Below are positions 1 through 64,000 of a stretch of DNA of 64,000 bases, one piece after another. The position numbers were made by a program, and so were the translations under genes. Numbering within the stretch: the first letter of the stretch is position 1; the number at the start of each line of letters is the position of its first letter. The notes beneath the pieces were generated by a model. It made no database searches and had not been told where the DNA came from. It worked only from the letters and a program-made list of their open reading frames with translations. The stretch is from Agromyces sp. Soil535 (lineage in GTDB: Bacteria > Actinomycetota > Actinomycetes > Actinomycetales > Microbacteriaceae): NCBI RefSeq assembly GCF_001428255.1, contig NZ_LMRW01000027.1, positions 62,001 to 126,000 on the forward strand, read 5' to 3'.

Positions 1-2
1 CG

Positions 3-713
3 ACGGAGTCCACCCCGCCCGAGACCAGGCGGCTCGACGAGCTGATCGAGACCGTCGCATTGCTCCGCGCCCCCGGCGGATGCCCCTGGGACGCCGACCA
101 GACGCACGCCTCGCTCGTGCAGTACCTCGTCGAGGAGAGCTGGGAGCTCATCGACGCGATCGAGTCGGGCGACCGCGACGAGATGATCGAGGAGCTCGGC
201 GACGTGCTCTACCAGGTGCTGTTCCACGCCGACATCGCCGCCCACACCCCCGGTGAGGACTTCGACATCCAGGATGTCGCGGCGCACATGACGGCGAAGA
301 TGGTGTCGCGGCATCCGCACGTCTTCGGCGGCGACCGCACGGCCGAGACGGCCGACGACGTCGTCTCGTTCTGGGATGAGCTGAAGGCCGACGAGAAGCC
401 GCACCGCACCAGCGTGCTCGACGGGATCCCGCGGGGCATGCCCGCGCTCGCGCTGGCGCAGAAGGTGCTCGGCAAGGCCGAGAAGGTCGGCGTGGGAGCC
501 GCGTCCGCGCCGCGGACGAACGCGTCCGCGTCGACGGTGACGGATGCCGCTGCGTCGCCCGCGCCCGCCACGGAGGAGGAGCTCGGCCGCGCGCTGCTCG
601 CGCTCGTGGCATCCGCTCGCTCGCAGGGACTCGACGCGGAGCGGGCCCTGCGCCACGCGGTGCGAGGACTCGAGGACGACGTGCGCGCCGCGGAGCGGGG
701 TTCCGGGGAGTAG
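3..713 (+). CDS. mazG: MazG family nucleoside triphosphate pyrophosphohydrolase (5' partial)
   Basis: House-cleaning enzyme that hydrolyses non-canonical NTPs to NMP and pyrophosphate. The reading frame is open to the left window edge, and residues encoded before the first in-frame TTG (position 60) fit the family (a RRLDELIETVALLRAP stretch leads into GGCPWD), so the true start lies outside. The metal-binding pattern is visible as EESWE followed about 20 residues later by EELGD. The second half is Ala-rich and keeps only a weak remnant of the second MazG repeat, ending in a helical RALRHAVRGLEDD segment, as is usual in actinobacteria. In Mycobacterium mazG also lies just upstream of eno, as here. 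Confidence 0.93.
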   Translation, partial: TESTPPETRRLDELIETVALLRAPGGCPWDADQTHASLVQYLVEESWELIDAIESGDRDEMIEELGDVLYQVLFHADIAAHTPGEDFDIQDVAAHMTAKMVSRHPHVFGGDRTAETADDVVSFWDELKADEKPHRTSVLDGIPRGMPALALAQKVLGKAEKVGVGAASAPRTNASASTVTDAAASPAPATEEELGRALLALVASARSQGLDAERALRHAVRGLEDDVRAAERGSGE

Positions 714-835
714 CCCGAGTCGGCCGTCAGGCCACTCGGCTCCCGGTCGGCAGGCGCGCGCCGCCCACTGAGGGGTCGCGCGCGACCGCGGGGGCAGCGT
801 ACGGTCGGGGCAGGGTCATCGACGAGGAGGGGTCC

Positions 836-1279
836 ATGGGCATCGAGGAGGAACGGCTCGCCGAGTTCTTCGACGCGTATGCCGCTGCGCTCCGCGAGTT
901 CGACGCCGACGCCACCGCGCAGCTCTGGGGCCTGCCGGGCATGATCGTGACCGACGACTTCGCCGGCGCGCTCGAGAGCCGGGCCGACATGGCCGCGGGA
1001 CTCGCGTCGTCGTATCCGGTCTACCGCATGCTCGGGCTCGAGTCGGCACTGCCGGAGATCCGTGCGGTGAGCGCCCTCACCGACCGCATCGCGACGGTAC
1101 GGGTGCGCTGGAGCTATCTCGACGCCGATGACGACCTCATCGTCACCACCGATTACGAGTACCTCGTGCGCGACGACGCCGACGGGTTGCACGTCTACCT
1201 CGCCGTGGGCATCGACGAGGCCGAGGCGCTCCAGCGGGCGGCGCGCATCCGCGGCGTCGACCTCGACCTGTTCGGCTGA
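836..1279 (+). CDS. SnoaL/NTF2-like domain protein
   Basis: 147-residue protein with the size and pattern of an NTF2-like cone fold: an N-terminal helix (EERLAEFFDAYAAALREFD), a Trp/Leu-rich pocket segment, then alternating beta strands containing RVRWSYLDADDD and YEYLVRDDADG. No catalytic residues identify a reaction. A good ribosome site (GAGGAGGGG) precedes the ATG. It lies between mazG and hisS on the same strand, but the 121-base gap before it suggests its own promoter. Related proteins include small hydrolases, isomerases and ligand-binding proteins, so only the fold is claimed. Confidence 0.75.
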   Translation: MGIEEERLAEFFDAYAAALREFDADATAQLWGLPGMIVTDDFAGALESRADMAAGLASSYPVYRMLGLESALPEIRAVSALTDRIATVRVRWSYLDADDDLIVTTDYEYLVRDDADGLHVYLAVGIDEAEALQRAARIRGVDLDLFG

Positions 1280-1341
1280 GGCGTGCGCGTGCGCGCGGCG
1301 CACGCGCAGGTGCGCCCGCGCGTGCTGGAAGAATGGTCGGC

Positions 1342-2631
1342 ATGGCCGCATCCGTCACCCCTCCGCGCGGCATGCGCGACTTCCTGCCCGCCGAGAAGGC
1401 CCGGCGCGAGCACGCGCTCGGCGTGATCCGCGGCGTCTACGCGGCGCACGGCTTCGACGAGATCGAGACGCCCGTGATGGAGGACTCGTCCCGCCTGCAC
1501 GCCGGCCTCGGCGGCGACAACGAGAAGCTCGCGTTCGCGGTGATGAAGCGCGGCCTGACCGCCGACGACCTTGCGGCGGCCGCGGCATCCGGCGACGCCC
1601 TCTCACTCGCCGACCTCGGCCTGCGCTACGACCTCACCGTGCCGCTCGCACGGTTCTACGCCACGCACCGCGCGGCGCTGCCGCCCGTGTTCCGCGCCAT
1701 CCAGATCGCGCCCGTCTGGCGGGCCGAGCGCCCGCAGAAGGGTCGCTACCGCCAGTTCGTGCAGTGCGACATCGACATCATCGGCGAGGCCGGCCCGCTC
1801 GCCGAGCTCGAACTGCTCACCGCCACGGTAGCGACGCTCGATGCGCTCGGCCTCGGCGGCTGCACGATCCGCCTGAACGACCGGCGCATCCTCGCGCGCA
1901 TCCTCGGTTCGTGGGGCGTGCCGGCCGAGCTGCGGGAGCGCGCTCTCATCACGATCGACAAGCTCGACAAGATCGGCACCGGGGGAGTGGCGGCCGAGCT
2001 TCGCGATCTCGGCGTCGAGCACGCTGATGTCGCGGCCGAACTCGAGGCGCTGACGAACGCGGGCTGGCACCTGCTCGACCGCCAGGCGTCGCAGACCGGG
2101 CACAGTGTGCCCCCGCCGGCTTGGCTCGACCAGGAGGCGTACCGCGACCTCCTCGCCCTCCGCGAGGCCCTGCCCGATGCCGCGATCGAGTTCGACCCGA
2201 CGCTCGTGCGCGGCATGGGCTACTACACGGGCACGATCTTCGAGGTCGCGCACGACGATCACGGCTACTCCCTCGGCGGGGGCGGCCGCTACGACCACAT
2301 GATCGGGCGCTTCCTCGGCCACGAGGTGCCGGCGTGCGGCTTCTCGATCGGGTTCGAGCGCATCGTCGACCTCCTCGAGATCGCGGATGAGGCGCGACCG
2401 CGTGCGGTCGTGCTCGTGCACGATGCGGATGCCCCGGCAGCGCAATTGCTCGCCCTCAAGTCGGAGCTCGTGGCATCCGGCACCAGGGTGCGCCTCGAGC
2501 GGCGGGTCAAGAACCTGCGGGGCATGCTCGACCGCGTGAGCGCCGACGGCTTCGACGCCTTCGCCCAGGTCGGACCGGACACCGCGGATGCCGCGTCGCT
2601 CGCGTTCCGCGACCTCACGACGTCAGCCTGA
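1342..2631 (+). CDS. hisS: histidine--tRNA ligase
   Basis: Class II aminoacyl-tRNA synthetase charging tRNA-His. Visible landmarks are the N-terminal TPPRGMRDFLP, motif 2 (FRAIQIAPVWRAERPQKG), the HisA-type loop LVRGMGYYTGTIFEV, the YSLGGGGRYD segment, and motif 3 (CGFSIGFERI). The C-terminal anticodon-binding domain begins near residue 330. Length of about 429 residues is normal. An in-frame ATG at 1333 would add three residues but would sit directly on the GGAAG ribosome site; the ATG at 1342 has it at the right distance and is preferred. Confidence 0.96.
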   Translation: MAASVTPPRGMRDFLPAEKARREHALGVIRGVYAAHGFDEIETPVMEDSSRLHAGLGGDNEKLAFAVMKRGLTADDLAAAAASGDALSLADLGLRYDLTVPLARFYATHRAALPPVFRAIQIAPVWRAERPQKGRYRQFVQCDIDIIGEAGPLAELELLTATVATLDALGLGGCTIRLNDRRILARILGSWGVPAELRERALITIDKLDKIGTGGVAAELRDLGVEHADVAAELEALTNAGWHLLDRQASQTGHSVPPPAWLDQEAYRDLLALREALPDAAIEFDPTLVRGMGYYTGTIFEVAHDDHGYSLGGGGRYDHMIGRFLGHEVPACGFSIGFERIVDLLEIADEARPRAVVLVHDADAPAAQLLALKSELVASGTRVRLERRVKNLRGMLDRVSADGFDAFAQVGPDTADAASLAFRDLTTSA

Positions 2632-2639
2632 CTCCGCGC

Positions 2640-2667
2640 GCGGAGAGCGCGTTCGCGAGTTCTCCGC
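2640..2667. terminator. hairpin after hisS
   Basis: GCGGAGA (2640-2646) pairs with TCTCCGC (2661-2667), and the loop contains further self-complementary CGCG. It starts eight bases after the hisS stop. There is no U tract, as is common for hairpins in GC-rich actinobacteria, so function as a terminator is inferred from position. Confidence 0.45.
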
Positions 2668-2760
2668 CTGACTCGTCCCCTGCGCTGGGGCGGACCTCAC
2701 GACCTGCTCGAACTCACGGCGGGCGACGCGCTTGCCGGTGACTTCGGGCACGGCATGGCG

Positions 2761-2812
2761 CCGAGAGGGCGCAGATGCCGGGTGATTCCGTGCATTTGCG
2801 ATGTTTCGAGGA
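2761..2812. repeat. REP-like palindromic element, copy 1
   Basis: About 52 bases with two imperfectly complementary 23-24 base arms around a five-base loop. The left arm begins CCGAGAGGGCGCAGATGCC and the right arm ends GCGATGTTTCGAGG. It shares layout and core with the elements at 3827 and 3921, but its right arm is the most degraded of the three. It lies in the intergenic space upstream of the DUF559-like gene. Confidence 0.6.
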
Positions 2813-2874
2813 GCTGGCCGCTGGTCTGTGGACAGCGGCGAACGTCCGGTCGCGAGGCCCGGCAAGGTGGGCGA

Positions 2875-3789
2875 ATGACTCGACGTGCGCCGCTCGCCCC
2901 GCACCTGTTCGGGGCGGCGTTCCACGTGCGCGACCAGGACTTCCATGGTGCCAGCCGCGGACGCCTCGTGGCGTCCGATGTCCAGCGGCCGTTCACGGCC
3001 GTCCGCTCGCTCGGACTCGACCTCGACGACGCCGTCGGCCGGTGCCTCGCTTACGAGCCGCTGCTCCGGCCGGGCGAGGCGTTCAGCCATGCGACGGCGG
3101 CAGCGCTGTTCCGGCTGCCGCTGCCCGAGGACTATGAGGCGGTGCACGTGCTCGCGCCGCCCGGCGTGGCGCGGGCCCGCGGGCGCGGCGTGAACGGCCA
3201 CGCGGCATCCGTCGCGCTGCCGGTCGTGCTGCACGAGGGGCTGCCGGTCGTCGCGCCTGCCCATGTCTGGTGCCAGCTCGCGAACGACCTGTCGACCTAC
3301 GACCTCGTCGCGGTCGGCGACGCGATCGTGACCGGTCTGCGCCGCGGCGAGGTGCGCGCGGCGGCGCTCACGACGCTCGACGAGTTGCGGGATGCCGCGG
3401 CGCAGTGGGGCTCGCGGCGCGGCACGAAGGCGATCGCGGCTGCGTTGCCGTGTATCCGCGTGGGCGCGGAGTCCCGGAAGGAGACGCATCTTCGGCTCAC
3501 GCTCGTCGACGCGGGGCTGCCCGAGCCGATCCCGAACCCGCCCGTGCGGCTGGCGTCCGGCGTGGTCGTGCATCCCGACCTCGCGTACCCCGAACGGCGG
3601 GTCGCGCTCGAGTATCTCGGCGACATCCACCGCACCGAACGGCGACGCTGGCAGGACGACCTGAGGCGCCGGCGCGGCCTCACGGCGACGGGGTGGCTGG
3701 TCCTCGAGGTCACGGCCGACGACCTCGCGTCGAATCGCGCGGCGTTCGTCGCGAGCGTGCGCGAGCTGCTCGCGAAGCCCGCCGCGTGA
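2875..3789 (+). CDS. AbiEi-like / DUF559-type endonuclease-fold protein
   Basis: About 304 residues. The first 200 residues resemble the AbiEi-like architecture common in actinobacteria (AFSHATAAALFRLPLP, then a segment on a VHVLAPPGVARARGRGV strand). The C-terminal third resembles the DUF559/Vsr-like nuclease fold: an ESRKETHLRL helix, HPDLAYPERRVALEYLGD with candidate acidic residues, HRTERRRWQDD, and TGWLVLEVTADDL. The open frame extends 40 codons upstream, but the ATG at 2875 is preceded by an AAGGTGGG ribosome site and the upstream part covers palindromic repeat copy 1. Palindromes on both sides make this a discrete accessory unit. Biological role unknown; assignment rests on pattern memory. 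Confidence 0.6.
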   Translation: MTRRAPLAPHLFGAAFHVRDQDFHGASRGRLVASDVQRPFTAVRSLGLDLDDAVGRCLAYEPLLRPGEAFSHATAAALFRLPLPEDYEAVHVLAPPGVARARGRGVNGHAASVALPVVLHEGLPVVAPAHVWCQLANDLSTYDLVAVGDAIVTGLRRGEVRAAALTTLDELRDAAAQWGSRRGTKAIAAALPCIRVGAESRKETHLRLTLVDAGLPEPIPNPPVRLASGVVVHPDLAYPERRVALEYLGDIHRTERRRWQDDLRRRRGLTATGWLVLEVTADDLASNRAAFVASVRELLAKPAA

Positions 3790-3800
3790 TCGGTCAGCGC

Positions 3801-3830
3801 CGATGCGTCGCCGCCCGGTCCGACGCATCG
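3801..3830. terminator. hairpin after the DUF559-like gene
   Basis: CGATGCGTCG (3801-3810) and CGACGCATCG (3821-3830) are perfect 10-base complements around a 10-base loop, starting 11 bases after the stop codon. Its right arm overlaps the first bases of the palindromic repeat at 3827. Probable factor-independent-like terminator without a U tract. Confidence 0.5.
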
Positions 3831-3877
3831 AAAGGGCGTGCATGCAGTGTCTTACCCTGCATGCGCGACGTTTCGAT
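3827..3877. repeat. REP-like palindromic element, copy 2
   Basis: Two 24-base arms around a three-base loop. The left arm begins ATCGAAAGGGCGTGCATGCA, and the right arm reads ACCCTGCATGCGCGACGTTT then CGAT. Arms are complementary except for a few positions, and the length equals that of copy 3 (51 bases). Confidence 0.65.
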
Positions 3878-3920
3878 TGGTGCGCGGCGACGACGGGATG
3901 TCGCGGCACGGGCGGCGGGA

Positions 3921-3971
3921 ATCGAGAGGGCGCGGATGCAGGGTCGCACCCGGCATCCGCGCCCGTTCGAT
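3921..3971. repeat. REP-like palindromic element, copy 3
   Basis: Best-preserved copy: a 24-base left arm beginning ATCGAGAGGGCGCGGATGCA, loop CGC, and a right arm ending GCATCCGCGCCCGTTCGAT. Only about three of 24 positions fail to pair. Located in the 347-base gap between the DUF559-like gene and eno, 44 bases after copy 2. Confidence 0.68.
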
Positions 3972-4072
3972 GTCGCGAGCGCGAGCGCGCTGAGCGGATG
4001 CCGCGGGGCCCCGGGGGTGCGGGCGGCGGCCGTCATCCGACCTCCGAACGTCACCGAGTCGTGAGCATTACT

Positions 4073-4078
4073 AGACTG
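4073..4078 (+). promoter_or_regulatory. probable -10 box of eno
   Basis: TAGACT within ATTACTAGACTGAC, in the less GC-rich stretch between the palindromic repeats and eno. It would give a leader of about 50 bases carrying the GAGGAG ribosome site. No convincing -35 was found; assigned by similarity to other TANNNT boxes in the window. Confidence 0.4.
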
Positions 4079-4079
4079 A

Positions 4080-5417
<1,338 letters not shown>

Positions 5418-5427
5418 GTCGGGTGAC

Positions 5428-5451
5428 GGGGGTGGCCGTGGGGCCGCCCCC
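5428..5451. terminator. strong hairpin after eno
   Basis: GGGGGTGGCC (5428-5437) and GGCCGCCCCC (5442-5451) form a 10-base stem with one G-U pair and a four-base loop, starting 11 bases after the eno stop. It separates eno from the division gene and probably lowers read-through. Confidence 0.6.
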
Positions 5452-5482
5452 GTTCGGCTTCCCGGGTCGGTGAGGAGGGGCG

Positions 5483-6412
5483 ATGCATCCGGATGCTCCG
5501 CGCCCACCGCGATCCTCCGGCATGCCGCGCCGGCCGGCCGTCCCGGGGCGACCGCGCCCCGCCGGCGACGACGGAACGTCCTCGACGAAGCGAGCGGATG
5601 CCGCGAAGTCGTCGCGTTCGGCGAAGGCGGATGCCGTGAAGCCCGCGCCCACCCCGAAGCCGGATGCCGCGAAGCCCGCTCGTGCCCCGAAGCCGGATGC
5701 CGCGAAGGCCGAGCGAGCCCCCAAGTCGGGCGCCGCGACCGCACCTCGGTCCGGCAAGGACGCGGCCGCGAAGCCCGCGAAGTCCGCGTCCGCCTCGGCC
5801 GGCGCCGGCTCGGCGAAGACGGCCGATGCCGCGAAGCCCGGCCGCGCACCGAAGCCCGCGCGCACGCCGGGCTCGCGCCCGCCGGGTTCGTCCCGCTCCA
5901 CGCGGGGCGGCGGCTCGAAGTCGCCGTCGGGCGGGCCTGTCGCGGCCGACCGCGCGGGGTGGCTGAGCGGCATCCGATTCTCAGGCTTCTCGCTCATCAT
6001 GATGGGTGTGCTCGTGCTCGCGGTGGTGGTGCTCGCGCCGACGATCGCGGCGTTCGCCCAACAGCGCCAGCAGATCGCGGAGCTGCGCGCCGCGGTCTCC
6101 GAGCAGGAGGGCGAGGTGCAGCGCCTTCGCGACGAGCGCGAGCGCTGGAACGACGAGACGTTCATCATGACCCAGGCACGCGAGCGGCTGTACTACGTGA
6201 TGCCGGGTGAGGTGAGCTACCTCGTCATCGACGACCGTTCCGAGGCGGCCAAGGCGGATGCCTCGGCTGAGGTCTCGGCCGAAGTGACCGAAGCGAAGGG
6301 CGACTGGATGCGCACCCTGCTCGACTCCGTGATGACGGCCGGGCTCGCTCCCGCGCCCGCGGCGCCCGTGGAGGCACCTGCGGACGTGCCTGCCGAGGGG
6401 AGCGACGGATGA
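5483..6412 (+). CDS. septum formation initiator FtsB/DivIC family protein with long Lys-Ala-Pro N-terminus
   Basis: Bitopic division protein that in the FtsL-FtsB-FtsQ complex helps activate septal peptidoglycan synthesis. A single membrane segment spans about residues 167-191 (FSLIMMGVLVLAVVVL), followed by a coiled coil at about 192-225 (QQRQQIAELRAAVSEQEG) and the conserved motif TQARERLYYVMPGE. The roughly 150-residue cytoplasmic N-terminus consists of imperfect PKPDAAKPAR-like repeats, far longer than in E. coli FtsB and histone H1-like in composition. The ATG follows GAGGAGGGG. It overlaps the DUF501 gene by four bases (ATGA), so the two are translationally coupled. Confidence 0.88.
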   Translation: MHPDAPRPPRSSGMPRRPAVPGRPRPAGDDGTSSTKRADAAKSSRSAKADAVKPAPTPKPDAAKPARAPKPDAAKAERAPKSGAATAPRSGKDAAAKPAKSASASAGAGSAKTADAAKPGRAPKPARTPGSRPPGSSRSTRGGGSKSPSGGPVAADRAGWLSGIRFSGFSLIMMGVLVLAVVVLAPTIAAFAQQRQQIAELRAAVSEQEGEVQRLRDERERWNDETFIMTQARERLYYVMPGEVSYLVIDDRSEAAKADASAEVSAEVTEAKGDWMRTLLDSVMTAGLAPAPAAPVEAPADVPAEGSDG

Positions 6413-6972
6413 CGCGCCCGCCCTTCCCGCCCGTGAGCGAACGCGACATCCGCATCGTCTCGGCGCAGCTGGGACGCCCGGCGCGCAATGTCGTCGGCAT
6501 CCCGGCGCGCTGCGTGTGCGGGGCTCCGACGGTCGTGGCGACCGCGCCGCGCCTGTCGGACGGCACGCCGTTCCCGACCTTCTACTACCTCACGCACCCG
6601 GTCGCGACCGCGGCGATGTCATTCCTCGAGGCGGCGCAGGTCATGGTCGAGTGCAGCGAGCTGCTCGCGGCCGACGCCGAGTTGCGGGCGGCGTACCAGC
6701 GCGCGCATCGCGACTACCTCGCCGACCGCGAGTCCATCGCGGTGGTGCCGGAGCTGGCCGGCATCTCCGCGGGCGGCATGCCGACGCGCGTGAAGTGCCT
6801 GCATGCGCTTGCGGCGCACGCCCTTGCCATGGGGCCCGGTGGGAACCCGATCGGCGACATCGCGCTCGAACGCTCGTCGTGGTCGCCCGACGTGTGCCAA
6901 TGCCCCGACTACGGCGTGGACGTGCCCGACCCCGAGGACCCCGCCGACGACGACACCGGAGGGCGCGCATGA
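6409..6972 (+). CDS. DUF501 domain-containing protein
   Basis: 187-residue member of an actinobacterial family of unknown function, nearly always found after eno and divIC. Features visible include GRPARNVVGIPARCVCGAPTV near the N-terminus, FPTFYYLTHP, and a conserved C-terminal MPTRVKCLHALAAHALAMG with a CQC pair. The conserved Cys and His residues (CVCG, KCLH, CQCPD) could bind a metal, but this is inference. Overlaps both neighbours by four bases (ATGA at each end), indicating a tightly coupled operon with the division gene and the downstream protease. Confidence 0.9.
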   Translation: MTRPPFPPVSERDIRIVSAQLGRPARNVVGIPARCVCGAPTVVATAPRLSDGTPFPTFYYLTHPVATAAMSFLEAAQVMVECSELLAADAELRAAYQRAHRDYLADRESIAVVPELAGISAGGMPTRVKCLHALAAHALAMGPGGNPIGDIALERSSWSPDVCQCPDYGVDVPDPEDPADDDTGGRA

Positions 6973-8249
6973 CGCGTCACGTGCCTCGCCCACTGGCTGC
7001 CGTCGCGAAGGCCGCTGCCCTCGCCGCCGCAGCGACGATGATCGCGCTCGCGGGCGCGACGCCCGCGCACGCCGACACGGTGCGCGACCTCGAGTACTGG
7101 CTCGCCGACTACGGGTTCACGACCGCGTGGAACTCGTCGCGCGGCGAGGGCGTGACCGTCGCGGTGATCGATACGGGCGTCAACGGCGATGTCGCCGAAC
7201 TCCGCGGGGCCGTCACGGGCGGCACGGATGTCTCGGGGCTCGGCTCGCCCGACGGCCAGACGCCGGTGGGCGACGACCCGAACCACGGCACGATGGTCGC
7301 CTCCCTGCTCGCAGGTCGCGGGAGCGGGGAGGGCAACGGCGTGATCGGCGTCGCCCCCGAGGCCGACCTGCTCACGGCATCCGTGGCATTCGGCCAGGAC
7401 ACGGGCGCGACGAAGTCGAACGACGACCAGATCGCCGAGGCCGTGAAGTGGGCCGTCGACAGCGGTGCGGACGTCATCAACATGTCGCTCACCCGCAACA
7501 CCCGCGACTGGCCCGAGAGTTGGGACGACGCGTTCATGTACGCGTTCGAGCACGACGTCGTGATCGTCGCCGCCGCGGGCAACCGTGGCAGCGGCACGAG
7601 CGAGGTCGGCGCGCCCGCGACGATCCCCGGGGTGCTCACCGTCGCAGGCGTCGACCGCGACAAGAACGCGAGCTTCGACGCGAGCTCGCAGGGCATCACG
7701 ATCGCCGTCGCGGCGCCGAGCGAGGACCTGGTCGGCGTGCTCCCCGATGGCAGCTACGTGCAATGGAGCGGCACGAGCGCGGCCGCCCCCATCGTCACGG
7801 GCCTCGTCGCCCTCGTGCGCAGCGAATATCCCGAGCTGGATGCCGCGAGCGTCATCGAACGACTCATTCGCACCGCCGACCCGCACGGCGACGAGGTGCA
7901 GACCGCGCTCTACGGCTTCGGCATCATCGACCCCGTCGCGGCGCTCACGGCCGAGGTGGACGAGGTCGACGCGAACCCCCTCGGAAGCCTCGCGGACTGG
8001 ATCGCACTGCACCGTCGAGCGGATGCCCCGGAGACGTCGACCGACGGCGAGGAGCAGGAGATCGTGCCCATCGCCGACCCGCCGCTGCCGCGATCCGACG
8101 GCGCGCAGACCCTCCTGCCGACCGCGTGGACGCTCGCCTACATCACCGTCCCGCTCTCGCTCGTAGCAGGATTTGGTACGCTAGCAGCGCTGTTGGGCAT
8201 CGGCGCCACTCGGCATACCAGGCGGACTGTCCGCACCCGCGAGCAGTGA
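6969..8249 (+). CDS. membrane-anchored S8 serine protease (mycosin-like subtilisin)
   Basis: Secreted subtilisin-family protease of about 426 residues. An N-terminal signal peptide (residues about 8-36, ending TPAHA-D) is followed by the catalytic domain: Asp68 in AVIDTG, His106 in NHGTMVASLLAG, oxyanion Asn205 in AAAGNRG, Ser270 in WSGTSAAAP. A hydrophobic segment near residues 388-412 followed by RHTRRTVRTR would anchor it with the catalytic domain outside, as in mycosins. The ATG at 6969 overlaps the DUF501 stop; in-frame codons further upstream lie inside DUF501. No ESX genes are nearby, so substrate and partner are unknown. Confidence 0.9.
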   Translation: MTRHVPRPLAAVAKAAALAAAATMIALAGATPAHADTVRDLEYWLADYGFTTAWNSSRGEGVTVAVIDTGVNGDVAELRGAVTGGTDVSGLGSPDGQTPVGDDPNHGTMVASLLAGRGSGEGNGVIGVAPEADLLTASVAFGQDTGATKSNDDQIAEAVKWAVDSGADVINMSLTRNTRDWPESWDDAFMYAFEHDVVIVAAAGNRGSGTSEVGAPATIPGVLTVAGVDRDKNASFDASSQGITIAVAAPSEDLVGVLPDGSYVQWSGTSAAAPIVTGLVALVRSEYPELDAASVIERLIRTADPHGDEVQTALYGFGIIDPVAALTAEVDEVDANPLGSLADWIALHRRADAPETSTDGEEQEIVPIADPPLPRSDGAQTLLPTAWTLAYITVPLSLVAGFGTLAALLGIGATRHTRRTVRTREQ

Positions 8250-8296
8250 TCGCACGCACCAGGCCGCACGTACCAAAACTGAGGAGTCCATTCACC

Positions 8297-9787
8297 GTGC
8301 CCAAGATTCTCATCGTCGGCGGTGGCTATGCGGGGTTCTACACGGCGTGGAAACTCGAGAAGTGGCTGCGTCCCGGCGAGGCCGAGGTCACGATCGTCGA
8401 CCCGCTCCCGTACATGACGTACCAGCCGTTCCTGCCCGAGGTCGCGGCCGGCTCGATCGAGCCCCGCCATGCGGTCGTGTCGCAGCGCCGGCACCTGAAG
8501 AAGACGAACGTCGTCACGGCCAAGGTCACCCGGATCGACCACGCGTCGAAGACGGCGATGATCACGCCCGAGGTGGGCGAGCCGTGGGAGTTCGAGTACG
8601 ACGTCGTCGTGGTCACGGGCGGTGCCGTGTCGCGCACGTTCCCCATCCCGGGCATCGCCGAGAACGCCATCGGCCTGAAGGCGATCGAGGAGGCCGTCGC
8701 GATCCGCGACCGCGTGCTCAGCAACTTCGACAAGGCGTCGAACCTGCCCCCCGGCCCAGAGCGCGAGCGGCTGCTCACGTTCGTCGTCGTCGGCGGCGGA
8801 TTCGCGGGCATCGAGATCTTCGGCGAACTCCGCTCGTTCGCGAGCGCGTTGCTCGACTACTACCCGCAGCTCACCTTCGACGAGACGCATTTCCACCTCA
8901 TCGAGGCCATGGGCCGCATCATGCCCGAGGTGTCGCTCGAGACGAGCCACTGGGTCATCAAGCACCTGGCCCAGCGCGGCGCCGAGATCCATCTCGACAC
9001 CCAGCTCTCGAGCGCGGTCGACGGCGTCATCGAGCTGTCGACGGGCGAGCGCTTCGAGTCCGACCTGATCGTGTGGACGGCCGGTGTCATGGCGAACCCC
9101 GCGATCGTGCGTTCGAGCGACCTCCCCGTCGAGGAGCGCGGCCGGCTGCTGACCCGCGCCGACCTCCGTCTCGGCGACGAGGACGACTTCGTGCCCGACG
9201 CGTGGGCAGCCGGCGATATCGCCGCCGTGCCCGACCTCACGGGCGGCGGCGTCGGCGGGTACTGCGTGCCCAACGCGCAGCACGCGGTGCGCCAGGGCAA
9301 GCTCCTCGCGAAGAACATCGTGGCGGTGCTGCGCGGCGAGGAGCCCAAGGAGTACTTCCACAAGAACCTCGGGGCGGTCGCCGGCCTCGGCATCGGCCAC
9401 GGCGTGTTCCAGTCGGGCAAGCTCGCGCTGAAGGGCCTCATCGCCTGGTTCGCGCACCGCGGCTACCACGGCCTCGCCATGCCCAGCTGGGAGCGCAAGT
9501 TCCGCGTGTTCTGGGGCTGGTGGAACAACTTCTGGCTCGGCCGCGACATCGTGTCGCTCGCCGCGGTGCAGCAGCCGCGCGCCCAGTTCGAGATATTCGC
9601 GGCACGTCCGAAGCCGCCGGCCGCGGCCGCACCCGCCCCTGCGTCCGCCGCGGCATCCGGCAAGGCTGCACCGAAGGCCGTGACGCGGAAGGCGGCACCC
9701 GTGGAGGCCAAGGCCTCGGCGGCGAAGGCCGCTGAGACCGCGCCGGCCGAGGCGAAGGCCGACGCCGAGCCCGTCGCAGCGAAGTAG
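8297..9787 (+). CDS. NAD(P)/FAD-dependent oxidoreductase, type II NADH dehydrogenase
   Basis: Single-subunit, non-proton-pumping NADH:quinone oxidoreductase, a peripheral membrane flavoprotein feeding the respiratory chain. About 496 residues. Two Rossmann motifs are visible: GGGYAGFYTAWKL at the N-terminus (FAD) and VVGGGFAGIEIFGEL (NADH). The AAGDIAAVPDL segment binds FAD, and YCVPNAQHAVRQGK fits the quinone-side region. The C-terminal 60 residues are an Ala/Lys/Pro-rich tail with no enzymatic role apparent. The GTG start at 8297 follows GAGGAG; the frame is open far upstream, but that part overlaps the protease gene. Confidence 0.92.
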   Translation: MPKILIVGGGYAGFYTAWKLEKWLRPGEAEVTIVDPLPYMTYQPFLPEVAAGSIEPRHAVVSQRRHLKKTNVVTAKVTRIDHASKTAMITPEVGEPWEFEYDVVVVTGGAVSRTFPIPGIAENAIGLKAIEEAVAIRDRVLSNFDKASNLPPGPERERLLTFVVVGGGFAGIEIFGELRSFASALLDYYPQLTFDETHFHLIEAMGRIMPEVSLETSHWVIKHLAQRGAEIHLDTQLSSAVDGVIELSTGERFESDLIVWTAGVMANPAIVRSSDLPVEERGRLLTRADLRLGDEDDFVPDAWAAGDIAAVPDLTGGGVGGYCVPNAQHAVRQGKLLAKNIVAVLRGEEPKEYFHKNLGAVAGLGIGHGVFQSGKLALKGLIAWFAHRGYHGLAMPSWERKFRVFWGWWNNFWLGRDIVSLAAVQQPRAQFEIFAARPKPPAAAAPAPASAAASGKAAPKAVTRKAAPVEAKASAAKAAETAPAEAKADAEPVAAK

Positions 9788-9820
9788 TCTGGGACGCGGC
9801 GCCGCCGGGTGCGGCGTCGC

Positions 9821-9894
9821 GCTCCCGTAGCCCAATCGGCAGAGGCAGGCGACTTAAAATCGCCGCAGTCTGGGTTCGAATCCCAGCGGGAGCA
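9821..9894 (+). tRNA. tRNA-Leu (anticodon UAA), short variable loop
   Basis: Cloverleaf read directly: acceptor GCTCCCG with CGGGAGC; D-arm GCC...GGC; anticodon stem GGCGA/TCGCC around loop CTTAAAA, giving anticodon TAA; five-base variable loop GCAGT; T-stem CTGGG/CCCAG around TTCGAAT; discriminator A. The 3' end continues CCCA, not a clean encoded CCA. Bacterial tRNA-Leu normally has a long class II variable arm, so the short loop is notable. It would read the UUA codon, very rare in this genome. A GC-rich stem at 9793-9818 lies just upstream and may end ndh transcripts. Confidence 0.9.
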
Positions 9895-9941
9895 CCCAGG
9901 TACTCGAGCTGTCGCCCCCGCGGTGGCGCGCCCTCATCGGG

Positions 9942-10643
9942 TCATCGATCGAGGTCGATCGCAGGGTCGACCGCGGTGAGCATGCGGTGGTGGGCCGGAC
10001 GCCACGTGCGGCCGATCCGCTCGGCGAGTTCGTCCAGCGTCGCGGCGACGTCGATCGCGGCGGAGTCATGCACCGCCTCGACGACCACGAGCACGCGACG
10101 GGTGGCCGGGGTCACGGCGGAACGGCCGCTCTGGCGCGTCACCCAGCGGCGGGAGTGCGCTGAGCCCGCGTCATCGGCGTAGACGATCTCGCCGGCGGCG
10201 GGATGCTCGACGTCGCCGGAGAACGTGACGTACGTCTCGGCGCCGCTCGCCGGACGCACTGTGAGGTCGCCGTCGACCCGGTCGACGTCGAGGACCGCGA
10301 TCGGGATCGCGCGCGCCGCTGACACCGCGTTGCACAGGTCCACGAGCGGATGCAGGCGCGGCAGGTCGCCATGCGTCCGGATGCGGCGGAGCAGGGACTC
10401 CGCGGCGCACCGGTACTGCGTGGGCTTCAGTCCCATCTGCGCGTACGCCCGCCGCCAGGCGCGGATCTCGGGGAGTTCGCTCTCGGGAACGTGTTCGGCC
10501 CGCCTCGCGGCGACCGCCGTGCGCTCGCGCACGGAGGCATCGACGTCGGCGTCCACCCGGATGCCGTCGCAGACGAGCGCCCCGGCACTGAGGCTCGGGA
10601 AGGTCTGCCAGACCTCGTCGGCGTGCCGGAATCGTCGCGTCAT
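9942..10643 (-). CDS. B3/B4 tRNA-binding-domain protein
   Basis: About 233 residues, similar to the stand-alone B3/B4 domain proteins related to the editing region of the phenylalanyl-tRNA synthetase beta subunit. Visible are the family-like ELPEIRAWRRAYAQMGLKPTQYRCAAESLLRRI stretch (MGLKPTQYR most diagnostic) and the HPLVDLCNAVSAARAIPI motif. These proteins may act on mischarged tRNA or amino acids, but the exact reaction is not settled. The ATG at 10643 follows GGAGG and overlaps the stop of the transporter gene (ATGA), so both are made from one mRNA opposite the MocR regulator. Confidence 0.85.
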   Translation of the reverse strand: MTRRFRHADEVWQTFPSLSAGALVCDGIRVDADVDASVRERTAVAARRAEHVPESELPEIRAWRRAYAQMGLKPTQYRCAAESLLRRIRTHGDLPRLHPLVDLCNAVSAARAIPIAVLDVDRVDGDLTVRPASGAETYVTFSGDVEHPAAGEIVYADDAGSAHSRRWVTRQSGRSAVTPATRRVLVVVEAVHDSAAIDVAATLDELAERIGRTWRPAHHRMLTAVDPAIDLDR

Positions 10644-11626
10644 CCTCGCCTCCATCCCTGGCTCCACCCCCGTTGGCCGGTGCCGCACGCAGGCGAGCGC
10701 CCGCGAGCGGACGGCCGGAACCCGACGACGAGGCCCGCCGCGATCGCCGTCATCCCGAGCCAGGCCCCGGGCGAGGGGAGCGGTCCACCCACCAGCGCGC
10801 CGATGAGGGCGGCCGACGGTGCGGCGATGCCGGCGCAGAGCCCCACCCGGCTCGGGCCGAGACGCTCGACCCCCGTGAACCAGAGGACGAACGCGAGGGC
10901 GGTCGCGACCGACCCGAGGTAGGCGATCGCGGCCAGGGCGTCCGGCGTCGTGAACGCCGCCGGATCGGGGCGCTCGACGACGGCGGAGAGCACTGCGAAG
11001 ACCACGGCGGCGACCGCCGACGTCCAGATGGAATAGCTCCAGGGGCCCATCCGGGGGAGGGTCCTCGAACCCATGAGCGTGAACGCCGCCTCGCAGCCGA
11101 TGAGGCTGACGGCCATCGCGATGCCGATCGCGTCGCCGCGCCCCCATCCGGTGACGGCGATGGCCCCAGCGCCGACGATCACCGCGCCGGCGACGACCGC
11201 GGGCGCGGGTCGGCGGCGCTGGACGAGCGCGCCCGCGATCGCCAGCACGATCGGGATGCACGAGACGGCCGCACCGAGCAGCCCCGGCTCGGCGTGGCGC
11301 GTGCCGACGATCGTCGCGAGGTTGAACCCCACCAGCCCGGTTGCGGCGCCGCCGATCACCCATCCGAGATCGCCGCGTCGGGGTCGGACGAGCCGCACGC
11401 GGAGCACGCAGGCGAGGAGCACGAGCGTCCCTGCGGCGACGGCGTAACGGCCGGACTGCACGCCGAGGACGGGCAGGTGGCGGGTCGCGGAGATCACCGC
11501 GACACTGCTTCCCAGCAATGCCATGCCGGCGAAGCCCGGCCACGCGCTCCACCAGAATCGCCGACCGGTCGGCGTCGGTCGGACCAGCGTCGGCGCGTCG
11601 GCGGCATCAGGGGTCATGTCGTCCAT
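10640..11626 (-). CDS. EamA/DMT-family transporter
   Basis: Inner-membrane drug/metabolite transporter with about ten membrane helices in two EamA repeats, 328 residues. Visible helices include FAGMALLGSSVAVIS, YAVAAGTLVLLACVL and LGSVATALAFVLWFTG. The WFTGVERLGPSRVGLCAGI segment is characteristic of the second repeat. A second ATG lies three codons in (11617); neither has an obvious ribosome site. It is divergent from the MocR-type regulator, with GGTCC repeats between the two genes, so it is a likely target of that regulator. Substrate unknown; amino acids or vitamin B6-related compounds would fit MocR control. Confidence 0.87.
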   Translation of the reverse strand: MDDMTPDAADAPTLVRPTPTGRRFWWSAWPGFAGMALLGSSVAVISATRHLPVLGVQSGRYAVAAGTLVLLACVLRVRLVRPRRGDLGWVIGGAATGLVGFNLATIVGTRHAEPGLLGAAVSCIPIVLAIAGALVQRRRPAPAVVAGAVIVGAGAIAVTGWGRGDAIGIAMAVSLIGCEAAFTLMGSRTLPRMGPWSYSIWTSAVAAVVFAVLSAVVERPDPAAFTTPDALAAIAYLGSVATALAFVLWFTGVERLGPSRVGLCAGIAAPSAALIGALVGGPLPSPGAWLGMTAIAAGLVVGFRPSARGRSPACGTGQRGWSQGWRRG

Positions 11627-11638
11627 CGTCTGCGCCTG

Positions 11639-11695
11639 TTGGTCCTCGCGGAAGGTCCAAATGGGTCACGCTAGATTGGTCCAATGCGCGGGTCC
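11639..11695. promoter_or_regulatory. candidate MocR operator: four GGTCC direct repeats
   Basis: GGTCC occurs at 11641, 11654, 11678 and 11691, all on the + strand. Spacing is 13, 24 and 13 bases, i.e. two identical pairs. Three have flanks TT/AA (TTGGTCC, AAGGTCCAA, ATTGGTCCAAT). MocR/PdxR regulators are known to bind direct repeats between divergent genes. The sites cover the intergenic region and the first codons of the regulator. Confidence 0.55.
11672..11677 (+). promoter_or_regulatory. -10 box (TAGATT) for a leaderless MocR transcript
   Basis: TAGATT ends six bases before the ATG at 11684, so transcription would start at or next to the start codon. It sits between GGTCC repeats 2 and 3, so a bound regulator would occlude it; this fits autorepression. 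Confidence 0.45.
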
Positions 11696-13195
11696 GACTT
11701 CCTCCAACTCGATCCCGAGCCGGTCGGGCGCGGTGCGCGCACCGAGTGGCTCACGCTCCGGCTCCGCACCGCCATCCTCGACGGCGCGCTCGGCATCGGC
11801 TCACGGCTGCCATCGTCCCGGGTCCTGGCCGAGGACCTCGGGTTCTCGCGTGGCACGGTCGCCGAGGCCTATCGGCGCCTCACGGAGGAAGGCCTCATCG
11901 CGGGCAGCGCGGGCGCGGGCACGACTGTCGTGGCGGCGGGGCTGTTGTCTGCTCGCGCGGCGGGACGGTCGGCGGCAGCATCGGCGGCAGCGCCGGCGGC
12001 GACGCCCGCCGGCGCGCCCGCGGGTCGATCGGACGCGTGGGTCGAGGTACCGGGCGCGAGCCACGACGCCGTACCGAGCTCCCTGCCGCACGCCGACGTG
12101 ATCGACGTGGCCACGGGCCTGCCCGATCTCGCGGCGTTCCCTCGCGGTGCCTGGCTGCGGGCTGAGCGAGAGGTGCTCGCGACGGCGACGGCCCGCCAGC
12201 TCGGCTACGCTCCGCCCGAGGGCACCGTCGAGCTCCGGCATGAGCTGAGCGGATGGCTCGCACGGTCGCGCGGGGTGGTCGCGCAGCCCGACCGCATCAT
12301 CGTGACGGGCGGGGTCACCGGTGCGCTGAGCCTCGTCGCCCAGCTCCTGCGCGATGACCGGTCCGTCCCGATCGCGGTCGAGGACCCCTGCGCGGAGGGC
12401 AGTCGACGCATCCTGCGCCATTGGCTGGGCGAGGTCACCCCGGTCGCCGTCGACCGCGACGGCATCGAGGTTCGGAGGCTCTCGGCTTCAGGGGCCCGTG
12501 CCGTGCTCGTGACGCCCGCTCACCAGTACCCGACCGGAGTCGTGCTCTCGCCCGAACGTCGCCGGGAGATCGTCGCCTGGGCACGTGACGGCGGGAACCT
12601 GGTCATCGAGGACGACTACGACGCCGAGTACCGCTACGACCGCCGACCGGTGCGGGCGGTGCAACCCCTTGCCCCGGATGCGGTCGCGTACGCGTCCAGC
12701 CTGTCGAAGACGCTCGCCCCCGCGTTGCGGCTCGGCTGGCTCGTCGCGCCCGAGCACCTGCACCCTCGTCTCGTCGAACTCCGCTGGGCCATCGACCTCG
12801 GCTCTCCGGCGCTGCCGCAGTTGACGCTCGCGCACCTGCTGCGCTCCGGCGCGCTCGAACGCCACCTCCGCAGCATGCGCGTGCGCCACCGGGCACGGCG
12901 CGACGCAGCGCTGGTCGCACTCCGAGAACACCTTCCCGGATGCTCCGTGGTCGGCATCGCGGCGGGGCTCCACCTCGTGATCGAACTCGCCGACGGCGTC
13001 GATGACGAGCGGATCGCGGCCGATGCGCGAGCCGAGGGCGTGCTCGTGCAACCCCTCGGCCGGCACTTCGCCGGTGTCGGTCGCCCCGGGCTCGTCATCA
13101 GTTACGCCGGCAACCATCCCGCGCGGGTGCAGCGCGCGATCGAGGTGCTCGCCCACGTCATCCATCGTCGCGGAGGCACGCTCGCAGCCTCATGA
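11684..13195 (+). CDS. MocR/PdxR-type GntR regulator with aminotransferase domain
   Basis: 503-residue fusion of a GntR winged helix (residues about 20-80, SRLPSSRVLAEDLGFSRG then TVAEAYRRLTEEGLI) and a fold-type I aminotransferase domain (about 130-500). The PLP lysine is Lys342 in SLSKTLAPALRLGW, and IEDDYDAEYRYDRRP is the usual preceding motif. The domains are joined by an Ala/Gly/Pro linker. MocR proteins sense PLP or an amino-acid aldimine and regulate adjacent divergent genes, here the EamA transporter and B3/B4 genes. Convergent with ppx, overlapping by six bases at the 3' end. Confidence 0.92.
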   Translation: MRGSDFLQLDPEPVGRGARTEWLTLRLRTAILDGALGIGSRLPSSRVLAEDLGFSRGTVAEAYRRLTEEGLIAGSAGAGTTVVAAGLLSARAAGRSAAASAAAPAATPAGAPAGRSDAWVEVPGASHDAVPSSLPHADVIDVATGLPDLAAFPRGAWLRAEREVLATATARQLGYAPPEGTVELRHELSGWLARSRGVVAQPDRIIVTGGVTGALSLVAQLLRDDRSVPIAVEDPCAEGSRRILRHWLGEVTPVAVDRDGIEVRRLSASGARAVLVTPAHQYPTGVVLSPERRREIVAWARDGGNLVIEDDYDAEYRYDRRPVRAVQPLAPDAVAYASSLSKTLAPALRLGWLVAPEHLHPRLVELRWAIDLGSPALPQLTLAHLLRSGALERHLRSMRVRHRARRDAALVALREHLPGCSVVGIAAGLHLVIELADGVDDERIAADARAEGVLVQPLGRHFAGVGRPGLVISYAGNHPARVQRAIEVLAHVIHRRGGTLAAS

Positions 13196-14116
13196 CATAC
13201 GGTCGAGCCGCCGCAGGATGAGCCCCTCGCGGAGCGCCCACGGCGACACCTCGAGCTCGCGGACGCCGAACGCGCGCATCGCCTCGGAGAGCACCACGGC
13301 GCCCGCGACGATCTGGAACGTGCGGTCGGCGGTGATGCCGGGAAGCGCGGGCCGGGCATCGGCGGGGATCTTCGCGAGGCGCGGCGTCCAATCGTCGAGT
13401 CCGCGTCGCGTGAGCACCATGCGATCGGATGACCCGACGCCTTCCTCGACCGTGCCCGCAAGACGTGCGAGCGAACGGATCGTCTTCGACGAGCCGACCA
13501 CGTGATCGGGAGCCGGCAGGTCGCGCAGCGGCGCGATCGCCTCGGCGAGCACGGCACGGGCGTGCCCCCGGAGCCGGGCGACCTGGTCGGTGGAGGGCGG
13601 GTCATCGGGGAGGAACTCGATCGTCGAGCGTCCGGCACCGAGCGGGACCGAGAGCGCGACATCCGGCACCTCGTCGAATCCCTGTGCCAGTTCGAGCGAA
13701 CCGCCGCCGATGTCGAGCAGCAGGATCCGGTCGGCGGACCATCCATACCACCGGCGTACGGCGAGGAACGTGAGCCGCGCCTCCTCTTCGCCCGAGAGCA
13801 CCTGCAGGTCCACCCCCGTCTCGGCGGTGATGCGGGCGAGCACGGCTTCACCGTTGGCCGCCTCGCGGATCGCGGAGGTCGCGAACGCGAGCAGCTCGTC
13901 GATGCCCGCCTCCTGCGCGGCGGCCACGGCCTCGACGACGGCGTCGATGATCGCCTGGACGCCCACATCGCCGATGGAGCCGTCGGGCTCGAGGTAGCGC
14001 ATGAGCCGGAGCACCGACTTCTGCGAGGTCGCCGGGATCGGCCGGGCCCCGGGATGGGCGTCCACGACCAGTAGGTGCACGGTGTTGGAACCGACGTCGA
14101 GAACCCCGAGGCGCAT
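13190..14116 (-). CDS. Ppx/GppA phosphatase family protein
   Basis: Exopolyphosphatase / pppGpp phosphohydrolase family, ASKHA fold, about 308 residues, the short actinobacterial form without the C-terminal HD domain. Visible: GVLDVGSNTVHLLVVD (phosphate 1), TSAIREAANG, LLLDIGGGSLELA (phosphate 2) and LSVPLGAGR. Start chosen at 14116: a TACGCT box (14123-14128, minus strand) lies six bases upstream, suggesting a leaderless mRNA; 82 more in-frame codons upstream do not resemble the family. In Mycobacterium a ppx gene follows DUF501; here it is about 6 kb away. Confidence 0.9.
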   Translation of the reverse strand: MRLGVLDVGSNTVHLLVVDAHPGARPIPATSQKSVLRLMRYLEPDGSIGDVGVQAIIDAVVEAVAAAQEAGIDELLAFATSAIREAANGEAVLARITAETGVDLQVLSGEEEARLTFLAVRRWYGWSADRILLLDIGGGSLELAQGFDEVPDVALSVPLGAGRSTIEFLPDDPPSTDQVARLRGHARAVLAEAIAPLRDLPAPDHVVGSSKTIRSLARLAGTVEEGVGSSDRMVLTRRGLDDWTPRLAKIPADARPALPGITADRTFQIVAGAVVLSEAMRAFGVRELEVSPWALREGLILRRLDRMS

Positions 14117-14224
14117 GTTGCGAGCGTAACCCGTGGCGAGTGCGCGCGAGGGAGCTTTCGTGCATACTGGTGCGACTGGGACGACTGTCCCACTTCGGCC
14201 GGCGATGGAGTCGAGAGGAGACGC

Positions 14225-14821
14225 GTGGCCCGCATCCCCGCATCCGAGCGCCGCGCGGCGCTCATCGAGGCGGCGCTCCGCGTCGTGTCGCGGCGCGGCA
14301 TCGCCCAGGCAACCACCCGCGCGATCGTGGCCGAGGCCGGCATGTCGCTCGCGAGCTTCCACTACGCATTCGACTCCCGCGACGAGCTCATCGACGAGCT
14401 CATCATCACCGTCGTCGCCCGCGAGCAGCAGGCCGTCATTCCCGACCTGTCACCGGGCCAGAGCCTGCGGGAGCTGCTCGAGTCCGGCATCCTCGGCTAT
14501 TTCGAGCATCTGAAGGCCGATCCCGAGCACGAGCAGGCGATGCTCGAGCTCACCCAGTACGCGCTGCGGTCGCCCGAGCGGCATCCGCTCGCCCGCGCCC
14601 AGTACGCGCGCTACGCCGAACTCGCCGAGCGCTCGCTCGAGCTCGCCGCGAGCGTTGCCGACGTCGCCTGGCGCGTTCCGGTACCCGAGGTGGCGCGCAC
14701 GCTCGTGGCGTTCACCGACGGACTCACCCTCACCTGGCTCGTCGATCGCGATGACGACGCCGCCCGGGCGGTCGCGCAGGCGGCCGCCGACGCCCTCTCG
14801 AGAATGGCCGGTCCACGATGA
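14225..14821 (+). CDS. TetR-family transcriptional regulator
   Basis: 198 residues. The N-terminal helix-turn-helix is visible as RGIAQATTRAIVAEAGMSLA followed by SFHYAFDSRDELIDELI; the C-terminal ligand domain is helical. The GTG start follows a GAGAGGAG ribosome site; the frame is open upstream but that part overlaps the divergent ppx promoter. It is the first gene of a four-gene unit with overlapping ends (MFS, racemase-like enzyme, lactone oxidase) and probably controls that unit from the 108-base divergent region shared with ppx. Confidence 0.9.
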   Translation: MARIPASERRAALIEAALRVVSRRGIAQATTRAIVAEAGMSLASFHYAFDSRDELIDELIITVVAREQQAVIPDLSPGQSLRELLESGILGYFEHLKADPEHEQAMLELTQYALRSPERHPLARAQYARYAELAERSLELAASVADVAWRVPVPEVARTLVAFTDGLTLTWLVDRDDDAARAVAQAAADALSRMAGPR

Positions 14822-16098
14822 CGAACCTCGACGCGGCCTCCGAAGCCTCGCCCGCCCCGACCGCCGCACTCGGCGAGCCGACCAGGCGCGTCGGCGTCGG
14901 CTGGATCGCCGCGTTCGCGACGGTCTGGTTCGGCATCTGGATGGCGCAGCTGACGCCGGTGCAGCTCCTGCTGCCCGCCCAGATCGATGCCCAGCTGCAC
15001 CCCGACGACTGGGTCGACAGCGTCATGGCGTTCGGCATCATCTCCGGGATCACGGCGCTGTTCGTGATCGTCGCCTACCCGCTCACGGGGGCGCTCTCCG
15101 ACCGCACGGCCTCGCGATGGGGCCGACGCCGGCCGTGGATCGCCGGCGGCGCGATCGCGTTCGCCCTCTCGCTCGTGGTGCTCGGCTTCCAGACCGAGGT
15201 GTGGGCGATCGGCCTCGCGTGGGTTGTCGCGTCGATCGCGTTCTGCGTCATGACCGCGGCGCTCACCGCGACCATCTCCGACCAGGTGCCCGTGGGGCAG
15301 CGCGGCTTCGTCTCGGGCTGGATGTCCGCGCCGCAGGCGGTGGGCATCATCGTCGGCCTCGTGGTCGTGACGATGCTCGTGCCCGGCACGGTGGCCGGAT
15401 ACGCCGTGCTCGCCGTCGCGCTCGTGGTGCTCGCGCTGCCGTTCCTGCGCGTCCACGACGAGCCGCTCGCGCCGGGGGAGCGGGCGCGCGTCACCGCCCG
15501 AGGCGTCATCGCGAGCCTCTGGATCAGCCCGCGCCGCTACCCCGACTTCGGCTGGACCCTGACGAGCCGCGTGCTCGTCTCGGTCGGGAACGCGCTCGGC
15601 ACGAGCCTCCTGCTCTACTTCCTCATGTTCGGCCTCGGCGACGAGAACGCCGAGGAGGACCTCATCATCCTCACGCTCATCTACATGGTGTTCGTGATCC
15701 TCGCCTCGCTCCTGCTCGGCAAGCTCTCCGACCGCCTCGGGCGCCGCCGTGTCTTCGTCTTCGTGGCAGGAGGACTGCAGGCCCTCGCCGCGCTGTTGCT
15801 CGCGCTCGTGCCCGACCTCACCGTCGCGATGATCGGCGCGGGGCTGCTCGGGCTCGGCTACGGCTGCTTCCTCTCCGTCGACCAGGCCCTCGCGACGCAG
15901 GTGCTGCCCGACCCGGGCGCGCGCGGCAAGGACCTCGGCATCATGAACATCGCCTCCGCGGTGCCGCAGTCCCTCGGCCCGCTGCTCGGCGCGCTCGCGG
16001 TGCTCGCGACGGGATCGTTCACCCTCGTCTTCGTGCTCAGTGCGCTCTGCGCCCTCGGCGGCGCGCTGGCGGTCATGCGCGTGCGGAGCGTGCGCTGA
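14818..16098 (+). CDS. MFS transporter (GPH/SLC45-like)
   Basis: 426-residue protein with about 12 membrane helices. The sequence SDRTASRWGRRRPWIAGGA between helices 2 and 3 is the loop typical of glycoside/sugar-type MFS carriers, and a second KLSDRLGRRRVF loop marks the other half. Overlaps the TetR gene by four bases and ends within one base of the next start (TGATG), so it is co-translated with both. The substrate is not deducible; the neighbouring lactone oxidase suggests a sugar acid, or an amino acid handled by the racemase-like enzyme. Confidence 0.88.
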   Translation: MTNLDAASEASPAPTAALGEPTRRVGVGWIAAFATVWFGIWMAQLTPVQLLLPAQIDAQLHPDDWVDSVMAFGIISGITALFVIVAYPLTGALSDRTASRWGRRRPWIAGGAIAFALSLVVLGFQTEVWAIGLAWVVASIAFCVMTAALTATISDQVPVGQRGFVSGWMSAPQAVGIIVGLVVVTMLVPGTVAGYAVLAVALVVLALPFLRVHDEPLAPGERARVTARGVIASLWISPRRYPDFGWTLTSRVLVSVGNALGTSLLLYFLMFGLGDENAEEDLIILTLIYMVFVILASLLLGKLSDRLGRRRVFVFVAGGLQALAALLLALVPDLTVAMIGAGLLGLGYGCFLSVDQALATQVLPDPGARGKDLGIMNIASAVPQSLGPLLGALAVLATGSFTLVFVLSALCALGGALAVMRVRSVR

Positions 16099-17342
16099 TG
16101 GCCCTCGACCTCCGTTTCGACGATCCGGTGACGGATGCCCCGGCGTGGCTCGAGCCCGCCCGGTACTGGCCGGCGCTCACCGCCGCCACCCGCGACCTCG
16201 ACGCGCCCGTGGGTGCCCTGCACCTCGGCGCGCTCCGGCACAACGCCCGGGACATGACCCGCCGTGCCGCGGGCACCCCGATCCGCATCGCGTCGAAATC
16301 GGTCCGCGTGCGCGGCGTGATCGAGGCGCTCCTCGAGCAGCCGGGCTATCACGGCGTGCTCGCCTACACGCTCGCCGAGGCACTGTGGCTCGCCGACACG
16401 GTGGACGATCTCGTGGTCGGCTACCCCACGGCGGAGCGCGGCGGCATCCGTCGACTCGGCGGGGATCCCGACCTCGCGAGTCGCATCACGCTGATGGTCG
16501 ACTCTCCGCAGCAGCTCGACCTCATCGACGACGTGATGCCGCCCGGAAGGCGCGAGGAGATCCGGGTGTGCCTCGAGCTCGACGCGTCGTGGGAGGCACC
16601 GGTGCTCGGGCACCTGGGCGTGCATCGTTCGCCCGTGCACGATCCGGCCGACGCGGGCGCGCTGGCCGCGTACATCGCACGACGACCGGGCTTCCGGCTC
16701 GTCGGCATGATGTCGTACGAGGCGCAGATCGCAGGCGTCGTGAACCGGCCGGCAGGCAGGCCGATCGACGGTGCCGTGAACCGCTGGATGCAGTCCCGCT
16801 CGATGCCCGAGCTCGTCGAACGCCGTGGGCGCGCGGTCGCCGCGGTGCGCGAGCACGCCGACCTCGAGTTCGTGAACGGCGGGGGCACCGGCTCGATCGA
16901 GGCGACGGCCGCGGATGCCTCGGTCACCGAGATCGCCGCCGGCTCTGGGCTCTTCGGCGGCCACCTGTTCGACGGCTACGCCCACTTCACCCCCGCGCCG
17001 GCCGCGGCGTTCGCGCTCGACGTCGTGCGCTCGCCGAGCCCCCGGCACGCCACCATCCTGGGCGGCGGATGGATCGCCTCGGGCCCGCCCGCCGTCGACC
17101 GGCTGCCCCGCATGGTCTGGCCCGAGGGCCTTGCGATGATCGCGCGCGAGTCCGCAGGCGAGGTGCAGACCCCGGTCACGGGTCGGGCCGCGGGCCGCCT
17201 GCGCGCCGGTGACCGCGTCTGGTTCCGGCACACCAAGTCGGGCGAGCTCTCCGAGCACCTGAACGCCTTCGCCGTGGTCGAGGGCGACGAGGTGGTCGGC
17301 GAGCTCCCCACGTACCGCGGCGAGGGGAAGGCGTTCCTGTGA
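16098..17342 (+). CDS. alanine-racemase-fold PLP enzyme (amino acid deaminase/aldolase-like)
   Basis: 414 residues with an N-terminal PLP barrel of the alanine racemase / D-threonine aldolase type. The probable PLP lysine is Lys67 in IRIASKSVRVRGV. Also visible are FVNGGGTGSIE, a phosphate-binding loop, and WPEGLAMIARE near the C-terminus. D-threonine aldolases and D-serine dehydratases share this architecture, so the reaction is probably on a D- or beta-hydroxy amino acid; exact substrate unknown. It starts at the last base of the MFS stop and overlaps the next gene by four bases. Confidence 0.8.
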   Translation: MALDLRFDDPVTDAPAWLEPARYWPALTAATRDLDAPVGALHLGALRHNARDMTRRAAGTPIRIASKSVRVRGVIEALLEQPGYHGVLAYTLAEALWLADTVDDLVVGYPTAERGGIRRLGGDPDLASRITLMVDSPQQLDLIDDVMPPGRREEIRVCLELDASWEAPVLGHLGVHRSPVHDPADAGALAAYIARRPGFRLVGMMSYEAQIAGVVNRPAGRPIDGAVNRWMQSRSMPELVERRGRAVAAVREHADLEFVNGGGTGSIEATAADASVTEIAAGSGLFGGHLFDGYAHFTPAPAAAFALDVVRSPSPRHATILGGGWIASGPPAVDRLPRMVWPEGLAMIARESAGEVQTPVTGRAAGRLRAGDRVWFRHTKSGELSEHLNAFAVVEGDEVVGELPTYRGEGKAFL

Positions 17343-18652
17343 CGGCGAGTGGCGACACGTGGCGCAACTGGGCCCGTACCGAAGCGGTGCGACCGCTTCG
17401 CGTGGAGCGGCCCGCCACGACCGACGCGGTGCAGCGCGCGGTGGCCGCGGCTGCGGCATCCGGCCTGCGCATCAAGCCGGTCGGGTCGGGGCACAGCTTC
17501 ACCGGCATCGCGGTGGCGCCGGGCGTGCAGCTCGACCTCGCCGACCTCACGGGCGTGATCGACGCGGATGTCGCGACCGGCCGCGTGACGCTGGCCGCCG
17601 GCACGCCGCTGCACCAGCTGCCCCAACTGCTCGCACCCTACGGCCTCGCGATGCCGAACATGGGCGACATCGACCGGCAGACGATCGCGGGGGTCACGTC
17701 GACCGGGACGCACGGAACCGGCCTCAGGTTCGGCGGCCTTGCGACCCAGATCGTCGCCGCGAAGCTCGTGACCGGCAAGGGGGAGCTCCTCACCGTGAGC
17801 GAGACCGTGCGCCCCGACCTGCTGCCCGCCGTGCGCCTGGGCCTCGGTGCCCTCGGCGTGCTCATCGAGGTGACCCTGCAGCTCGTGCCGCGCTTCGTGC
17901 TGCACGCGGTGGAACGGAGCGAGCCGTTCGACGAGGTGCTCGACGGGTGGGTGGACCGCGTCCGAGAGGTGGACCATCTCGACGTGTACTGGTTCCCGCA
18001 CACGCGCACCGCACTGACGAAGACGAACACGCGGCATCCGGGCGATGCGCCGCGTCGGCCCGTCGGGCGGGTGTCGGGTTGGATCGACGACGAGCTGCTC
18101 GCGAACGGCGTGCTGCGGGGAATCTGCGCCCTCGGCGCGCTCGCGCCAGCGGTCACGCCTCCCCTTGCGCGCCTGGTCGAGGCGCTTACGCCGAACCGCG
18201 AGTTCTCCGACTTCTCGCCGGCGGTGTTCACCGCGGGTCGTTCTGCACGCTTCTGCGAGATGGAGTACGCGATCCCGCTCGATGCAGTGCCCGACGCCGT
18301 GCGCGAGGTGCGCGCGCTCATCGAGCGCAACGGATGGCGCATCAGCTTCCCGATCGAGGTGCGCGCCGCGGCATCCGACGACAACTGGCTCTCGACCGCT
18401 TACGGACGCGAGAGCGGCTACATCGCCGTGCACCGATACTTCCGGGAGGACCCGCGCGAGTACTTCACGGCGGTGGAGGAGATCATGCGGAGCTTCGGCG
18501 GCCGCCCGCACTGGGGCAAGATGCATACCCAGACGGCGGAGACACTGCGTGAGCTGTTCCCGCGATTCGACGACTTCCTCCGCGTGCGCGACGAGCTCGA
18601 CCCCGAACGGCGGTTCGCGAACCCCTACCTCGAGCGCGTGCTCGGCGCGTAG
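17339..18652 (+). CDS. FAD-linked D-arabinono-1,4-lactone oxidase family protein
   Basis: 437-residue aldonolactone/alditol oxidase. The PCMH-type FAD domain is at the N-terminus with VGSGHSFTGIAVAPGVQLDL, and the GVTSTGTHGTGLRFGG loop follows. The C-terminal ALO domain carries the HWGK motif (RPHWGKMH). Family members oxidise sugar lactones or polyols with oxygen or another acceptor. The GTG start overlaps the previous stop (GTGA), closing a four-gene operon whose joint role is likely uptake and oxidation of a sugar acid or hydroxy amino acid; that role is inference. Confidence 0.9.
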   Translation: MTASGDTWRNWARTEAVRPLRVERPATTDAVQRAVAAAAASGLRIKPVGSGHSFTGIAVAPGVQLDLADLTGVIDADVATGRVTLAAGTPLHQLPQLLAPYGLAMPNMGDIDRQTIAGVTSTGTHGTGLRFGGLATQIVAAKLVTGKGELLTVSETVRPDLLPAVRLGLGALGVLIEVTLQLVPRFVLHAVERSEPFDEVLDGWVDRVREVDHLDVYWFPHTRTALTKTNTRHPGDAPRRPVGRVSGWIDDELLANGVLRGICALGALAPAVTPPLARLVEALTPNREFSDFSPAVFTAGRSARFCEMEYAIPLDAVPDAVREVRALIERNGWRISFPIEVRAAASDDNWLSTAYGRESGYIAVHRYFREDPREYFTAVEEIMRSFGGRPHWGKMHTQTAETLRELFPRFDDFLRVRDELDPERRFANPYLERVLGA

Positions 18653-18670
18653 GTGCGGTGACGGAGGGCG

Positions 18671-19405
18671 CTACGGCGTGCGCCGGCGCAGCGTGATCGA
18701 GCCGACCACGATCGACCCGACGATCCACGCGCCGATCGCGAGCAGTCGCACCATGATCCACTCTGTGCTCTCGGTGTCGCCTGCGACCGCCTGGAGCGCC
18801 TCGATGGCGTAGCTGAGCGGCAGCCAATCGCTGATGATCTCGAGCCCCTCCGGAAGCTGGTCGCGCGGGACGAAGATGCCGCCGAGCAGGATCTGCGGGA
18901 ACACGAGCAGGGGCATGAACTGCACGACCTGGAACTCGGTGCGCGCGAACGCGCTCGCGAGCAGCCCGAATGCGGTCCCGAGCAGCGCGTCGGCCACCGC
19001 GACGGCGAACAGGAGCCAGATCGAGCCCTCGATCTCGAGGCCGCACACCCACACGGCGAACGAGACCGCGATGGCGGTCTGGAAGATGGCGAGGAACCCG
19101 AACGCGAGTGCGTAGCCGAGGATGAAGTCGCCCTTGCCGAGCGGCATCGAGAAGAGCCGCTCGAGCGTGCCGCTCCGGCGCTCGCGCAGCGTCGCGATGC
19201 TCGTGACCAGGAACATGACGATGAACGGGAACAGCGCGATCATCGCAGGGCCGATGGAAGCGAAGACGTCGGTGTCGGTGAAGATCCACGCGACGAGGCC
19301 GATGAGCAGGCTCGGCACCACGAGCAGCAGCCCGACGGTGCGCGGATCGTGCCGGATCTGGGTGAGCACCCGGCCCGCGGTCGTGAACGTGCGGACGAGG
19401 GTCAT
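18671..19405 (-). CDS. ABC-2 type transporter permease
   Basis: 244 residues, six predicted membrane helices (for example VGLLLVVPSLLIGLVAWIF, MIALFPFIVMFLVTSIATL and FMPLLVFPQILLGGIFVP). The loop RERRSGTLERLFSMPLGKGD is typical of ABC-2 permeases of the drug/polyketide exporter type. It follows the ATPase with a four-base overlap and forms an exporter with it. Convergent with the lactone oxidase, 18 bases apart. Confidence 0.92.
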   Translation of the reverse strand: MTLVRTFTTAGRVLTQIRHDPRTVGLLLVVPSLLIGLVAWIFTDTDVFASIGPAMIALFPFIVMFLVTSIATLRERRSGTLERLFSMPLGKGDFILGYALAFGFLAIFQTAIAVSFAVWVCGLEIEGSIWLLFAVAVADALLGTAFGLLASAFARTEFQVVQFMPLLVFPQILLGGIFVPRDQLPEGLEIISDWLPLSYAIEALQAVAGDTESTEWIMVRLLAIGAWIVGSIVVGSITLRRRTP

Positions 19406-20205
19406 CGCGCCGCCTCGCTTCCGGTGCCGGCCTCGGCGCTCCGCGCGGCCGCGTCATGCGGCTGCAGGTCGGGTTCGCCGCGATCGATGAGCCGCAGGAA
19501 CGCGTCCTCGATGTCGTCGGTGCCGGTGAACTCGAGCACGCCCTTCACGGTGTCGTCGGCGAGGAGCTCCCCGTCGCGCATGAGCAGGAGCCGGTCGCAG
19601 CGCTTGGCCTCGTCCATCACGTGACTCGATACGAGGAGGGTCGCGCCGTCGGCGGCGAGCTCGTGGAAGAGCTGCCACAGCTCGACGCGCAGCACCGGGT
19701 CGAGGCCGACCGTCGGCTCGTCGAGCACGAGCACCTCGGGGGCGCCGAGGAGTGCGGCGGCGAGCGAGACGCGTCCGCGCTGGCCGCCGGAGAGCGAACC
19801 CGCGAGCTGGCCGGCCACCGAACCGAGGTGGGTGCGTTCGATCACGCGGTCGACGTCGGATGCCGGTGCCCCGAGCACCCGGCGGAAGTAGGCGAGGTTC
19901 TGCCGCACCGTGAGGTCGTCGTACACGCTCGCCTGCTGGGTGTAGTAGGCGACGCGCCGCCGCAGCACCTTGGACCCCGCAGGGAGGCCGAGCACCTCGA
20001 TGGTGCCCGACTGCACGACCTGGACGCCCACGATGGAGCGCATGAGCGTCGTCTTGCCGCTCCCGCTCGGTCCGAGGAGCCCCACGATGAGGCCGCGCGG
20101 CACGGCGAGGGACAACCCGTGGAGCACCGGCGTGCGCACACGTTTCACGTGCAGGTCGTGCACGACGATCGCGGGCCCGCTCGCGGCATCCGCTTTATTC
20201 ATCAT
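19402..20205 (-). CDS. ABC transporter ATP-binding protein
   Basis: About 267 residues. Walker A GPSGSGKTT, Q-loop YYTQQASVYDDLTV, signature LSGGQRGRVSLA, Walker B VLVLDEPTVGLDP and switch His in SSHVMDEA are all intact. Start set at one of two adjacent ATGs (20205/20202) that overlap the last codons of the TetR gene; the frame is open further upstream but runs through TetR. With the permease it forms a small exporter controlled by the upstream regulator. Substrate unknown. Confidence 0.92.
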   Translation of the reverse strand: MMNKADAASGPAIVVHDLHVKRVRTPVLHGLSLAVPRGLIVGLLGPSGSGKTTLMRSIVGVQVVQSGTIEVLGLPAGSKVLRRRVAYYTQQASVYDDLTVRQNLAYFRRVLGAPASDVDRVIERTHLGSVAGQLAGSLSGGQRGRVSLAAALLGAPEVLVLDEPTVGLDPVLRVELWQLFHELAADGATLLVSSHVMDEAKRCDRLLLMRDGELLADDTVKGVLEFTGTDDIEDAFLRLIDRGEPDLQPHDAAARSAEAGTGSEAAR

Positions 20206-20857
20206 GTGCTGAATTCTGCGCCTGCGCGAGCGCGCTGTCAAGGATCGGGCCGGTTCCCGTGAGGTGCCACTGGAGGGCCGGCGCGACCCGAGCAACGATC
20301 TCGTCTTCGGGGAGGGAGGCGATCGGCTCGAACGCGAGCACATAGCGCACCATGATCACGCCCACGACCTGCGACGCAGCGAGCTCGGCACGCAGCTCGG
20401 CGTCGCCGGCGTCGCCCAGCCTCGTCGCCAGGCGCAGCATGATCTCACGACGCAGGAATTCGCGCAGCATCCGCGCCGCCGGCCCCTGCCCGATGACCGA
20501 GCGCAAGGCCGTCGTCGCAGCGGGCCGCACCTTGGGGTTGTCCCACGCCGCGAGCACGGCGCGAAGCAGCCGTGCCCCGAGTTCCTCGACCGGGCCGTCG
20601 AGCGCGCCCTGCACGATGCGGTCGGGACGCAGCGGCACCGCCACGACCTCCGCGACGAGCGCCGACTTGTCGTCGAAGTAGTGGTGCACGAGCGAGGGGT
20701 CCACCTGCGCGCGGCGTGCGATCGACCGGATGGACGCGGCCTCGTACCCGCGCTCGCCGAACTCGGCCGCAGCGGCCTCGAGGATCCGCGCCTTCGTGTC
20801 GTCTCGGTTGGCGCCGCGGGGCCGACCGCGCCGGCGGGGTTCCGCTCGCTGCTCCAC
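20195..20857 (-). CDS. TetR-family regulator of the adjacent ABC exporter
   Basis: 220 residues with an Arg-rich N-terminus, the HTH in YEAASIRSIARRAQVDPSLV then HHYFDDKSALVAEVV, and a TetR C-terminal domain beginning near residue 85 (ARLLRAVLAAWDNPKVRP). The GTG start at 20857 lies six bases after a TAGGCT box on the minus strand (20864-20869), a leaderless arrangement. First gene of a three-gene operon with the ABC ATPase and permease, which it probably represses. Confidence 0.92.
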   Translation of the reverse strand: MEQRAEPRRRGRPRGANRDDTKARILEAAAAEFGERGYEAASIRSIARRAQVDPSLVHHYFDDKSALVAEVVAVPLRPDRIVQGALDGPVEELGARLLRAVLAAWDNPKVRPAATTALRSVIGQGPAARMLREFLRREIMLRLATRLGDAGDAELRAELAASQVVGVIMVRYVLAFEPIASLPEDEIVARVAPALQWHLTGTGPILDSALAQAQNSAHDE

Positions 20858-20989
20858 AGGCTGAGCCTACGCCCGGAGCGGCCCGGCGCTTCCCTTCGAG
20901 TCTCATGGGAAGCTCAGCAGGGCCGCATGACCGATCGGTAGGATGATTCGCATACGCCGCAAGTCGCCACAGCGCTAGGAGTCCGTGCC

Positions 20990-21556
20990 ATGGAATGGCT
21001 CATCCCCGTCATCATCGTCGTCGCGCTCGTGGTGATCATCGGCATCTACCTCTGGGCGACCTACAACTCACTGGTGACGCTGAACGTGCGGGTCGATGAG
21101 GCCTGGAGCGACATCACGGTGCAACTGAAGCGCCGTGCCGACCTGATCCCCAACCTGATCGAGGCCGTGAAGGGCTATGCGGCACACGAGAAGGCGGTCT
21201 TCGAGAACGTCACCAGGGCACGCGCCGAGACGCTGCAGGCGCAGGGCCCGGTCGAGGCGGGCGCCGCCGAGAATCACATGCAGCAGGCCCTGAAGTCGAT
21301 CTTCGCGGTCGCCGAGGCGTACCCGCAGCTGCAGGCCAGCCAGAACTTCCTGCAACTGCAGGCCGAGCTGGTCGACACGGAGGACAAGATCCAGGCATCC
21401 CGGCGCTTCTACAACGGCGGTGTGCGCGAGCTCAACACCAAGGTGAAGGTGTTCCCCAACACGCTGTTCGTGCGCGGCCTCGGCTTCCACGAGCGCGAGT
21501 TCTTCGAGGTCACCGAGCCTGCGGCGATCGCAGAGCCGCCGCGCGTGCAGTTCTAA
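20990..21556 (+). CDS. LemA family protein
   Basis: 188 residues. An N-terminal membrane helix (residues about 3-25, IPVIIVVALVVIIGIYLW) is followed by the four-helix LemA domain with NSLVTLNVRVDEAWSDITV and KRRADLIPNLIEAVKGYA, both highly conserved in the family. Function is poorly understood; LemA is often beside M48 proteases, as here. A TAGGAT box at 20939-20944 in the divergent gap with TetR may be its promoter. Confidence 0.94.
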   Translation: MEWLIPVIIVVALVVIIGIYLWATYNSLVTLNVRVDEAWSDITVQLKRRADLIPNLIEAVKGYAAHEKAVFENVTRARAETLQAQGPVEAGAAENHMQQALKSIFAVAEAYPQLQASQNFLQLQAELVDTEDKIQASRRFYNGGVRELNTKVKVFPNTLFVRGLGFHEREFFEVTEPAAIAEPPRVQF

Positions 21557-21565
21557 GGGCCGGCG

Positions 21566-22438
21566 TTGTACCGCGCGATCGCCAAGAACAAACGCAACAC
21601 CGTCTTCATCATCCTGTTCTTCCTCGCCATCATCGGCGGGCTGGGATGGCTCGCGGCGTGGGTGTACCAAGACCTCACGATCGTCATCGTGACCCTCGTG
21701 ATCGCGACCGCCTACGCACTGTTCCAGTACTTCACGGCCGACCGGCAGGCGCTCGCCATGTCGGGCGCGATCGAGCTGCACAGCAAGGCCGACCACCCGC
21801 GGCTCTGGCGCACGGTGGAGAACCTCTCGATCACCACGGGCACGCCCATGCCGCGCGTGTTCGTCATCTCCGACCCCGCCCCCAACGCGTTCGCGACCGG
21901 CCGCGACCCCGAGCACGCGGTCGTCGCGGCCACGACGGGCCTCCTCGAGATCATGGACGACGCCGAACTCGAGGGCGTCATGGCGCACGAGCTCGGCCAT
22001 GTGCGCAACTACGACATCCGGCTCTCGATGATCGTGTTCGGGCTCGTGGTCGCCGTCGGGTTCATCTCCGACATGCTCGTGCGCATGACGTTCTTCGGGC
22101 GTGGCAACAACCAGAACCCCGTCGTGCTGGTCTTCGGCCTCGTGGCCATGCTCATCGCCCCGCTCGTCGCGAGCCTCGTGCAGGTTGCGGTCTCGCGGCA
22201 GCGCGAGTACCTGGCGGATGCCACGGGCGCGATGACCACGCGGCATCCCGACGCCCTGGCGCGCGCCCTCGAGAAGCTCGAGGTGTACGGGCGCCCGATG
22301 CGGCGCCAGAACTCGTCGATGGCGCACCTCTGGATCGCCGATCCACTGAAGCCCGGCGCCATCGCCCGCCTGTTCGCCACGCACCCGCCGATCACCGAGC
22401 GCGTCAAGCGGCTCGAGCAGATGGGCGGCGCCTTCTAG
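21566..22438 (+). CDS. M48 family membrane metalloprotease (HtpX-like)
   Basis: 290-residue zinc endopeptidase of membrane protein quality control. Two N-terminal membrane helices (residues about 12-32 and 37-55), zinc motif HELGH at 141-145 with the third ligand in REYLADATGA, and two more hydrophobic segments (about 150-170 and 185-205). The TTG start at 21566 is used, as the protein begins right at the first helix. Nine bases after lemA, so the two are probably co-transcribed. Confidence 0.92.
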   Translation: MYRAIAKNKRNTVFIILFFLAIIGGLGWLAAWVYQDLTIVIVTLVIATAYALFQYFTADRQALAMSGAIELHSKADHPRLWRTVENLSITTGTPMPRVFVISDPAPNAFATGRDPEHAVVAATTGLLEIMDDAELEGVMAHELGHVRNYDIRLSMIVFGLVVAVGFISDMLVRMTFFGRGNNQNPVVLVFGLVAMLIAPLVASLVQVAVSRQREYLADATGAMTTRHPDALARALEKLEVYGRPMRRQNSSMAHLWIADPLKPGAIARLFATHPPITERVKRLEQMGGAF

Positions 22439-22463
22439 GTTCTCGGCTTCATGGGCCGAGGCG

Positions 22464-23672
22464 TCAGGCTGCGGCGAGCTCTGCGCGCAACGCCGGCGCG
22501 AGATCGCCGCGCTCGACGACCTCGACGTCGTCGAGGCCCTGCCACGCGGCCGCTTGCCACAGCACCGGCAGCAGTCGCGCGGCCGTCTCAGCCGGCGCGC
22601 CGTGCTCGGACCAGGCCGACTGCACGCGCAGCACCTTCGCCCTTCGATCGCTCTTCAGGTCGACCCGCCCGACCACGTCGTCGTCGATGAGCACGGGCAG
22701 CGAGTAGTAGCCGAACTTGCGGTCGGGTTCGGGCGTGTAGATCTCGATGCGGTAGTGGAAGTCGAAGAGCCGCTCGGTGCGCGGCCGGAACCACACCACC
22801 GGATCGAACGGCGAGAGCATGGCAGCGGCCTCGAGCCGCCTCGGCCTGCGGGCGTCGCGGTGCAGCCACGTCGGCGTGGGGCGGCCGCCGGTCGTCCACC
22901 CGGGGACCTCCACCGGGAGCAGCTCGCCCGCATCCTCCAGGTCGCGGATCGCGGCGCGCACCGGCGCCCGCTTCATGCGCCAGTAATCGGCGAGGTCGGC
23001 TTCGGTGCCGATGCCGAGGGCGGATGCCGCCCGGCCGACGAGCTGGCGCACCGCATCCGCCTCGGCGGGCGGCTCGCCCAACAGCTCGGGCGGGAGCGCC
23101 TGCTCGGGCAGGGCGTAGACCCGCTCGAACCGCCGTCGCTCGACGCAGACGACCTCGCCGACGCGGAACATCCACTCGAGTGTGCGCTTGACATCGGACC
23201 AACCCCACCACGGACCGCGACGCTCGTTGGCGTCGTGCTCGATGTCGCTGGCCGCCATGGGCCCGTTGGCCGAGAGCTCCCCCCGCAACCAGTCGGCGAG
23301 CGTGCGGTTCTCGACCAGCCAGCCGCCCCACTCGCTGCCGCTGCGGCGGTACTCCTCGCGCCGGAACTCGAACAGCGGCCACAGCTCTCGCGGGATGAAC
23401 GCCGCCTGGTGCGCCCAGTACTCGAGCATGCGACCTCGGCGCCCCGTGGTGACGCGATCGAGGAGCGCGCGGTCGTAACCGCCCACGCGGCTGAACGCCG
23501 GCAGGTAGTGGCTGCGCTCGAACACGTTGACGGAGTCGATCTGCAGGAGTCCGAGCCGTTCGACGACTCCCGCCACCTGCCGCAGCCCGGGCGGTCGGGG
23601 CACGGCGCGGCCGAAGCCCTGCGCGGCCAGCGCGATGCGTCGGGCGAGGGCGGGGCTGACGGAGTCGACCAT
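22464..23672 (-). CDS. YcaQ-type winged-helix DNA glycosylase (crosslink repair)
   Basis: 402 residues of the YcaQ/AlkX family, which unhooks DNA interstrand crosslinks. The catalytic QxD motif is visible as Gln44-Ile45-Asp46 in LGLLQIDSVNVFERSHYLP, along with YWAHQAAFIP, the winged-helix segment and LSPFDPVVWFRPR. Upstream lies TAGGGT on the minus strand with a short GGAG leader before the ATG. Monocistronic, convergent with the M48 gene. Confidence 0.88.
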   Translation of the reverse strand: MVDSVSPALARRIALAAQGFGRAVPRPPGLRQVAGVVERLGLLQIDSVNVFERSHYLPAFSRVGGYDRALLDRVTTGRRGRMLEYWAHQAAFIPRELWPLFEFRREEYRRSGSEWGGWLVENRTLADWLRGELSANGPMAASDIEHDANERRGPWWGWSDVKRTLEWMFRVGEVVCVERRRFERVYALPEQALPPELLGEPPAEADAVRQLVGRAASALGIGTEADLADYWRMKRAPVRAAIRDLEDAGELLPVEVPGWTTGGRPTPTWLHRDARRPRRLEAAAMLSPFDPVVWFRPRTERLFDFHYRIEIYTPEPDRKFGYYSLPVLIDDDVVGRVDLKSDRRAKVLRVQSAWSEHGAPAETAARLLPVLWQAAAWQGLDDVEVVERGDLAPALRAELAAA

Positions 23673-23752
23673 GGTGCTCCGACCCTATCGGGGGCCGCCG
23701 ACAGTGGCCGGTCCATGCCGTGCCGCGTATGCGGCGCGCCTAGACTGGAGCG

Positions 23753-24976
23753 ATGACGGGGTCGAACGGGCAGGCTCGGGGCAGGTCAGTCGGGCGGCGT
23801 CGGCCTGCCGAGCGCGAGACCCCGCCACCCGCGCCTCGGCCCGACGCCACCGAGTCGGTGCCGTTCGGCATGCGCATCGCGGCGGCATGGTCGTGGAGGC
23901 TGCTGCTCGTCGGCGGCGTGCTCGCCGTCGTGATCTTCCTCATCATCCAGTTGCGCCTGATCGTCATCCCGCTGCTCGTGGCGGTGCTGCTCGGCGCCCT
24001 CCTCGTGCCGTTCTCGCAGTTCCTGCAGCGTCACCGTTGGCCGAAGTGGCTGGCAGTCACGGTCGCGATGCTCTCCGCCCTCACCGTGGTGGGCGGCCTG
24101 CTCACGCTCGGCATCTCGCAGATCGTTCGCGGCTCCGACGAGCTCGCCGCGCAGTCGCTCGTGGCGTGGGAGGACTTCCGCGAGTGGCTCCTCGAGGGTC
24201 CCCTCCACATCACCGAGACGCAGCTCAACGAGTTCGTGGCGCAGGCCATCGCCTCGGTGCAGCAGGACAGCGGCTTCCTGGTGAGCGGCGCGCTGTCCGT
24301 CGGAACCACGCTCGGACACTTCCTCGCCGGCATGCTCCTCGCGCTGTTCGCGACGCTGTTCGTCCTCATCGACGGCCACGGCATCTGGCGCTGGATCGTG
24401 GGCATCTTCCCCCGGCGGGCGCGGGCGGCCGTCGACGGCGCAGGTGAGGCGGGCTGGGCGACCCTGCAGAACTTCGTGAAGGTGCAGATCCTCGTCGCCA
24501 CGATCGACGCGATCGGCATCGGCCTCGGCGCGTTCCTCCTCGGGGTCCCGCTCGCCGTGCCCATCGCGATCCTCGTGTTCCTCGGCTCGTTCATCCCCAT
24601 CGTCGGTGCGGTGGTCACGGGCGCCCTCGCGGTGTTCGTCGCGCTCGTCTACAACGGGCCCGTCATCGCGCTCATCATGCTCGGCATCGTGCTGCTCGTG
24701 CAGCAGGTCGAGGGCCACGTGCTGCAGCCGCTGATCATGGGCACGGCCGTGAAGGTGCATCCACTCGGCGTCGTGATCGCCGTCGCCACGGGCTCGCTCC
24801 TCGCGGGCATCCCGGGCGCGCTCTTCGCGGTGCCGGTCGCGGCCGTGCTCAACGTCATGATCATCTACATCTCGGGCGGGTCGTGGAAGGGCGAAGCCGG
24901 CCCACCGCCGACCGAGGCGCGGTCGCCGCTGTGGCGCACCGTCCCACAGCGACCCGGTTACCAACGAGGAGAATGA
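23753..24976 (+). CDS. AI-2E family transporter (PerM-like)
   Basis: 407 residues, about eight membrane helices. A cytoplasmic N-terminus of about 45 residues is rich in Arg/Pro; the first helix pair is LLLVGGVLAVVIFLIIQL and VIPLLVAVLLGALLVPF. The conserved C-terminal part contains LGVPLAVPIAILVFLGSFIP, QQVEGHVLQPLIMG and VHPLGVVIAVATGSLLAG. Characterised members are ion antiporters or exporters; autoinducer export is not implied. TAGACT (23741-23746) ends six bases before the ATG, a leaderless promoter pattern. Confidence 0.9.
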   Translation: MTGSNGQARGRSVGRRRPAERETPPPAPRPDATESVPFGMRIAAAWSWRLLLVGGVLAVVIFLIIQLRLIVIPLLVAVLLGALLVPFSQFLQRHRWPKWLAVTVAMLSALTVVGGLLTLGISQIVRGSDELAAQSLVAWEDFREWLLEGPLHITETQLNEFVAQAIASVQQDSGFLVSGALSVGTTLGHFLAGMLLALFATLFVLIDGHGIWRWIVGIFPRRARAAVDGAGEAGWATLQNFVKVQILVATIDAIGIGLGAFLLGVPLAVPIAILVFLGSFIPIVGAVVTGALAVFVALVYNGPVIALIMLGIVLLVQQVEGHVLQPLIMGTAVKVHPLGVVIAVATGSLLAGIPGALFAVPVAAVLNVMIIYISGGSWKGEAGPPPTEARSPLWRTVPQRPGYQRGE

Positions 24977-24980
24977 ACGC

Positions 24981-26219
24981 GTGATCACGACCATCCCAGG
25001 GCCCGGCCTCGCCGAGTTCGAGCACGCACGCGAGATCGTGTCGCGCGTCGCCCGCCGCACGCCCATGGAGTCGTCGCGGTTCCTCGCCGACCGCCTCGGC
25101 GTTCCGGTGTACCTGAAATGCGAGAACCTGCAGCGCACGGGTTCCTACAAGCTCCGCGGCGCCTACCACCTCATCTCCGCGCTGAGCGACGCCGAGCGCG
25201 AGCGGGGGGTCGTCGCGGCCTCCGCCGGCAACCACGCGCAGGGCGTCGCGTACGCGGCGCGTGAGCTCGGCATCCGCGCCACCATCTTCATGCCCGTGGG
25301 CGTCGCCCTGCCGAAGCTCGACGCGACCCGCGGCTACGGCGCCGACGTCGTGCTGCGAGGCGACTCGATCGGAGAGACGATCGAGGCGGCCGCGGCGTTC
25401 GCCGCAGAGACCGGCGCGGTCATCATCCCGCCGTTCGACCACCCCGACGTGATCGCCGGCCAGGGCACGCTCGGGCTCGAGATCCTCGAGCAGGCGCCGG
25501 ACGCCACGACCATCGTCGTGCCCATCGGCGGCGGCGGCCTCGCCGCGGGCATCGCGAGCGCGGCGAAGCAGCAGGCTGCGCGCGAGGGCCGGCCCCTGCG
25601 CGTCATCGGCGTGCAGGCCCAGAACGCGGCGCCCTATGTGGCGTCGCTCGCGGCGGGGGAGCCGCGGCAGGTGCCCGTCGTGCCGACGATCGCCGACGGC
25701 ATCGCCGTCTACCGTCCCGGGGAGCTCAACTTCGCCATCATCCGCGACACGGTCGACGAGGTCGTGATCGTGTCCGAGGACGACATCGCCCGAGCCCTGC
25801 TGGTGCTCCTCGAGCGCGCGAAGCTCGTGGTCGAGCCGGCCGGCGCCGTGGCGGTCGCGGCGATCATGACGGGGGCGGTGCGCTCCGACGGTCCCGTCGT
25901 CGCCGTGCTCTCGGGCGGCAACATCGACCCCATGCTCATGCAGCGGGTCGTGGCGCACGGGCTCGCGGCATCCGATCGCTACCTCACGATCAGCGTGGGG
26001 CTGCCCGACCGCCCGGGCCAGCTCGCACGGGTCGCCGGGCTCCTCGCCGAGGCGAACGCGAACGTCATCGAGGTGCTGCACACGCGGCACGGATCGGGCC
26101 TGCAGATCTCCGAGGTCGAGCTCCGGCTGTCGGTCGAGACCCGCGGGCCCGAGCATCGCGAGTCGGTCGTCGAGGTGCTGCGCCGCGCGGGCTACGACCC
26201 CAGGGTCGAGGTCGACTAG
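24981..26219 (+). CDS. ilvA: threonine ammonia-lyase
   Basis: PLP enzyme converting threonine to 2-oxobutanoate, the first step towards isoleucine or in threonine catabolism. 412 residues: PLP-lysine Lys57 in QRTGSYKLRGA, NHAQGVAYAA, the glycine loop VPIGGGGLAAGIAS, and a single C-terminal ACT domain (about 330-412, LTISVGLPDRPGQLARVAGL). One ACT domain, rather than the paired regulatory domains of E. coli IlvA, places it with the shorter actinobacterial form. GTG start after AACGAGGAG, four bases after the preceding gene. Confidence 0.93.
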   Translation: MITTIPGPGLAEFEHAREIVSRVARRTPMESSRFLADRLGVPVYLKCENLQRTGSYKLRGAYHLISALSDAERERGVVAASAGNHAQGVAYAARELGIRATIFMPVGVALPKLDATRGYGADVVLRGDSIGETIEAAAAFAAETGAVIIPPFDHPDVIAGQGTLGLEILEQAPDATTIVVPIGGGGLAAGIASAAKQQAAREGRPLRVIGVQAQNAAPYVASLAAGEPRQVPVVPTIADGIAVYRPGELNFAIIRDTVDEVVIVSEDDIARALLVLLERAKLVVEPAGAVAVAAIMTGAVRSDGPVVAVLSGGNIDPMLMQRVVAHGLAASDRYLTISVGLPDRPGQLARVAGLLAEANANVIEVLHTRHGSGLQISEVELRLSVETRGPEHRESVVEVLRRAGYDPRVEVD

Positions 26220-26221
26220 CA

Positions 26222-26287
26222 GCATCCGACCGCATACGACGACGGCCCCCGCGCACTGCGCAGGAGCCGTCGGACGATCGGATGCGG
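26222..26287. terminator. bidirectional terminator between ilvA and greA
   Basis: Nested inverted repeats: GCATCCGA (from 26223) with TCGGATGC near 26278-26286, inside them CGACGGC with GCCGTCG, and GCGCACTGCGC at the centre. It fills the convergent gap, so it probably stops transcription from both sides. Confidence 0.65.
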
Positions 26288-26288
26288 G

Positions 26289-26780
26289 CTACTGGCCGTC
26301 CCAGGTCTCGACGCCGGTGACCTTCACCGAGATCTCGCGGCCGTTCGGGGTCGTGTAGCTCGTGGAGTCGCCGACCTTCAGGCCGATGATCGCCGCGCCG
26401 AGCGGCGACCGCTCGCTGAACACGTCGAGCTCGGAGTCGCCCGCGATCTCGCGGCTGCCGATGAGGAAGGTCTCCTCATCGCCCGCGATCACCGCGGTGA
26501 TCACGGTGCCGGGCTCGACGACGCCCGACGACATCGGCGCATCGCCGACCTGCGCGCTGCGGAGCAGCGCAGTGAGCTGGCGGATGCGGGCCTCCTGCTT
26601 GCCCTGCTCGTCCTTCGCGGCGTGGTATCCGCCGTTCTCCTTCAGGTCACCCTCTTCACGCGCGGACTCGATGCGCTTGGCGATCTCCTCGCGACCGCGC
26701 GTCGAAAGCACCTCGAGCTCGGCCGCGAGCCGGTCGAAGGCCTCCTGCGTGAGCCAGGTGACGGTGGCGTCCTGCGCCAT
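26289..26780 (-). CDS. greA: transcription elongation factor GreA
   Basis: Rescues backtracked RNA polymerase by stimulating transcript cleavage. 163 residues: an N-terminal coiled coil with the catalytic acidic tip (ESAREEGDLKENGGYHAAKD) and the C-terminal FKBP-like domain (SPLGAAIIGLKVGDS, YTTPNGREISVKV). Start at 26780 after AGGAG. A TAATAT box (26834-26839, minus strand) would give a leader of about 45 bases containing a hairpin. Upstream neighbour DUF4307 is the usual actinobacterial partner. Confidence 0.96.
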   Translation of the reverse strand: MAQDATVTWLTQEAFDRLAAELEVLSTRGREEIAKRIESAREEGDLKENGGYHAAKDEQGKQEARIRQLTALLRSAQVGDAPMSSGVVEPGTVITAVIAGDEETFLIGSREIAGDSELDVFSERSPLGAAIIGLKVGDSTSYTTPNGREISVKVTGVETWDGQ

Positions 26781-26804
26781 GGTGCACTCCTGAAATAGCC
26801 TGAC

Positions 26805-26824
26805 GCCCCGACGTCTGCCGGGGC
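26805..26824. terminator. hairpin between greA and the DUF4307 gene
   Basis: GCCCCG (26805-26810) and CGGGGC (26819-26824) form a short stem with an eight-base loop, just after the DUF4307 stop on the minus strand and inside the predicted greA leader. It may terminate or attenuate the upstream gene. Confidence 0.35.
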
Positions 26825-26836
26825 GAATCCCCCATA

Positions 26837-27247
26837 TTAGGTGAGCCAGCAGCTCGAAATCAAACCGGTGTTCGCCTCCCGCGCAACCCGTACGGTCTCG
26901 GTGAACGTGCGCAGGTACTGCTCGGATGCGGGGATCTCGACGACCCGCCAGCCGACGACCGTGAAGTCCTCGTCGAGGGCCTGCACGATGCATGCCGTCT
27001 CGTTGCCCGGGGGTACAGAGAGGGTCCAGCTGACCTCGACCGCGCGCTCTTCGTTCATGAGCCGGTGGCCGGTGTCGGTGGCCTCGACCGATGGCTTCTG
27101 GCCGTCGAGGCCCGCCCAGACGACCCACGCGACGAGCACGATCGCGAACGCGATCGCGGCGCCGATCACGAGCATCCGATCGCGCGTGCGACGGGTCCTC
27201 GTGCGACCGTAGCGCTCGGCGAGCTCGTCGGTCTGCTGCTCGGCCAC
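26837..27247 (-). CDS. DUF4307 membrane protein
   Basis: 136 residues: a charged N-terminus (ERYGRTRTRRTRDR), one membrane helix (LVIGAAIAFAIVLVAWVVW), and an extracytoplasmic beta-rich domain with VEVSWTLSVPPGNETACIVQ and C-terminal SSCWLT. The two cysteines could form a disulfide outside the cell. GTG start at 27247 after GGAAGGAG; longer in-frame upstream sequence is not supported. The gene between greA and mca in Mycobacterium (Rv1081c) belongs to this family. Function unknown. Confidence 0.87.
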   Translation of the reverse strand: MAEQQTDELAERYGRTRTRRTRDRMLVIGAAIAFAIVLVAWVVWAGLDGQKPSVEATDTGHRLMNEERAVEVSWTLSVPPGNETACIVQALDEDFTVVGWRVVEIPASEQYLRTFTETVRVAREANTGLISSCWLT

Positions 27248-27276
27248 CGCCCCGGCTCCTTCCCGCCTCGATCGTC

Positions 27277-27296
27277 TAGGCTTGGAATCCAGCCTA
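27277..27296. promoter_or_regulatory. divergent -10 boxes TAGGCT / AGCCTA
   Basis: TAGGCT (27277-27282, + strand) and its complement AGCCTA (27291-27296) form an inverted repeat in the 106-base divergent gap. Each could serve as the -10 of the gene reading away from it. Confidence 0.4.
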
Positions 27297-27318
27297 ACCC
27301 GCCCGTGAAGGGAACCCG

Positions 27319-27363
27319 ATGCTCGTCGTGCCCGCCTGCTCCACCATGGGAGCGTGCTCGTGA
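27319..27363 (+). CDS. candidate 14-codon upstream ORF
   Basis: ATG at 27319 preceded by AAGGGAA encodes MLVVPACSTMGACS. Its stop overlaps the GTG at 27360 of the next gene (GTGA), an arrangement seen in translational coupling. Nothing else supports it; it could be chance. Confidence 0.2.
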   Translation: MLVVPACSTMGACS

Positions 27364-27671
27364 TCGCTGCGGCGGTTCCGTTCCTCGTGCACGCTGCTGA
27401 GGAGGAGTTCGACCCCGACACCGTGACTCCGGGCGTGTGGGGATTCGTGCTGACGTTCCTCGTGATGGTGGTCGTCGTGCTCCTCGTGCTCGACATGGTG
27501 CGACGCATCCGCCGGGTGAACTACCGCGCAGAGGTGCGTGCGCAGCTCGAGGCCGAGCGGCTCGAGCATGAGGTGTTCGGCGACTCCGAGGCGCCGGATG
27601 CTCCGGGCTCGACGTCGGGACCGGATGCCGCGGCATCCGACGACGACGAGGACCTGCCGCCCGGCCGCTGA
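27354..27671 (+). CDS. small single-pass membrane protein
   Basis: 105 residues. One long hydrophobic helix (VWGFVLTFLVMVVVVLLVLDMV) is followed by RRIRRVNYRAEVRAQLEAERL and an acidic, disordered tail (DAAASDDDEDLPPG). A hydrophobic N-terminus (LVIAAAVPFLVHA) may be a second helix or signal. GTG at 27354 or 27360. It occupies the place of the small protein Rv1083 next to mca in Mycobacterium, but no mca gene is present here. Confidence 0.7.
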   Translation: MLVIAAAVPFLVHAAEEEFDPDTVTPGVWGFVLTFLVMVVVVLLVLDMVRRIRRVNYRAEVRAQLEAERLEHEVFGDSEAPDAPGSTSGPDAAASDDDEDLPPGR

Positions 27672-27686
27672 CACGAGCAGGCGCGG

Positions 27687-28490
27687 TCAGCCCAGGTGGT
27701 AGACCGGGTTCATCGCGATGATGAGCGTCGCCGTCCAGTGGCACATGAACGCCAGCACCGTGCAGGTGTGGAAGATCTCATGGAACCCGAACGTGCCGGG
27801 CCAGGGATTCGGCTTCTTGAGCCCGTAGACGATCGCGCCGATCGTGTAGAGCACCCCGCCCACGATCACGAGCACCATCATCGCGACGCTCGCCGCGAGC
27901 AGGTCGCCGATGTACATGACCGCCGCCCAGCCGAGCAGGAGGTAGATCGGCACGTACAGCCAGCGCGGCGCGGAGATCCAGAACACCCGGAATCCGATGC
28001 CGAGGAGCGCACCACTCCACACGATGGCCAGCAGCACCCACCCCTTGTCGGGCGGCAGCGCGAGGATCGAGAGCGGCGTGTACGTGCCTGCGATGAGCAG
28101 GAAGATGTTGGCGTGATCGATGCGCTTCAGGATCACCTTCGTGCGCGGCTTCCAATCGAAGCGGTGATAGAGCGCGGAGTTGCCGAACAGCAGCATCGAG
28201 GTGAGCGTGAAGACCGCCGAGGCCCACTTCGCCGGGGCGCCGTCGGCGAGCACGATGAGCACGACGCCCGCCGCGATCGTGACGGGGAACGTCCCGGCGT
28301 GGATCCAGCCGCGCCACGTCGGCTTCACCTCGGCGGGGTACGCGAGCGAGTCGTCGAGCAACGGGATGTTGGGAAGATCGGACCCGTGGGCGTCGCGGTC
28401 GACCGCGACATCCGCCGCGTCGTCCGGGGCGACCGGGCGAGAGAGGTCGTCCGCAAGGGTTGCGGAATCGCGGCGGCGCTTGGGGGTCAT
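27687..28490 (-). CDS. hemolysin III / PAQR-family membrane protein
   Basis: About 267 residues, seven membrane helices. Diagnostic residues are ALYHRFDWKPRTKVILKRID (His in the second helix region), HANIFLLIAGTYTPL, and the C-terminal FHEIFHTCTVLAFMCHWTA, which supply the putative metal ligands of the CREST/PAQR superfamily. Despite the name, a toxin role is not implied; relatives may be lipid hydrolases. The ATG at 28490 was chosen over the GTG at 28496 because TACGCT (28497-28502, minus strand) then lies six bases upstream. Confidence 0.9.
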   Translation of the reverse strand: MTPKRRRDSATLADDLSRPVAPDDAADVAVDRDAHGSDLPNIPLLDDSLAYPAEVKPTWRGWIHAGTFPVTIAAGVVLIVLADGAPAKWASAVFTLTSMLLFGNSALYHRFDWKPRTKVILKRIDHANIFLLIAGTYTPLSILALPPDKGWVLLAIVWSGALLGIGFRVFWISAPRWLYVPIYLLLGWAAVMYIGDLLAASVAMMVLVIVGGVLYTIGAIVYGLKKPNPWPGTFGFHEIFHTCTVLAFMCHWTATLIIAMNPVYHLG

Positions 28491-28563
28491 GGTCACAGCG
28501 TAGGCGTTGACCTGTCACGCTTCCCTGTGAGTGCGCCGGGCGGTGGAGAGGTAGCGTAGTGCC

Positions 28564-29349
28564 GTGCAGACCAGCGATCAGCCCCTCGGTCGCGGCATCC
28601 TCTACCGCCTCTACCAGAATCGGCTGCGGCGCGAACTCGACCAGGCCGCGCTCCCTCGACATGTCGCGATGATCATCGACGGCAACCGCCGGTGGGCGAA
28701 GCAGCTCGGCTACGAGACCCCCGCGCACGGGCACCGCGCCGGGGCGGCGAAGATGCGCGAGTTCCTCGAGTGGTGCGACGACCTCGGCATCGCGGTGGTG
28801 ACGCTCTACCTGCTGTCGAGCGACAACCTCGGCAACCGCCCGAGTGCGGAGCTCGCCGATCTCATCGAGATCATCGCCGAGCTCGCGGAGGAGCTCTCGC
28901 ATTACCGCGACTGGCGCGTGCAGCACGTGGGCTCGGACGCCGGGCTGCCCAAGCCGCTCGTGGCCGCGCTCGACGCCGCCGAGCACCGCACGGCCGACAA
29001 GCGGGGCATGCACGTGAACCTCGCGGTCGGGTACGGCGGCCGCAAGGAGATCACCGATGCGATGCGCTCGATCGTGGCCTCGCACCACGCCGAGGGACGC
29101 AGCCTCGAGGACCTGGCCGAGCGGCTCACGCCCGATCTCATCGGGGAGCACCTGTACACCGGCGGCCAGCCAGATCCCGACCTCGTGATCCGCACCTCGG
29201 GCGAGCAGCGGCTCAGCGACTTCATGCTCTGGCAGGCGGCGCACAGCGAGTTCTACTTCGTCGAGGCGCTCGGCCCCGACCTCCGGAAGGTGGACTTCCT
29301 GCGCGCACTTCGCGACTACGAGAAGCGGCATCGTCGATTCGGCGGATGA
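28564..29349 (+). CDS. uppS: isoprenyl transferase (Z-prenyl diphosphate synthase)
   Basis: Cis-prenyltransferase making long-chain prenyl diphosphates for cell-wall lipid carriers, 261 residues. Visible: HVAMIIDGNRRWAKQLGYE with the catalytic Asp, HRAGAAKMREFLEWC, LYLLSSDNLGNRP, and the C-terminal RTSGEQRLSDFMLWQAAHSE. In Mycobacterium the syntenic gene Rv1086 makes the short Z,E-farnesyl product, so chain length here is open. TAGCGT (28552-28557) ends six bases before the GTG, a leaderless pattern. Confidence 0.92.
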   Translation: MQTSDQPLGRGILYRLYQNRLRRELDQAALPRHVAMIIDGNRRWAKQLGYETPAHGHRAGAAKMREFLEWCDDLGIAVVTLYLLSSDNLGNRPSAELADLIEIIAELAEELSHYRDWRVQHVGSDAGLPKPLVAALDAAEHRTADKRGMHVNLAVGYGGRKEITDAMRSIVASHHAEGRSLEDLAERLTPDLIGEHLYTGGQPDPDLVIRTSGEQRLSDFMLWQAAHSEFYFVEALGPDLRKVDFLRALRDYEKRHRRFGG

Positions 29350-29407
29350 CCGCGCTCCATCCGCGCCCCCGGTTCTGCCATGATATGGCTCGGAGAAGGG
29401 GGCGTAC

Positions 29408-30526
29408 GTGACCATCGACGCATTCATCGCGGGCTTCAGCGAGGAGCCCGGCTACCTCGACTACGGTCGGTTCGGCCCGCTCTCGACTCCCGTCGCCGAG
29501 GAGGGCTTCGCGCTCACGCAGGTGCTCCAACGTGCACGGCACGGCAGCGTCGACGTGTTCCTCGAGCAGGACGCGCGGGTGCGAGCCGCGGCATCCGCCC
29601 TCACCGGATTCCCGGCGGAGTCGATCGTGTTCCAGCCGAACACGTCGCAGGGCATCATGCACGCGATGTTCGGCCTCACCGGCAGCGTGCTGTTGTCGCC
29701 GGGCGAGTTCCCGAGCCTGCCGATCGCGGCGGTGCGCGCGCAGGAAGCGCTGCACTCGGTGCAGCCCGCATGGCTGGAGACCGACCACGGCAAGGTGACG
29801 CCCGGGCAGATCCGGGAGCAGCTCGAGGCGAACGTCGCTGCCGTGGCGGTGAGCCTCGTGGACGCCCGCACCGGCTACCTGTGCGACATCGAGGGGATCC
29901 GACAGGTCATCGGCGACCGGCTGCTCATCGTCGACGCCATCCAGGGGTTCGGCGTCGTCGACGCGCCGTGGGATGCGGCCGACGTCGTGCTCTCGGGCGG
30001 CCAGAAGTGGTGCCGCGCCGGATGGGGCACCGGCATCATGGCGCTGTCGGCGCGAGCGCTCGAGCGCCTCACGCCGGTGTTCTCCGGCTTCACGGGCACC
30101 GAGGAGCCCGAGCCGTGGGAGCACGTGCCGCCCCCCGCGCCAGACGCCCGCGCCTACCGGGTGTCGAACCCGGATCCGATCGCCGAGGCCCGGTTCGCGG
30201 CTGCGCTCGAGGACATCGCGCAGGCCGGTGTGCCCGCCATCAACGCCGCCGTCGCGGAGGGCGTGAGCCGGGTGATCGAGCTCGCCGACGAGTTCGCGAT
30301 CGCAGTGGTGAGCTCGCGCGACGAGCAGGAGCGCGCGGGGATCGTCGTGCTCGAGCCGCCGGCCGGGCAGGTCACGTACCTCACCGCATCGCTGCACAAC
30401 CACGGCGTCACCGCGACCACGCGCCAGGGGCGGGTGCGGCTCAGCGTGCACGCCGCGACGAGCGAGGAGACGCTCGACATGCTGCGCGGGGCGTTCGTGT
30501 CGTACGGCACGGCCGCGTCGTACTGA
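29408..30526 (+). CDS. class V aminotransferase-family PLP protein
   Basis: 372 residues, fold type I. PLP lysine is Lys200 in VVLSGGQKWCRAGWGTG; Asp in LLIVDAIQGFG stacks on the cofactor. The N-terminal LDYGRFGPLSTPVAEEG and C-terminal RLSVHAATSEETLDMLRGAF fit the SufS/kynureninase-like superfamily. Substrate unknown. GTG start after GGAGAAGGGGGCG. Codons 211-238 are duplicated in diverged form 3.5 kb downstream in a pseudogene fragment. Confidence 0.87.
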   Translation: MTIDAFIAGFSEEPGYLDYGRFGPLSTPVAEEGFALTQVLQRARHGSVDVFLEQDARVRAAASALTGFPAESIVFQPNTSQGIMHAMFGLTGSVLLSPGEFPSLPIAAVRAQEALHSVQPAWLETDHGKVTPGQIREQLEANVAAVAVSLVDARTGYLCDIEGIRQVIGDRLLIVDAIQGFGVVDAPWDAADVVLSGGQKWCRAGWGTGIMALSARALERLTPVFSGFTGTEEPEPWEHVPPPAPDARAYRVSNPDPIAEARFAAALEDIAQAGVPAINAAVAEGVSRVIELADEFAIAVVSSRDEQERAGIVVLEPPAGQVTYLTASLHNHGVTATTRQGRVRLSVHAATSEETLDMLRGAFVSYGTAASY

Positions 30527-30637
30527 CGGTCTTCGCGGTATCAGGTCTCCGGGCGAGGCGCGCTCGCGGCATCCGCTCGATTGTGAACAACGGATGACGA
30601 TTTGCGTGTCGCTGGCACGGAATCGGCCGCGCAGTCG

Positions 30638-30643
30638 TAGCGT
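30638..30643 (+). promoter_or_regulatory. possible -10 of phoH
   Basis: TAGCGT within CAGTCGTAGCGTCAGAGG, in the 224-base gap upstream of phoH. It would give a leader of about 100 bases with GGGAG before the GTG. Assigned by pattern only. Confidence 0.3.
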
Positions 30644-30750
30644 CAGAGGCATCGGGCATGGTGCCTGGTCGAGTCGGCTCGTGAAGCGCTCGTGGGAGGA
30701 TTCGCCGGCCGGCGCGAGAGCCGAGCGGAACGCTCGGGGCGGGAGCGGTT

Positions 30751-32133
30751 GTGGCCTCACTCGAAACCTCCAAGTCCATCGGTCGACTCTCCGGGCGCGC
30801 GAAGGCGCGTCCTGATCTTTCTGCACCCACGGGTGCCGCGCAGTCCGAGCGGACGTACGTGCTCGACACCTCGGTACTCCTGTCCGATCCCCGGGCGCTC
30901 TTCCGCTTCGCCGAGCACGCGGTGGTCCTTCCCGTCGTCGTCATCACGGAGCTCGAGGCGAAGCGCAACGACCCCGAGATCGGGTACTTCGCGCGCCAGT
31001 CGCTCCGGATCCTCGACCAGCTGCGCGTCGAGCACGAGCGGCTCGACTTCCCGATTCCCGTCGGAGACGGGGGGTCGCTGCGCGTGGAGCTCAACCACTC
31101 CAGCCCCTCGGTGCTGCCGAGCGGGCTGCAGCTCGGCGACAACGACTCGCGCATCCTCGCGTGCGCCGCGAACCTCGCGAACGACGGGGTCGCGGTCACC
31201 GTGGTCTCGAAAGACCTGCCGCTGCGCGTGAAGGCCGCGTCGATCGGCCTCGACGCCCAGGAGTACCGCGCCGAGCTCGCCCCCGACTCCGGGTGGACGG
31301 GCATGTCGGAGCTGTCACTGGGCTCGAACGACATGGCGAAGCTCTACGAGCACGAGCACATGACCACTGCCGAAGTGCAGGATATGCCCGTCAACACGGG
31401 GCTCGTGATCCACTCCGATCGCGGCTCGGCGCTCGGCCGGGTCGTCGGCGAGCGCGAGGTGAAGCTCGTGCGCGGCGATCGTGAGGTGTTCGGCGTGCAC
31501 GGTCGGTCGGCGGAGCAGCGGCTCGCGATCGACCTGCTGCTCGACCCCGACGTCGGCATCCTCTCGCTCGGCGGCCGCGCCGGCACCGGAAAGTCGGCCC
31601 TCGCGCTCTGCGCGGGTCTCGAGATGGTGCTCGAACGCCAGCAGCACAAGAAGATCATGGTGTTCCGCCCGCTCTACGCGGTCGGCGGCCAGGAGCTCGG
31701 CTACCTGCCCGGCGACCAGGGCGAGAAGATGAACCCCTGGGGCCAGGCGGTGTTCGACACGCTCGGCTCGGTGGTCTCCGACAACGTGCTCGAGGAGGTC
31801 GTCGACCGCGGCATCCTCGAGGTGCTCCCGCTCACGCACATCCGCGGCCGCTCGCTGCACGACGCCTTCGTGATCGTCGACGAGGCCCAGTCGCTCGAGC
31901 GCAACGTGCTGCTCACTGTGCTCAGCCGCATCGGCCAGAACTCGCGGGTGGTCCTGACCCACGACGTCGCGCAGCGCGACAACCTGCGGGTCGGCCGCCA
32001 CGACGGCGTCGCCAGCGTGATCGAGACGCTGAAGGGGCATCCGCTGTTCGCCCACATCACGCTCACCCGCTCGGAGCGCTCGGCGATCGCGGCACTCGTG
32101 TCGGAGATGCTCGACGGAGCCGAATTGACGTAG
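30751..32133 (+). CDS. phoH: PIN domain-PhoH family ATPase
   Basis: 460 residues joining an N-terminal PIN ribonuclease domain (about 30-180; [29 protein letters not shown], and [12 protein letters not shown] supply acidic residues) to a PhoH P-loop domain (about 245-455; Walker [14 protein letters not shown], Walker [30 protein letters not shown]). PhoH2-type proteins are RNA helicase-nucleases. The GTG start follows GGGAGCGGTT. Codons 361-399 reappear as a diverged fragment at 33674-33790. Confidence 0.93.
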
Positions 32134-32395
32134 CGGATGCCTCGTGGGGCGCGTGTCCCGGGTATTCGGTCCCCGCGTCGCCCGGGCGTCGCCCGAGCCG
32201 GCCTGACGCGGCATCCGACAGGCGCACGCCGTTCTGCGGGAGGCGGCCCGGCCCGTCTGCGTTGGCAGGCGGTATTCGACCCCCTCGTCTCGGTCGTTCT
32301 CGGGCCCGCGCCGGAGGAGTCGTGGATCACGGCGGTTGCTCGTGTCGGAGCGGCTCGACGTGGCAGAACCTGCTCAAGGGCGGGCCCCGACAGGG
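32134..32395. other. non-coding junction sequence after phoH
   Basis: 262 bases between phoH and the orphan membrane gene. It contains GC-rich inverted repeats near 32175-32200 (CGCCCGGGCG type) that could end phoH transcription. No convincing gene, transposon end or similarity to the flanking genes was seen. It forms the left part of the inserted segment. Confidence 0.4.
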
Positions 32396-33373
32396 TCAAC
32401 CGATGGAGGGCACGAGCGCGGTGACGAAGGCGGTGGCGAACGGTGCCAGCAGACTCAGAGCGGTGATCGGGCTGCGCAGGAGGCGGGCATCGAGGCCGAG
32501 GCGTTTGACGAGGCGACCTTCCGCCGCCACCTGCGACTCACTCGGCACTCCCGACCGCGAGGTAGTGAGCGCTCGCCGAACGAGGGCGGTGGCCTGAACA
32601 CGCCATTCGAGAACAAGAGGCACGATGATCGCGGCCGCGACCAGGGCGAAGAACACGCCATAGCCGAGCACGTAGTACGGAGGAAACGCTTCCGGTTCCA
32701 ATCCCGCGTCGAGCCGTGCCATCCGTAGTGCGCCCGTATTGAGCACGAGCGTCGACAGAAGGAGACCCAGGGCTAAAGACGAGTCCTCTATGCAGCGCCA
32801 AATGGCATCCATGACGTCAATCGCCGAGCCGAGATCGGGCGAGTCGATCTCCTCCGATGCACCATCATCATCTAGTGCACGAGGCGGCGCTATCGACGCG
32901 ATCTTTCCGCCCATCGCCCAGATCTCCTCGTGCGTAGCCCAAACGAGCATGATCCACGGAGCGGCGGCCACCCATCCGAGTGCCATCAGCACACCTATGA
33001 CCGCTACGAACATGCTGTTGGTGGGAGGTGGGGCGAGCTCTCGTGTGATGAGTGTCAAGAGTGCAGAGGCCGCCACCGCGAGCGCTGTATACGTGAGGAT
33101 CGAGCGGTACCACCATCTCCGAGGTCGCCGCCACTCGTCGGGCAGTCGCGAGCGTGTGCCGACGCCCGCGATGAACGTCAGCATCCAGATTACGAGGGAT
33201 ATCGCTGCAACTGCGGCCCACAGCGGGTAGCCTCGCTTCATCCCAACGTCGCCACCCAACCAGCGACCGATCGCAAGCAATACCGAGAAGGCGACAAGGG
33301 CTGCGACGGTCACTGCCAGGGCCGTCGCCCCTGGATTCGTTCGCCGCCGAGTGTCGTCGATCACCTTGCTCAT
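32396..33373 (-). CDS. orphan multi-pass membrane protein
   Basis: 325 residues, about seven hydrophobic segments: 15-37, 50-71, 91-110, 120-145, 199-220, 233-256, 302-322. A 50-residue soluble acidic loop (about 150-198, ALDDDGASEEIDSPDLGS) separates the fourth and fifth. No family recognised. Start at 33373 (MSKVIDD); upstream in-frame codons do not look protein-like. Base composition and codon use are visibly less GC-biased than all neighbours (CTA, TCA, AGA, ATA-like codons), and the gene lies inside a recombination scar, so recent acquisition is likely. Confidence 0.7.
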   Translation of the reverse strand: MSKVIDDTRRRTNPGATALAVTVAALVAFSVLLAIGRWLGGDVGMKRGYPLWAAVAAISLVIWMLTFIAGVGTRSRLPDEWRRPRRWWYRSILTYTALAVAASALLTLITRELAPPPTNSMFVAVIGVLMALGWVAAAPWIMLVWATHEEIWAMGGKIASIAPPRALDDDGASEEIDSPDLGSAIDVMDAIWRCIEDSSLALGLLLSTLVLNTGALRMARLDAGLEPEAFPPYYVLGYGVFFALVAAAIIVPLVLEWRVQATALVRRALTTSRSGVPSESQVAAEGRLVKRLGLDARLLRSPITALSLLAPFATAFVTALVPSIG

Positions 33374-33571
33374 CAGGCACCCCCAATGCCCAGTTGATCT
33401 CTGACCTCGTGACCGCCCGAGCAATAGATACTCGGCGGACGAGGAGGCTGCACGCAGGGTAGCACGAGCGTTCGAGCAGCACGATGTCCACCTCGCCGAC
33501 CGACATCGTGCGAGCGCGAAAGGGCGAACGCCCACCGGAAGCCGGCAAGCGTTCGTGAATCACGACCTCTG
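33374..33571. promoter_or_regulatory. upstream region of the orphan membrane gene
   Basis: 198 bases of lower GC content preceding the minus-strand gene. It probably holds its promoter; a GAGCAATAGATACTCGG stretch is AT-rich by local standards, and a CCGACCGACATCGTGCGAGC segment has short inverted repeats. No specific -10/-35 pair is claimed. Confidence 0.3.
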
Positions 33572-33790
33572 TCATGGCACTGTCGGCGCGGGCGCTCGAG
33601 CGCCTCACGCCGGTGTTCTCGGGCTTCACCAGCACCGAGGAACCCGAGCCGTGGGATGAAGACCGCCCCCGCGCTCACCCACATCCGCGGGCGGTCGCTG
33701 CACGACGCGTTCGTGATCGTCGGCGAGGCCCAGTCCCTCGAGCGCAACGTGCTGCTCACTGTGCTCAGCCGCATCGGCCAGAACTCACGC
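33572..33790 (+). pseudogene. fused remnant of a second aminotransferase-phoH locus
   Basis: Positions 33574-33656 match 30038-30120 of the aminotransferase gene at 77 of 83 bases. Positions 33674-33790 match 31831-31947 of phoH at 109 of 117 bases. Order and strand are as in the intact genes, but about 1.7 kb between them is missing and the two pieces are in different frames. Of 14 differences, 12 are synonymous. One of the others changes the Walker B Asp of phoH (VDEAQ to VGEAQ). Non-functional as protein. Confidence 0.9.
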
Positions 33791-33844
33791 GGTTCCTGTC
33801 CTCGCTGATTCGTCCCGGGGGGCACGGCATGTCACGCTGGACCC

Positions 33845-34471
33845 GTGAATTCAGTGCGGGCGGTGCTCTTCGACGTCGACGGCACCCTCGTCGACGCGAT
33901 CGCGGGCCAGCGACGGATCTGGGCGCGATGGGCGACCGAATTCGGGCTCGACCCGGCGATCGTGTACGACGTCGCCCTGCGCGCACGCCCGATCGACACC
34001 GCGGTGGAGGTGCTGCCGGGTCGCGACCCGGTGGCGGCAGCCGTCCGCTTCGACGAGCTCGAAGACGAGGACGCCGCATACGGCCCCGTGCACGCCGTCG
34101 AGGGTGCGGCCGCCCTGCTCGCCGCGCTCGCCGACCACCGGTGGGGGCTCGTCACCTCGAACGCCGAGCGTCGCGTCGTCCGCCGATTCGAACGGCTCGG
34201 CCTCCCCCTTCCGGGCGTGATCGTCGACAACCGGGCGACGCGACTCGGCAAGCCGGCTCCCGACCCCTTCCTGCACGGTGCAGGGCGCCTGGGCGTGCCG
34301 GCCGAAGGCTGCCTCGTCATCGAGGACTCGCCCTCGGGTGTGGCCGCCGGTATCGCCGCGGGGATGACGGTCTGGAGCGTGAATCGCGAGGAACCCGTGC
34401 CCGGCTCCGATCGGCACTATCGTGCGCTGGCCGATGCGGCGGCCGACATCCTGGCCTTCGTCGCGGGCTGA
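33845..34471 (+). CDS. HAD-superfamily hydrolase (phosphatase, beta-PGM-like)
   Basis: 208 residues with all HAD motifs: I, LFDVDGTLVD (nucleophile and acid Asp); II, VTSNAE; III, Lys in LGKPAPDPF; IV, VIEDSPSGVAAG. An alpha-helical cap lies between motifs I and II. Likely a phosphatase for a small sugar phosphate or similar. The GTG at 33845 is preceded by CACGCT six bases upstream, a weak form of the leaderless box. Convergent with fumC, ten bases apart. Confidence 0.9.
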   Translation: MNSVRAVLFDVDGTLVDAIAGQRRIWARWATEFGLDPAIVYDVALRARPIDTAVEVLPGRDPVAAAVRFDELEDEDAAYGPVHAVEGAAALLAALADHRWGLVTSNAERRVVRRFERLGLPLPGVIVDNRATRLGKPAPDPFLHGAGRLGVPAEGCLVIEDSPSGVAAGIAAGMTVWSVNREEPVPGSDRHYRALADAAADILAFVAG

Positions 34472-34481
34472 CCAGGCGGCG

Positions 34482-35894
34482 TCAGGCCTGCGGCGGTCGC
34501 GTCATCGACAGCAGGTCGAGCGCCTTGTCGAGCTGTTCCTCGGTGAGTTCGCCGCGCTCGATGTAGCCGAGGTCGATCACGGCCTCGCGCACCGTGATGC
34601 CCTTGGCGACCGAGTGCTTCGCGATCTTCGCGGCGGCCTCGTAGCCGATGAGCTTGTTGAGCGGGGTCACGATGGACGGCGACATTCCGGCAAGGGCGGT
34701 CGTGCGTTCGACGTTCGCCTCGAGCCCGTCGATGGTCTTGTCGGCGAGAGCCCTGACCGAGTTCGAGAGCAGGCGGATGGACTCGAGCACCGCCGTGCCC
34801 ATCACGGGGATCTGCACGTTGAGCTCGAAGGCTCCGGATGCCCCGCCCCACGCCACCGTGGCGTCGTTGCCGATGACCCGGGCCGCCACCATGAGCACGG
34901 CCTCGGGGATGACGGGGTTCACCTTGCCCGGCATGATCGAGGAGCCCGGCTGCAGGTCGGGGATCCGCAACTCGCCGAGGCCGGTGTTGGGGCCCGAGCC
35001 CATCCAGCGGATGTCGTTGGCGATCTTCGTAAGGCTCACGGCGATGGTGCGCAGGGCCCCGGATGCGTCGACGAGGCCGTCGCGGTTGGCCTGCGCCTCG
35101 AAGTGGTCGACCGCCTCGGTGATCGGCAGCTCCGTCTCCCGCTGGAGGAGCTCGATGACCAGCTGCGGGAAGCCGGCGGGCGTGTTGATGCCCGTGCCGA
35201 CCGCCGTGCCGCCGAGCGGAATCTCGGCGACGCGGGGGAGTGCCGTGCGGACCCGCTCGATGCCGAGGCGCACCTGACGGGCGTAGCCGCCGAACTCCTG
35301 GCCGAGGGTCACGGGCGTGGCGTCCATGAGGTGCGTGCGGCCGGCCTTCACCACGTCGGCCCACAGCACGGCCTTCTTCTCGAGCGCGACCGCGAGGTGG
35401 TCGAGCGCGGGGATCAGGTCGTCGATGAGCGCGGCCGTGACGGCGATGTGCACCGAGGTGGGGAACACGTCGTTCGAGGACTGCGAGGCGTTCACGTGGT
35501 CGTTCGGGTGCACCGGCGAGCCGAGCTTCTCGGTCGCGAGGGTGGCGAGCACCTCGTTCATGTTCATGTTCGACGACGTCCCCGAGCCGGTCTGGTAGAC
35601 GTCGACCGGGAAGTGGGCGACCGCGTCGTGCTTGCCGGCGATGACCTCGTCGGCGGCCTCCTCGATGGCCTTCGCGATGGCCGGGTCGAGCACGCCGAGG
35701 CGGGCGTTCGCCTGCGCTGCGGCCTTCTTGATGCGGGCGAGCGCCTGCAGCTGCTGCAGCTCGAGGCCCGAGCCCGAGATCGGGAAGTTGTCGACGGCGC
35801 GCTGGGTCTGCGCCCGGTAGAGCGCCGATGCGGGGACCCGCACCTCGCCCATCGTGTCGTTCTCGATCCGGTAGTCGGCGGCGTTGTCCACCAC
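34482..35894 (-). CDS. fumC: class II fumarate hydratase
   Basis: Oxygen-stable fumarase of the TCA cycle, tetrameric, about 470 residues. Visible: [20 protein letters not shown], the [12 protein letters not shown] segment, [30 protein letters not shown], and the superfamily signature [14 protein letters not shown] start at 35894 after AAGGGGAA. Downstream of carbonic anhydrase, both on the minus strand. Confidence 0.97.
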
Positions 35895-35953
35895 GGTGTG
35901 TTCCCCTTCGGTTGCGTGCCGGGCCCTCACGGCGAGTACCGCGATCGCGGCGG

Positions 35954-36610
35954 TCAGATGCGTCCGACGACGATGTCGGTCTCGGCGCGTCCCTCGACCA
36001 GGCGGTAGTTCGCGCCGACGATAGCCAGCGTACCCGCTGCGATCGCGTCGCTGATCATCTCGGAGCTCTCGAGCAGCTCGGCGACGGTGTCGCGCAGGTG
36101 CTCACGGCCCACGAAGCCGGCGTCGACGTCGTCGGGCGTGACCGGGGCGTCGGGCTCGGCGCCGGCGACGCGGCGCACGGCGGGGACGATGCGGTCGACG
36201 ACCGCCGCGATGTGCGGGGGCAGCGGGGCGGCGTCCGCCGCCTGCGAGTCGATCGCCGCGCGCACGGCCCCGCACTCGTCGTGCCCGAGCACGAGGATGA
36301 GCGGCACCCCGAGCACGCCGACCGCGTACTCGAGGGACCCCAGCACCGAGTCGGAGATCACCTGGCCGGCGTTGCGCACGACGAACGCGTCGCCGAGGCC
36401 CACGTCGAAGATGATCTCGGCCGAGAGGCGCGAGTCGCTGCATCCGAAGATCGCGACCCGGGGTCGCTGCGTGTACGCGAGCGACGTGCGGTGGTCGACG
36501 TCCTGGCGCGGATGCTGCGGCTCGCCCGACACGAACCGCTCGTTGCCGCGGCGCAGCTCGCGCCACGTGGCAGCCGGAGTCTCATGGCGTTCGTTCGGCT
36601 GCTCGCTCAC
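35954..36610 (-). CDS. beta-class carbonic anhydrase
   Basis: Interconverts CO2 and bicarbonate. 218 residues. Zinc ligands are visible in [11 protein letters not shown] (Cys, and the Asp/Arg dyad) and [14 protein letters not shown] (His and Cys). [19 protein letters not shown] is a further family motif. The bicarbonate produced could feed PEP carboxylation or fatty-acid synthesis. Same strand as, and 59 bases from, fumC. Confidence 0.95.
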
Positions 36611-36622
36611 GGGCGGCTCCTC

Positions 36623-37264
36623 TCAGCGCTGCGCGTCGATCGTCGGGACGAGGGCGGTGGCGATCGTCTCGAACTCCTCTGGCGTGCCGGTGCCGAGCAG
36701 CACGAACGTGCTGTCGCCCGCCTCGGTGGTGAGGCCGTATCGGGCGTTGCCCACGTCGTCGCCGGAGTCGCGGTTGTCGTATACCGTCCACTCGACGCCG
36801 TCGATCGTGATCGTGCCGGTTGCGATGGTGCGCTCGAGGAGCGCGGCGACCCACGTGGGGTTCGCCTCGAGCCCCTGGTACATGCCGATGTACTCGTCGC
36901 TGGGCGTGAGGTAGCCGGCGTACCATGCCGTGACCTGGTCGGCACTCGACGAGCGGAGCTCGGCGGCATTGGCGCGCCACCCGTCGGGCAGCTCGGGCAC
37001 CGCGAGCGGGACGTCGCTTGCGACCTGCGCCTGCTCGGCCACCGCGGCGACGTCGATGTCGCGCTCGATCGCGGTGTCGCTGCGGGGGACGAGCAGCACG
37101 ATCACGAGCACCGCGAGCAGGCTCGCCCCGAGCGCCAGGAGCAGATTCCTGAGCGTCTGCCGCTGGCGATAGTTCACCGAGTTCGCAGCCTTGCGGGCCG
37201 CGGTCTCCTCGGGCGTCTCGGGCCGGCCGAGCTCGGCGACGACGCGCGGTGGTCGCTTCGCCAT
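36623..37264 (-). CDS. DUF4245 membrane protein
   Basis: 213 residues: a short cytoplasmic N-terminus with NSVNYRQRQTLRNLLLALGA, one membrane helix (LLLALGASLLAVLVIVLLV), then an extracytoplasmic domain with LPDGWRANAAELR and WTVYDNRDSGDDVGNARYGL. Family of unknown function usually found after xseB in actinobacteria. The ATG at 37264 overlaps the xseB stop by one base, so it is co-translated with the exonuclease genes. Confidence 0.9.
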   Translation of the reverse strand: MAKRPPRVVAELGRPETPEETAARKAANSVNYRQRQTLRNLLLALGASLLAVLVIVLLVPRSDTAIERDIDVAAVAEQAQVASDVPLAVPELPDGWRANAAELRSSSADQVTAWYAGYLTPSDEYIGMYQGLEANPTWVAALLERTIATGTITIDGVEWTVYDNRDSGDDVGNARYGLTTEAGDSTFVLLGTGTPEEFETIATALVPTIDAQR

Positions 37265-37512
37265 CAGCGGGCGCCAGCGTCGTCGGATGCGGCAGGCGCA
37301 CCGCGCCCGGCGCGGGCTCGCGCCGCGTCGAGGCGCGCCTTCGCGCCGATGAGCCACTCCTCGCACCGGGCGGCGAGCGCCTCGCCGCGCTCCCACAGCG
37401 CGAGCGACTGCTCGAGCGTCGCGGAGCCCTGCTCGAGCTCGGCCACGACCTGCACGAGCTCGTCGCGCGCCTGCTCGTAGCTCAGTTCGGCGACATCCGT
37501 GGTGGGGGGCAT
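37264..37512 (-). CDS. xseB: exodeoxyribonuclease VII small subunit
   Basis: 82 residues, close to the normal length. The family core [21 protein letters not shown] then [20 protein letters not shown] is visible. XseB assembles with XseA to form the enzyme that degrades single-stranded DNA to acid-soluble oligonucleotides. Nine bases after xseA on the same strand. Confidence 0.95.
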
Positions 37513-37521
37513 GCAACCATT

Positions 37522-38763
37522 CTATTCGGCGTCACTGTCGGCGCCGTCGCGCCCGACGGGACCGGTGGACACGGCCCCGAGCACGCCCTCGGCGAGCGTC
37601 AGCGTGAGGCCCGCACCCTCGGGGGCGCCGTCGGGGTTGCGCAGCACGTGCCCGTCGGGGCCCTGCACGATCGCGTACCCGCGGTCGAGCGTCGCCTGCG
37701 GCGAGAGGGCGCGCAGGTGCCCGCGCAGCTCGCCGACGCGAGCCGTCTGCTTCTCGACACAGCGCTCGATGAGCTCGGAGCCGCGCGCCACCCACCGCGT
37801 GAGCTCCTCGGAGCGACGGTCGACGATCCATGCGGCATCGGCGAGGGCGGGACGCGCGCGCAGATGGCCGATGCGGTCGATCTCGCGGCCGAGGATCGTC
37901 GCCAGTCGCATACCGAGCCTCGCACGCGCCTGCCCGACCCGCACGAGCTCCTCGGCGACGTCGGGCACCACGCGCTTCGCGGCATCCGTGGGCGTCGACG
38001 CACGCAGGTCGGCGACCTCGTCGAGCAGCGGCCGGTCGGCCTCGTGTCCGATGGCCGACACGATGGGGGTGGATGCCGCGGCGGCGGCTCGCACGACGCG
38101 CTCGTCGCTGAAGCCCAGCAGGTTCTGGAAGTCGCCGCCGCCGCGCGCCACGATGATGACCTCGACCTCGGGGTCGGCGTCGAGGCGCCGGATCGCGGCG
38201 ACCACCTCGGGTGCCGTGCGGTCGCCCTGCACCGAGGCGTACGCGGTGCGGAACTCGACGGCGGGCCAGCGGAGGCGGGCGTTGCGCAGCACGTCCTGCT
38301 CGGCGTCGCTGTCGCGGCCGGTCACGAGCCCGACGACCGCGGGGAGGAAGGGGAGTCGGTGCTTGCGGCTCGCGTCGAAGAGTCCTTCGGCGGCCAGCTG
38401 TGCGCGCAGGCGCTCGAGCCGCTCGAGGAGGTCGCCGAGGCCGACGTGCTTCATGTCGTAGACCTGCATCGACAGCGTGCCGCCCTTGACCCACCAGCTC
38501 GGCTTCACGAGCAGGATGGCGTGGTCGCCCTGCTTGAACTGCTCGCTCAGCCGCGCCCGCACCGACGACCACATCGTGAACGAGATGGTGGCGTCGACCT
38601 CGAGGTCCTTCAACTTGCCGTAGACGTTGCCGCCCGAGACGCCCCACTGCGTGATCTCACCCTCGACCCAGACGGTGCCGAGGCGGTCGAGGTAGTCCTT
38701 GAGCTTGCCCGACAGGAGCGCGACGGGCCAGGGGTGCTCGCGCGTCGCCGGTGCATCCGTCAT
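37522..38763 (-). CDS. xseA: exodeoxyribonuclease VII large subunit
   Basis: 413 residues. N-terminal OB-fold ([20 protein letters not shown] then [10 protein letters not shown]), catalytic domain with [40 protein letters not shown], and [20 protein letters not shown] with ASTPTDAA. The C-terminal coiled coil binds XseB. Start at 38763 after GGGAGAG. First gene of the xseA-xseB-DUF4245 operon, divergent from ispH. Confidence 0.96.
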
Positions 38764-38837
38764 CGAGTCTCTCCCGTTCCCGTTGGCCCGTTTCCCGTCG
38801 ACCGCTCGCTCAGCACCGCCCGCGTAGGATGGACACC

Positions 38838-39920
38838 GTGACGAGCACGACGGATGCCCCGCGAATCGGCCTCGGCATGCCCAGGGTGCCGGGTGTGCGC
38901 GGCCGGCTCAAGGATATCCCCGTCCCCGGACACAAGCGGGTGCTGCTCGCCGCGCCGCGCGGATACTGCGCGGGCGTCGACCGTGCCGTGATCGCGGTCG
39001 AGAAGGCCCTCGAGCACTACGGCTCCCCCGTGTACGTGCGCAAGCAGATCGTGCACAACATCCATGTCGTGACCCAGCTCGAGCAGCAGGGCGCGATCTT
39101 CGTCGACCAGGTCGACGAGGTGCCCGAGGGCGCCCACATCGTGTTCAGCGCGCACGGGGTGTCGCCCGCCGTGGTGAACGCCGCCGCCGACCGGGGGCTG
39201 CACGCCATCGACGCGACCTGCCCGCTCGTCACGAAGGTGCACCGCGAGGCAGTGCGCTTCGCGCGCGACGACTTCGAGATCCTCCTCATCGGCCATGAGG
39301 GCCACGAGGAGGTGGAGGGCACCGCCGGCGAGGCCCCCGACCACGTCACGGTCGTGAACAGCCCCGACGACGTCGCGAACATCGAGGTGCGCGACCCCGA
39401 CAAGGTGGTCTGGCTCTCGCAGACGACGCTCTCGGTCGACGAGACCATGGAGACGGTGCGGCGCCTGCGCGAACGCTTCCCGAAGCTCCAGGATCCGCCG
39501 AGCGACGACATCTGCTACGCGACCCAGAACCGGCAGGTGGCGATCAAGAAGGTCGCCCAGGACGCGGAGCTCGTGATCGTGGTCGGCTCGGCCAACAGCT
39601 CCAACAGCGTGCGCCTCGTCGAGGTCGCGCTCGAGTACGGCGCGAAGGCCGCCTACCGTGTCGACTACGCCAGCGAGGTCAAGCAGGAGTGGCTCGACGG
39701 CGTCGCCACGGTCGGCGTGACGAGCGGGGCATCCGTGCCCGAGGAGCTCGTGCAGGAGCTGCTCGACGCGCTCGCCGACGCCGGGTACGGCGAGGTCGCC
39801 GAGGTGAAGACGGCAGAGGAGGACCTCATGTTCTCGCTCCCGAAGGAGCTGCGCCGCGACCTCGCCGGCAACCGCGACGCCCGCGCGCTCGGCGGCCGGG
39901 CGCGCACCGCCCAGGCCTGA
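38838..39920 (+). CDS. ispH: 4-hydroxy-3-methylbut-2-enyl diphosphate reductase
   Basis: Last step of the MEP isoprenoid pathway, a 4Fe-4S enzyme giving IPP and DMAPP. Cluster cysteines are visible in [22 protein letters not shown] and [10 protein letters not shown]. Also [19 protein letters not shown] and [13 protein letters not shown]. About 360 residues. The GTG at 38838 was chosen because TAGGAT (38825-38830) lies seven bases upstream, suggesting a leaderless mRNA; an ATG at 38829 would overlap that box. Confidence 0.96.
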
Positions 39921-39990
39921 GCCCGAGCGACCCTGCCCCGACGGTCGATCGTCGGGGCTGTTCGCCCTGCGCGTACGTCGGAACTGGACC

Positions 39991-40021
39991 TTGCGGAGTG
40001 AGCGCTCACTCAGTGTATGCT
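39991..40021 (+). promoter_or_regulatory. TetR-ABC promoter with 16-base palindromic operator
   Basis: GAGTGAGCGCTCACTC (39996-40011) is a perfect 16-base palindrome between a possible -35 (TTGCGG, 39991-39996) and a -10 (TATGCT, 40016-40021). The -10 is seven bases before the ATG. TetR dimers bind palindromes of this size, so bound regulator would block polymerase and repress its own operon. Confidence 0.7.
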
Positions 40022-40028
40022 CGCACCC

Positions 40029-40685
40029 ATGACGACCACAACCGCGCGAGCGACCCGTGCGAAGCCGATGCCCGTGGAGGAGCGGCGGGCGTCGATCGCC
40101 CGCGCGACCCTGCCCCTGCTGGTGGAGCACGGCCGTGACGTGACGACCCGGCAGATCGCCGAAGCTGCCGGCGTCGCCGAGGGCACGCTGTTCCGCGTCT
40201 TCGACGACAAGGAGGCGATCATCGACGCCGCCGTCGAGGAGTTCCTCGATCCGGAGCCCTTCCGTGCGGCCCTGCGACGGATCGATCCGTCGCTGCCCCT
40301 GGAGCTGAAGATCGAGCTCATCCTCGATCGCCTCCTCGATCGCTTCGCCGGCATCTTCGGCGTCTTCGCGGCGCTCGGCGGCCGACCGCGGCCCCCGCAG
40401 TCGGCCGAGCCCGACATCATCATCGGCATCTTCGAGGACCTGCTCGCACCCGACCTGCAGGCGCTGCGCGCGCCCCCCGGCGACGTGTTCAGGTTCGTGC
40501 GCCTCGTCGCCTTCGCGTCCGCGATGCCGCATTTCGGCCCGACCACGGGCCTCGACGCCGACCGGCTCGCGAACCTCATCGTGCACGGCATCGCCGGCGA
40601 GGCATCCGAGCGACCCATCGCATCGATCCGGCCGGGCGAGCCGGACGCATCCGCCTCCGAGAGGGGAGCCGCCCCGTGCTCATGA
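40029..40685 (+). CDS. TetR-family regulator of the heterodimeric ABC exporter
   Basis: 218 residues. HTH in DVTTRQIAEAAGVAEGTLFR then VFDDKEAIIDAAVEEFL; helical ligand-binding C-terminus. Start at the ATG 40029, where a TATGCT box sits seven bases upstream; an earlier in-frame ATG at 40017 lies inside that box. It overlaps the first ABC gene and very likely represses the three-gene operon through the adjacent palindrome. Confidence 0.92.
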   Translation: MTTTTARATRAKPMPVEERRASIARATLPLLVEHGRDVTTRQIAEAAGVAEGTLFRVFDDKEAIIDAAVEEFLDPEPFRAALRRIDPSLPLELKIELILDRLLDRFAGIFGVFAALGGRPRPPQSAEPDIIIGIFEDLLAPDLQALRAPPGDVFRFVRLVAFASAMPHFGPTTGLDADRLANLIVHGIAGEASERPIASIRPGEPDASASERGAAPCS

Positions 40686-42409
40686 AACTGCTCGCCCGCC
40701 ACCTGCGTCCCTACTGGGCGCTGCTCGTCGCGGTCGTCGTGTTCCAGCTCGCGCAGTCGATCGCGTCGCTGTACCTGCCGACGCTGAACGCCGACATCAT
40801 CGACGACGGCGTCGCCACGGGCGACACGGGGTTCATCATCTCGACCGGCGGCGTCATGCTCGGCATCACGCTCGTGCAGATCGCGTGCGCGATCGCGGCC
40901 GTCTACTTCGGCGCCCGGGCCGCGATGGCCTTCGGCCGCGACGTGCGGGCCGCCGTGTTCAGCAGGGTCGCCGACTTCTCCGAACAGGAGGTGTCGCGGT
41001 TCGGGGCTCCGAGCCTCATCACGCGTTCCACCAACGACGTGCAGCAGGTGCAGATGCTCGTCCTCATGTCGTGCACCATCCTGGTGTCGGCGCCGATCCT
41101 CGCCATCGGCGGCGTGATCATGGCGCTGCGCGAGGACCTCGCACTGTCGTGGATCATGGTCGTCGCGGTGCCCGTGCTCCTGCTCGCGGTGGGGCTGATC
41201 ATCTCGCGAATGGTGCCACTGTTCCAGTCGATGCAGCGGCGCATCGACGGCGTGAACCGCGTGCTCAGGGAGCAGCTCACCGGCATCCGCGTCATCCGTG
41301 CCTTCGTCCGGGAGGGCGTCGAGAGCGCGCGCTTCGACGAGGCGAACGACGCGCTGACCGACACCGCGTTGAAGGCCGGCCGCCTGTTCGCCCTCGTCTT
41401 CCCCGTCGTGATGCTCGTCCTCAACGTCTCAAGCGTCGCGGTGCTCTGGTTCGGCGCCTTCCGCGTCGAGGACGGCTCGATGCAGATCGGCTCGCTCGTC
41501 GCATTCCTCAGCTACCTCATCCAGATCCTCATGGCCGTCATGATGGCGACGATGATCGCGTTCCTGCTGCCGCGCGCAGCGGTGTCGGCCGGTCGGATCG
41601 GGGAGGTGCTCGAGACGACGCCGAGCGTCGCCGAGCCGCAGTCGCCCGTGACCGCACTCACCGCGCCCGGCACGGTCGAGTTCCGGAACGTCGACTTCGC
41701 CTACCCCGGCGCTGAGGACCCGGTGCTGCACGACGTGAGCTTCACCGCCCTGCCCGGACAGGTCACGGCGATCATCGGGTCGACGGGCGCGGGGAAGACC
41801 ACGATCGTCAACCTCATCGCGCGCCTCTTCGACGCCACCGGAGGCAGCGTGCGTATCGGCGGCGTCGACGTGCGCGATCTCGACCCCGACGTGCTCAACG
41901 CCCAGTTGGCGCTCGTGCCGCAGAAACCGTACCTGTTCACGGGCACCGTCGGCTCGACGCTGCGATACGGCGACCCGGATGCCACCGACGAGGAGCTCTG
42001 GGACGTGCTCAGGGTGGCCCAGGCCCGCGACTTCGTGGCCGCGATGCCCGGGCAGCTCGATGCGGCGATCGCACAGGGCGGCACAAATGTCTCGGGCGGG
42101 CAGCGCCAGCGGCTCTCGATCGCGCGAGCGCTCGTGAAGCATCCGCCGATCCTCCTCTTCGACGACTCGTTCTCGGCGCTCGACACCGCCACGGACGCGC
42201 GGCTCCGCTCGGCGCTCGAACGCTCGGCGTCCCACGCGACCAGGATCGTCGTCGCGCAGCGGGTCGCGACCATCGTCGATGCCGACCGGATCCTCGTCGT
42301 CGACGACGGCCGGATCACGGCACAGGGCACCCATGAGGAACTGCTCGAGACATCCGAGGCGTACGCCGAGATCGTCGCGAGCCAGCTGAGCGCGGAGGCG
42401 GCGGCATGA
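40676..42409 (+). CDS. ABC exporter half-transporter, degenerate-site subunit
   Basis: 577 residues: six membrane helices (about 1-310) then the ATPase domain. Walker A GSTGAGKTT, signature NVSGGQRQR, Walker B ILLFDDSFSALD with Asp in place of the catalytic Glu, and Gln in place of the switch His (VVAQRVATI). In heterodimeric exporters such as TM287/288 and BmrCD one subunit has this change. GTG at 40676 or ATG at 40682; the latter overlaps the TetR stop (ATGA). Partner encoded next. Confidence 0.93.
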   Translation: MLMKLLARHLRPYWALLVAVVVFQLAQSIASLYLPTLNADIIDDGVATGDTGFIISTGGVMLGITLVQIACAIAAVYFGARAAMAFGRDVRAAVFSRVADFSEQEVSRFGAPSLITRSTNDVQQVQMLVLMSCTILVSAPILAIGGVIMALREDLALSWIMVVAVPVLLLAVGLIISRMVPLFQSMQRRIDGVNRVLREQLTGIRVIRAFVREGVESARFDEANDALTDTALKAGRLFALVFPVVMLVLNVSSVAVLWFGAFRVEDGSMQIGSLVAFLSYLIQILMAVMMATMIAFLLPRAAVSAGRIGEVLETTPSVAEPQSPVTALTAPGTVEFRNVDFAYPGAEDPVLHDVSFTALPGQVTAIIGSTGAGKTTIVNLIARLFDATGGSVRIGGVDVRDLDPDVLNAQLALVPQKPYLFTGTVGSTLRYGDPDATDEELWDVLRVAQARDFVAAMPGQLDAAIAQGGTNVSGGQRQRLSIARALVKHPPILLFDDSFSALDTATDARLRSALERSASHATRIVVAQRVATIVDADRILVVDDGRITAQGTHEELLETSEAYAEIVASQLSAEAAA

Positions 42410-44448
42410 GCGGATCGAACCCCACCACGTCGACGGCACCGGCTCGGCTGCCGATGCCGCCCCGACGCGGCCCGATGGGCGGCGGACCCTTCGGCGGCGT
42501 CGGCATGCCGACCGAGAAGTCCATGAACTTCTGGCCGTCGGCGAAGCGCCTGCTCGGCCGCCTCTGCCCGGAACGCGCGCTCGTCGTCGCGGTGATCCTG
42601 CTCGGCGTCGTGAGCGTCGTGTTCACGGTGCTCGGGCCGAAGATCCTGGGCCAGGCGACGAACCTCATCTTCGAGGGCTTCCTCTCGCTGCAGATGCCGG
42701 CGGGAGCGACGAAGCAGCAGGTCGTCGACCAGCTCCGCGCATCGGGTGACACGAGCCAGGCCGACATGGTGCAGTCGATGAACCTGACGCCCGGCCAGGG
42801 CATCGACTTCGCCGCGTTGGCGACGGTGCTCGCGTGGGTGCTCGCGCTGTACGTGCTCGCCTCCCTGTTCGGGTGGGCCCAGGGCTACGTGCTGAACGGC
42901 GTGACCCAGCGCACGGTGTACCGACTCCGTGAGGAGGTCGAGGCGAAGCTCCACCGACTGCCGCTGTCGTACTTCGACCGGATCCAGCGGGGCGAGCTGC
43001 TCTCGCGCGTCACGAACGACATCGACAACATCTCGCAGTCGCTCCAGCAGACGATGAGCCAGCTGCTCACGTCGCTGCTCACGGTGGTCGGCGTCATGGT
43101 CATGATGTTCGTCATCTCGCCGCTGCTCGCCGTGATCGCGCTCGTGACGATCCCGCTCACGATCCTCATCACCACGGTCATCGCCAGGCGATCGCAGAAG
43201 CTCTTCGTCGCCCAGTGGAAGCACACGGGCACGCTCAACGCGCAGATCGAGGAGGCCTACTCCGGCCACTCACTCGTGCGGATCTTCGGGCGTCGTCGCG
43301 AGGTCGAGCGCGGGTTCACGTCGAAGAACGAGGAGCTCTACGACGCGAGCTTCGGCGCGCAGTTCGTGAGCGGCATCATCATGCCGGCGATGATGTTCGT
43401 CGGCAACCTCGTCTACGTCGCGATCGCGGTCGTCGGCGGGCTCATGGTCGCGGTCGGCGGCATCAGCCTGGGCGACGTGCAGGCCTTCATCCAGTACTCG
43501 CGGCAGTTCACGCAGCCGCTCAGCCAGCTCGGCTCCATGGCGAATCTGCTGCAGTCGGGGGTCGCGAGTGCCGAGCGGGTGTTCGAGCTGCTCGACGCCG
43601 ACGAGCAGGTGTCAGACCCCGAGGACCCCGAGGCGTCGGCGGAGTCGCCGTCCGAGGCATCCGGTCGCCTCGTCTTCGAAGACGTCTCCTTCAGGTACGA
43701 CCCCGAGAAGCCGCTCATCGACGACATGTCGCTGACCGCGGAGCCGGGGCAGTCGATCGCGATCGTCGGGCCGACCGGTGCGGGCAAGACGACGCTCGTG
43801 AACCTCATCATGCGCTTCTACGAGCTCGACGGCGGCCGCATCACGCTCGACGGCGTGGACATCACACGGATGACCCGCGACGAGCTGCGCTCGCGCATGG
43901 GCATGGTGCTGCAGGACACCTGGCTGTTCACCGGCACCATTCGCGAGAACATCGCCTACGGCCGACCGGACGCCACGGAGGAGGAGATCCTCGAGGCCGC
44001 GCGGGCGACGTATGTCGACCGGTTCGTGCGCACGCTGCCAGACGGCTACGACACCGTGCTCGATGACGAGGCGTCCAACCTCTCCGCCGGCGAGAAGCAG
44101 CTCATCACCATCGCGCGGGCGTTCCTCGCGCACCCCGCGGTGCTCATCCTCGACGAGGCGACCAGCTCGGTGGACACCCGTACCGAACTGCTGCTGCAGC
44201 ACGCCATGAACGCGCTGCGCCGCGACAGGACGAGCTTCGTGATCGCGCACCGCCTCTCGACGATCCGCGACGCCGACCTCATCCTGGTGATGGAGGACGG
44301 CCGGATCGTCGAGCAGGGAACCCATTCCGGGCTCCTCGCGGCCGACGGGGCATACGCACGCCTGTACGAGGCGCAGTTCGCCGCGCCGCTCGAGGGCGAC
44401 GACGAGACCGGTTCGACCGAGGCGGCCGCGGAGCGGATCGCGAGCTGA
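42406..44448 (+). CDS. ABC exporter half-transporter, catalytic-site subunit
   Basis: 680 residues. A Pro/Gly-rich N-terminus of about 45 residues precedes six membrane helices with an extended segment between helices 1 and 2 (about 85-125, QVVDQLRASGDTSQADM). ATPase domain: Walker A GPTGAGKTT, Walker B VLILDEATSSVD with the catalytic Glu, switch His in IAHRLSTI, but signature LSAGEKQ instead of LSGGQ. This altered signature pairs with the degenerate Walker B of the partner, giving one consensus and one degenerate site. Overlaps the previous gene by four bases. Confidence 0.94.
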   Translation: MSGSNPTTSTAPARLPMPPRRGPMGGGPFGGVGMPTEKSMNFWPSAKRLLGRLCPERALVVAVILLGVVSVVFTVLGPKILGQATNLIFEGFLSLQMPAGATKQQVVDQLRASGDTSQADMVQSMNLTPGQGIDFAALATVLAWVLALYVLASLFGWAQGYVLNGVTQRTVYRLREEVEAKLHRLPLSYFDRIQRGELLSRVTNDIDNISQSLQQTMSQLLTSLLTVVGVMVMMFVISPLLAVIALVTIPLTILITTVIARRSQKLFVAQWKHTGTLNAQIEEAYSGHSLVRIFGRRREVERGFTSKNEELYDASFGAQFVSGIIMPAMMFVGNLVYVAIAVVGGLMVAVGGISLGDVQAFIQYSRQFTQPLSQLGSMANLLQSGVASAERVFELLDADEQVSDPEDPEASAESPSEASGRLVFEDVSFRYDPEKPLIDDMSLTAEPGQSIAIVGPTGAGKTTLVNLIMRFYELDGGRITLDGVDITRMTRDELRSRMGMVLQDTWLFTGTIRENIAYGRPDATEEEILEAARATYVDRFVRTLPDGYDTVLDDEASNLSAGEKQLITIARAFLAHPAVLILDEATSSVDTRTELLLQHAMNALRRDRTSFVIAHRLSTIRDADLILVMEDGRIVEQGTHSGLLAADGAYARLYEAQFAAPLEGDDETGSTEAAAERIAS

Positions 44449-44451
44449 TCG

Positions 44452-45078
44452 TCAGCCGGCGGTCGCCGTGAGGTGCTCGAGCAGCATCGGGTCGCCCGTG
44501 ATGGCGATGACGGTGAACACGAACAGGGCGATCGCCGCGACGACACCGCCCCCGAGCGGCAGCCAGAACGAGGGGCGACGCGCGCGCATGAGCACGATCG
44601 ACCCGGCCGCCGTCGCCACCCAGAGCACGACCTGCACGATCGAGCCGGCGAGGATGAGCCCGGGGATCTCGGGACCCGGCGTGTAGGCCTCGATGCCCTC
44701 CTGGGTGTGCAGCAGCTGCATCGACTGCGGCATCGCCTGCAGCACGCCCACTGAGAGCCAGGCGCCGAGCACGCCGATCACGAGGAGCAGGATCGTCACG
44801 GCGCGGTCGAGCGGCCGGTCGGGTCGTGTGCCACGACCAGCGGATGCCGCGGAGAGGGCTCGTGCCGGCGGCCGTGCCGGGGGCGTGGGCAACTGCGGCG
44901 CGGGGTCGGACGTGGTCTCTCCCGCGGGCGGCTGCCAGGACCACCCCTCGGGCGCGTACTCGCCGTACTGCGGGCGCGGACGCTCGTCGCGCGGTGCGGG
45001 TGAGGCCGCGGAGACCCCCTCGGGCGTCGGCCCCTCGGCCGGCTCGTCGGGGATCCCCGCGGCGTGCTGCTCCGGCAT
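44452..45078 (-). CDS. Pro-rich membrane protein (DUF6264-like)
   Basis: 208 residues. The disordered N-terminal 85 residues contain RPRPQYGEYAPEGWSWQ, a motif I associate with a Microbacteriaceae-specific family (DUF6264, from memory). Three or four hydrophobic segments follow (AVTILLLVIGVLGAWLSVG, ILAGSIVQVVLWVATAAGSI, LPLGGGVVAAIALFVFTVIA). Function unknown. It lies seven bases after fbaA on the same strand and is convergent with the ABC operon with only three bases between. Confidence 0.75.
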   Translation of the reverse strand: MPEQHAAGIPDEPAEGPTPEGVSAASPAPRDERPRPQYGEYAPEGWSWQPPAGETTSDPAPQLPTPPARPPARALSAASAGRGTRPDRPLDRAVTILLLVIGVLGAWLSVGVLQAMPQSMQLLHTQEGIEAYTPGPEIPGLILAGSIVQVVLWVATAAGSIVLMRARRPSFWLPLGGGVVAAIALFVFTVIAITGDPMLLEHLTATAG

Positions 45079-45085
45079 CCGGAAC

Positions 45086-46114
<1,029 letters not shown>

Positions 46115-46190
46115 GGGGCTCCTTCGAAGGTGACGGTGGGTTCGCCACCGAGTCTAGCGAGGTGGCGAGGAGTGCTCATGAGTGCCGGAT

Positions 46191-46212
46191 GCCGCGGGCG
46201 CGCGCCCGCGGC
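46191..46212. repeat. 22-base perfect palindrome in the fbaA/glpX-like divergent gap
   Basis: GCCGCGGGCGCGCGCCCGCGGC is fully self-complementary (shown here as one 22-base site at 46191-46212; its left half is GCCGCGGGCGC). It could be an operator for both genes or a cruciform. It is not followed by a U tract. Confidence 0.4.
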
Positions 46213-46242
46213 CGCACCGACGAGATGCGGCAGGATGGGCGG

Positions 46243-47181
46243 GTGCACCACGATCCCCGCCCGGTTCCGAGCCGACCCGACACCGTGTTCGGCATGGACC
46301 TGCGGGCGGCGCTCGGCGCCGCCGTGCTCGCGGCCGCCGACGCGGCACGCGCCCGCGTGGGATCGGGCGATCCTGATGCCGTCGACGGCGTCGCCGTCGA
46401 CGCCCTGCGCCGCGCGCTCGCGTCGGCGCCGGCCGCACTGACGGTCGTCGCCGGCGAGGGGGAGAAGGACGAGGCGCCCATGCTGCACCCGGGCGAGCGG
46501 TTCGGCACCGGGGCCGGGCCCGCCCTCGACCTCGTCGTCGACCCCGTCGACGGCACCCGGCTCGCCGCCTCCGGCAGGCCGGGCGCGATGGCGATCCTCG
46601 CGGTCGCGCCGAGCGGCGCCTTCGCCGACCTCGGCTCGGCCCACTACCTCGACAAGCTCGTGCACGCGGGGCCCGACGTCGGCCTGACGCTGCGTGGACC
46701 AGTCGCCGAGAACCTCGCCCGACTGGCCGGCGCTCTCGGCATCAGGGTCGAGGAATTGCGCGTCGCCGTGCAGGCCCGCCCTCGGAACGTGGAGGTCGCG
46801 GAAGCGGTCGCTCGGGCGGGAGCGCGGGTGCACGCGTTCGAGCACGGCGACATCGAGCGCGTCGTGCACGCCGTGGCATCCGGCGGTTCGCTCGACCTCC
46901 TGCTCGGCGTCGGCGGCGCGCCCGAAGGCCTGCTCGAGGCGGCGATCGTGCGTGCCCATGGCGGCGTCATGCTGGCGGCCCTCGCGCCGCAGTCGTCGCG
47001 CGAGTCGGAGCGCCTCGCCCACGGCGGGCACGACGCGACGCGGGTGTTCGACCTCGACGGGTTGTGCTGCGAGTCGGCATTCGTCGCGATCGCGCCGGTG
47101 ACGCCGTGCGCGCTCGGCCCGGCCGGGGCGACACTCGTCGAAGTGGGGCCGGGGCCGCTCGCCGCCGACCTGTCCGGATGA
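46243..47181 (+). CDS. divergent GlpX-like (class II FBPase family) protein
   Basis: About 312 residues, clearly homologous to the canonical GlpX encoded next. Shared active-site segments are VAGEGEKDEAPML, VVDPVDGTRLAASG, GVGGAPEGLLEA and VDGVAVDALRRAL, so metal and substrate acidic residues are kept. It differs in the early loop (RVGSGDPDA instead of WIGRGDKLG) and elsewhere. GTG at 46243 chosen since CAGGAT ends six bases upstream; an ATG at 46225 is possible. It may be a specialised FBPase or act on another sugar bisphosphate. Confidence 0.8.
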   Translation: MHHDPRPVPSRPDTVFGMDLRAALGAAVLAAADAARARVGSGDPDAVDGVAVDALRRALASAPAALTVVAGEGEKDEAPMLHPGERFGTGAGPALDLVVDPVDGTRLAASGRPGAMAILAVAPSGAFADLGSAHYLDKLVHAGPDVGLTLRGPVAENLARLAGALGIRVEELRVAVQARPRNVEVAEAVARAGARVHAFEHGDIERVVHAVASGGSLDLLLGVGGAPEGLLEAAIVRAHGGVMLAALAPQSSRESERLAHGGHDATRVFDLDGLCCESAFVAIAPVTPCALGPAGATLVEVGPGPLAADLSG

Positions 47182-47264
47182 CGCCTCGTGACGACAGTGT
47201 TAAGAACCTCGATTCTTTCAGTGCCGTTCAGCCCTGATCCACGCCGCGCGTCGTTCGCGATGCC

Positions 47265-47270
47265 TAGGCT
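47265..47270 (+). promoter_or_regulatory. probable -10 of glpX
   Basis: TAGGCT in GATGCCTAGGCTTGAAG, 79 bases before the glpX ATG. The 168-base gap upstream contains a less GC-rich GTTAAGAACCTCGATTCTTT stretch with a short inverted repeat (AAGAA...TTCTT) that might bind a regulator. Confidence 0.4.
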
Positions 47271-47348
47271 TGAAGCCGCGGGCATCACCCGTCCGCGAAC
47301 AGCTCCGAGCGCCGGAGCCGAGTCACACAGCGTCCGGGAGGACCCTCG

Positions 47349-48350
47349 ATGGTGAGCACCGATACGGCAACCCTCTTCCTGCACCCCGACCGCAACATCG
47401 CGCTCGAGCTGGTGCGCGCCACGGAGGCGGCCGCGATCCGCTCGTACCCGTGGATCGGCCGCGGAGACAAGCTCGGCGCCGACGGCGCCGCCGTCGACGC
47501 GATGCGCCTATTCCTCGGCACGGTGAACTTCGACGGCGTGGTGGTCATCGGCGAGGGCGAGAAGGACCAGGCCCCGATGCTCTTCAACGGCGAGCGGGTC
47601 GGCAACGGCCGCGGCCCCGCCTGCGACATCGCGGTCGACCCGATCGACGGCACGGCGCTCACGGCCGCCGGCCGCCAGAACGCGCTGTCGGTGATCGCGG
47701 TCGCCGACCGGGGCACGATGCTCGACGCGTCATCCGTCTTCTACATGGACAAGATCGTCACGGATGCCTCGGGCATCGGCGTCGTCGACATCCGCAAGCC
47801 CATCGGCGAGAACCTGCGCGCGCTCGCCGCGGCGAAGGGCAAGGACGTGGGCGAGCTCCGCGTCGCGGTGCTGAACCGTCCGCGTCACGAACAGCTCATC
47901 GCCGACATCCGCGCGGCGGGTGCCGGCACCCGCCTGATCAGCGACGGCGACGTGGCCGGCGGCATCAACGCGGCCCGCTACGAGTCGCGCATCGACATGT
48001 GCGTCGGCATCGGCGGCAGCCCGGAGGGCATCACGACCGCCTGCGCCATCAAGGCGCTCGGCGGGTTCATGCAGGGCAAGCTCGCGCCGAAGGACGACGC
48101 CGAGCGCGCCCGCGGGGAGGCGGCGGGGCTCGACTGCGACCGCGTCTACGAGCTCGACGAGCTGGTGCGCAGCGACAACACCTTCTTCGTGGCCACCGGC
48201 GTGACCGACGGCGAGCTCGTCGACGGCGTGCGCCGCAAGGGCCCCATCATCCGTACCGAGAGCATCGTGCTGCGCGGCAAGTCGGGCACGATCCGCCGCA
48301 TCATCGCGGACCACCACGCCGAGAAGTGGCTCGACGAAGTCGACCGATGA
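47349..48350 (+). CDS. glpX: class II fructose-1,6-bisphosphatase
   Basis: Gluconeogenic phosphatase, 333 residues. Visible: RSYPWIGRGDKLGADGAAVD, VIGEGEKDQAPMLFNGERVG, VDPIDGTALTAAG, SDGDVAGGINAA, and IGGSPEGITTACAIKALGG. GlpX is normally the essential FBPase of actinobacteria. The ATG follows GGGAGGACC. Upstream paralogue and fbaA suggest a local gluconeogenic cluster. Confidence 0.96.
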   Translation: MVSTDTATLFLHPDRNIALELVRATEAAAIRSYPWIGRGDKLGADGAAVDAMRLFLGTVNFDGVVVIGEGEKDQAPMLFNGERVGNGRGPACDIAVDPIDGTALTAAGRQNALSVIAVADRGTMLDASSVFYMDKIVTDASGIGVVDIRKPIGENLRALAAAKGKDVGELRVAVLNRPRHEQLIADIRAAGAGTRLISDGDVAGGINAARYESRIDMCVGIGGSPEGITTACAIKALGGFMQGKLAPKDDAERARGEAAGLDCDRVYELDELVRSDNTFFVATGVTDGELVDGVRRKGPIIRTESIVLRGKSGTIRRIIADHHAEKWLDEVDR

Positions 48351-48356
48351 CCGGAT

Positions 48357-48378
48357 GCCGCGGGCGGATGTCCGCGGC
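48357..48378. terminator. hairpin after glpX
   Basis: GCCGCGG (48357-48363) pairs with CCGCGGC (48372-48378) around an eight-base loop, starting seven bases after the glpX stop. It precedes the MFS gene, which has its own promoter-like GAGAAT box. Confidence 0.5.
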
Positions 48379-48396
48379 AGGCACGAGAATGGGCCG

Positions 48397-49779
48397 ATGA
48401 CCGACGCCAGTCGTCTGCCACGAGCGCTCCTCCCGTTCACCTCGGGCCAGTACCGGCTGCTCACGATCGCGCTCGCGGCGTCGCTCGTCAGTGCCGGGGC
48501 GTGGATCGTGTCCGCAGTGTGGCAGGTCGTGCAGCTCGGCGGCACCCCGATCGACCTCTCGTTCGTGGCCGTCGGTTCGAGCCTCGGGCTGGTGCTCGCC
48601 GTGCTGTTCGGCGGCGTGGCGGCCGACCGCATCCCGCAACGGCGCATCCTCCTCGCGGTTGAGATCGTGCGCGGGGCGGGATTCGCCATCGCGGGCCTCC
48701 TCGCCGCGACCGGGCTCATCGAGGTGTGGCACATCGCGGTCATCTCGTTCGTGCTGGGCGTCGCAGACGGATTCTTCTACCCCGCGTATTCGGCTTGGCT
48801 GCCTGCGATCCTGCCCGCGGAGCAGCTGCTCGCGGCCAACGGCGTCGAGGGCGTGCTGCGCCCGGCCGCGATGAACGCCGTCGGTCCTGCGCTCGCGAGC
48901 GCGCTCATCGCGATGCAGGGGCCGTGGCTCGCGTTCATCGTCGTCGCGGGGCTGCAGGTCGTCGCCGCATCCGTGCTCGGGATGATGCGCACCACCGCCG
49001 TGCGCCGCGACCTCGACGAGACGCCGGTGCACCCGTTCCGGCAGACGTTCATCGACCTGCGCGACGGGTTCGCCTACCTGCTGCGCACCAAGTGGCTCTT
49101 CGCGACTCTCGCGTTCGCGATCGTGCTCGTGTTCCTCATCATGGGACCGATCGAGGTGTTGCTGCCGTTCGCTGTGAAGGACCAGACCGGCGGAGGTGCA
49201 GGTGCCTTCGCGCTCACGCTCGCTGCGTTCGGCGTGGGCGGAGCCGTCGGCTCGCTCGCTGTCGCCTCGATGCGACTGCCGCGGCGCTACCTCACGCTCA
49301 TGATCCTGGCGTGGGGGTTCGGCTGCCTGCCACTCGCGGTGATCGGGCTGACGTCGTGGCTCTGGGTGATGGTCGTCGCTCTCTTCATCTGCGGGCTGCT
49401 CTTCTCGGGAGCCCAGGTGGTGTGGGGCACGCTGCTGCAGCGCCGCGTGCCGCCGGCGATGCTCGGACGCGTGTCGAGCCTCGACTTCTTCGTCTCCCTC
49501 GCGCTCATGCCGGTGTCGATGGCGGTCGCAGGACCCGTCGGGGAATGGATCGGTCTCGCGCCCGCCTTCCTCATCGCCGGACTCGCATCGCCGTTGCTCG
49601 CGATCGCGACGCTCGCGTTCGCCCGGCTCGGGAAGGACGAGCTCGCCCACCCGCTCGACATCGCCGTGGATGCCTCGATCGTCACCGGCCCCGAGGCCGC
49701 GGCCGGCTTCGAGTTGCCCGTCGACGAGCCGCATCCGCGGCCCGAGACGTCGCGTCGGATCGACCCCGAGCCCGGCTGA
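48397..49779 (+). CDS. MFS transporter (enterobactin/macrolide-exporter type)
   Basis: 460 residues, about 12 membrane helices. LLTIALAASLVSAGAWIVS, AVLFGGVAADRIPQRRILLA (motif A after helix 2), and GVADGFFYPAYSAWLPAILP are typical of the MFS_3/EntS-like group of small-molecule exporters. The 60-residue C-terminal tail is acidic and Pro-rich. Start at 48397; a GAGAAT box ends six bases upstream. Substrate unknown. Confidence 0.88.
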   Translation: MTDASRLPRALLPFTSGQYRLLTIALAASLVSAGAWIVSAVWQVVQLGGTPIDLSFVAVGSSLGLVLAVLFGGVAADRIPQRRILLAVEIVRGAGFAIAGLLAATGLIEVWHIAVISFVLGVADGFFYPAYSAWLPAILPAEQLLAANGVEGVLRPAAMNAVGPALASALIAMQGPWLAFIVVAGLQVVAASVLGMMRTTAVRRDLDETPVHPFRQTFIDLRDGFAYLLRTKWLFATLAFAIVLVFLIMGPIEVLLPFAVKDQTGGGAGAFALTLAAFGVGGAVGSLAVASMRLPRRYLTLMILAWGFGCLPLAVIGLTSWLWVMVVALFICGLLFSGAQVVWGTLLQRRVPPAMLGRVSSLDFFVSLALMPVSMAVAGPVGEWIGLAPAFLIAGLASPLLAIATLAFARLGKDELAHPLDIAVDASIVTGPEAAAGFELPVDEPHPRPETSRRIDPEPG

Positions 49780-49842
49780 CGATCGGGGGTCGACCCGCGG
49801 CCGCGGGCATGCGAGTCTGGACGGGAGCGAAGGAGGGACCGG

Positions 49843-50235
49843 ATGGTCACCATTCGAGATGCATTCCCCGGGTTCAGCGTCGACGACGTCGCCGCGGCAC
49901 GGGAGTTCTACGGGACGAGGCTCGGGCTCCCGGTCGACGATGACGCGATGGGGGCGCTGCGCATCTCCCTGCCGTCGGGTCAGTCGGTGTTCATCTACCC
50001 GAAGCCGAATCACGAGCCCGCGACCTTCACCGTGCTGAACCTCGTGGTGGAGGACATCGACCGGGCCGTGGATGAGCTCAACGTGGCCGGCGTCGTGACG
50101 AAGATCTACACGGGCGCCGACGACTTCGGCACCGACGAGCGAGGCGTCGCACGAGGCAGCGCAACGGGCGGGGGCCCGGACATCGCGTGGTTCCGCGACC
50201 CGGCGGGCAACGTGATCAGCGTGCTGGCCGGCTGA
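49843..50235 (+). CDS. VOC family (glyoxalase-like) protein
   Basis: 130 residues with one pair of beta-alpha-beta-beta-beta modules. Visible are FSVDDVAAAREFYGTRLGLP, TVLNLVVEDIDRAVDEL and AWFRDPAGNVISVLAG. The usual N-terminal metal ligand position is occupied by a non-His residue, so it may be a binding protein rather than an enzyme. ATG after GGAGGGACC. Confidence 0.9.
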   Translation: MVTIRDAFPGFSVDDVAAAREFYGTRLGLPVDDDAMGALRISLPSGQSVFIYPKPNHEPATFTVLNLVVEDIDRAVDELNVAGVVTKIYTGADDFGTDERGVARGSATGGGPDIAWFRDPAGNVISVLAG

Positions 50236-50270
50236 CGCCATCGCGACTGCGCCGTCGGCAAGGGCAGGTG

Positions 50271-51623
50271 TCAGTCGTGCGACACGGCGTCGGGCGCCTC
50301 GAGCTGGCGCCGGATCTCGGGGTCGAGGTCGGCGCCGGCGCTCGAGACGAGCTCGTAGGCGGTGAGCTCCCGGGGCGCCTCCTCGATGCCCTGCAGCGGT
50401 GCGAGCACCTTCGACTCGTCGAGGGCGCCGAGCTTGCGTGCCGTGGGCAGCACCTGGCGCTCGAGCGAGCCGACGAACGCGTTGTAGTCCTTCACGCTGC
50501 GCTCGATGGTGCGGCCGAGCTTCTCGATGTGACTCGCCGTCGTGGCCAGGCGTGAGTATAGCTCGCGGCTCAGGTCGAACAGGGTCTTCGCCTCATTGGT
50601 CAGCACGTCCTGCTGCCATGAGAACGCGACGGTCTTGAGCACCGACCACAGGGTGACGGGGGAGGCGAGGGCGACTCGCTTCGAGAACGCGAACTCCATG
50701 ATGCTCGGGTCGGCCTCGAGCGCGGCGGAGACGAGCGACTCGCTCGGGATGAAGGCGATCACGAGTTCGGGGGAGGCGTCGAGCCCGTTCCAGTAGCCCT
50801 TGGATCCGAGCGCGGTGACGTGCGCGCGGACCGCCTGCACGTGCTGCTTCATGAAGTCGGCCCGCCGCGCGGCATCCGCCCCGCCGGCCGTGGCCGGGAT
50901 CTGGCTGGCCTCGAGGTAGGCGTTGAACGGCACCTTCGCGTCGACGGCGATCGACTTGCCGCCGGGCAGGCGCACCACCATGTCGGGCCGGCCGTGGCCG
51001 GAGTCGCTCGAGATGCTCGACTGCACGTCGAAGTCGACGCGCTCGACGAGGCCCGCGGCCTCGACGACGCTGCGCAGCTGGGTCTCGCCCCAGACGCCGC
51101 GCGTGCTGTTGGAGCGGAGCGCCGACGCGAGCGACTCGGCCGTGGAACGCAGGCGCTCCTCGGACTCCGCTGCGGACTTCAGCTGCTGCGTGAGCTCGCC
51201 GTGCTGGAGGTTGCGCTGCGACTCGAGCTCGGTGACCTTCGACTGCATCTCGGTGAGGGACTGCTTGACGGGAGCGAGCGCCTGCAGCACGCGGCTCTCG
51301 GCCTGCTCGCGCGCCTCGCGGGCCTGCTGTTCGGCGCGGTGCTGTTCGACGAGCTCGCGCTGCTGCAGCTGTGCCGCCATGATCTGCTCGCGGAGCGCCT
51401 CGCCCGTGGCCTGCGTGGCCGCGAGCTCCTCTCGGAGGAGCGACTTCGCGGCCTCTTCGGCCGCACGCACCTCGGCGAGCTGCGCCTGGTGGCGCGCCTC
51501 GACCAGCGCCGGATCGTCGGCCACCGGCTTCCCGGCAGCGCGCCGGGCCGACCAGACGGCGACGGCGAGGCCGCCGAGCAGGCCGCCGACGAGGAGGCCG
51601 ATGAGGAGCGCGAGGAGGTCCAT
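50271..51623 (-). CDS. rmuC: DNA recombination protein RmuC
   Basis: 450 residues: an N-terminal membrane helix (LLALLIGLLVGGLLGGLAVAVW), a long Gln/Glu/Ala-rich coiled coil (about 45-170), then the RmuC nuclease-like domain with TRGVWGETQLRSVVEAAGLV, HGRPDMVVRLPGGKSIAVDA, KVPFNAYLEA and LVIAFIPSE. RmuC limits inversions at short repeats and has also been linked to phage restriction. ATG at 51623 with GACACT six bases upstream. Confidence 0.94.
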   Translation of the reverse strand: MDLLALLIGLLVGGLLGGLAVAVWSARRAAGKPVADDPALVEARHQAQLAEVRAAEEAAKSLLREELAATQATGEALREQIMAAQLQQRELVEQHRAEQQAREAREQAESRVLQALAPVKQSLTEMQSKVTELESQRNLQHGELTQQLKSAAESEERLRSTAESLASALRSNSTRGVWGETQLRSVVEAAGLVERVDFDVQSSISSDSGHGRPDMVVRLPGGKSIAVDAKVPFNAYLEASQIPATAGGADAARRADFMKQHVQAVRAHVTALGSKGYWNGLDASPELVIAFIPSESLVSAALEADPSIMEFAFSKRVALASPVTLWSVLKTVAFSWQQDVLTNEAKTLFDLSRELYSRLATTASHIEKLGRTIERSVKDYNAFVGSLERQVLPTARKLGALDESKVLAPLQGIEEAPRELTAYELVSSAGADLDPEIRRQLEAPDAVSHD

Positions 51624-51738
51624 GGGGACAGTGTCGCAGCGGCTGCCGACATCGCGGGGGAGGGGGCTCGGCCGGGCGGGGATCCGCCGGCCTCCGGGTG
51701 CGCGACCGGCCGCGGCGACGGCGCCTGGTCGGATGTCG

Positions 51739-52356
51739 CTACTGCAGTGCCATCGGGCCGTGCACGGCACGCTGCTGGCGGGTGGCGACCGGTCCGATCG
51801 CGCCGAGCTGCACGCGCGTGATGTGGGCGAGCCGCTCGAGGTCGTCGACCTCGTGCCGCTTCGCGGCGTGCACGACGATGGCCGCGCACGCCTCGGCGTC
51901 GGCGAGGGCGTCATGGTGCGAGAAGTCCTCGAAGCCGGCGGCCATCGCCGCCACCGGCAGTCGGTAGGACTCGAGGTGATAGGTCTTGCGTGCGACCTGC
52001 AGGCTGCACAGGGAGCGGAAGTCGGGCACCTCGAGGCCCACCGCGACCGACGTCTTGGCGATGACCGCCATGTCGAAGCCCGCGTTGTGGGCCACGAGCA
52101 CGTCGCCCTCGGCGAACTCGCGCAGCAGGGGCAGATGGTCGGCCCACCCGGGTGCATCCGCCACCATCTCGGGCGTGATGCCGTGGATGCGGATGTTCCA
52201 CTCCGAGAACTCGTTGTGCGGGAACGGCGGCCGGATGTAGCGGTGCACGCGGTCGACGACCCTGCCGTCGCGTACCTTCACCAGCCCGACGCTGCAGGCC
52301 GACGCGCTCGACGAGTTGGCGGTTTCGAAGTCGATCGCGGTGAAGTCCACTGGCAC
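51739..52356 (-). CDS. DEDDh 3'-5' exonuclease
   Basis: 205 residues of the DnaQ-like superfamily. Catalytic acids are visible in FTAIDFETANSSSAS (motif I), VLVAHNAGFDMAVIA (motif II) and HHDALADAEACAAIV (motif III with the DEDDh His). It closely resembles small stand-alone exonucleases for proofreading or RNA/DNA trimming. GTG at 52356 or 52350. Its pairing with rmuC on the same strand is suggestive but the genes are 115 bases apart. Confidence 0.93.
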   Translation of the reverse strand: MPVDFTAIDFETANSSSASACSVGLVKVRDGRVVDRVHRYIRPPFPHNEFSEWNIRIHGITPEMVADAPGWADHLPLLREFAEGDVLVAHNAGFDMAVIAKTSVAVGLEVPDFRSLCSLQVARKTYHLESYRLPVAAMAAGFEDFSHHDALADAEACAAIVVHAAKRHEVDDLERLAHITRVQLGAIGPVATRQQRAVHGPMALQ

Positions 52357-52510
52357 GCGAGCATCGTCGCACGCGGCTCCGACACGGCCGGGCGCGTCGT
52401 CGGGCGCGTCGGCGATCGGTGCGGAAACGGGTTGACGGATGCCGCGGGCAGGGCGTGGAATGGCTGCGGGAGCGCCGCTACGGCGACGCGCCGCGAGGTG
52501 AGGAGACCGG

Positions 52511-52837
52511 ATGACCGAGCTGCCCGCACCGGTGCGCGAGGCCTTCGCCGCCACCAACGAGGGCGATCTCGCCCGCTTCATCGCGGCCTTCGCCGAGGAC
52601 GGCGTCATCGACGACTGGGGACGCGAGTTCCACGGACACGAGGAGATCGCGGGCTGGAGCCGCCGCGAGTCGATCGGCGTGCAGCAGACGTTCTCGGTCA
52701 CCGACGTGCGCGTGGGGGACGGCGAGGTCGTGGTGATCGCCGACGTCGGTGGTGGCGGGTTCAACGGCCCCTCGACGTTCACGTTCCGGCTCGCGCCCGA
52801 CGGCGCCACCATCGAACGCATGGCGATCACGGCATGA
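52511..52837 (+). CDS. SnoaL/NTF2-like domain protein
   Basis: 108 residues, one NTF2 fold: VREAFAATNEGDLARFIAAF then FAEDGVIDDWGREFHGHEEI, and strands VTDVRVGDGEVVVIADVGG and FTFRLAPDGATIERM. ATG after GTGAGGAGACC. Overlaps the methyltransferase gene by four bases (ATGA), so they are translated together. Reaction unknown. Confidence 0.88.
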   Translation: MTELPAPVREAFAATNEGDLARFIAAFAEDGVIDDWGREFHGHEEIAGWSRRESIGVQQTFSVTDVRVGDGEVVVIADVGGGGFNGPSTFTFRLAPDGATIERMAITA

Positions 52838-53628
52838 ACGACGCACCGGCCACCGCATCGCCGGACGAGCCCGGCCTCGTCGCCGACCCGTCCGACCCCG
52901 AGACGGCGAAGAGCGCCCGCTCGTTCGGGGTCGCGGCATCCGTGTACCACCAGGCCAGGCCCGGCTACCCGGTCGAGGCGATCGCCTGGCTCGTCGGTGA
53001 CGGCGTGCGGGTGCTCGACCTCGGCGCCGGCACCGGCAAGCTCACCGAGGCCCTCGTGGCGCTCGACCTCGATGTGATCGCCGTCGACCCGGTCGAGGAG
53101 ATGCTCGAGGAGCTCGAGGTCGCCGTGCCGGGCGTGCCGCGGATCCTCGGCACGGCGGAGGACATCCCGCTCGAGGAGTCGTCGGTCGACGCGGTGCTCG
53201 CCGGTCAGGCGTGGCACTGGTTCCAGCCCGATCGTGCCATCCCCGAGATCGCGCGCGTACTGCGGCCCGGGGGCGTGCTGGGGCTCGTCTGGAACAGTCG
53301 CGACATCCGTGCCGACTGGCTGCGGCAGGCGGGCGAGATCATGCACGAGCGCCACGACGCGAGCGCCACGTTCGAGAGCTACGTGAAGATCGGCCCGCCG
53401 TTCGGCGAGATCGAGGAGCACACCGTCGAGTGGAGCGAGCGGATGTCGCGCGGGCGGTTCCTCAACCTCGTGCGGTCGCGCAGCTACTTCATCACGGCCA
53501 CCGCGTCGGAGCAGGCTGCGACGATCGCCGCCCTGGAGACACTGCTCGACACGCACCCCGACGTGGCCGGCGCCGAGGAGCTCGCCGTGCCCTACGTCAC
53601 GCGCTGCTTCCGGGCCCGGCTCGACTGA
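52834..53628 (+). CDS. class I SAM-dependent methyltransferase
   Basis: 264 residues with a Rossmann-like methyltransferase fold. Motif I VRVLDLGAGTGKLTEALV, acidic strand VIAVDPVEEMLEELE, AEDIPLEESSVDAVLAGQAW (motif II region), and RVLRPGGVLGLVWNSRD (motif III). The N-terminal SFGVAASVYHQARPGYP is typical of UbiE/Coq5-like small-molecule methyltransferases. Substrate unknown. Convergent with the caspase operon, 34 bases apart. Confidence 0.92.
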   Translation: MNDAPATASPDEPGLVADPSDPETAKSARSFGVAASVYHQARPGYPVEAIAWLVGDGVRVLDLGAGTGKLTEALVALDLDVIAVDPVEEMLEELEVAVPGVPRILGTAEDIPLEESSVDAVLAGQAWHWFQPDRAIPEIARVLRPGGVLGLVWNSRDIRADWLRQAGEIMHERHDASATFESYVKIGPPFGEIEEHTVEWSERMSRGRFLNLVRSRSYFITATASEQAATIAALETLLDTHPDVAGAEELAVPYVTRCFRARLD

Positions 53629-53662
53629 ACGGCTCGACGGGGTCCCCGACCCGCCGCCCGCC

Positions 53663-55936
53663 TCAGCCCTCCAGGAGGTCCGCGGTCGCACGCAGGATCG
53701 CGACCACAGCAGCCGTCTGGCGGTCGGATGCCGCGATGCGCGCCGGCGCGGCCGCCTTGTCGTCGAGTTGCGCGTCGGGGGCGCCGGGTCCGCCGGGACC
53801 CGCACCGACCGACGCGCTCGTCGTTCCGAGCAGGATGCGACCGCCGAGCACCTCCTCGCCGTGGAACTCCGGCGTCTGCCTGCGGTTCGCGCCGAACACC
53901 TCCACGACCGAGCGCACGAAGTCCCGGTTCGACACGCTGCCGACGCCGGACTCGAGCAGCGGCAGCGCGGCACGGGTGAAGTCGCCCTGCCCGCCCGACT
54001 CCCAGGCCACCTCCGTCGCCCTGCAGGCGCTGAAGAGCACCTCCCTCCGAACCCCCGCGTTCCGCGGCGCGGTCGGCGTGACGATCTCCGACCCCAGCAC
54101 GCTTGCGATCGCGGCGTCGCGCACCGCGTCGGGCTTCGCCGACGCCGCGGCGAGGCCGCGGTCGGCCTTGTACGCCTCCTCGTCGGCGCGGGTCAGTTCG
54201 ACGGCGCGGGGGCGGGCGTCGCCGACAGGCGTCAGGTCGAGGCGCGGCGCCCGGTTCGCCGAGCCGGAGTGGCAGCTGTCGAAGAACGCCGTGAGGTTCA
54301 CGCCCTCGGGAATGACGTCCCAGATGCGTGCGAGGTCGTCGTCGATGATGAGGCGTCCCTGCTTGCGGAAGTCCACCGGGCAGAGAGCCTCGTCCTTGGC
54401 GACGTCGCCGTCCTCCTCGTCGGCGTCGAGGTCGGGCACGAAGGTGCCGTGCCCCGAGTACTGCACGGCGAGCACGTCGCCCGGTGCTGAACCGCTCACG
54501 AGTTCGAGGATGCCGCGGAGGATCGCGTCGCGGGCGGCAGCGGCATCCGTGAGTTCGGTCACGTCGAACCCCGTGTCGCGCAGGGCCTCCGCCCACGCGT
54601 GGGCGTCGGCCACCGCCCCCTGCAGGCGATCGCCCTCGTCGGGGTAGGCGTCGACGCCGATGCACAGCGCCCGGCGCGCACCGCCGATCGCGGCTCCTCC
54701 GTCGGGCGCCCCTCCACCGATGGATCTGGTTCCACCGGCTCCCGTCGGCGGCAGGTCCTCGTACTCCGGCCAGGGCGCCACGGTGCGGCCGTGTCCCTTC
54801 GGGAATGCCGTGATGTCGGTGACGCCCGCCACGCGACGCGCGACGCTCTGCATCGTCGGTGCGTCGTCGTCGAAGTCGCCGTGGGAGGTCGCCGCGCTCG
54901 CCGCCCGCACGCCCACCGCATTCGGCGCGAGCACGAGGTCGCCGTCGGCGGATGCCCCGACGAAGAACTCGGCGAGCTCGGCGTCGCGGGTGAGGAACTT
55001 GGCCATGCCGAGGATCGGGGTCGCCTTCTGCGGCTCGAACGACGCCGACACCAGGTAGAGCAGCGACTTGTTGTAGATACGCAGGCAGGTGTCGGCGCGC
55101 TCGGCTTCGTCGTCCATCGTGAAGATCGCGAGCCGCTCGATCTTGCCGCTCCTCGCGTGCGGCATGAGCAGCCTCGAGAAGGTGTCGACGCGCACCGCGG
55201 GCGCGAGGAGGCTGAGCGACGCGATCGCGGGGACATCCGCCTCGAGCGCCGCAGGCAGCAGGTGCGAGTGGAAGATCGAGCCGGCGCTGTGGCCGACGGC
55301 GTGCACCTCCACCTCGCCGGGGTGATCGGTCATCCACTTCCCGAGGGCGCGTACGAAGTACTGGCCGCCGCCGCCCTTCACGGCTGCCGCGGCGGCGTCG
55401 ACCTTCATGTCGTTCCAGATGCCCCCGCCGCCGAGGAGCCGCGCCGCGACCTCGAGGAACGAGTCCTTCGCCTCGTCCACCCAGCCGCGGCGTCCGCCGG
55501 ATGCCCAGCGGCGCAGCGCATCCCAGAGCGCCGTGCCGAGGCCGGTCTCCCAGACGAAATGGATCGGGTAGACGCCGTTCTCCTTCCACCAGGCGATCTG
55601 CTGCTCGGCGATGCCGAAGCCCGCCTCCTTGTCGACCAGGCCGCCGTGTGCGTAGAGCACGATCGGCACGGGGCCGGGCGCGTGGTCGGCGACGAACGCG
55701 GGCAGGTGGGTCGCGAAGATGGCGTCGACGTCGGCGGCCGTCGTGCGGAACTCGCCGACGCTCCGCGGGTCGGAGGGCGCCCCGGTCGCGAGCTTGCCGT
55801 CCCCGAGGGCGATGACGTGCGGCCGGAGGTCGGCGAGCGCTCCGGCCGAGAGCGTCGGCCCCCCGCGCGACGCCGCGGTGGTCGTGGTCGGCGGCGGCGG
55901 GGGAGCGGAGGGGCTCGGCGGGCGTACGGCGTTCAT
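53663..55936 (-). CDS. alpha/beta-hydrolase-metacaspase fusion protein
   Basis: 757 residues, two domains. Residues about 60-390 look like an alpha/beta hydrolase: oxyanion-type YAHGGL at 96-100, nucleophile elbow GHSAGS with Ser217, and a plausible late His (SHGDFDDD). Residues about 420-705 are a peptidase C14 caspase domain: RALCIGVDAYPDEGDRLQGA, catalytic His496 in YSGHGTF, acidic DEALCPVDF, catalytic Cys555 in FFDSCHSGS, and FSACRATEVAWE. A Pro-rich leader (1-28) and Ala-rich tail flank them. No signal or membrane segment. Starts inside the CHAT gene stop (ATGA). Probably the effector or executioner partner of the CHAT protein; role unknown. Confidence 0.85.
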   Translation of the reverse strand: MNAVRPPSPSAPPPPPTTTTAASRGGPTLSAGALADLRPHVIALGDGKLATGAPSDPRSVGEFRTTAADVDAIFATHLPAFVADHAPGPVPIVLYAHGGLVDKEAGFGIAEQQIAWWKENGVYPIHFVWETGLGTALWDALRRWASGGRRGWVDEAKDSFLEVAARLLGGGGIWNDMKVDAAAAAVKGGGGQYFVRALGKWMTDHPGEVEVHAVGHSAGSIFHSHLLPAALEADVPAIASLSLLAPAVRVDTFSRLLMPHARSGKIERLAIFTMDDEAERADTCLRIYNKSLLYLVSASFEPQKATPILGMAKFLTRDAELAEFFVGASADGDLVLAPNAVGVRAASAATSHGDFDDDAPTMQSVARRVAGVTDITAFPKGHGRTVAPWPEYEDLPPTGAGGTRSIGGGAPDGGAAIGGARRALCIGVDAYPDEGDRLQGAVADAHAWAEALRDTGFDVTELTDAAAARDAILRGILELVSGSAPGDVLAVQYSGHGTFVPDLDADEEDGDVAKDEALCPVDFRKQGRLIIDDDLARIWDVIPEGVNLTAFFDSCHSGSANRAPRLDLTPVGDARPRAVELTRADEEAYKADRGLAAASAKPDAVRDAAIASVLGSEIVTPTAPRNAGVRREVLFSACRATEVAWESGGQGDFTRAALPLLESGVGSVSNRDFVRSVVEVFGANRRQTPEFHGEEVLGGRILLGTTSASVGAGPGGPGAPDAQLDDKAAAPARIAASDRQTAAVVAILRATADLLEG

Positions 55937-58032
55937 GATGGCGGTCCTTCCGGGATCGGCTGGTCGAGGTGGATGTGCGCGTACGGATGCGCGTACACGG
56001 CGTAGGCGAGCTCCGAGAGGTCGGCATCGGCTCTCGCGGCGAGTCGGGCGGCGCGCGCGGCGTCGGCGATCGTCGCGTCGTCGTCGGCGAGCGCGAGGTA
56101 GAACGCTTCCACGAACGTCGAGGCGGGGTCGTCGCCGACCGCCCAGGAGCATCCGACGAACGCGGCGGCGCCGCCGCGCAGGAAGGCCTCGGGGAACCCG
56201 CCGAGCGAGGCCGGCGCCGACGGGAGGCGGCCGATGTCGCACGCGTTCAGGAAGACGAACGGCCCGGTAGCTGCGGCATCCGTCGCCCCTCGGTCGGGCA
56301 GGTCGCGACGCAGCTCGCCGTCGGAGTATCGGGCCGACGGCACGTCCTCGGCCTCGCGGAACGCCGAGAGCAGGAGCTCCTGCGTCGGCGACGCCCCCTC
56401 GCTCCAGCGGCCGTGGCCGGCGAAGTGGAGCAGGTCGAAGCCGTCGTGCATGAGGCCGGCGATGCCGTCGGCGTCGTCGGGATCGATCGACTTCGCGGCG
56501 AACCGGTGCTCGAGGAAGCGCCGTTCCTCCGTGGTGTGGGTGAGCCGCAGGTGCTGCTCGGCGTAGTCGGGACACACGAAGCGCACGCGCTCGGGCGCCA
56601 CGCGCAGGTCGGTCGGATGCGCCGTGTCGTAGACCCAGCGGGTGAGCCCGTAGGAGCTGAGGAAGCGGGGGCGGCCGTCGTCGGCCACGCCGAGGGGCGG
56701 TAGGAGGTGCACGATCTCCCAGGGCACGTCGAGTTCGCCCGAGGTCTGCACGATGAGGCCGTCGAGGCCGTCGGGCTCGGCGTTCCAGAGGAGCTCGAGC
56801 ACCTCGGTGCTGAAGAGGCTTCTGGCCAGGCCCATGCCGAGCGAGCGCAGGCGCCGCAGGCCGTACCTCGCGCGTTCGTCGCGATCGAGGAGGTCGCCGA
56901 GCTCCGATCGGAGGCCGGCGATGCGCCGGTAGGTGCGGGAGATGAATGCCGCCTTGTCGGCGAGGTGGATCGTGCACTCGCGCGCCTCGCCTCCGACCGA
57001 CACGCGGATGCGCAGGGTCGAGTCCGTGCCGACGATCGACTCGTCGACGCGGATGCTCGGGAGCACGACGAGGTCGGGGTCAGGCTCGACGACGTCGGCG
57101 GTCACCTCCGCGGGAAGCGGCTCGGTCGGGGTGCCGACGGCGACGATCTCGGCGGTGAGCCGCAGGGTGGCGAGCGGCAGGTCGGCGTCCTGCCGCACGA
57201 CGAGCGACACCTCGCCGTTGCCGGGGAGCGGCGCGACCAGCCGGAAGCGGTGCTCGGCGACCTCGTGCGCCGAACGCGGCAGGCGTGTGACGATCGTCTC
57301 TGGTTGGTCGCCGACGAGGCGGAACCCGCGCAGGGCGATGGTCACCGTGAGGTCGCGTTCGGCATCGACCTTTATCGACTGCACCGTATGGCTGGTTCCG
57401 GCGGATGCTTCGAGCCGGCGTCGGCTCAGGCGCAGCCTCACGTCGAACTCGGCGTCCACGGCGACGCGCCTGGGCATCTCGGCGTGCACGTGCGCGACGG
57501 CGCGGCGGTCGGGTGCGGGAAACGACGGCGCCGGAGAGGGCGGCGGTGGTGGCGCGGCCGACCGCGTCACCGGGGCCGGGAGGGGCGCGCCCTCCTCGGG
57601 CGGCGCTGCCTCGAGCGCCGGCTCCGCCTCGCGCGGCTCCTCGGGCGCAGACGCCTCGAGTCCGGCTCGCGCGGCGTCGTACCGCCGGGCGAGCTCCTCG
57701 GCCTCAGCCTCGGTCGCGCACTCCACGACCACGGCGAGTGCGCTCCGGGCTTCGAGCCGGAACGGCAGCACCACCTCGAGCGCGTCGGGGTCTTCGCCCA
57801 TCGGGCGGAACGTGCACAGGAGGCCGTCGAGCTGCACGAACACGACCACGCGCCTGGGGTCGACGTCGTCGGCGATGGCCAGCACGAGCACCGGAGCCGC
57901 GCCACCCGTGCCGATGAGCACCGCCCGGGCCAGTTCGCGCCCCGACGACGGCGGCGTCCAGCCGGTGGCATCCGGCGCGCCGATCACGCGCACCGCGCCG
58001 CGCGCACCGAGGATCGCCGACGCGGGCGTCAT
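55933..58032 (-). CDS. CHAT-domain protease with N-terminal accessory domains
   Basis: 699 residues. Region 1-125 is an unrecognised alpha/beta domain, 126-178 a Glu/Ala/Pro linker, about 180-310 a predicted beta-sandwich (SRRRLEASAGTSHTVQSIKV, HRFRLVAPLPGNGEVSLVV), and about 400-690 a CHAT (caspase-like) domain. The catalytic dyad is His540 in LLHFAGHGRW and Cys598 in FVFLNACDIGRL, with GGFPEAFLRGGAAAFVGCSW following, all diagnostic for CHAT. ATG at 58032 is preceded by GGAGGG at seven bases; further upstream codons are unsupported. No TPR repeats seen. First gene of the two-protease operon. Confidence 0.87.
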   Translation of the reverse strand: MTPASAILGARGAVRVIGAPDATGWTPPSSGRELARAVLIGTGGAAPVLVLAIADDVDPRRVVVFVQLDGLLCTFRPMGEDPDALEVVLPFRLEARSALAVVVECATEAEAEELARRYDAARAGLEASAPEEPREAEPALEAAPPEEGAPLPAPVTRSAAPPPPPSPAPSFPAPDRRAVAHVHAEMPRRVAVDAEFDVRLRLSRRRLEASAGTSHTVQSIKVDAERDLTVTIALRGFRLVGDQPETIVTRLPRSAHEVAEHRFRLVAPLPGNGEVSLVVRQDADLPLATLRLTAEIVAVGTPTEPLPAEVTADVVEPDPDLVVLPSIRVDESIVGTDSTLRIRVSVGGEARECTIHLADKAAFISRTYRRIAGLRSELGDLLDRDERARYGLRRLRSLGMGLARSLFSTEVLELLWNAEPDGLDGLIVQTSGELDVPWEIVHLLPPLGVADDGRPRFLSSYGLTRWVYDTAHPTDLRVAPERVRFVCPDYAEQHLRLTHTTEERRFLEHRFAAKSIDPDDADGIAGLMHDGFDLLHFAGHGRWSEGASPTQELLLSAFREAEDVPSARYSDGELRRDLPDRGATDAAATGPFVFLNACDIGRLPSAPASLGGFPEAFLRGGAAAFVGCSWAVGDDPASTFVEAFYLALADDDATIADAARAARLAARADADLSELAYAVYAHPYAHIHLDQPIPEGPPS

Positions 58033-58336
58033 CGCCCGGCCCTCCGCCCGCGGCATCCGCGCGCTCGCCTGCACCTGGCGGACATGGCCGCCTCCCCATC
58101 GAGTGCCACCGTCGCCCGAGCGAATCAGAGCGACGCTCAACATCCTCTGGCCGCAGCATACGACCGCGGCGACGGCGCCCGCCAGCGTGGCCGGCGCAGT
58201 AAGGGTGGTCCCGGATGCCGCGCAGGGAGCGCCCTGAGCAGGCCCGGCGGGTCGCGCTCGACCAGTGCCGGCCACCACCCGCCTGCCCCCGGCATCCGTC
58301 GTCCGACCGCCCGTCGCAACCACGTACGCTGGGCTG
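58033..58336. promoter_or_regulatory. divergent region between the CHAT operon and EamA gene
   Basis: 304 bases. For the CHAT operon a TATGCT box at 58155-58160 (minus strand) would give a leader of about 115 bases. For the EamA gene TACGCT (58325-58330) lies six bases before the GTG. GGGTGGT (58203-58209) and ACCACCC (58274-58280) form a distant inverted repeat that might bind a regulator. No regulator gene is adjacent. Confidence 0.4.
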
Positions 58337-59248
58337 GTGAATCGCGGCCGGGTGTACTTCTTCCTGGCGCTCGCGAACCTGTTCTGGGCTGGCAACTACG
58401 TGTTCGGCGAGATGGTGACGCGTGAGATCTCGCCGATCTCGCTCACGTTCTTCCGCTGGGTGTTCGCGTTCCTGCCGCTGCTCGCGATCGCGCGGCTCAT
58501 CGAGCGGCCGAACTGGCGCACGGCGCTGCGCGAGTGGAGACTGCACCTGCTGCAGTCGCTGCTCGGACTCACCGGGTACACGCTGCTGCTGTACGCCGCC
58601 CTCGGCCTCACCGGCGCGGTGAACGCGGCCGTGATCAGCGCCATCAACCCGGCGACGATCGCGCTCGGCGCGGCGATCTTCCTGCACGAGCGCCTGAATC
58701 GCGTGCAGGCGCTCGGCCTCGTCGTCGCGTTCGTCGGCGTGACCGTCGTGCTCACGGGCGGCGATCTGCCGCTGCTGGTCGAGCAGGGCTTCGGGGTCGG
58801 TGACCTGCTCGTGATCGGGTCGGTGCTCGCGTGGACCGTGTACTCGCTGATCTCGCGGCGGCTCGTGACGCCGCCGATCACCGCCACCTCGGTGCAGGCG
58901 GTGTTCGCCGTGGTCACGATGCTGCCGCTGATCGCCGTCACCGGCGTCTCCCTGCCGACGACCGCGGGCGGCGCCACCGGGCTCGCGTACATCGTGATCT
59001 TCCCATCGATGGCGGGCTACGCGCTCTGGAACATCGGCGCCTCGAGGGTCGGCCCCTCGCGCGCCGGGATCTTCCTCAACCTGCTGCCCGTGTTCGTCGT
59101 GGTCATCGCGCTCCCGTTCGGCGCGACCCTCGAGCTGCCCGCCGTCATCGGCGGCACCCTCGTGATCGCGGGCGTCTACCTGACCCTGCACGTGCGGCGG
59201 TCGAGGCTGGGCCCGGCGGATGCCGCGACCGACCGGCCGGTACGATAG
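58337..59248 (+). CDS. EamA/DMT-family transporter
   Basis: 303 residues, ten membrane helices in two EamA repeats: VYFFLALANLFWAGNYVFGE, ITPISLTFFRW-type segment (EISPISLTFFRWVFAFLPLL), AINPATIALGAAIFLHERLN, and PSRAGIFLNLLPVFVVVIAL. GTG at 58337 with TACGCT six bases upstream, a leaderless arrangement that also excludes the longer in-frame N-terminus. Exporter of unknown metabolite. Confidence 0.9.
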   Translation: MNRGRVYFFLALANLFWAGNYVFGEMVTREISPISLTFFRWVFAFLPLLAIARLIERPNWRTALREWRLHLLQSLLGLTGYTLLLYAALGLTGAVNAAVISAINPATIALGAAIFLHERLNRVQALGLVVAFVGVTVVLTGGDLPLLVEQGFGVGDLLVIGSVLAWTVYSLISRRLVTPPITATSVQAVFAVVTMLPLIAVTGVSLPTTAGGATGLAYIVIFPSMAGYALWNIGASRVGPSRAGIFLNLLPVFVVVIALPFGATLELPAVIGGTLVIAGVYLTLHVRRSRLGPADAATDRPVR

Positions 59249-59254
59249 ACCCCC

Positions 59255-60328
59255 GTGGCTCTCACTATCGGCATCGTCGGCCTGCCCAACGTCGGCAAGT
59301 CAACCCTGTTCAACGCACTCACCAAGAACCAGGTGCTCGCGGCGAACTACCCATTCGCGACGATCGAACCGAACATCGGCGTGGTGAGCCTTCCCGACCC
59401 GCGGCTCGAGACGCTCGCCGGCATCTTCGGCTCCGAGCGCATCCTTCCCGCCACGGTGTCGTTCGTCGACATCGCCGGCATCGTGCGCGGCGCGTCGGAA
59501 GGCGAGGGACTCGGCAACAAGTTCCTGGCGAACATCCGCGAGGCCGACGCCATCGCACAGGTCGTGCGTGGGTTCGACGACGCGGATGTCGTGCACGTCG
59601 AGGGCACGATCGACCCGAAGGCCGACCTGGAGACCATCAACACCGAGTTGATCCTCGCCGACCTCGAGACCCTCGAGCGCGCCATCCCGCGCTTCGAGAA
59701 GGAGGTCAAGGGCAAGAAGCTCGCGCCCGAGGTGCTCGCCGCCGCGAAGGAGGCGCAGGAGCTGCTGCAGAAGGGCACGCCGCTGTCGGCGGCATCCGTC
59801 GACCTCGGGCCGGTCAAGGAGCTCGGCCTGCTGACCGCGAAGCCGTTCATCTACGTCTTCAACGTCGATGAGGCGACGCTCACGGATGCCGCGCGCAAGG
59901 CCGAGCTCGCGGCGCTCGTCGCGCCCGCAGAGGCCGTCTTCCTCGACGCCAAGATCGAGTCGGAGCTCATCGACCTCGACCCCGCGGATGCCGCGGAGCT
60001 GCTCGCGTCGACCGGACAGGACGAGTCGGGCCTCGACCAGCTCGCCCGCATCGGGTTCGACACGCTCGGCCTGCAGACCTACCTCACCGCCGGCCCGAAG
60101 GAGTCGCGCGCGTGGACGATCCACAAGGGCTGGAAGGCCCCGCAGGCCGCGGGCGTCATCCACACGGACTTCGAGCGCGGCTTCATCAAGGCCGAGGTCA
60201 TCTCGTTCGCCGACCTCGTGGCGACCGGCTCGGTGGCCGAGGCGCGTGCCAAGGGCAAGGCCCGCATGGAGGGCAAGGACTACGTCATGCACGACGGCGA
60301 CGTGGTCGAGTTCCGCTTCAACGTCTGA
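59255..60328 (+). CDS. ychF: redox-regulated ATPase YchF
   Basis: 357-residue Obg-family P-loop protein binding ribosomes. Walker A GLPNVGKSTLFNALT, switch FATIEPNIGVV, VDIAGIVRGASEGEGLGNKF, and the altered specificity motif NVDE in YVFNVDEATL, which favours ATP over GTP. C-terminal TGS domain: FERGFIKAEVISFADLVA and DYVMHDGDVVEFRFNV. TACGAT (59241-59246) lies eight bases before the GTG. Seven bases after the transporter gene. Confidence 0.96.
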   Translation: MALTIGIVGLPNVGKSTLFNALTKNQVLAANYPFATIEPNIGVVSLPDPRLETLAGIFGSERILPATVSFVDIAGIVRGASEGEGLGNKFLANIREADAIAQVVRGFDDADVVHVEGTIDPKADLETINTELILADLETLERAIPRFEKEVKGKKLAPEVLAAAKEAQELLQKGTPLSAASVDLGPVKELGLLTAKPFIYVFNVDEATLTDAARKAELAALVAPAEAVFLDAKIESELIDLDPADAAELLASTGQDESGLDQLARIGFDTLGLQTYLTAGPKESRAWTIHKGWKAPQAAGVIHTDFERGFIKAEVISFADLVATGSVAEARAKGKARMEGKDYVMHDGDVVEFRFNV

Positions 60329-60374
60329 CGATCCCGACGTTCGCGCCCCGCCACTCTACGAATCGAGTCGACCC

Positions 60375-60680
60375 ATGATCACCGTGCATCTCCGCTATGA
60401 GATCGACGCCGACAAGCTCGCGGACTTCCACGAGTACGGGCGACGGTGGATCCACTTGGTCAACCGGTTGGGTGGCGTGCATCACGGCTACTTCCTGCCG
60501 AGCGAGGGCGACAGCGATGAGGCCTTCGCCCTCTTCACCTTCCCGTCGCTCGCCGAGTACGAGCGGTACCGGCTCGCGGCGGTCGATGATCCCGAGTGCC
60601 TCGAGGCCTACCGCTTCGCCGCGGAGACGAAGTGCATCCGACGATACGAGCGGCGCTTCCTCTCGCCGGTGTTCGACTGA
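60375..60680 (+). CDS. NIPSNAP family protein
   Basis: 101 residues with a dimeric alpha-beta barrel pattern. MITVHLRYEIDADKLADFHE, LGGVHHGYFLPSEGDSDEAF, ALFTFPSLAEYERYRL, and a C-terminal RYERRFLSPVF are typical of NIPSNAP/antibiotic-biosynthesis-monooxygenase-like proteins. Function unknown. ATG at 60375; weak ribosome site. Confidence 0.88.
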   Translation: MITVHLRYEIDADKLADFHEYGRRWIHLVNRLGGVHHGYFLPSEGDSDEAFALFTFPSLAEYERYRLAAVDDPECLEAYRFAAETKCIRRYERRFLSPVFD

Positions 60681-60698
60681 CCGTCGGGCCCGCGGGAT

Positions 60699-60935
60699 TC
60701 AGGCGACCTGCGTGCCAGGGGCGGGCCCTGATCCGACCCGGGTGAGGCGCACCCGGCTGATCGCATCGGGCGCGGCGGTGAATCGACCGGCCCGCCCGTC
60801 TTCGGTGACGTAGGTGACCCGGATGCCGCGACCGATCCGCGCGAGCTTCGTGATCTCGTACGCCCGACCGGAGGCGCTGAGGAGCGTGTCTCCGACCGCG
60901 AGCTGTCGGGTCTGTCGTAGTTCGATCGCCTCCAT
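60699..60935 (-). CDS. small conserved-looking hypothetical protein
   Basis: 78 residues, predicted beta-rich: MEAIELRQTRQLAVGDTLLS, YEITKLARIGRGIRVTYVTE, DGRAGRFTAAPD. The strand pattern resembles small SH3- or KOW-like barrels, but no family is recognised. A GACACT box ends six bases before the ATG, the same spacing as the leaderless promoters here, which supports a real gene. Confidence 0.55.
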   Translation of the reverse strand: MEAIELRQTRQLAVGDTLLSASGRAYEITKLARIGRGIRVTYVTEDGRAGRFTAAPDAISRVRLTRVGSGPAPGTQVA

Positions 60936-61023
60936 GATGAGAGTGTCTCAGGAACCACCGACATTCGGATGGCGACCGGTTCACGTCACATCACGAAAGG
61001 GTGGGGCGTGCGATGCTGGGGAC

Positions 61024-61893
61024 ATGCCAGAGTCACCTGAGGTGCAGGCGCTCGTCGACGATCTCGGCACGAGGCTGACGGGCCGCGAGATCCGCGACGT
61101 CGATGTCGTCGAGTTCCGTGTGACCAAGACGCGCGCCCGACCGCTCGCGACCCTCACGGGGGAGCGCGTGACAAGCGCAGCGAGACGCGGCAAGCACCTC
61201 GATCTCGCCGCCGGCACGTCGCAGCATCTCGTCGTGACGCTCGGTCGGCACGGCTGGGCGCGGTACCGCGGCGCCGACGGCCAAGGTTCCGACGGGCAAG
61301 GTTCCGAAGGGGATGCGGGCGACGCCCCGCCGACGCTCGTCGCCTTCACGTTCGACGACGGCAGGGTCCTCGAGCTCACGGATGCCGGCGATTGGGTGTC
61401 GCTCGGCTGCTGGGTCGTCGACGACCCGGCCGAGGTGCCCGCCGTCGCGAAGCTCGGTCCCGATCCCGCCCATCCCGACTTCTCGCGCGCTGAGTTCGAC
61501 CGCGTCGTCGTCGGGCGACGGAAGCAGGTGAAGGCGGTGCTCCAGGAGCAGGAGTCGCTGGCCGGTATCGGCAACGCCTACTCCGACGAGATCCTGCATG
61601 CGGCGAAGATCTCGCCGCTCGCGCATGCCGCGTCGCTGACGTCGGCCGAGCTCGGCAGGCTGTTCGACGCCACGGTGCGCGTCGTCTCAGAGGCGATCGA
61701 CGCGCAGCGGGGTGTGCCGATCGACCAGCTCAAGGCGGCGAAGGTCGCCGCCATGCGGGTGCACGGGCGGGCAGGCGAAGCATGTCCTGTGTGCGGCGAC
61801 ACGATCTGCGACTTCTCGTTCGCAAGCACGACCGCACAGTACTGCCCGACGTGCCAGACCCGGGGTGAACGGCTGCCCCTACGGCCGGCGTAG
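61024..61893 (+). CDS. Fpg/Nei family DNA glycosylase
   Basis: Base-excision repair glycosylase/AP lyase, 289 residues. N-terminal PESPEV retains the Pro2 nucleophile and Glu3; RGKHLDL and H2TH segment LQEQESLAGIGNAYSDEIL are present; C-terminal zinc finger CPVCGD...YCPTC. The zinc-finger Arg of E. coli Fpg is replaced (SFASTTAQYC), as in an actinobacterial subgroup. A DGQGSDGQGSEGD insert (near residue 85) comes from a short tandem DNA repeat. GATGCT ends six bases before the ATG. Confidence 0.92.
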   Translation: MPESPEVQALVDDLGTRLTGREIRDVDVVEFRVTKTRARPLATLTGERVTSAARRGKHLDLAAGTSQHLVVTLGRHGWARYRGADGQGSDGQGSEGDAGDAPPTLVAFTFDDGRVLELTDAGDWVSLGCWVVDDPAEVPAVAKLGPDPAHPDFSRAEFDRVVVGRRKQVKAVLQEQESLAGIGNAYSDEILHAAKISPLAHAASLTSAELGRLFDATVRVVSEAIDAQRGVPIDQLKAAKVAAMRVHGRAGEACPVCGDTICDFSFASTTAQYCPTCQTRGERLPLRPA

Positions 61894-61946
61894 CGGCCGG
61901 CGTCGTCGCCGCTCAGATTCGTTCATGAAAAAAGCTCAGAACCCTC

Positions 61947-61974
61947 TTGCAAACCTCGCGGATCGGCGTACGCT
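61947..61974 (+). promoter_or_regulatory. promoter TTGCAA-N16-TACGCT
   Basis: -35-like TTGCAA (61947-61952) and -10 TACGCT (61969-61974) with a 16-base spacer, the best paired promoter in the window, in a locally AT-rich stretch (ATGAAAAAAGCTCAG). It does not precede a protein gene; transcription would begin near 61981. Confidence 0.5.
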
Positions 61975-61979
61975 AGTGG

Positions 61980-62045
61980 GCACCACCGGAGGAGCTCCGG
62001 CCTAGAAAGGTCCCGACGAGTCGACAGACGCCGAGACCTTTCGCA
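61980..62045 (+). ncRNA. candidate small RNA or leader
   Basis: After the promoter, CCGGAG/CTCCGG (61986-61991 and 61995-62000) forms a tight hairpin with a three-base loop. Then GAAAGGTC (62005-62012) pairs with GACCTTTC (62035-62042), enclosing a smaller CGAC/GTCG stem. No ORF follows on this strand. A 26-codon ORF starts at 61924 (MKKAQNPLANLADRR...) and overlaps the promoter; it may be chance. No known RNA family recognised. Confidence 0.35.
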
Positions 62046-62148
62046 TTGCCCGGACGCGTTTCGCAGGCCGTGCCCAGGGGGTTTCCGGCACTCGCGCCCG
62101 GTGCGGCGACCCGCGAGGAGTGCCGCACCGAAGCCGCGATCGCCTCCG

Positions 62149-62934
62149 TCAAGGTGAGCCCAATGGCCCCGTCCCCGTGCCGTCGGGCACGGTCGTGACG
62201 TCCACGAGCTCCTCGCGCCCGCTGCCACCCGACACATCGAGCGTCAGGACCGGTCCGATGCCGGGCGCGTAGAACTTCAGCTCCGCGACATCCGGCTCGA
62301 GCGGGTTCGTGTCGCGCGTGAGCAGTGCGCTCTCGAAGCGCCCGTACGGCACCTCGACGAGCTCCTCGACGCTCAGCACGGCACCGTTGTCCTCGGCCTC
62401 GCCGGCGTAGTACTCCTGCCGGTAGCTCATGCCCGGCTCGGGGTCGGCGGGGAGCGCGATGCCAGGCAGGGCGCCGTCGACGCCGGCCTCGAACGAGCCT
62501 TCGCGCGAGACGATCTCGCCGTTCTCGAACTCCGCGGTGTCCTCCCCGAGGTACCAGATCGCACCGGCGGCATCCTGCGCGTACCAGTCGAACGTGTCCT
62601 CGATGATCTCGCCGTCGCGGTACACCGTGTCGCGCACGACCCGCGCCTCGATGCCGTTCGCGATGGTCTTCGTCTCACTGGTGACGATGACGTCGACCGT
62701 GAGCTCGCCGCCCTCGGGGTCGAACTCGACGTACGACCATCGCGTGCGCGGTTCCATGGGCCAGTACGGATTGTCGATCTCGGTGGTGAACTCGGCGGGG
62801 TCGAGCGAGACCGGGTCGTCGCTCTGCGGCAGCGACGACGACGCGGGTACGCCTGCCGTGCACGCCGACAGCGCGAACACGCATGCAGCGCAAGGGGCGA
62901 GGATGCGAAGCATCCGTCCGTGGATCGTCGACAT
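62149..62934 (-). CDS. putative lipoprotein
   Basis: About 261 residues. Signal peptide with lipobox ACVFALSAC (lipidated Cys near residue 23), then a soluble beta-rich domain: NPYWPMEPRTRWSYVEFDPE, VTSETKTIANGIEARVVRDT, DTFDWYAQDAAGAIWYLGED, and LKFYAPGIGPVLTLD. This pattern (repeated Trp/Tyr strands ending YAPGIGPV) occurs in a family of secreted proteins of unknown function. Start at 62934 or the ATG at 62913. Confidence 0.75.
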   Translation of the reverse strand: MSTIHGRMLRILAPCAACVFALSACTAGVPASSSLPQSDDPVSLDPAEFTTEIDNPYWPMEPRTRWSYVEFDPEGGELTVDVIVTSETKTIANGIEARVVRDTVYRDGEIIEDTFDWYAQDAAGAIWYLGEDTAEFENGEIVSREGSFEAGVDGALPGIALPADPEPGMSYRQEYYAGEAEDNGAVLSVEELVEVPYGRFESALLTRDTNPLEPDVAELKFYAPGIGPVLTLDVSGGSGREELVDVTTVPDGTGTGPLGSP

Positions 62935-63097
62935 CGGGGGCCTCGATTCGCGCGATCTGAGCGCCGCGCCTTTCCTCCACGATGCACCGGCCTCAGCCAC
63001 CGCGCCACCGACGTTCAGCGGCGCTTCAGCCGCACTCAGCGTGGCTTCAGTACGGAAGCGCGTTCAACGAGACGCGCGGAAGTGTCGGGTCGCTCCG

Positions 63098-63481
63098 TCA
63101 ACGTGTTCGACGTCGTGCCGCGCGTTCGGCGAGCTTCGCGTCGAGCGCCTGCTCGTCGGCGAGGAACCAGATCTGGTCGCCGTGGTTCGACTCCCATACG
63201 AAGTCCCGCAGGGCGTTGCTCTCGGCGAGGTGCTCCGTGATGTCGCCGATCACCGCGAGCCGGAGCCGGTAGTTCACGAGCTTCTGCGTGATCTCGCCGG
63301 CGATGCCCGTGTTGAGGCGGAAGAACTCGGGGTCGAGCCGCTCGACCGGCACCGCAATGAGGTTCGCGTGGTGCGACCACGCAGTGCCGACGAGGTCGGA
63401 GGCGTCATCGGGTGTCGAGATGGGCTCCCCATCGGTCTCGATATGCAGGATCCGGATGTCACTGGCGTCGTCAATGAACAT
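63098..63481 (-). CDS. DUF4180 domain-containing protein
   Basis: 127 residues. Visible family-like segments: GEPISTPDDASDLVGTAW, ANLIAVPVERLDPEFFRLNT, GIAGEITQKLVNYRLRLAVI and NHGDQIWFLADEQALDAKLA. Found widely in bacteria; function unknown. A TAAGGT box (63489-63494, minus strand) lies seven bases before the ATG. Confidence 0.85.
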   Translation of the reverse strand: MFIDDASDIRILHIETDGEPISTPDDASDLVGTAWSHHANLIAVPVERLDPEFFRLNTGIAGEITQKLVNYRLRLAVIGDITEHLAESNALRDFVWESNHGDQIWFLADEQALDAKLAERAARRRTR

Positions 63482-63537
63482 GGCTCCGACCTTAGCGCCG
63501 CGCGGGCTTCTGGCGCTGCCCCCGACGCGATGTCGGC

Positions 63538-64000
63538 TCAGCTGGGAGCGTCGAGGCAGGTGACCTGGTTGATCCAGCCGTAGCCGTAGTCGTCGTTGCC
63601 GAAGACCACGATCGTGGCCTCGTTGCCGAGCACGTCCTGCTTCTCGATCGTCTCGAGGTGCTCTGGGAACATCGCGTCCGCATCATTTCCGAAGCCGAGC
63701 TGTATCTGCAGTGTGTCGCAGTCGGCCTCGGTGAACAGAGCCGATTGCCAACAGCCCTGTTCGTGTTCGGCGGGGCACTCGGCGCCGTAACGGTCGTCGG
63801 CATAGAACTCGATCGCCGCCGGAAAGGCGAACAGCGTTTCTCCGGACTGGAATCGCTCCACGGCGGGGTCGCCGGACTCCCCGGCCGACGGGCCCTCGAC
63901 CTCGGACTCGATGGCGTCGCGTGCCATCGTCGCAGCCGTCGTCGCGAGGTTGATCGCACCGATGGTCGCGAAGGTCACGAGCGCGACGAGCACCGTCGCG
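63538..64000 (-). CDS. membrane-anchored hypothetical protein (5' end possibly outside)
   Basis: At least 151 residues from a GTG at 63993; the frame stays open to the window edge. A hydrophobic N-terminus (LVALVTFATIGAINLATTA) is followed by an acidic extracytoplasmic domain with four Cys (ECPAEHEQGCW, EADCD, VTCLDAPS) that may form disulfides. WINQVTCLD at the end is seen in several actinobacterial secreted proteins. Function unknown. Confidence 0.6.
   Translation of the reverse strand, partial: ATVLVALVTFATIGAINLATTAATMARDAIESEVEGPSAGESGDPAVERFQSGETLFAFPAAIEFYADDRYGAECPAEHEQGCWQSALFTEADCDTLQIQLGFGNDADAMFPEHLETIEKQDVLGNEATIVVFGNDDYGYGWINQVTCLDAPS

Follow-up and report, generated by a model that had tools for sequence, protein, structure and literature searches.

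The window, a 64,000-nt stretch of a contig from Agromyces sp. Soil535, contains two adjacent genes on the reverse strand, and all features of the pair given below lie on that strand. The first gene (P0001, 699 aa; 55933..58032; an ORF whose start could lie further upstream in the open frame) encodes a CHAT protein, and the second (P0002, 757 aa; 53663..55936) encodes a hydrolase-metacaspase. In the sequence, the stop codon of the former and the start codon of the latter overlap in the four bases ATGA (55933..55936). The first-pass annotation had described this coupled arrangement, together with intact dyads in both products (CHAT His540/Cys598 and metacaspase His496/Cys555). Both observations hold: overlap and strand are as described, and the residues are in place and are conserved in paired genes.

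P0001 contains a DUF7363 domain at residues 184-292 (57157..57483; Pfam PF24063, E 2e-27) and a CHAT match at residues 528-671 (56020..56451; Pfam PF12770, E 4e-15), the latter scoring 56.3 bits versus a curated cut-off of 24. This profile match and the dyad formed by His540 (codon 56413..56415) and Cys598 (codon 56239..56241) place the protein among the CHAT proteases. A weaker Pfam match to Peptidase_C25 covers residues 521-667 (E 5e-7), and a profile search of the PDB with CHAT returned one relevant match, 8rot_B (E 7e-7). For membrane stretches, the usual mark on the Kyte-Doolittle scale is ~1.6. The best 19-residue mean is 1.84 in P0001 (residues 37-55) and 1.51 in P0002; residues 37-55 of P0001 exceed the mark and hence may form a membrane stretch. 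Csx29 is reportedly the CHAT protease of type III-E CRISPR. The Pfam scan found no TPR family in P0001, which on this measure is not a CHAT protein of the type III-E/TPR kind.

No Pfam family matched the N-terminal half of P0002. A homologue, however, matches the alpha/beta-hydrolase family DUF900 below threshold (17.0 bits versus 20.5), and this weak match, together with the conserved GHSAGS and HGG motifs and His352, leads us to predict a lipase-like alpha/beta hydrolase here (approximately residues 30-385, with His97 in HGG and Ser217 in GHSAGS; 54782..55849). Residues 421-692 (53861..54676) match Peptidase_C14 in Pfam (E 2e-19; 70.6 bits versus a cut-off of 21.4). This part is closest by sequence to metacaspases in the PDB (Metacaspase-1, MCA2 and Metacaspase-4, E values down to 5e-20; 8e-32 by profile), and the C14 match and the His496 (54449-54451)/Cys555 (54272-54274) dyad identify it as a metacaspase. 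Acidic residues D532, D533 and D553 are invariant in the 16 rows of the alignment of hydrolase-metacaspase relatives. Metacaspases are characterised by cleavage after Arg or Lys and by Ca2+ dependence, and a role for acidic residues of this kind is known from other metacaspases. P0002 resembles prokaryotic metacaspases and orthocaspases in its dyad, its C14 family and its closeness to the Metacaspase-1 and MCA2 entries, but differs from them in being fused behind a hydrolase-like domain, in its C-terminal tail and in its coupling to CHAT. The model for EACC1-associated caspase systems (NF047832) gave 25.3 bits versus a cut-off of 140, which does not place the pair among those systems.

The linker between hydrolase and metacaspase (residues 388-420; 54677..54775) is variable apart from a small motif, [GASE][ST]R, represented here by T403-R404, with R404 (codon 54725-54727) as a candidate processing site. 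The motif occurs in 10 of 12 paired rows, compared to 1.2 rows expected by chance when each linker is shuffled; both the pattern and the linker bounds were picked after the rows had been viewed, and the rows are related. It is lacking in two pairs (L040 and L044), in both copies fused at loci with VMAP genes (GSAS there) and in all three CHAT-less genes (L041-L043). After a low-complexity linker, the protein ends in a conserved tail (residues 741-757, ..AILRATADLLEG; 53666..53716). This LRATADLLE-like tail is kept in 14 of 16 rows and is missing from both VMAP fusions (L049 and L050); the L158 protein has a similar one.

We searched for relatives of P0002 in 60 Agromyces genomes, in 299 genomes of the family and, by profile, in 197 genomes of the class. 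The counts are lower bounds, based on the best three candidates per genome in the family search and the best five in the class profile search. In Agromyces, 15 of 60 genomes gave a match, with at least 12 approximately full-length places in 10 of the 60. Among the matches listed, all 12 full-length places lie beside a CHAT relative or form one polypeptide with it. Nine are two-gene pairs: the window, L040, L046, L047, L048, L051, L052, L053 and L054, the last counted as such with both genes in one frame and a single TGA between them. A second copy in the window's own genome (L039) is one CHAT-hydrolase-metacaspase polypeptide of 1497 aa with both dyads intact, and the VMAP loci L049 and L050 hold fusions in reverse order.

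Beyond the genus, a full-length pair with genes overlapping by 4 bases was found in another genus of the family (L044, genome G045). In a further genus (L158, genome G581), a CHAT gene is followed by a P0002 relative, with both dyads intact as read by eye. Three genomes of one other genus (L041-L043) carry an intact full-length hydrolase-metacaspase and no CHAT match in the 20 kb fetched. A search for DUF7363 in 296 class genomes placed only G000, G079 and G581 above the cut-off among the matches listed, and the profile search of 197 class genomes gave no further full-length P0002 match among those listed. For genus, family and G581 combined, CHAT adjoins or is fused to 14 of the 17 full-length relatives among the matches listed, a count in which sampling favours adjacency, as G581 was found via DUF7363. 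Excluding G581, the figure is 13 of 16 (matches listed); including a relative on a cyanobacterial plasmid, it is 14 of 18.

The first-pass annotation had named two outcomes that would speak against a linked pair, namely homologues that are rarely adjacent and catalytic Cys/His residues that are not conserved. Neither came true, given the 14 of 17 above and both dyads intact in all 12 pairs outside the VMAP loci (11 aligned, plus L158). At the level of sequence comparison, these data support the view that CHAT and hydrolase-metacaspase constitute a conserved, linked two-protease unit. As for the proteolytic relay that had been proposed for the pair, the linked unit stands, on the grounds of adjacency, natural fusion and dyads, and action of CHAT on its partner is compatible with the data only.

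Metacaspase His496 and Cys555 are each kept in 15 of 16 rows, the exceptions being L050, with Gln for His, and L049, with Ser for Cys. In the hydrolase, His97 is Gln only in these same two copies, and Ser217 and His352 are kept in 16 of 16 rows. CHAT Cys598 shows a different pattern. Of 19 rows, the 11 that have it are the aligned pairs outside the VMAP loci, and it is absent from L049, L050, the extra gene of L052, L109, L113, L110, L111 and L114. DUF7363 was found at 20 places in 17 of 60 Agromyces genomes, 13 with the partner (including the two VMAP fusions and a truncated extra gene next to an intact pair) and seven without. The extra gene (L052:12641-13876(+)) has DUF7363 and lacks the CHAT catalytic part. 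All seven partnerless places adjoin YchF, i.e. the same site as the window. L109 has Ser in place of the catalytic Cys and L113 has Thr; in L110, L111 and L114 the catalytic part is missing, and L115 retains little beyond DUF7363. With L112 cut by a contig end and thus unreadable, the catalytic Cys is absent in six of the six readable partnerless genes of CHAT type at this site. The CHAT tree requires at least three changes of Cys state. Independent pairs comparing Cys with partner gave three for, none against and one without difference (P 0.25), or two, none and one without the VMAP copies (P 0.5). A tie between Cys retention and partner is hence suggestive, and not significant once phylogeny is taken into account.

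Several related arrangements were seen. The CHAT-less gene at L041:5311-12963(-) has a stand-alone C14 gene and an SPFH/flotillin gene as neighbours, and so do those at L042 and L043; the families were assigned by profile only in L041. On a plasmid of Kovacikia minuta, L082:9224-12208(+) encodes a 994-aa protein with Amidase_2, hydrolase and metacaspase parts and a similar tail, and no CHAT match was present in the 22 kb fetched around it. A stand-alone hydrolase relative adjoins a separate C14 gene and a third gene at L055:4994-9072(-) and L057:9839-14077(+), the C14 neighbour being profile-tested in L055 only. In a separate Agromyces operon (L058:5759-12387(-)), a CHAT gene comes before one that encodes C14 and a PGAP1/DUF7379-type hydrolase; a second CHAT-like gene, degenerate-looking by eye, precedes both. 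At L083:5170-7128(+) and L084:5035-6972(+), the hydrolase domain sits behind a papain-type C1 peptidase (Peptidase_C1 profile-tested in L083 only), and thus pairs with unrelated cysteine proteases. These C1-peptidase-hydrolase proteins of Rhizobiales and Burkholderiales plasmids are like P0002 in joining the same hydrolase domain to a cysteine protease, but the protease family is unrelated, the domain order is opposite and no match to P0001 was found in the stretches fetched.

Comparison with relatives shows the window pair to be a single unit, which is probably a protease-triggered switch for self-damage or immunity. Tentatively, and somewhat short of an even chance, we favour a two-protein proteolytic switch that runs from CHAT to metacaspase to hydrolase. 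The CHAT protein, with its N-terminal part, Pro-rich linker, DUF7363 and CHAT domain, would be the upstream, signal-dependent protease. P0002 would be a latent executioner in which a short linker ties a lipase-like alpha/beta hydrolase to a metacaspase. Once switched on, CHAT would activate its partner, and either the metacaspase (expected to cut after Arg or Lys) or CHAT itself would cut the linker near Arg404, thereby releasing the hydrolase, whose attack on a lipid or ester would bring about growth arrest or death. Prokaryotic caspase homologues are described in the available part of one source as cutting after positively charged residues (PMC6426788). The pairing, the fusion and the conserved active sites are observed, and the order of events, the cut site, the substrate, the hydrolase as toxic part and the role in defence are inferred. 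The 12 of 12 full-length partners adjacent or fused in Agromyces, and the pairs in two other genera (L044 and L158), argue for such a switch. So do the 1497-aa fusion, the CHAT Cys that is present in pairs and absent without the partner, the linker motif, the L058 operon and the alpha/beta-hydrolase gene beside VMAP caspase domains. Against it are three genomes in which a hydrolase-metacaspase persists and the 20 kb fetched gave no CHAT match, which indicate that CHAT is not always needed. Further points against it are the Cys pattern losing significance under phylogeny, the dead CHAT copy next to an intact pair at L052, the choice of linker pattern after viewing the rows, and the lack of a system-specific PADLOC match and of a defence island.

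These three genomes, as well as the cyanobacterial relative behind Amidase_2, around which 22 kb gave no CHAT match, suggest that the hydrolase-metacaspase can act first or alone. The order could accordingly be reverse or mutual: the metacaspase, activated by Ca2+ or another signal, would act first and process CHAT in its Pro-rich linker (~130-180), or the two would form a joint complex that acts on a third protein, with the hydrolase independent. We consider this unlikely. At the YchF site the catalytic Cys is kept only with a partner, a pattern that fits CHAT acting on or for its partner better than the reverse.

VMAP-C was found in two of 60 Agromyces genomes, exactly those with L049 (G328) and L050 (G311). 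The window's genome gave no VMAP-C match, and the window pair is therefore not a VMAP ternary system. P0005 of L049 scored 46.5 bits versus 27 for VMAP-C and also has C14; the genome of L050 scored 43.7 bits versus 27. In both loci, the module is one protein of ~1930 aa in effector position. In L049 this protein comprises SAV_2336_NTERM (344.8 bits versus 200), C14, DUF7363 and CHAT; alignment places the hydrolase part between SAV_2336_NTERM and C14. Upstream lie genes for an AAA-type protein (P0004) and for a C14-VMAP-C protein, as well as one that matches Abhydrolase_6. P0004 carries WRIYRG and PPWRVF and matched AAA-type models and bpMoxR below cut-offs only. VMAP ternary systems are described, in the part of the source available, as having the order VMAP-MoxR-vWA, with WRIYRG and PPWRVF in the MoxR-type protein (PMC7159879). 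In our reading the SAV_2336 part would be the vWA component; if so, the gene order of L049 fits VMAP, MoxR, vWA. The L050 locus was judged by its resemblance to L049.

In both VMAP-fused copies, a residue of active-site type is replaced in each of the three enzyme domains; with Ser217 and His352 kept, loss of hydrolase activity is presumed. Could these copies be pseudogenes? This is disfavoured by the lack of stops and by dN/dS between L049 and L050 (0.27 for CHAT and 0.23 for hydrolase-metacaspase), compared to 0.24-0.43 for active pairs (four comparisons); judged by these ratios, the fused module is under purifying selection. L049 and L050 lost the metacaspase site through different substitutions, which suggests repeated inactivation. 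In the tree, the hydrolase-metacaspase part of the fused copies is sister to the active copy of G328 (99/98), a genome with both a fused copy and an active pair whose hydrolase-metacaspase is the closest relative of the fused ones. G311 has a fused copy, and no active pair was found there in the genus search. The CHAT parts of the VMAP loci lie elsewhere on a long branch, with L051 and L052 (86/91), and a single capture is therefore not shown. GC content is 0.67 and 0.66 for the module segments, 0.58-0.62 for the VMAP genes and 0.75 for the active copy. A separate immune-type system has captured copies of the module that are apparently inactive.

The first-pass annotation considered the surroundings of the window pair compatible with a defence or stress island. 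This was not borne out, and a defence island was rejected: the flanks are conserved chromosome, also present in genomes without the pair. On the forward strand, a methyltransferase-like gene (52834..53628), a conserved neighbour rather than part of the module, lies on one side, and an EamA-type permease gene (58265..59248), likewise a conserved neighbour, and a YchF-type GTPase gene (59255..60328) lie on the other; all these flanking genes were named by eye. YchF gave a match in 60 of 60 Agromyces genomes. In the window, and likewise in eight other genomes, the pair occupies the site flanked by methyltransferase and EamA/YchF (EamA not in all). We fetched YchF neighbourhoods from 40 genomes that lack the pair here, leaving out four further genomes with contig ends or fragmentation, and found no CHAT or hydrolase-metacaspase match. 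In 21 of the 40, at most 200 bp separated the methyltransferase from EamA or YchF; other material of 0.8-4.1 kb lay between in 13, and no methyltransferase match was found in six. In eight of the 40, ORFs of glycosyltransferase, TetR, ArsR or lipoprotein type were noted by eye from their first residues. PADLOC gave no system-specific match for P0001 and only a generic caspase model for P0002, and the matches of ten proteins from other copies or from look-alike loci were weak or generic. A phage or plasmid origin of the pair is also disfavoured: P0002 matched one phage record and 144 plasmid records, only one of the latter over 80% of its length, and P0001 matched six plasmid records, none over 80%.

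A setting in conserved chromosome, shared by the second copy (L039, with a methyltransferase gene on one side and PolyA_pol/HD and MurJ genes on the other), would suit regulated housekeeping or developmental proteolysis, in stress, lysis or turnover of cell wall or membrane and unrelated to parasites, as would the SPFH/flotillin neighbour of the CHAT-less L041. The patchy presence of the module, with a full-length partner in at least 10 of 60 Agromyces genomes, and its effector position in both VMAP loci found argue against this explanation, which we regard as quite unlikely.

Among the partnerless genes, dN/dS is 0.18-0.28 for L110, L111 and L114, and it is 0.40 for the extra gene of L052 versus L110; these values indicate that the catalytically dead forms are kept. 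That CHAT-type genes without a catalytic part persist at the same site at such ratios, and that the dead copy of L052 (P0008) adjoins an intact pair as if dead forms had a use of their own, would agree with a CHAT that mainly binds and restrains the hydrolase-metacaspase, antitoxin-like, with proteolysis secondary, but this is very doubtful, since all 12 paired CHATs outside the VMAP loci keep a dyad that a pure scaffold would not need.

Two elements of the proposed switch from CHAT to metacaspase to hydrolase are known already, as far as the available text of the sources goes: the pairing of caspase with alpha/beta hydrolase (PMC7159879) and the activation of a neighbouring effector by CHAT (PMC12881547). 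The VMAP ternary systems of Kaur et al. 2020, where the VMAP caspase domain is stated always to have a neighbouring alpha/beta-hydrolase gene, resemble the window pair in this pairing (PMC7159879). Inactive enzyme copies also occur in their effector position, where L049 carries the module. They differ from the window pair, whose genome gave no VMAP-C match and in which hydrolase and caspase form one protein and CHAT is added; the main text of that paper contains no occurrence of CHAT (PMC7159879). A fungal TPR-bearing CHAT that activates gasdermin in a two-gene cluster is similar in placing CHAT beside its would-be target (PMC12881547, available part). Relative to this protein and to Csx29 (PMC10028731, available part), P0001 has no TPR match and its would-be target is itself a protease-hydrolase. 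In the open-licence PMC subset, we found neither the union of CHAT with caspase and hydrolase nor its capture as a VMAP effector, and DUF7363 was unmentioned in the literature searched there.

Inactive effector copies in VMAP systems have been proposed, in the part of the source available, to stand in as decoys for an active form that the same cell carries (PMC7159879). Applied here, the pair would serve the bacterium in immunity or suicide and be a target of parasite inhibitors, and in two Agromyces strains VMAP systems would guard it, with the reversed, triple-mutant module serving as an integrated decoy that senses such an inhibitor; we regard this as possible, if on the unlikely side. The integrated decoys of plant immune receptors are a parallel. 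The captured, seemingly inactive and selectively kept copies are a concrete case in which to test the published decoy proposal for VMAP effectors. The pair itself brings two caspase-clan branches into a single operon, and one of them is tied to a putative lipase-like enzyme. If the proposed switch is correct, two genes would suffice for a bacterial initiator/executioner cascade, and so small a system could be rebuilt in a test tube.
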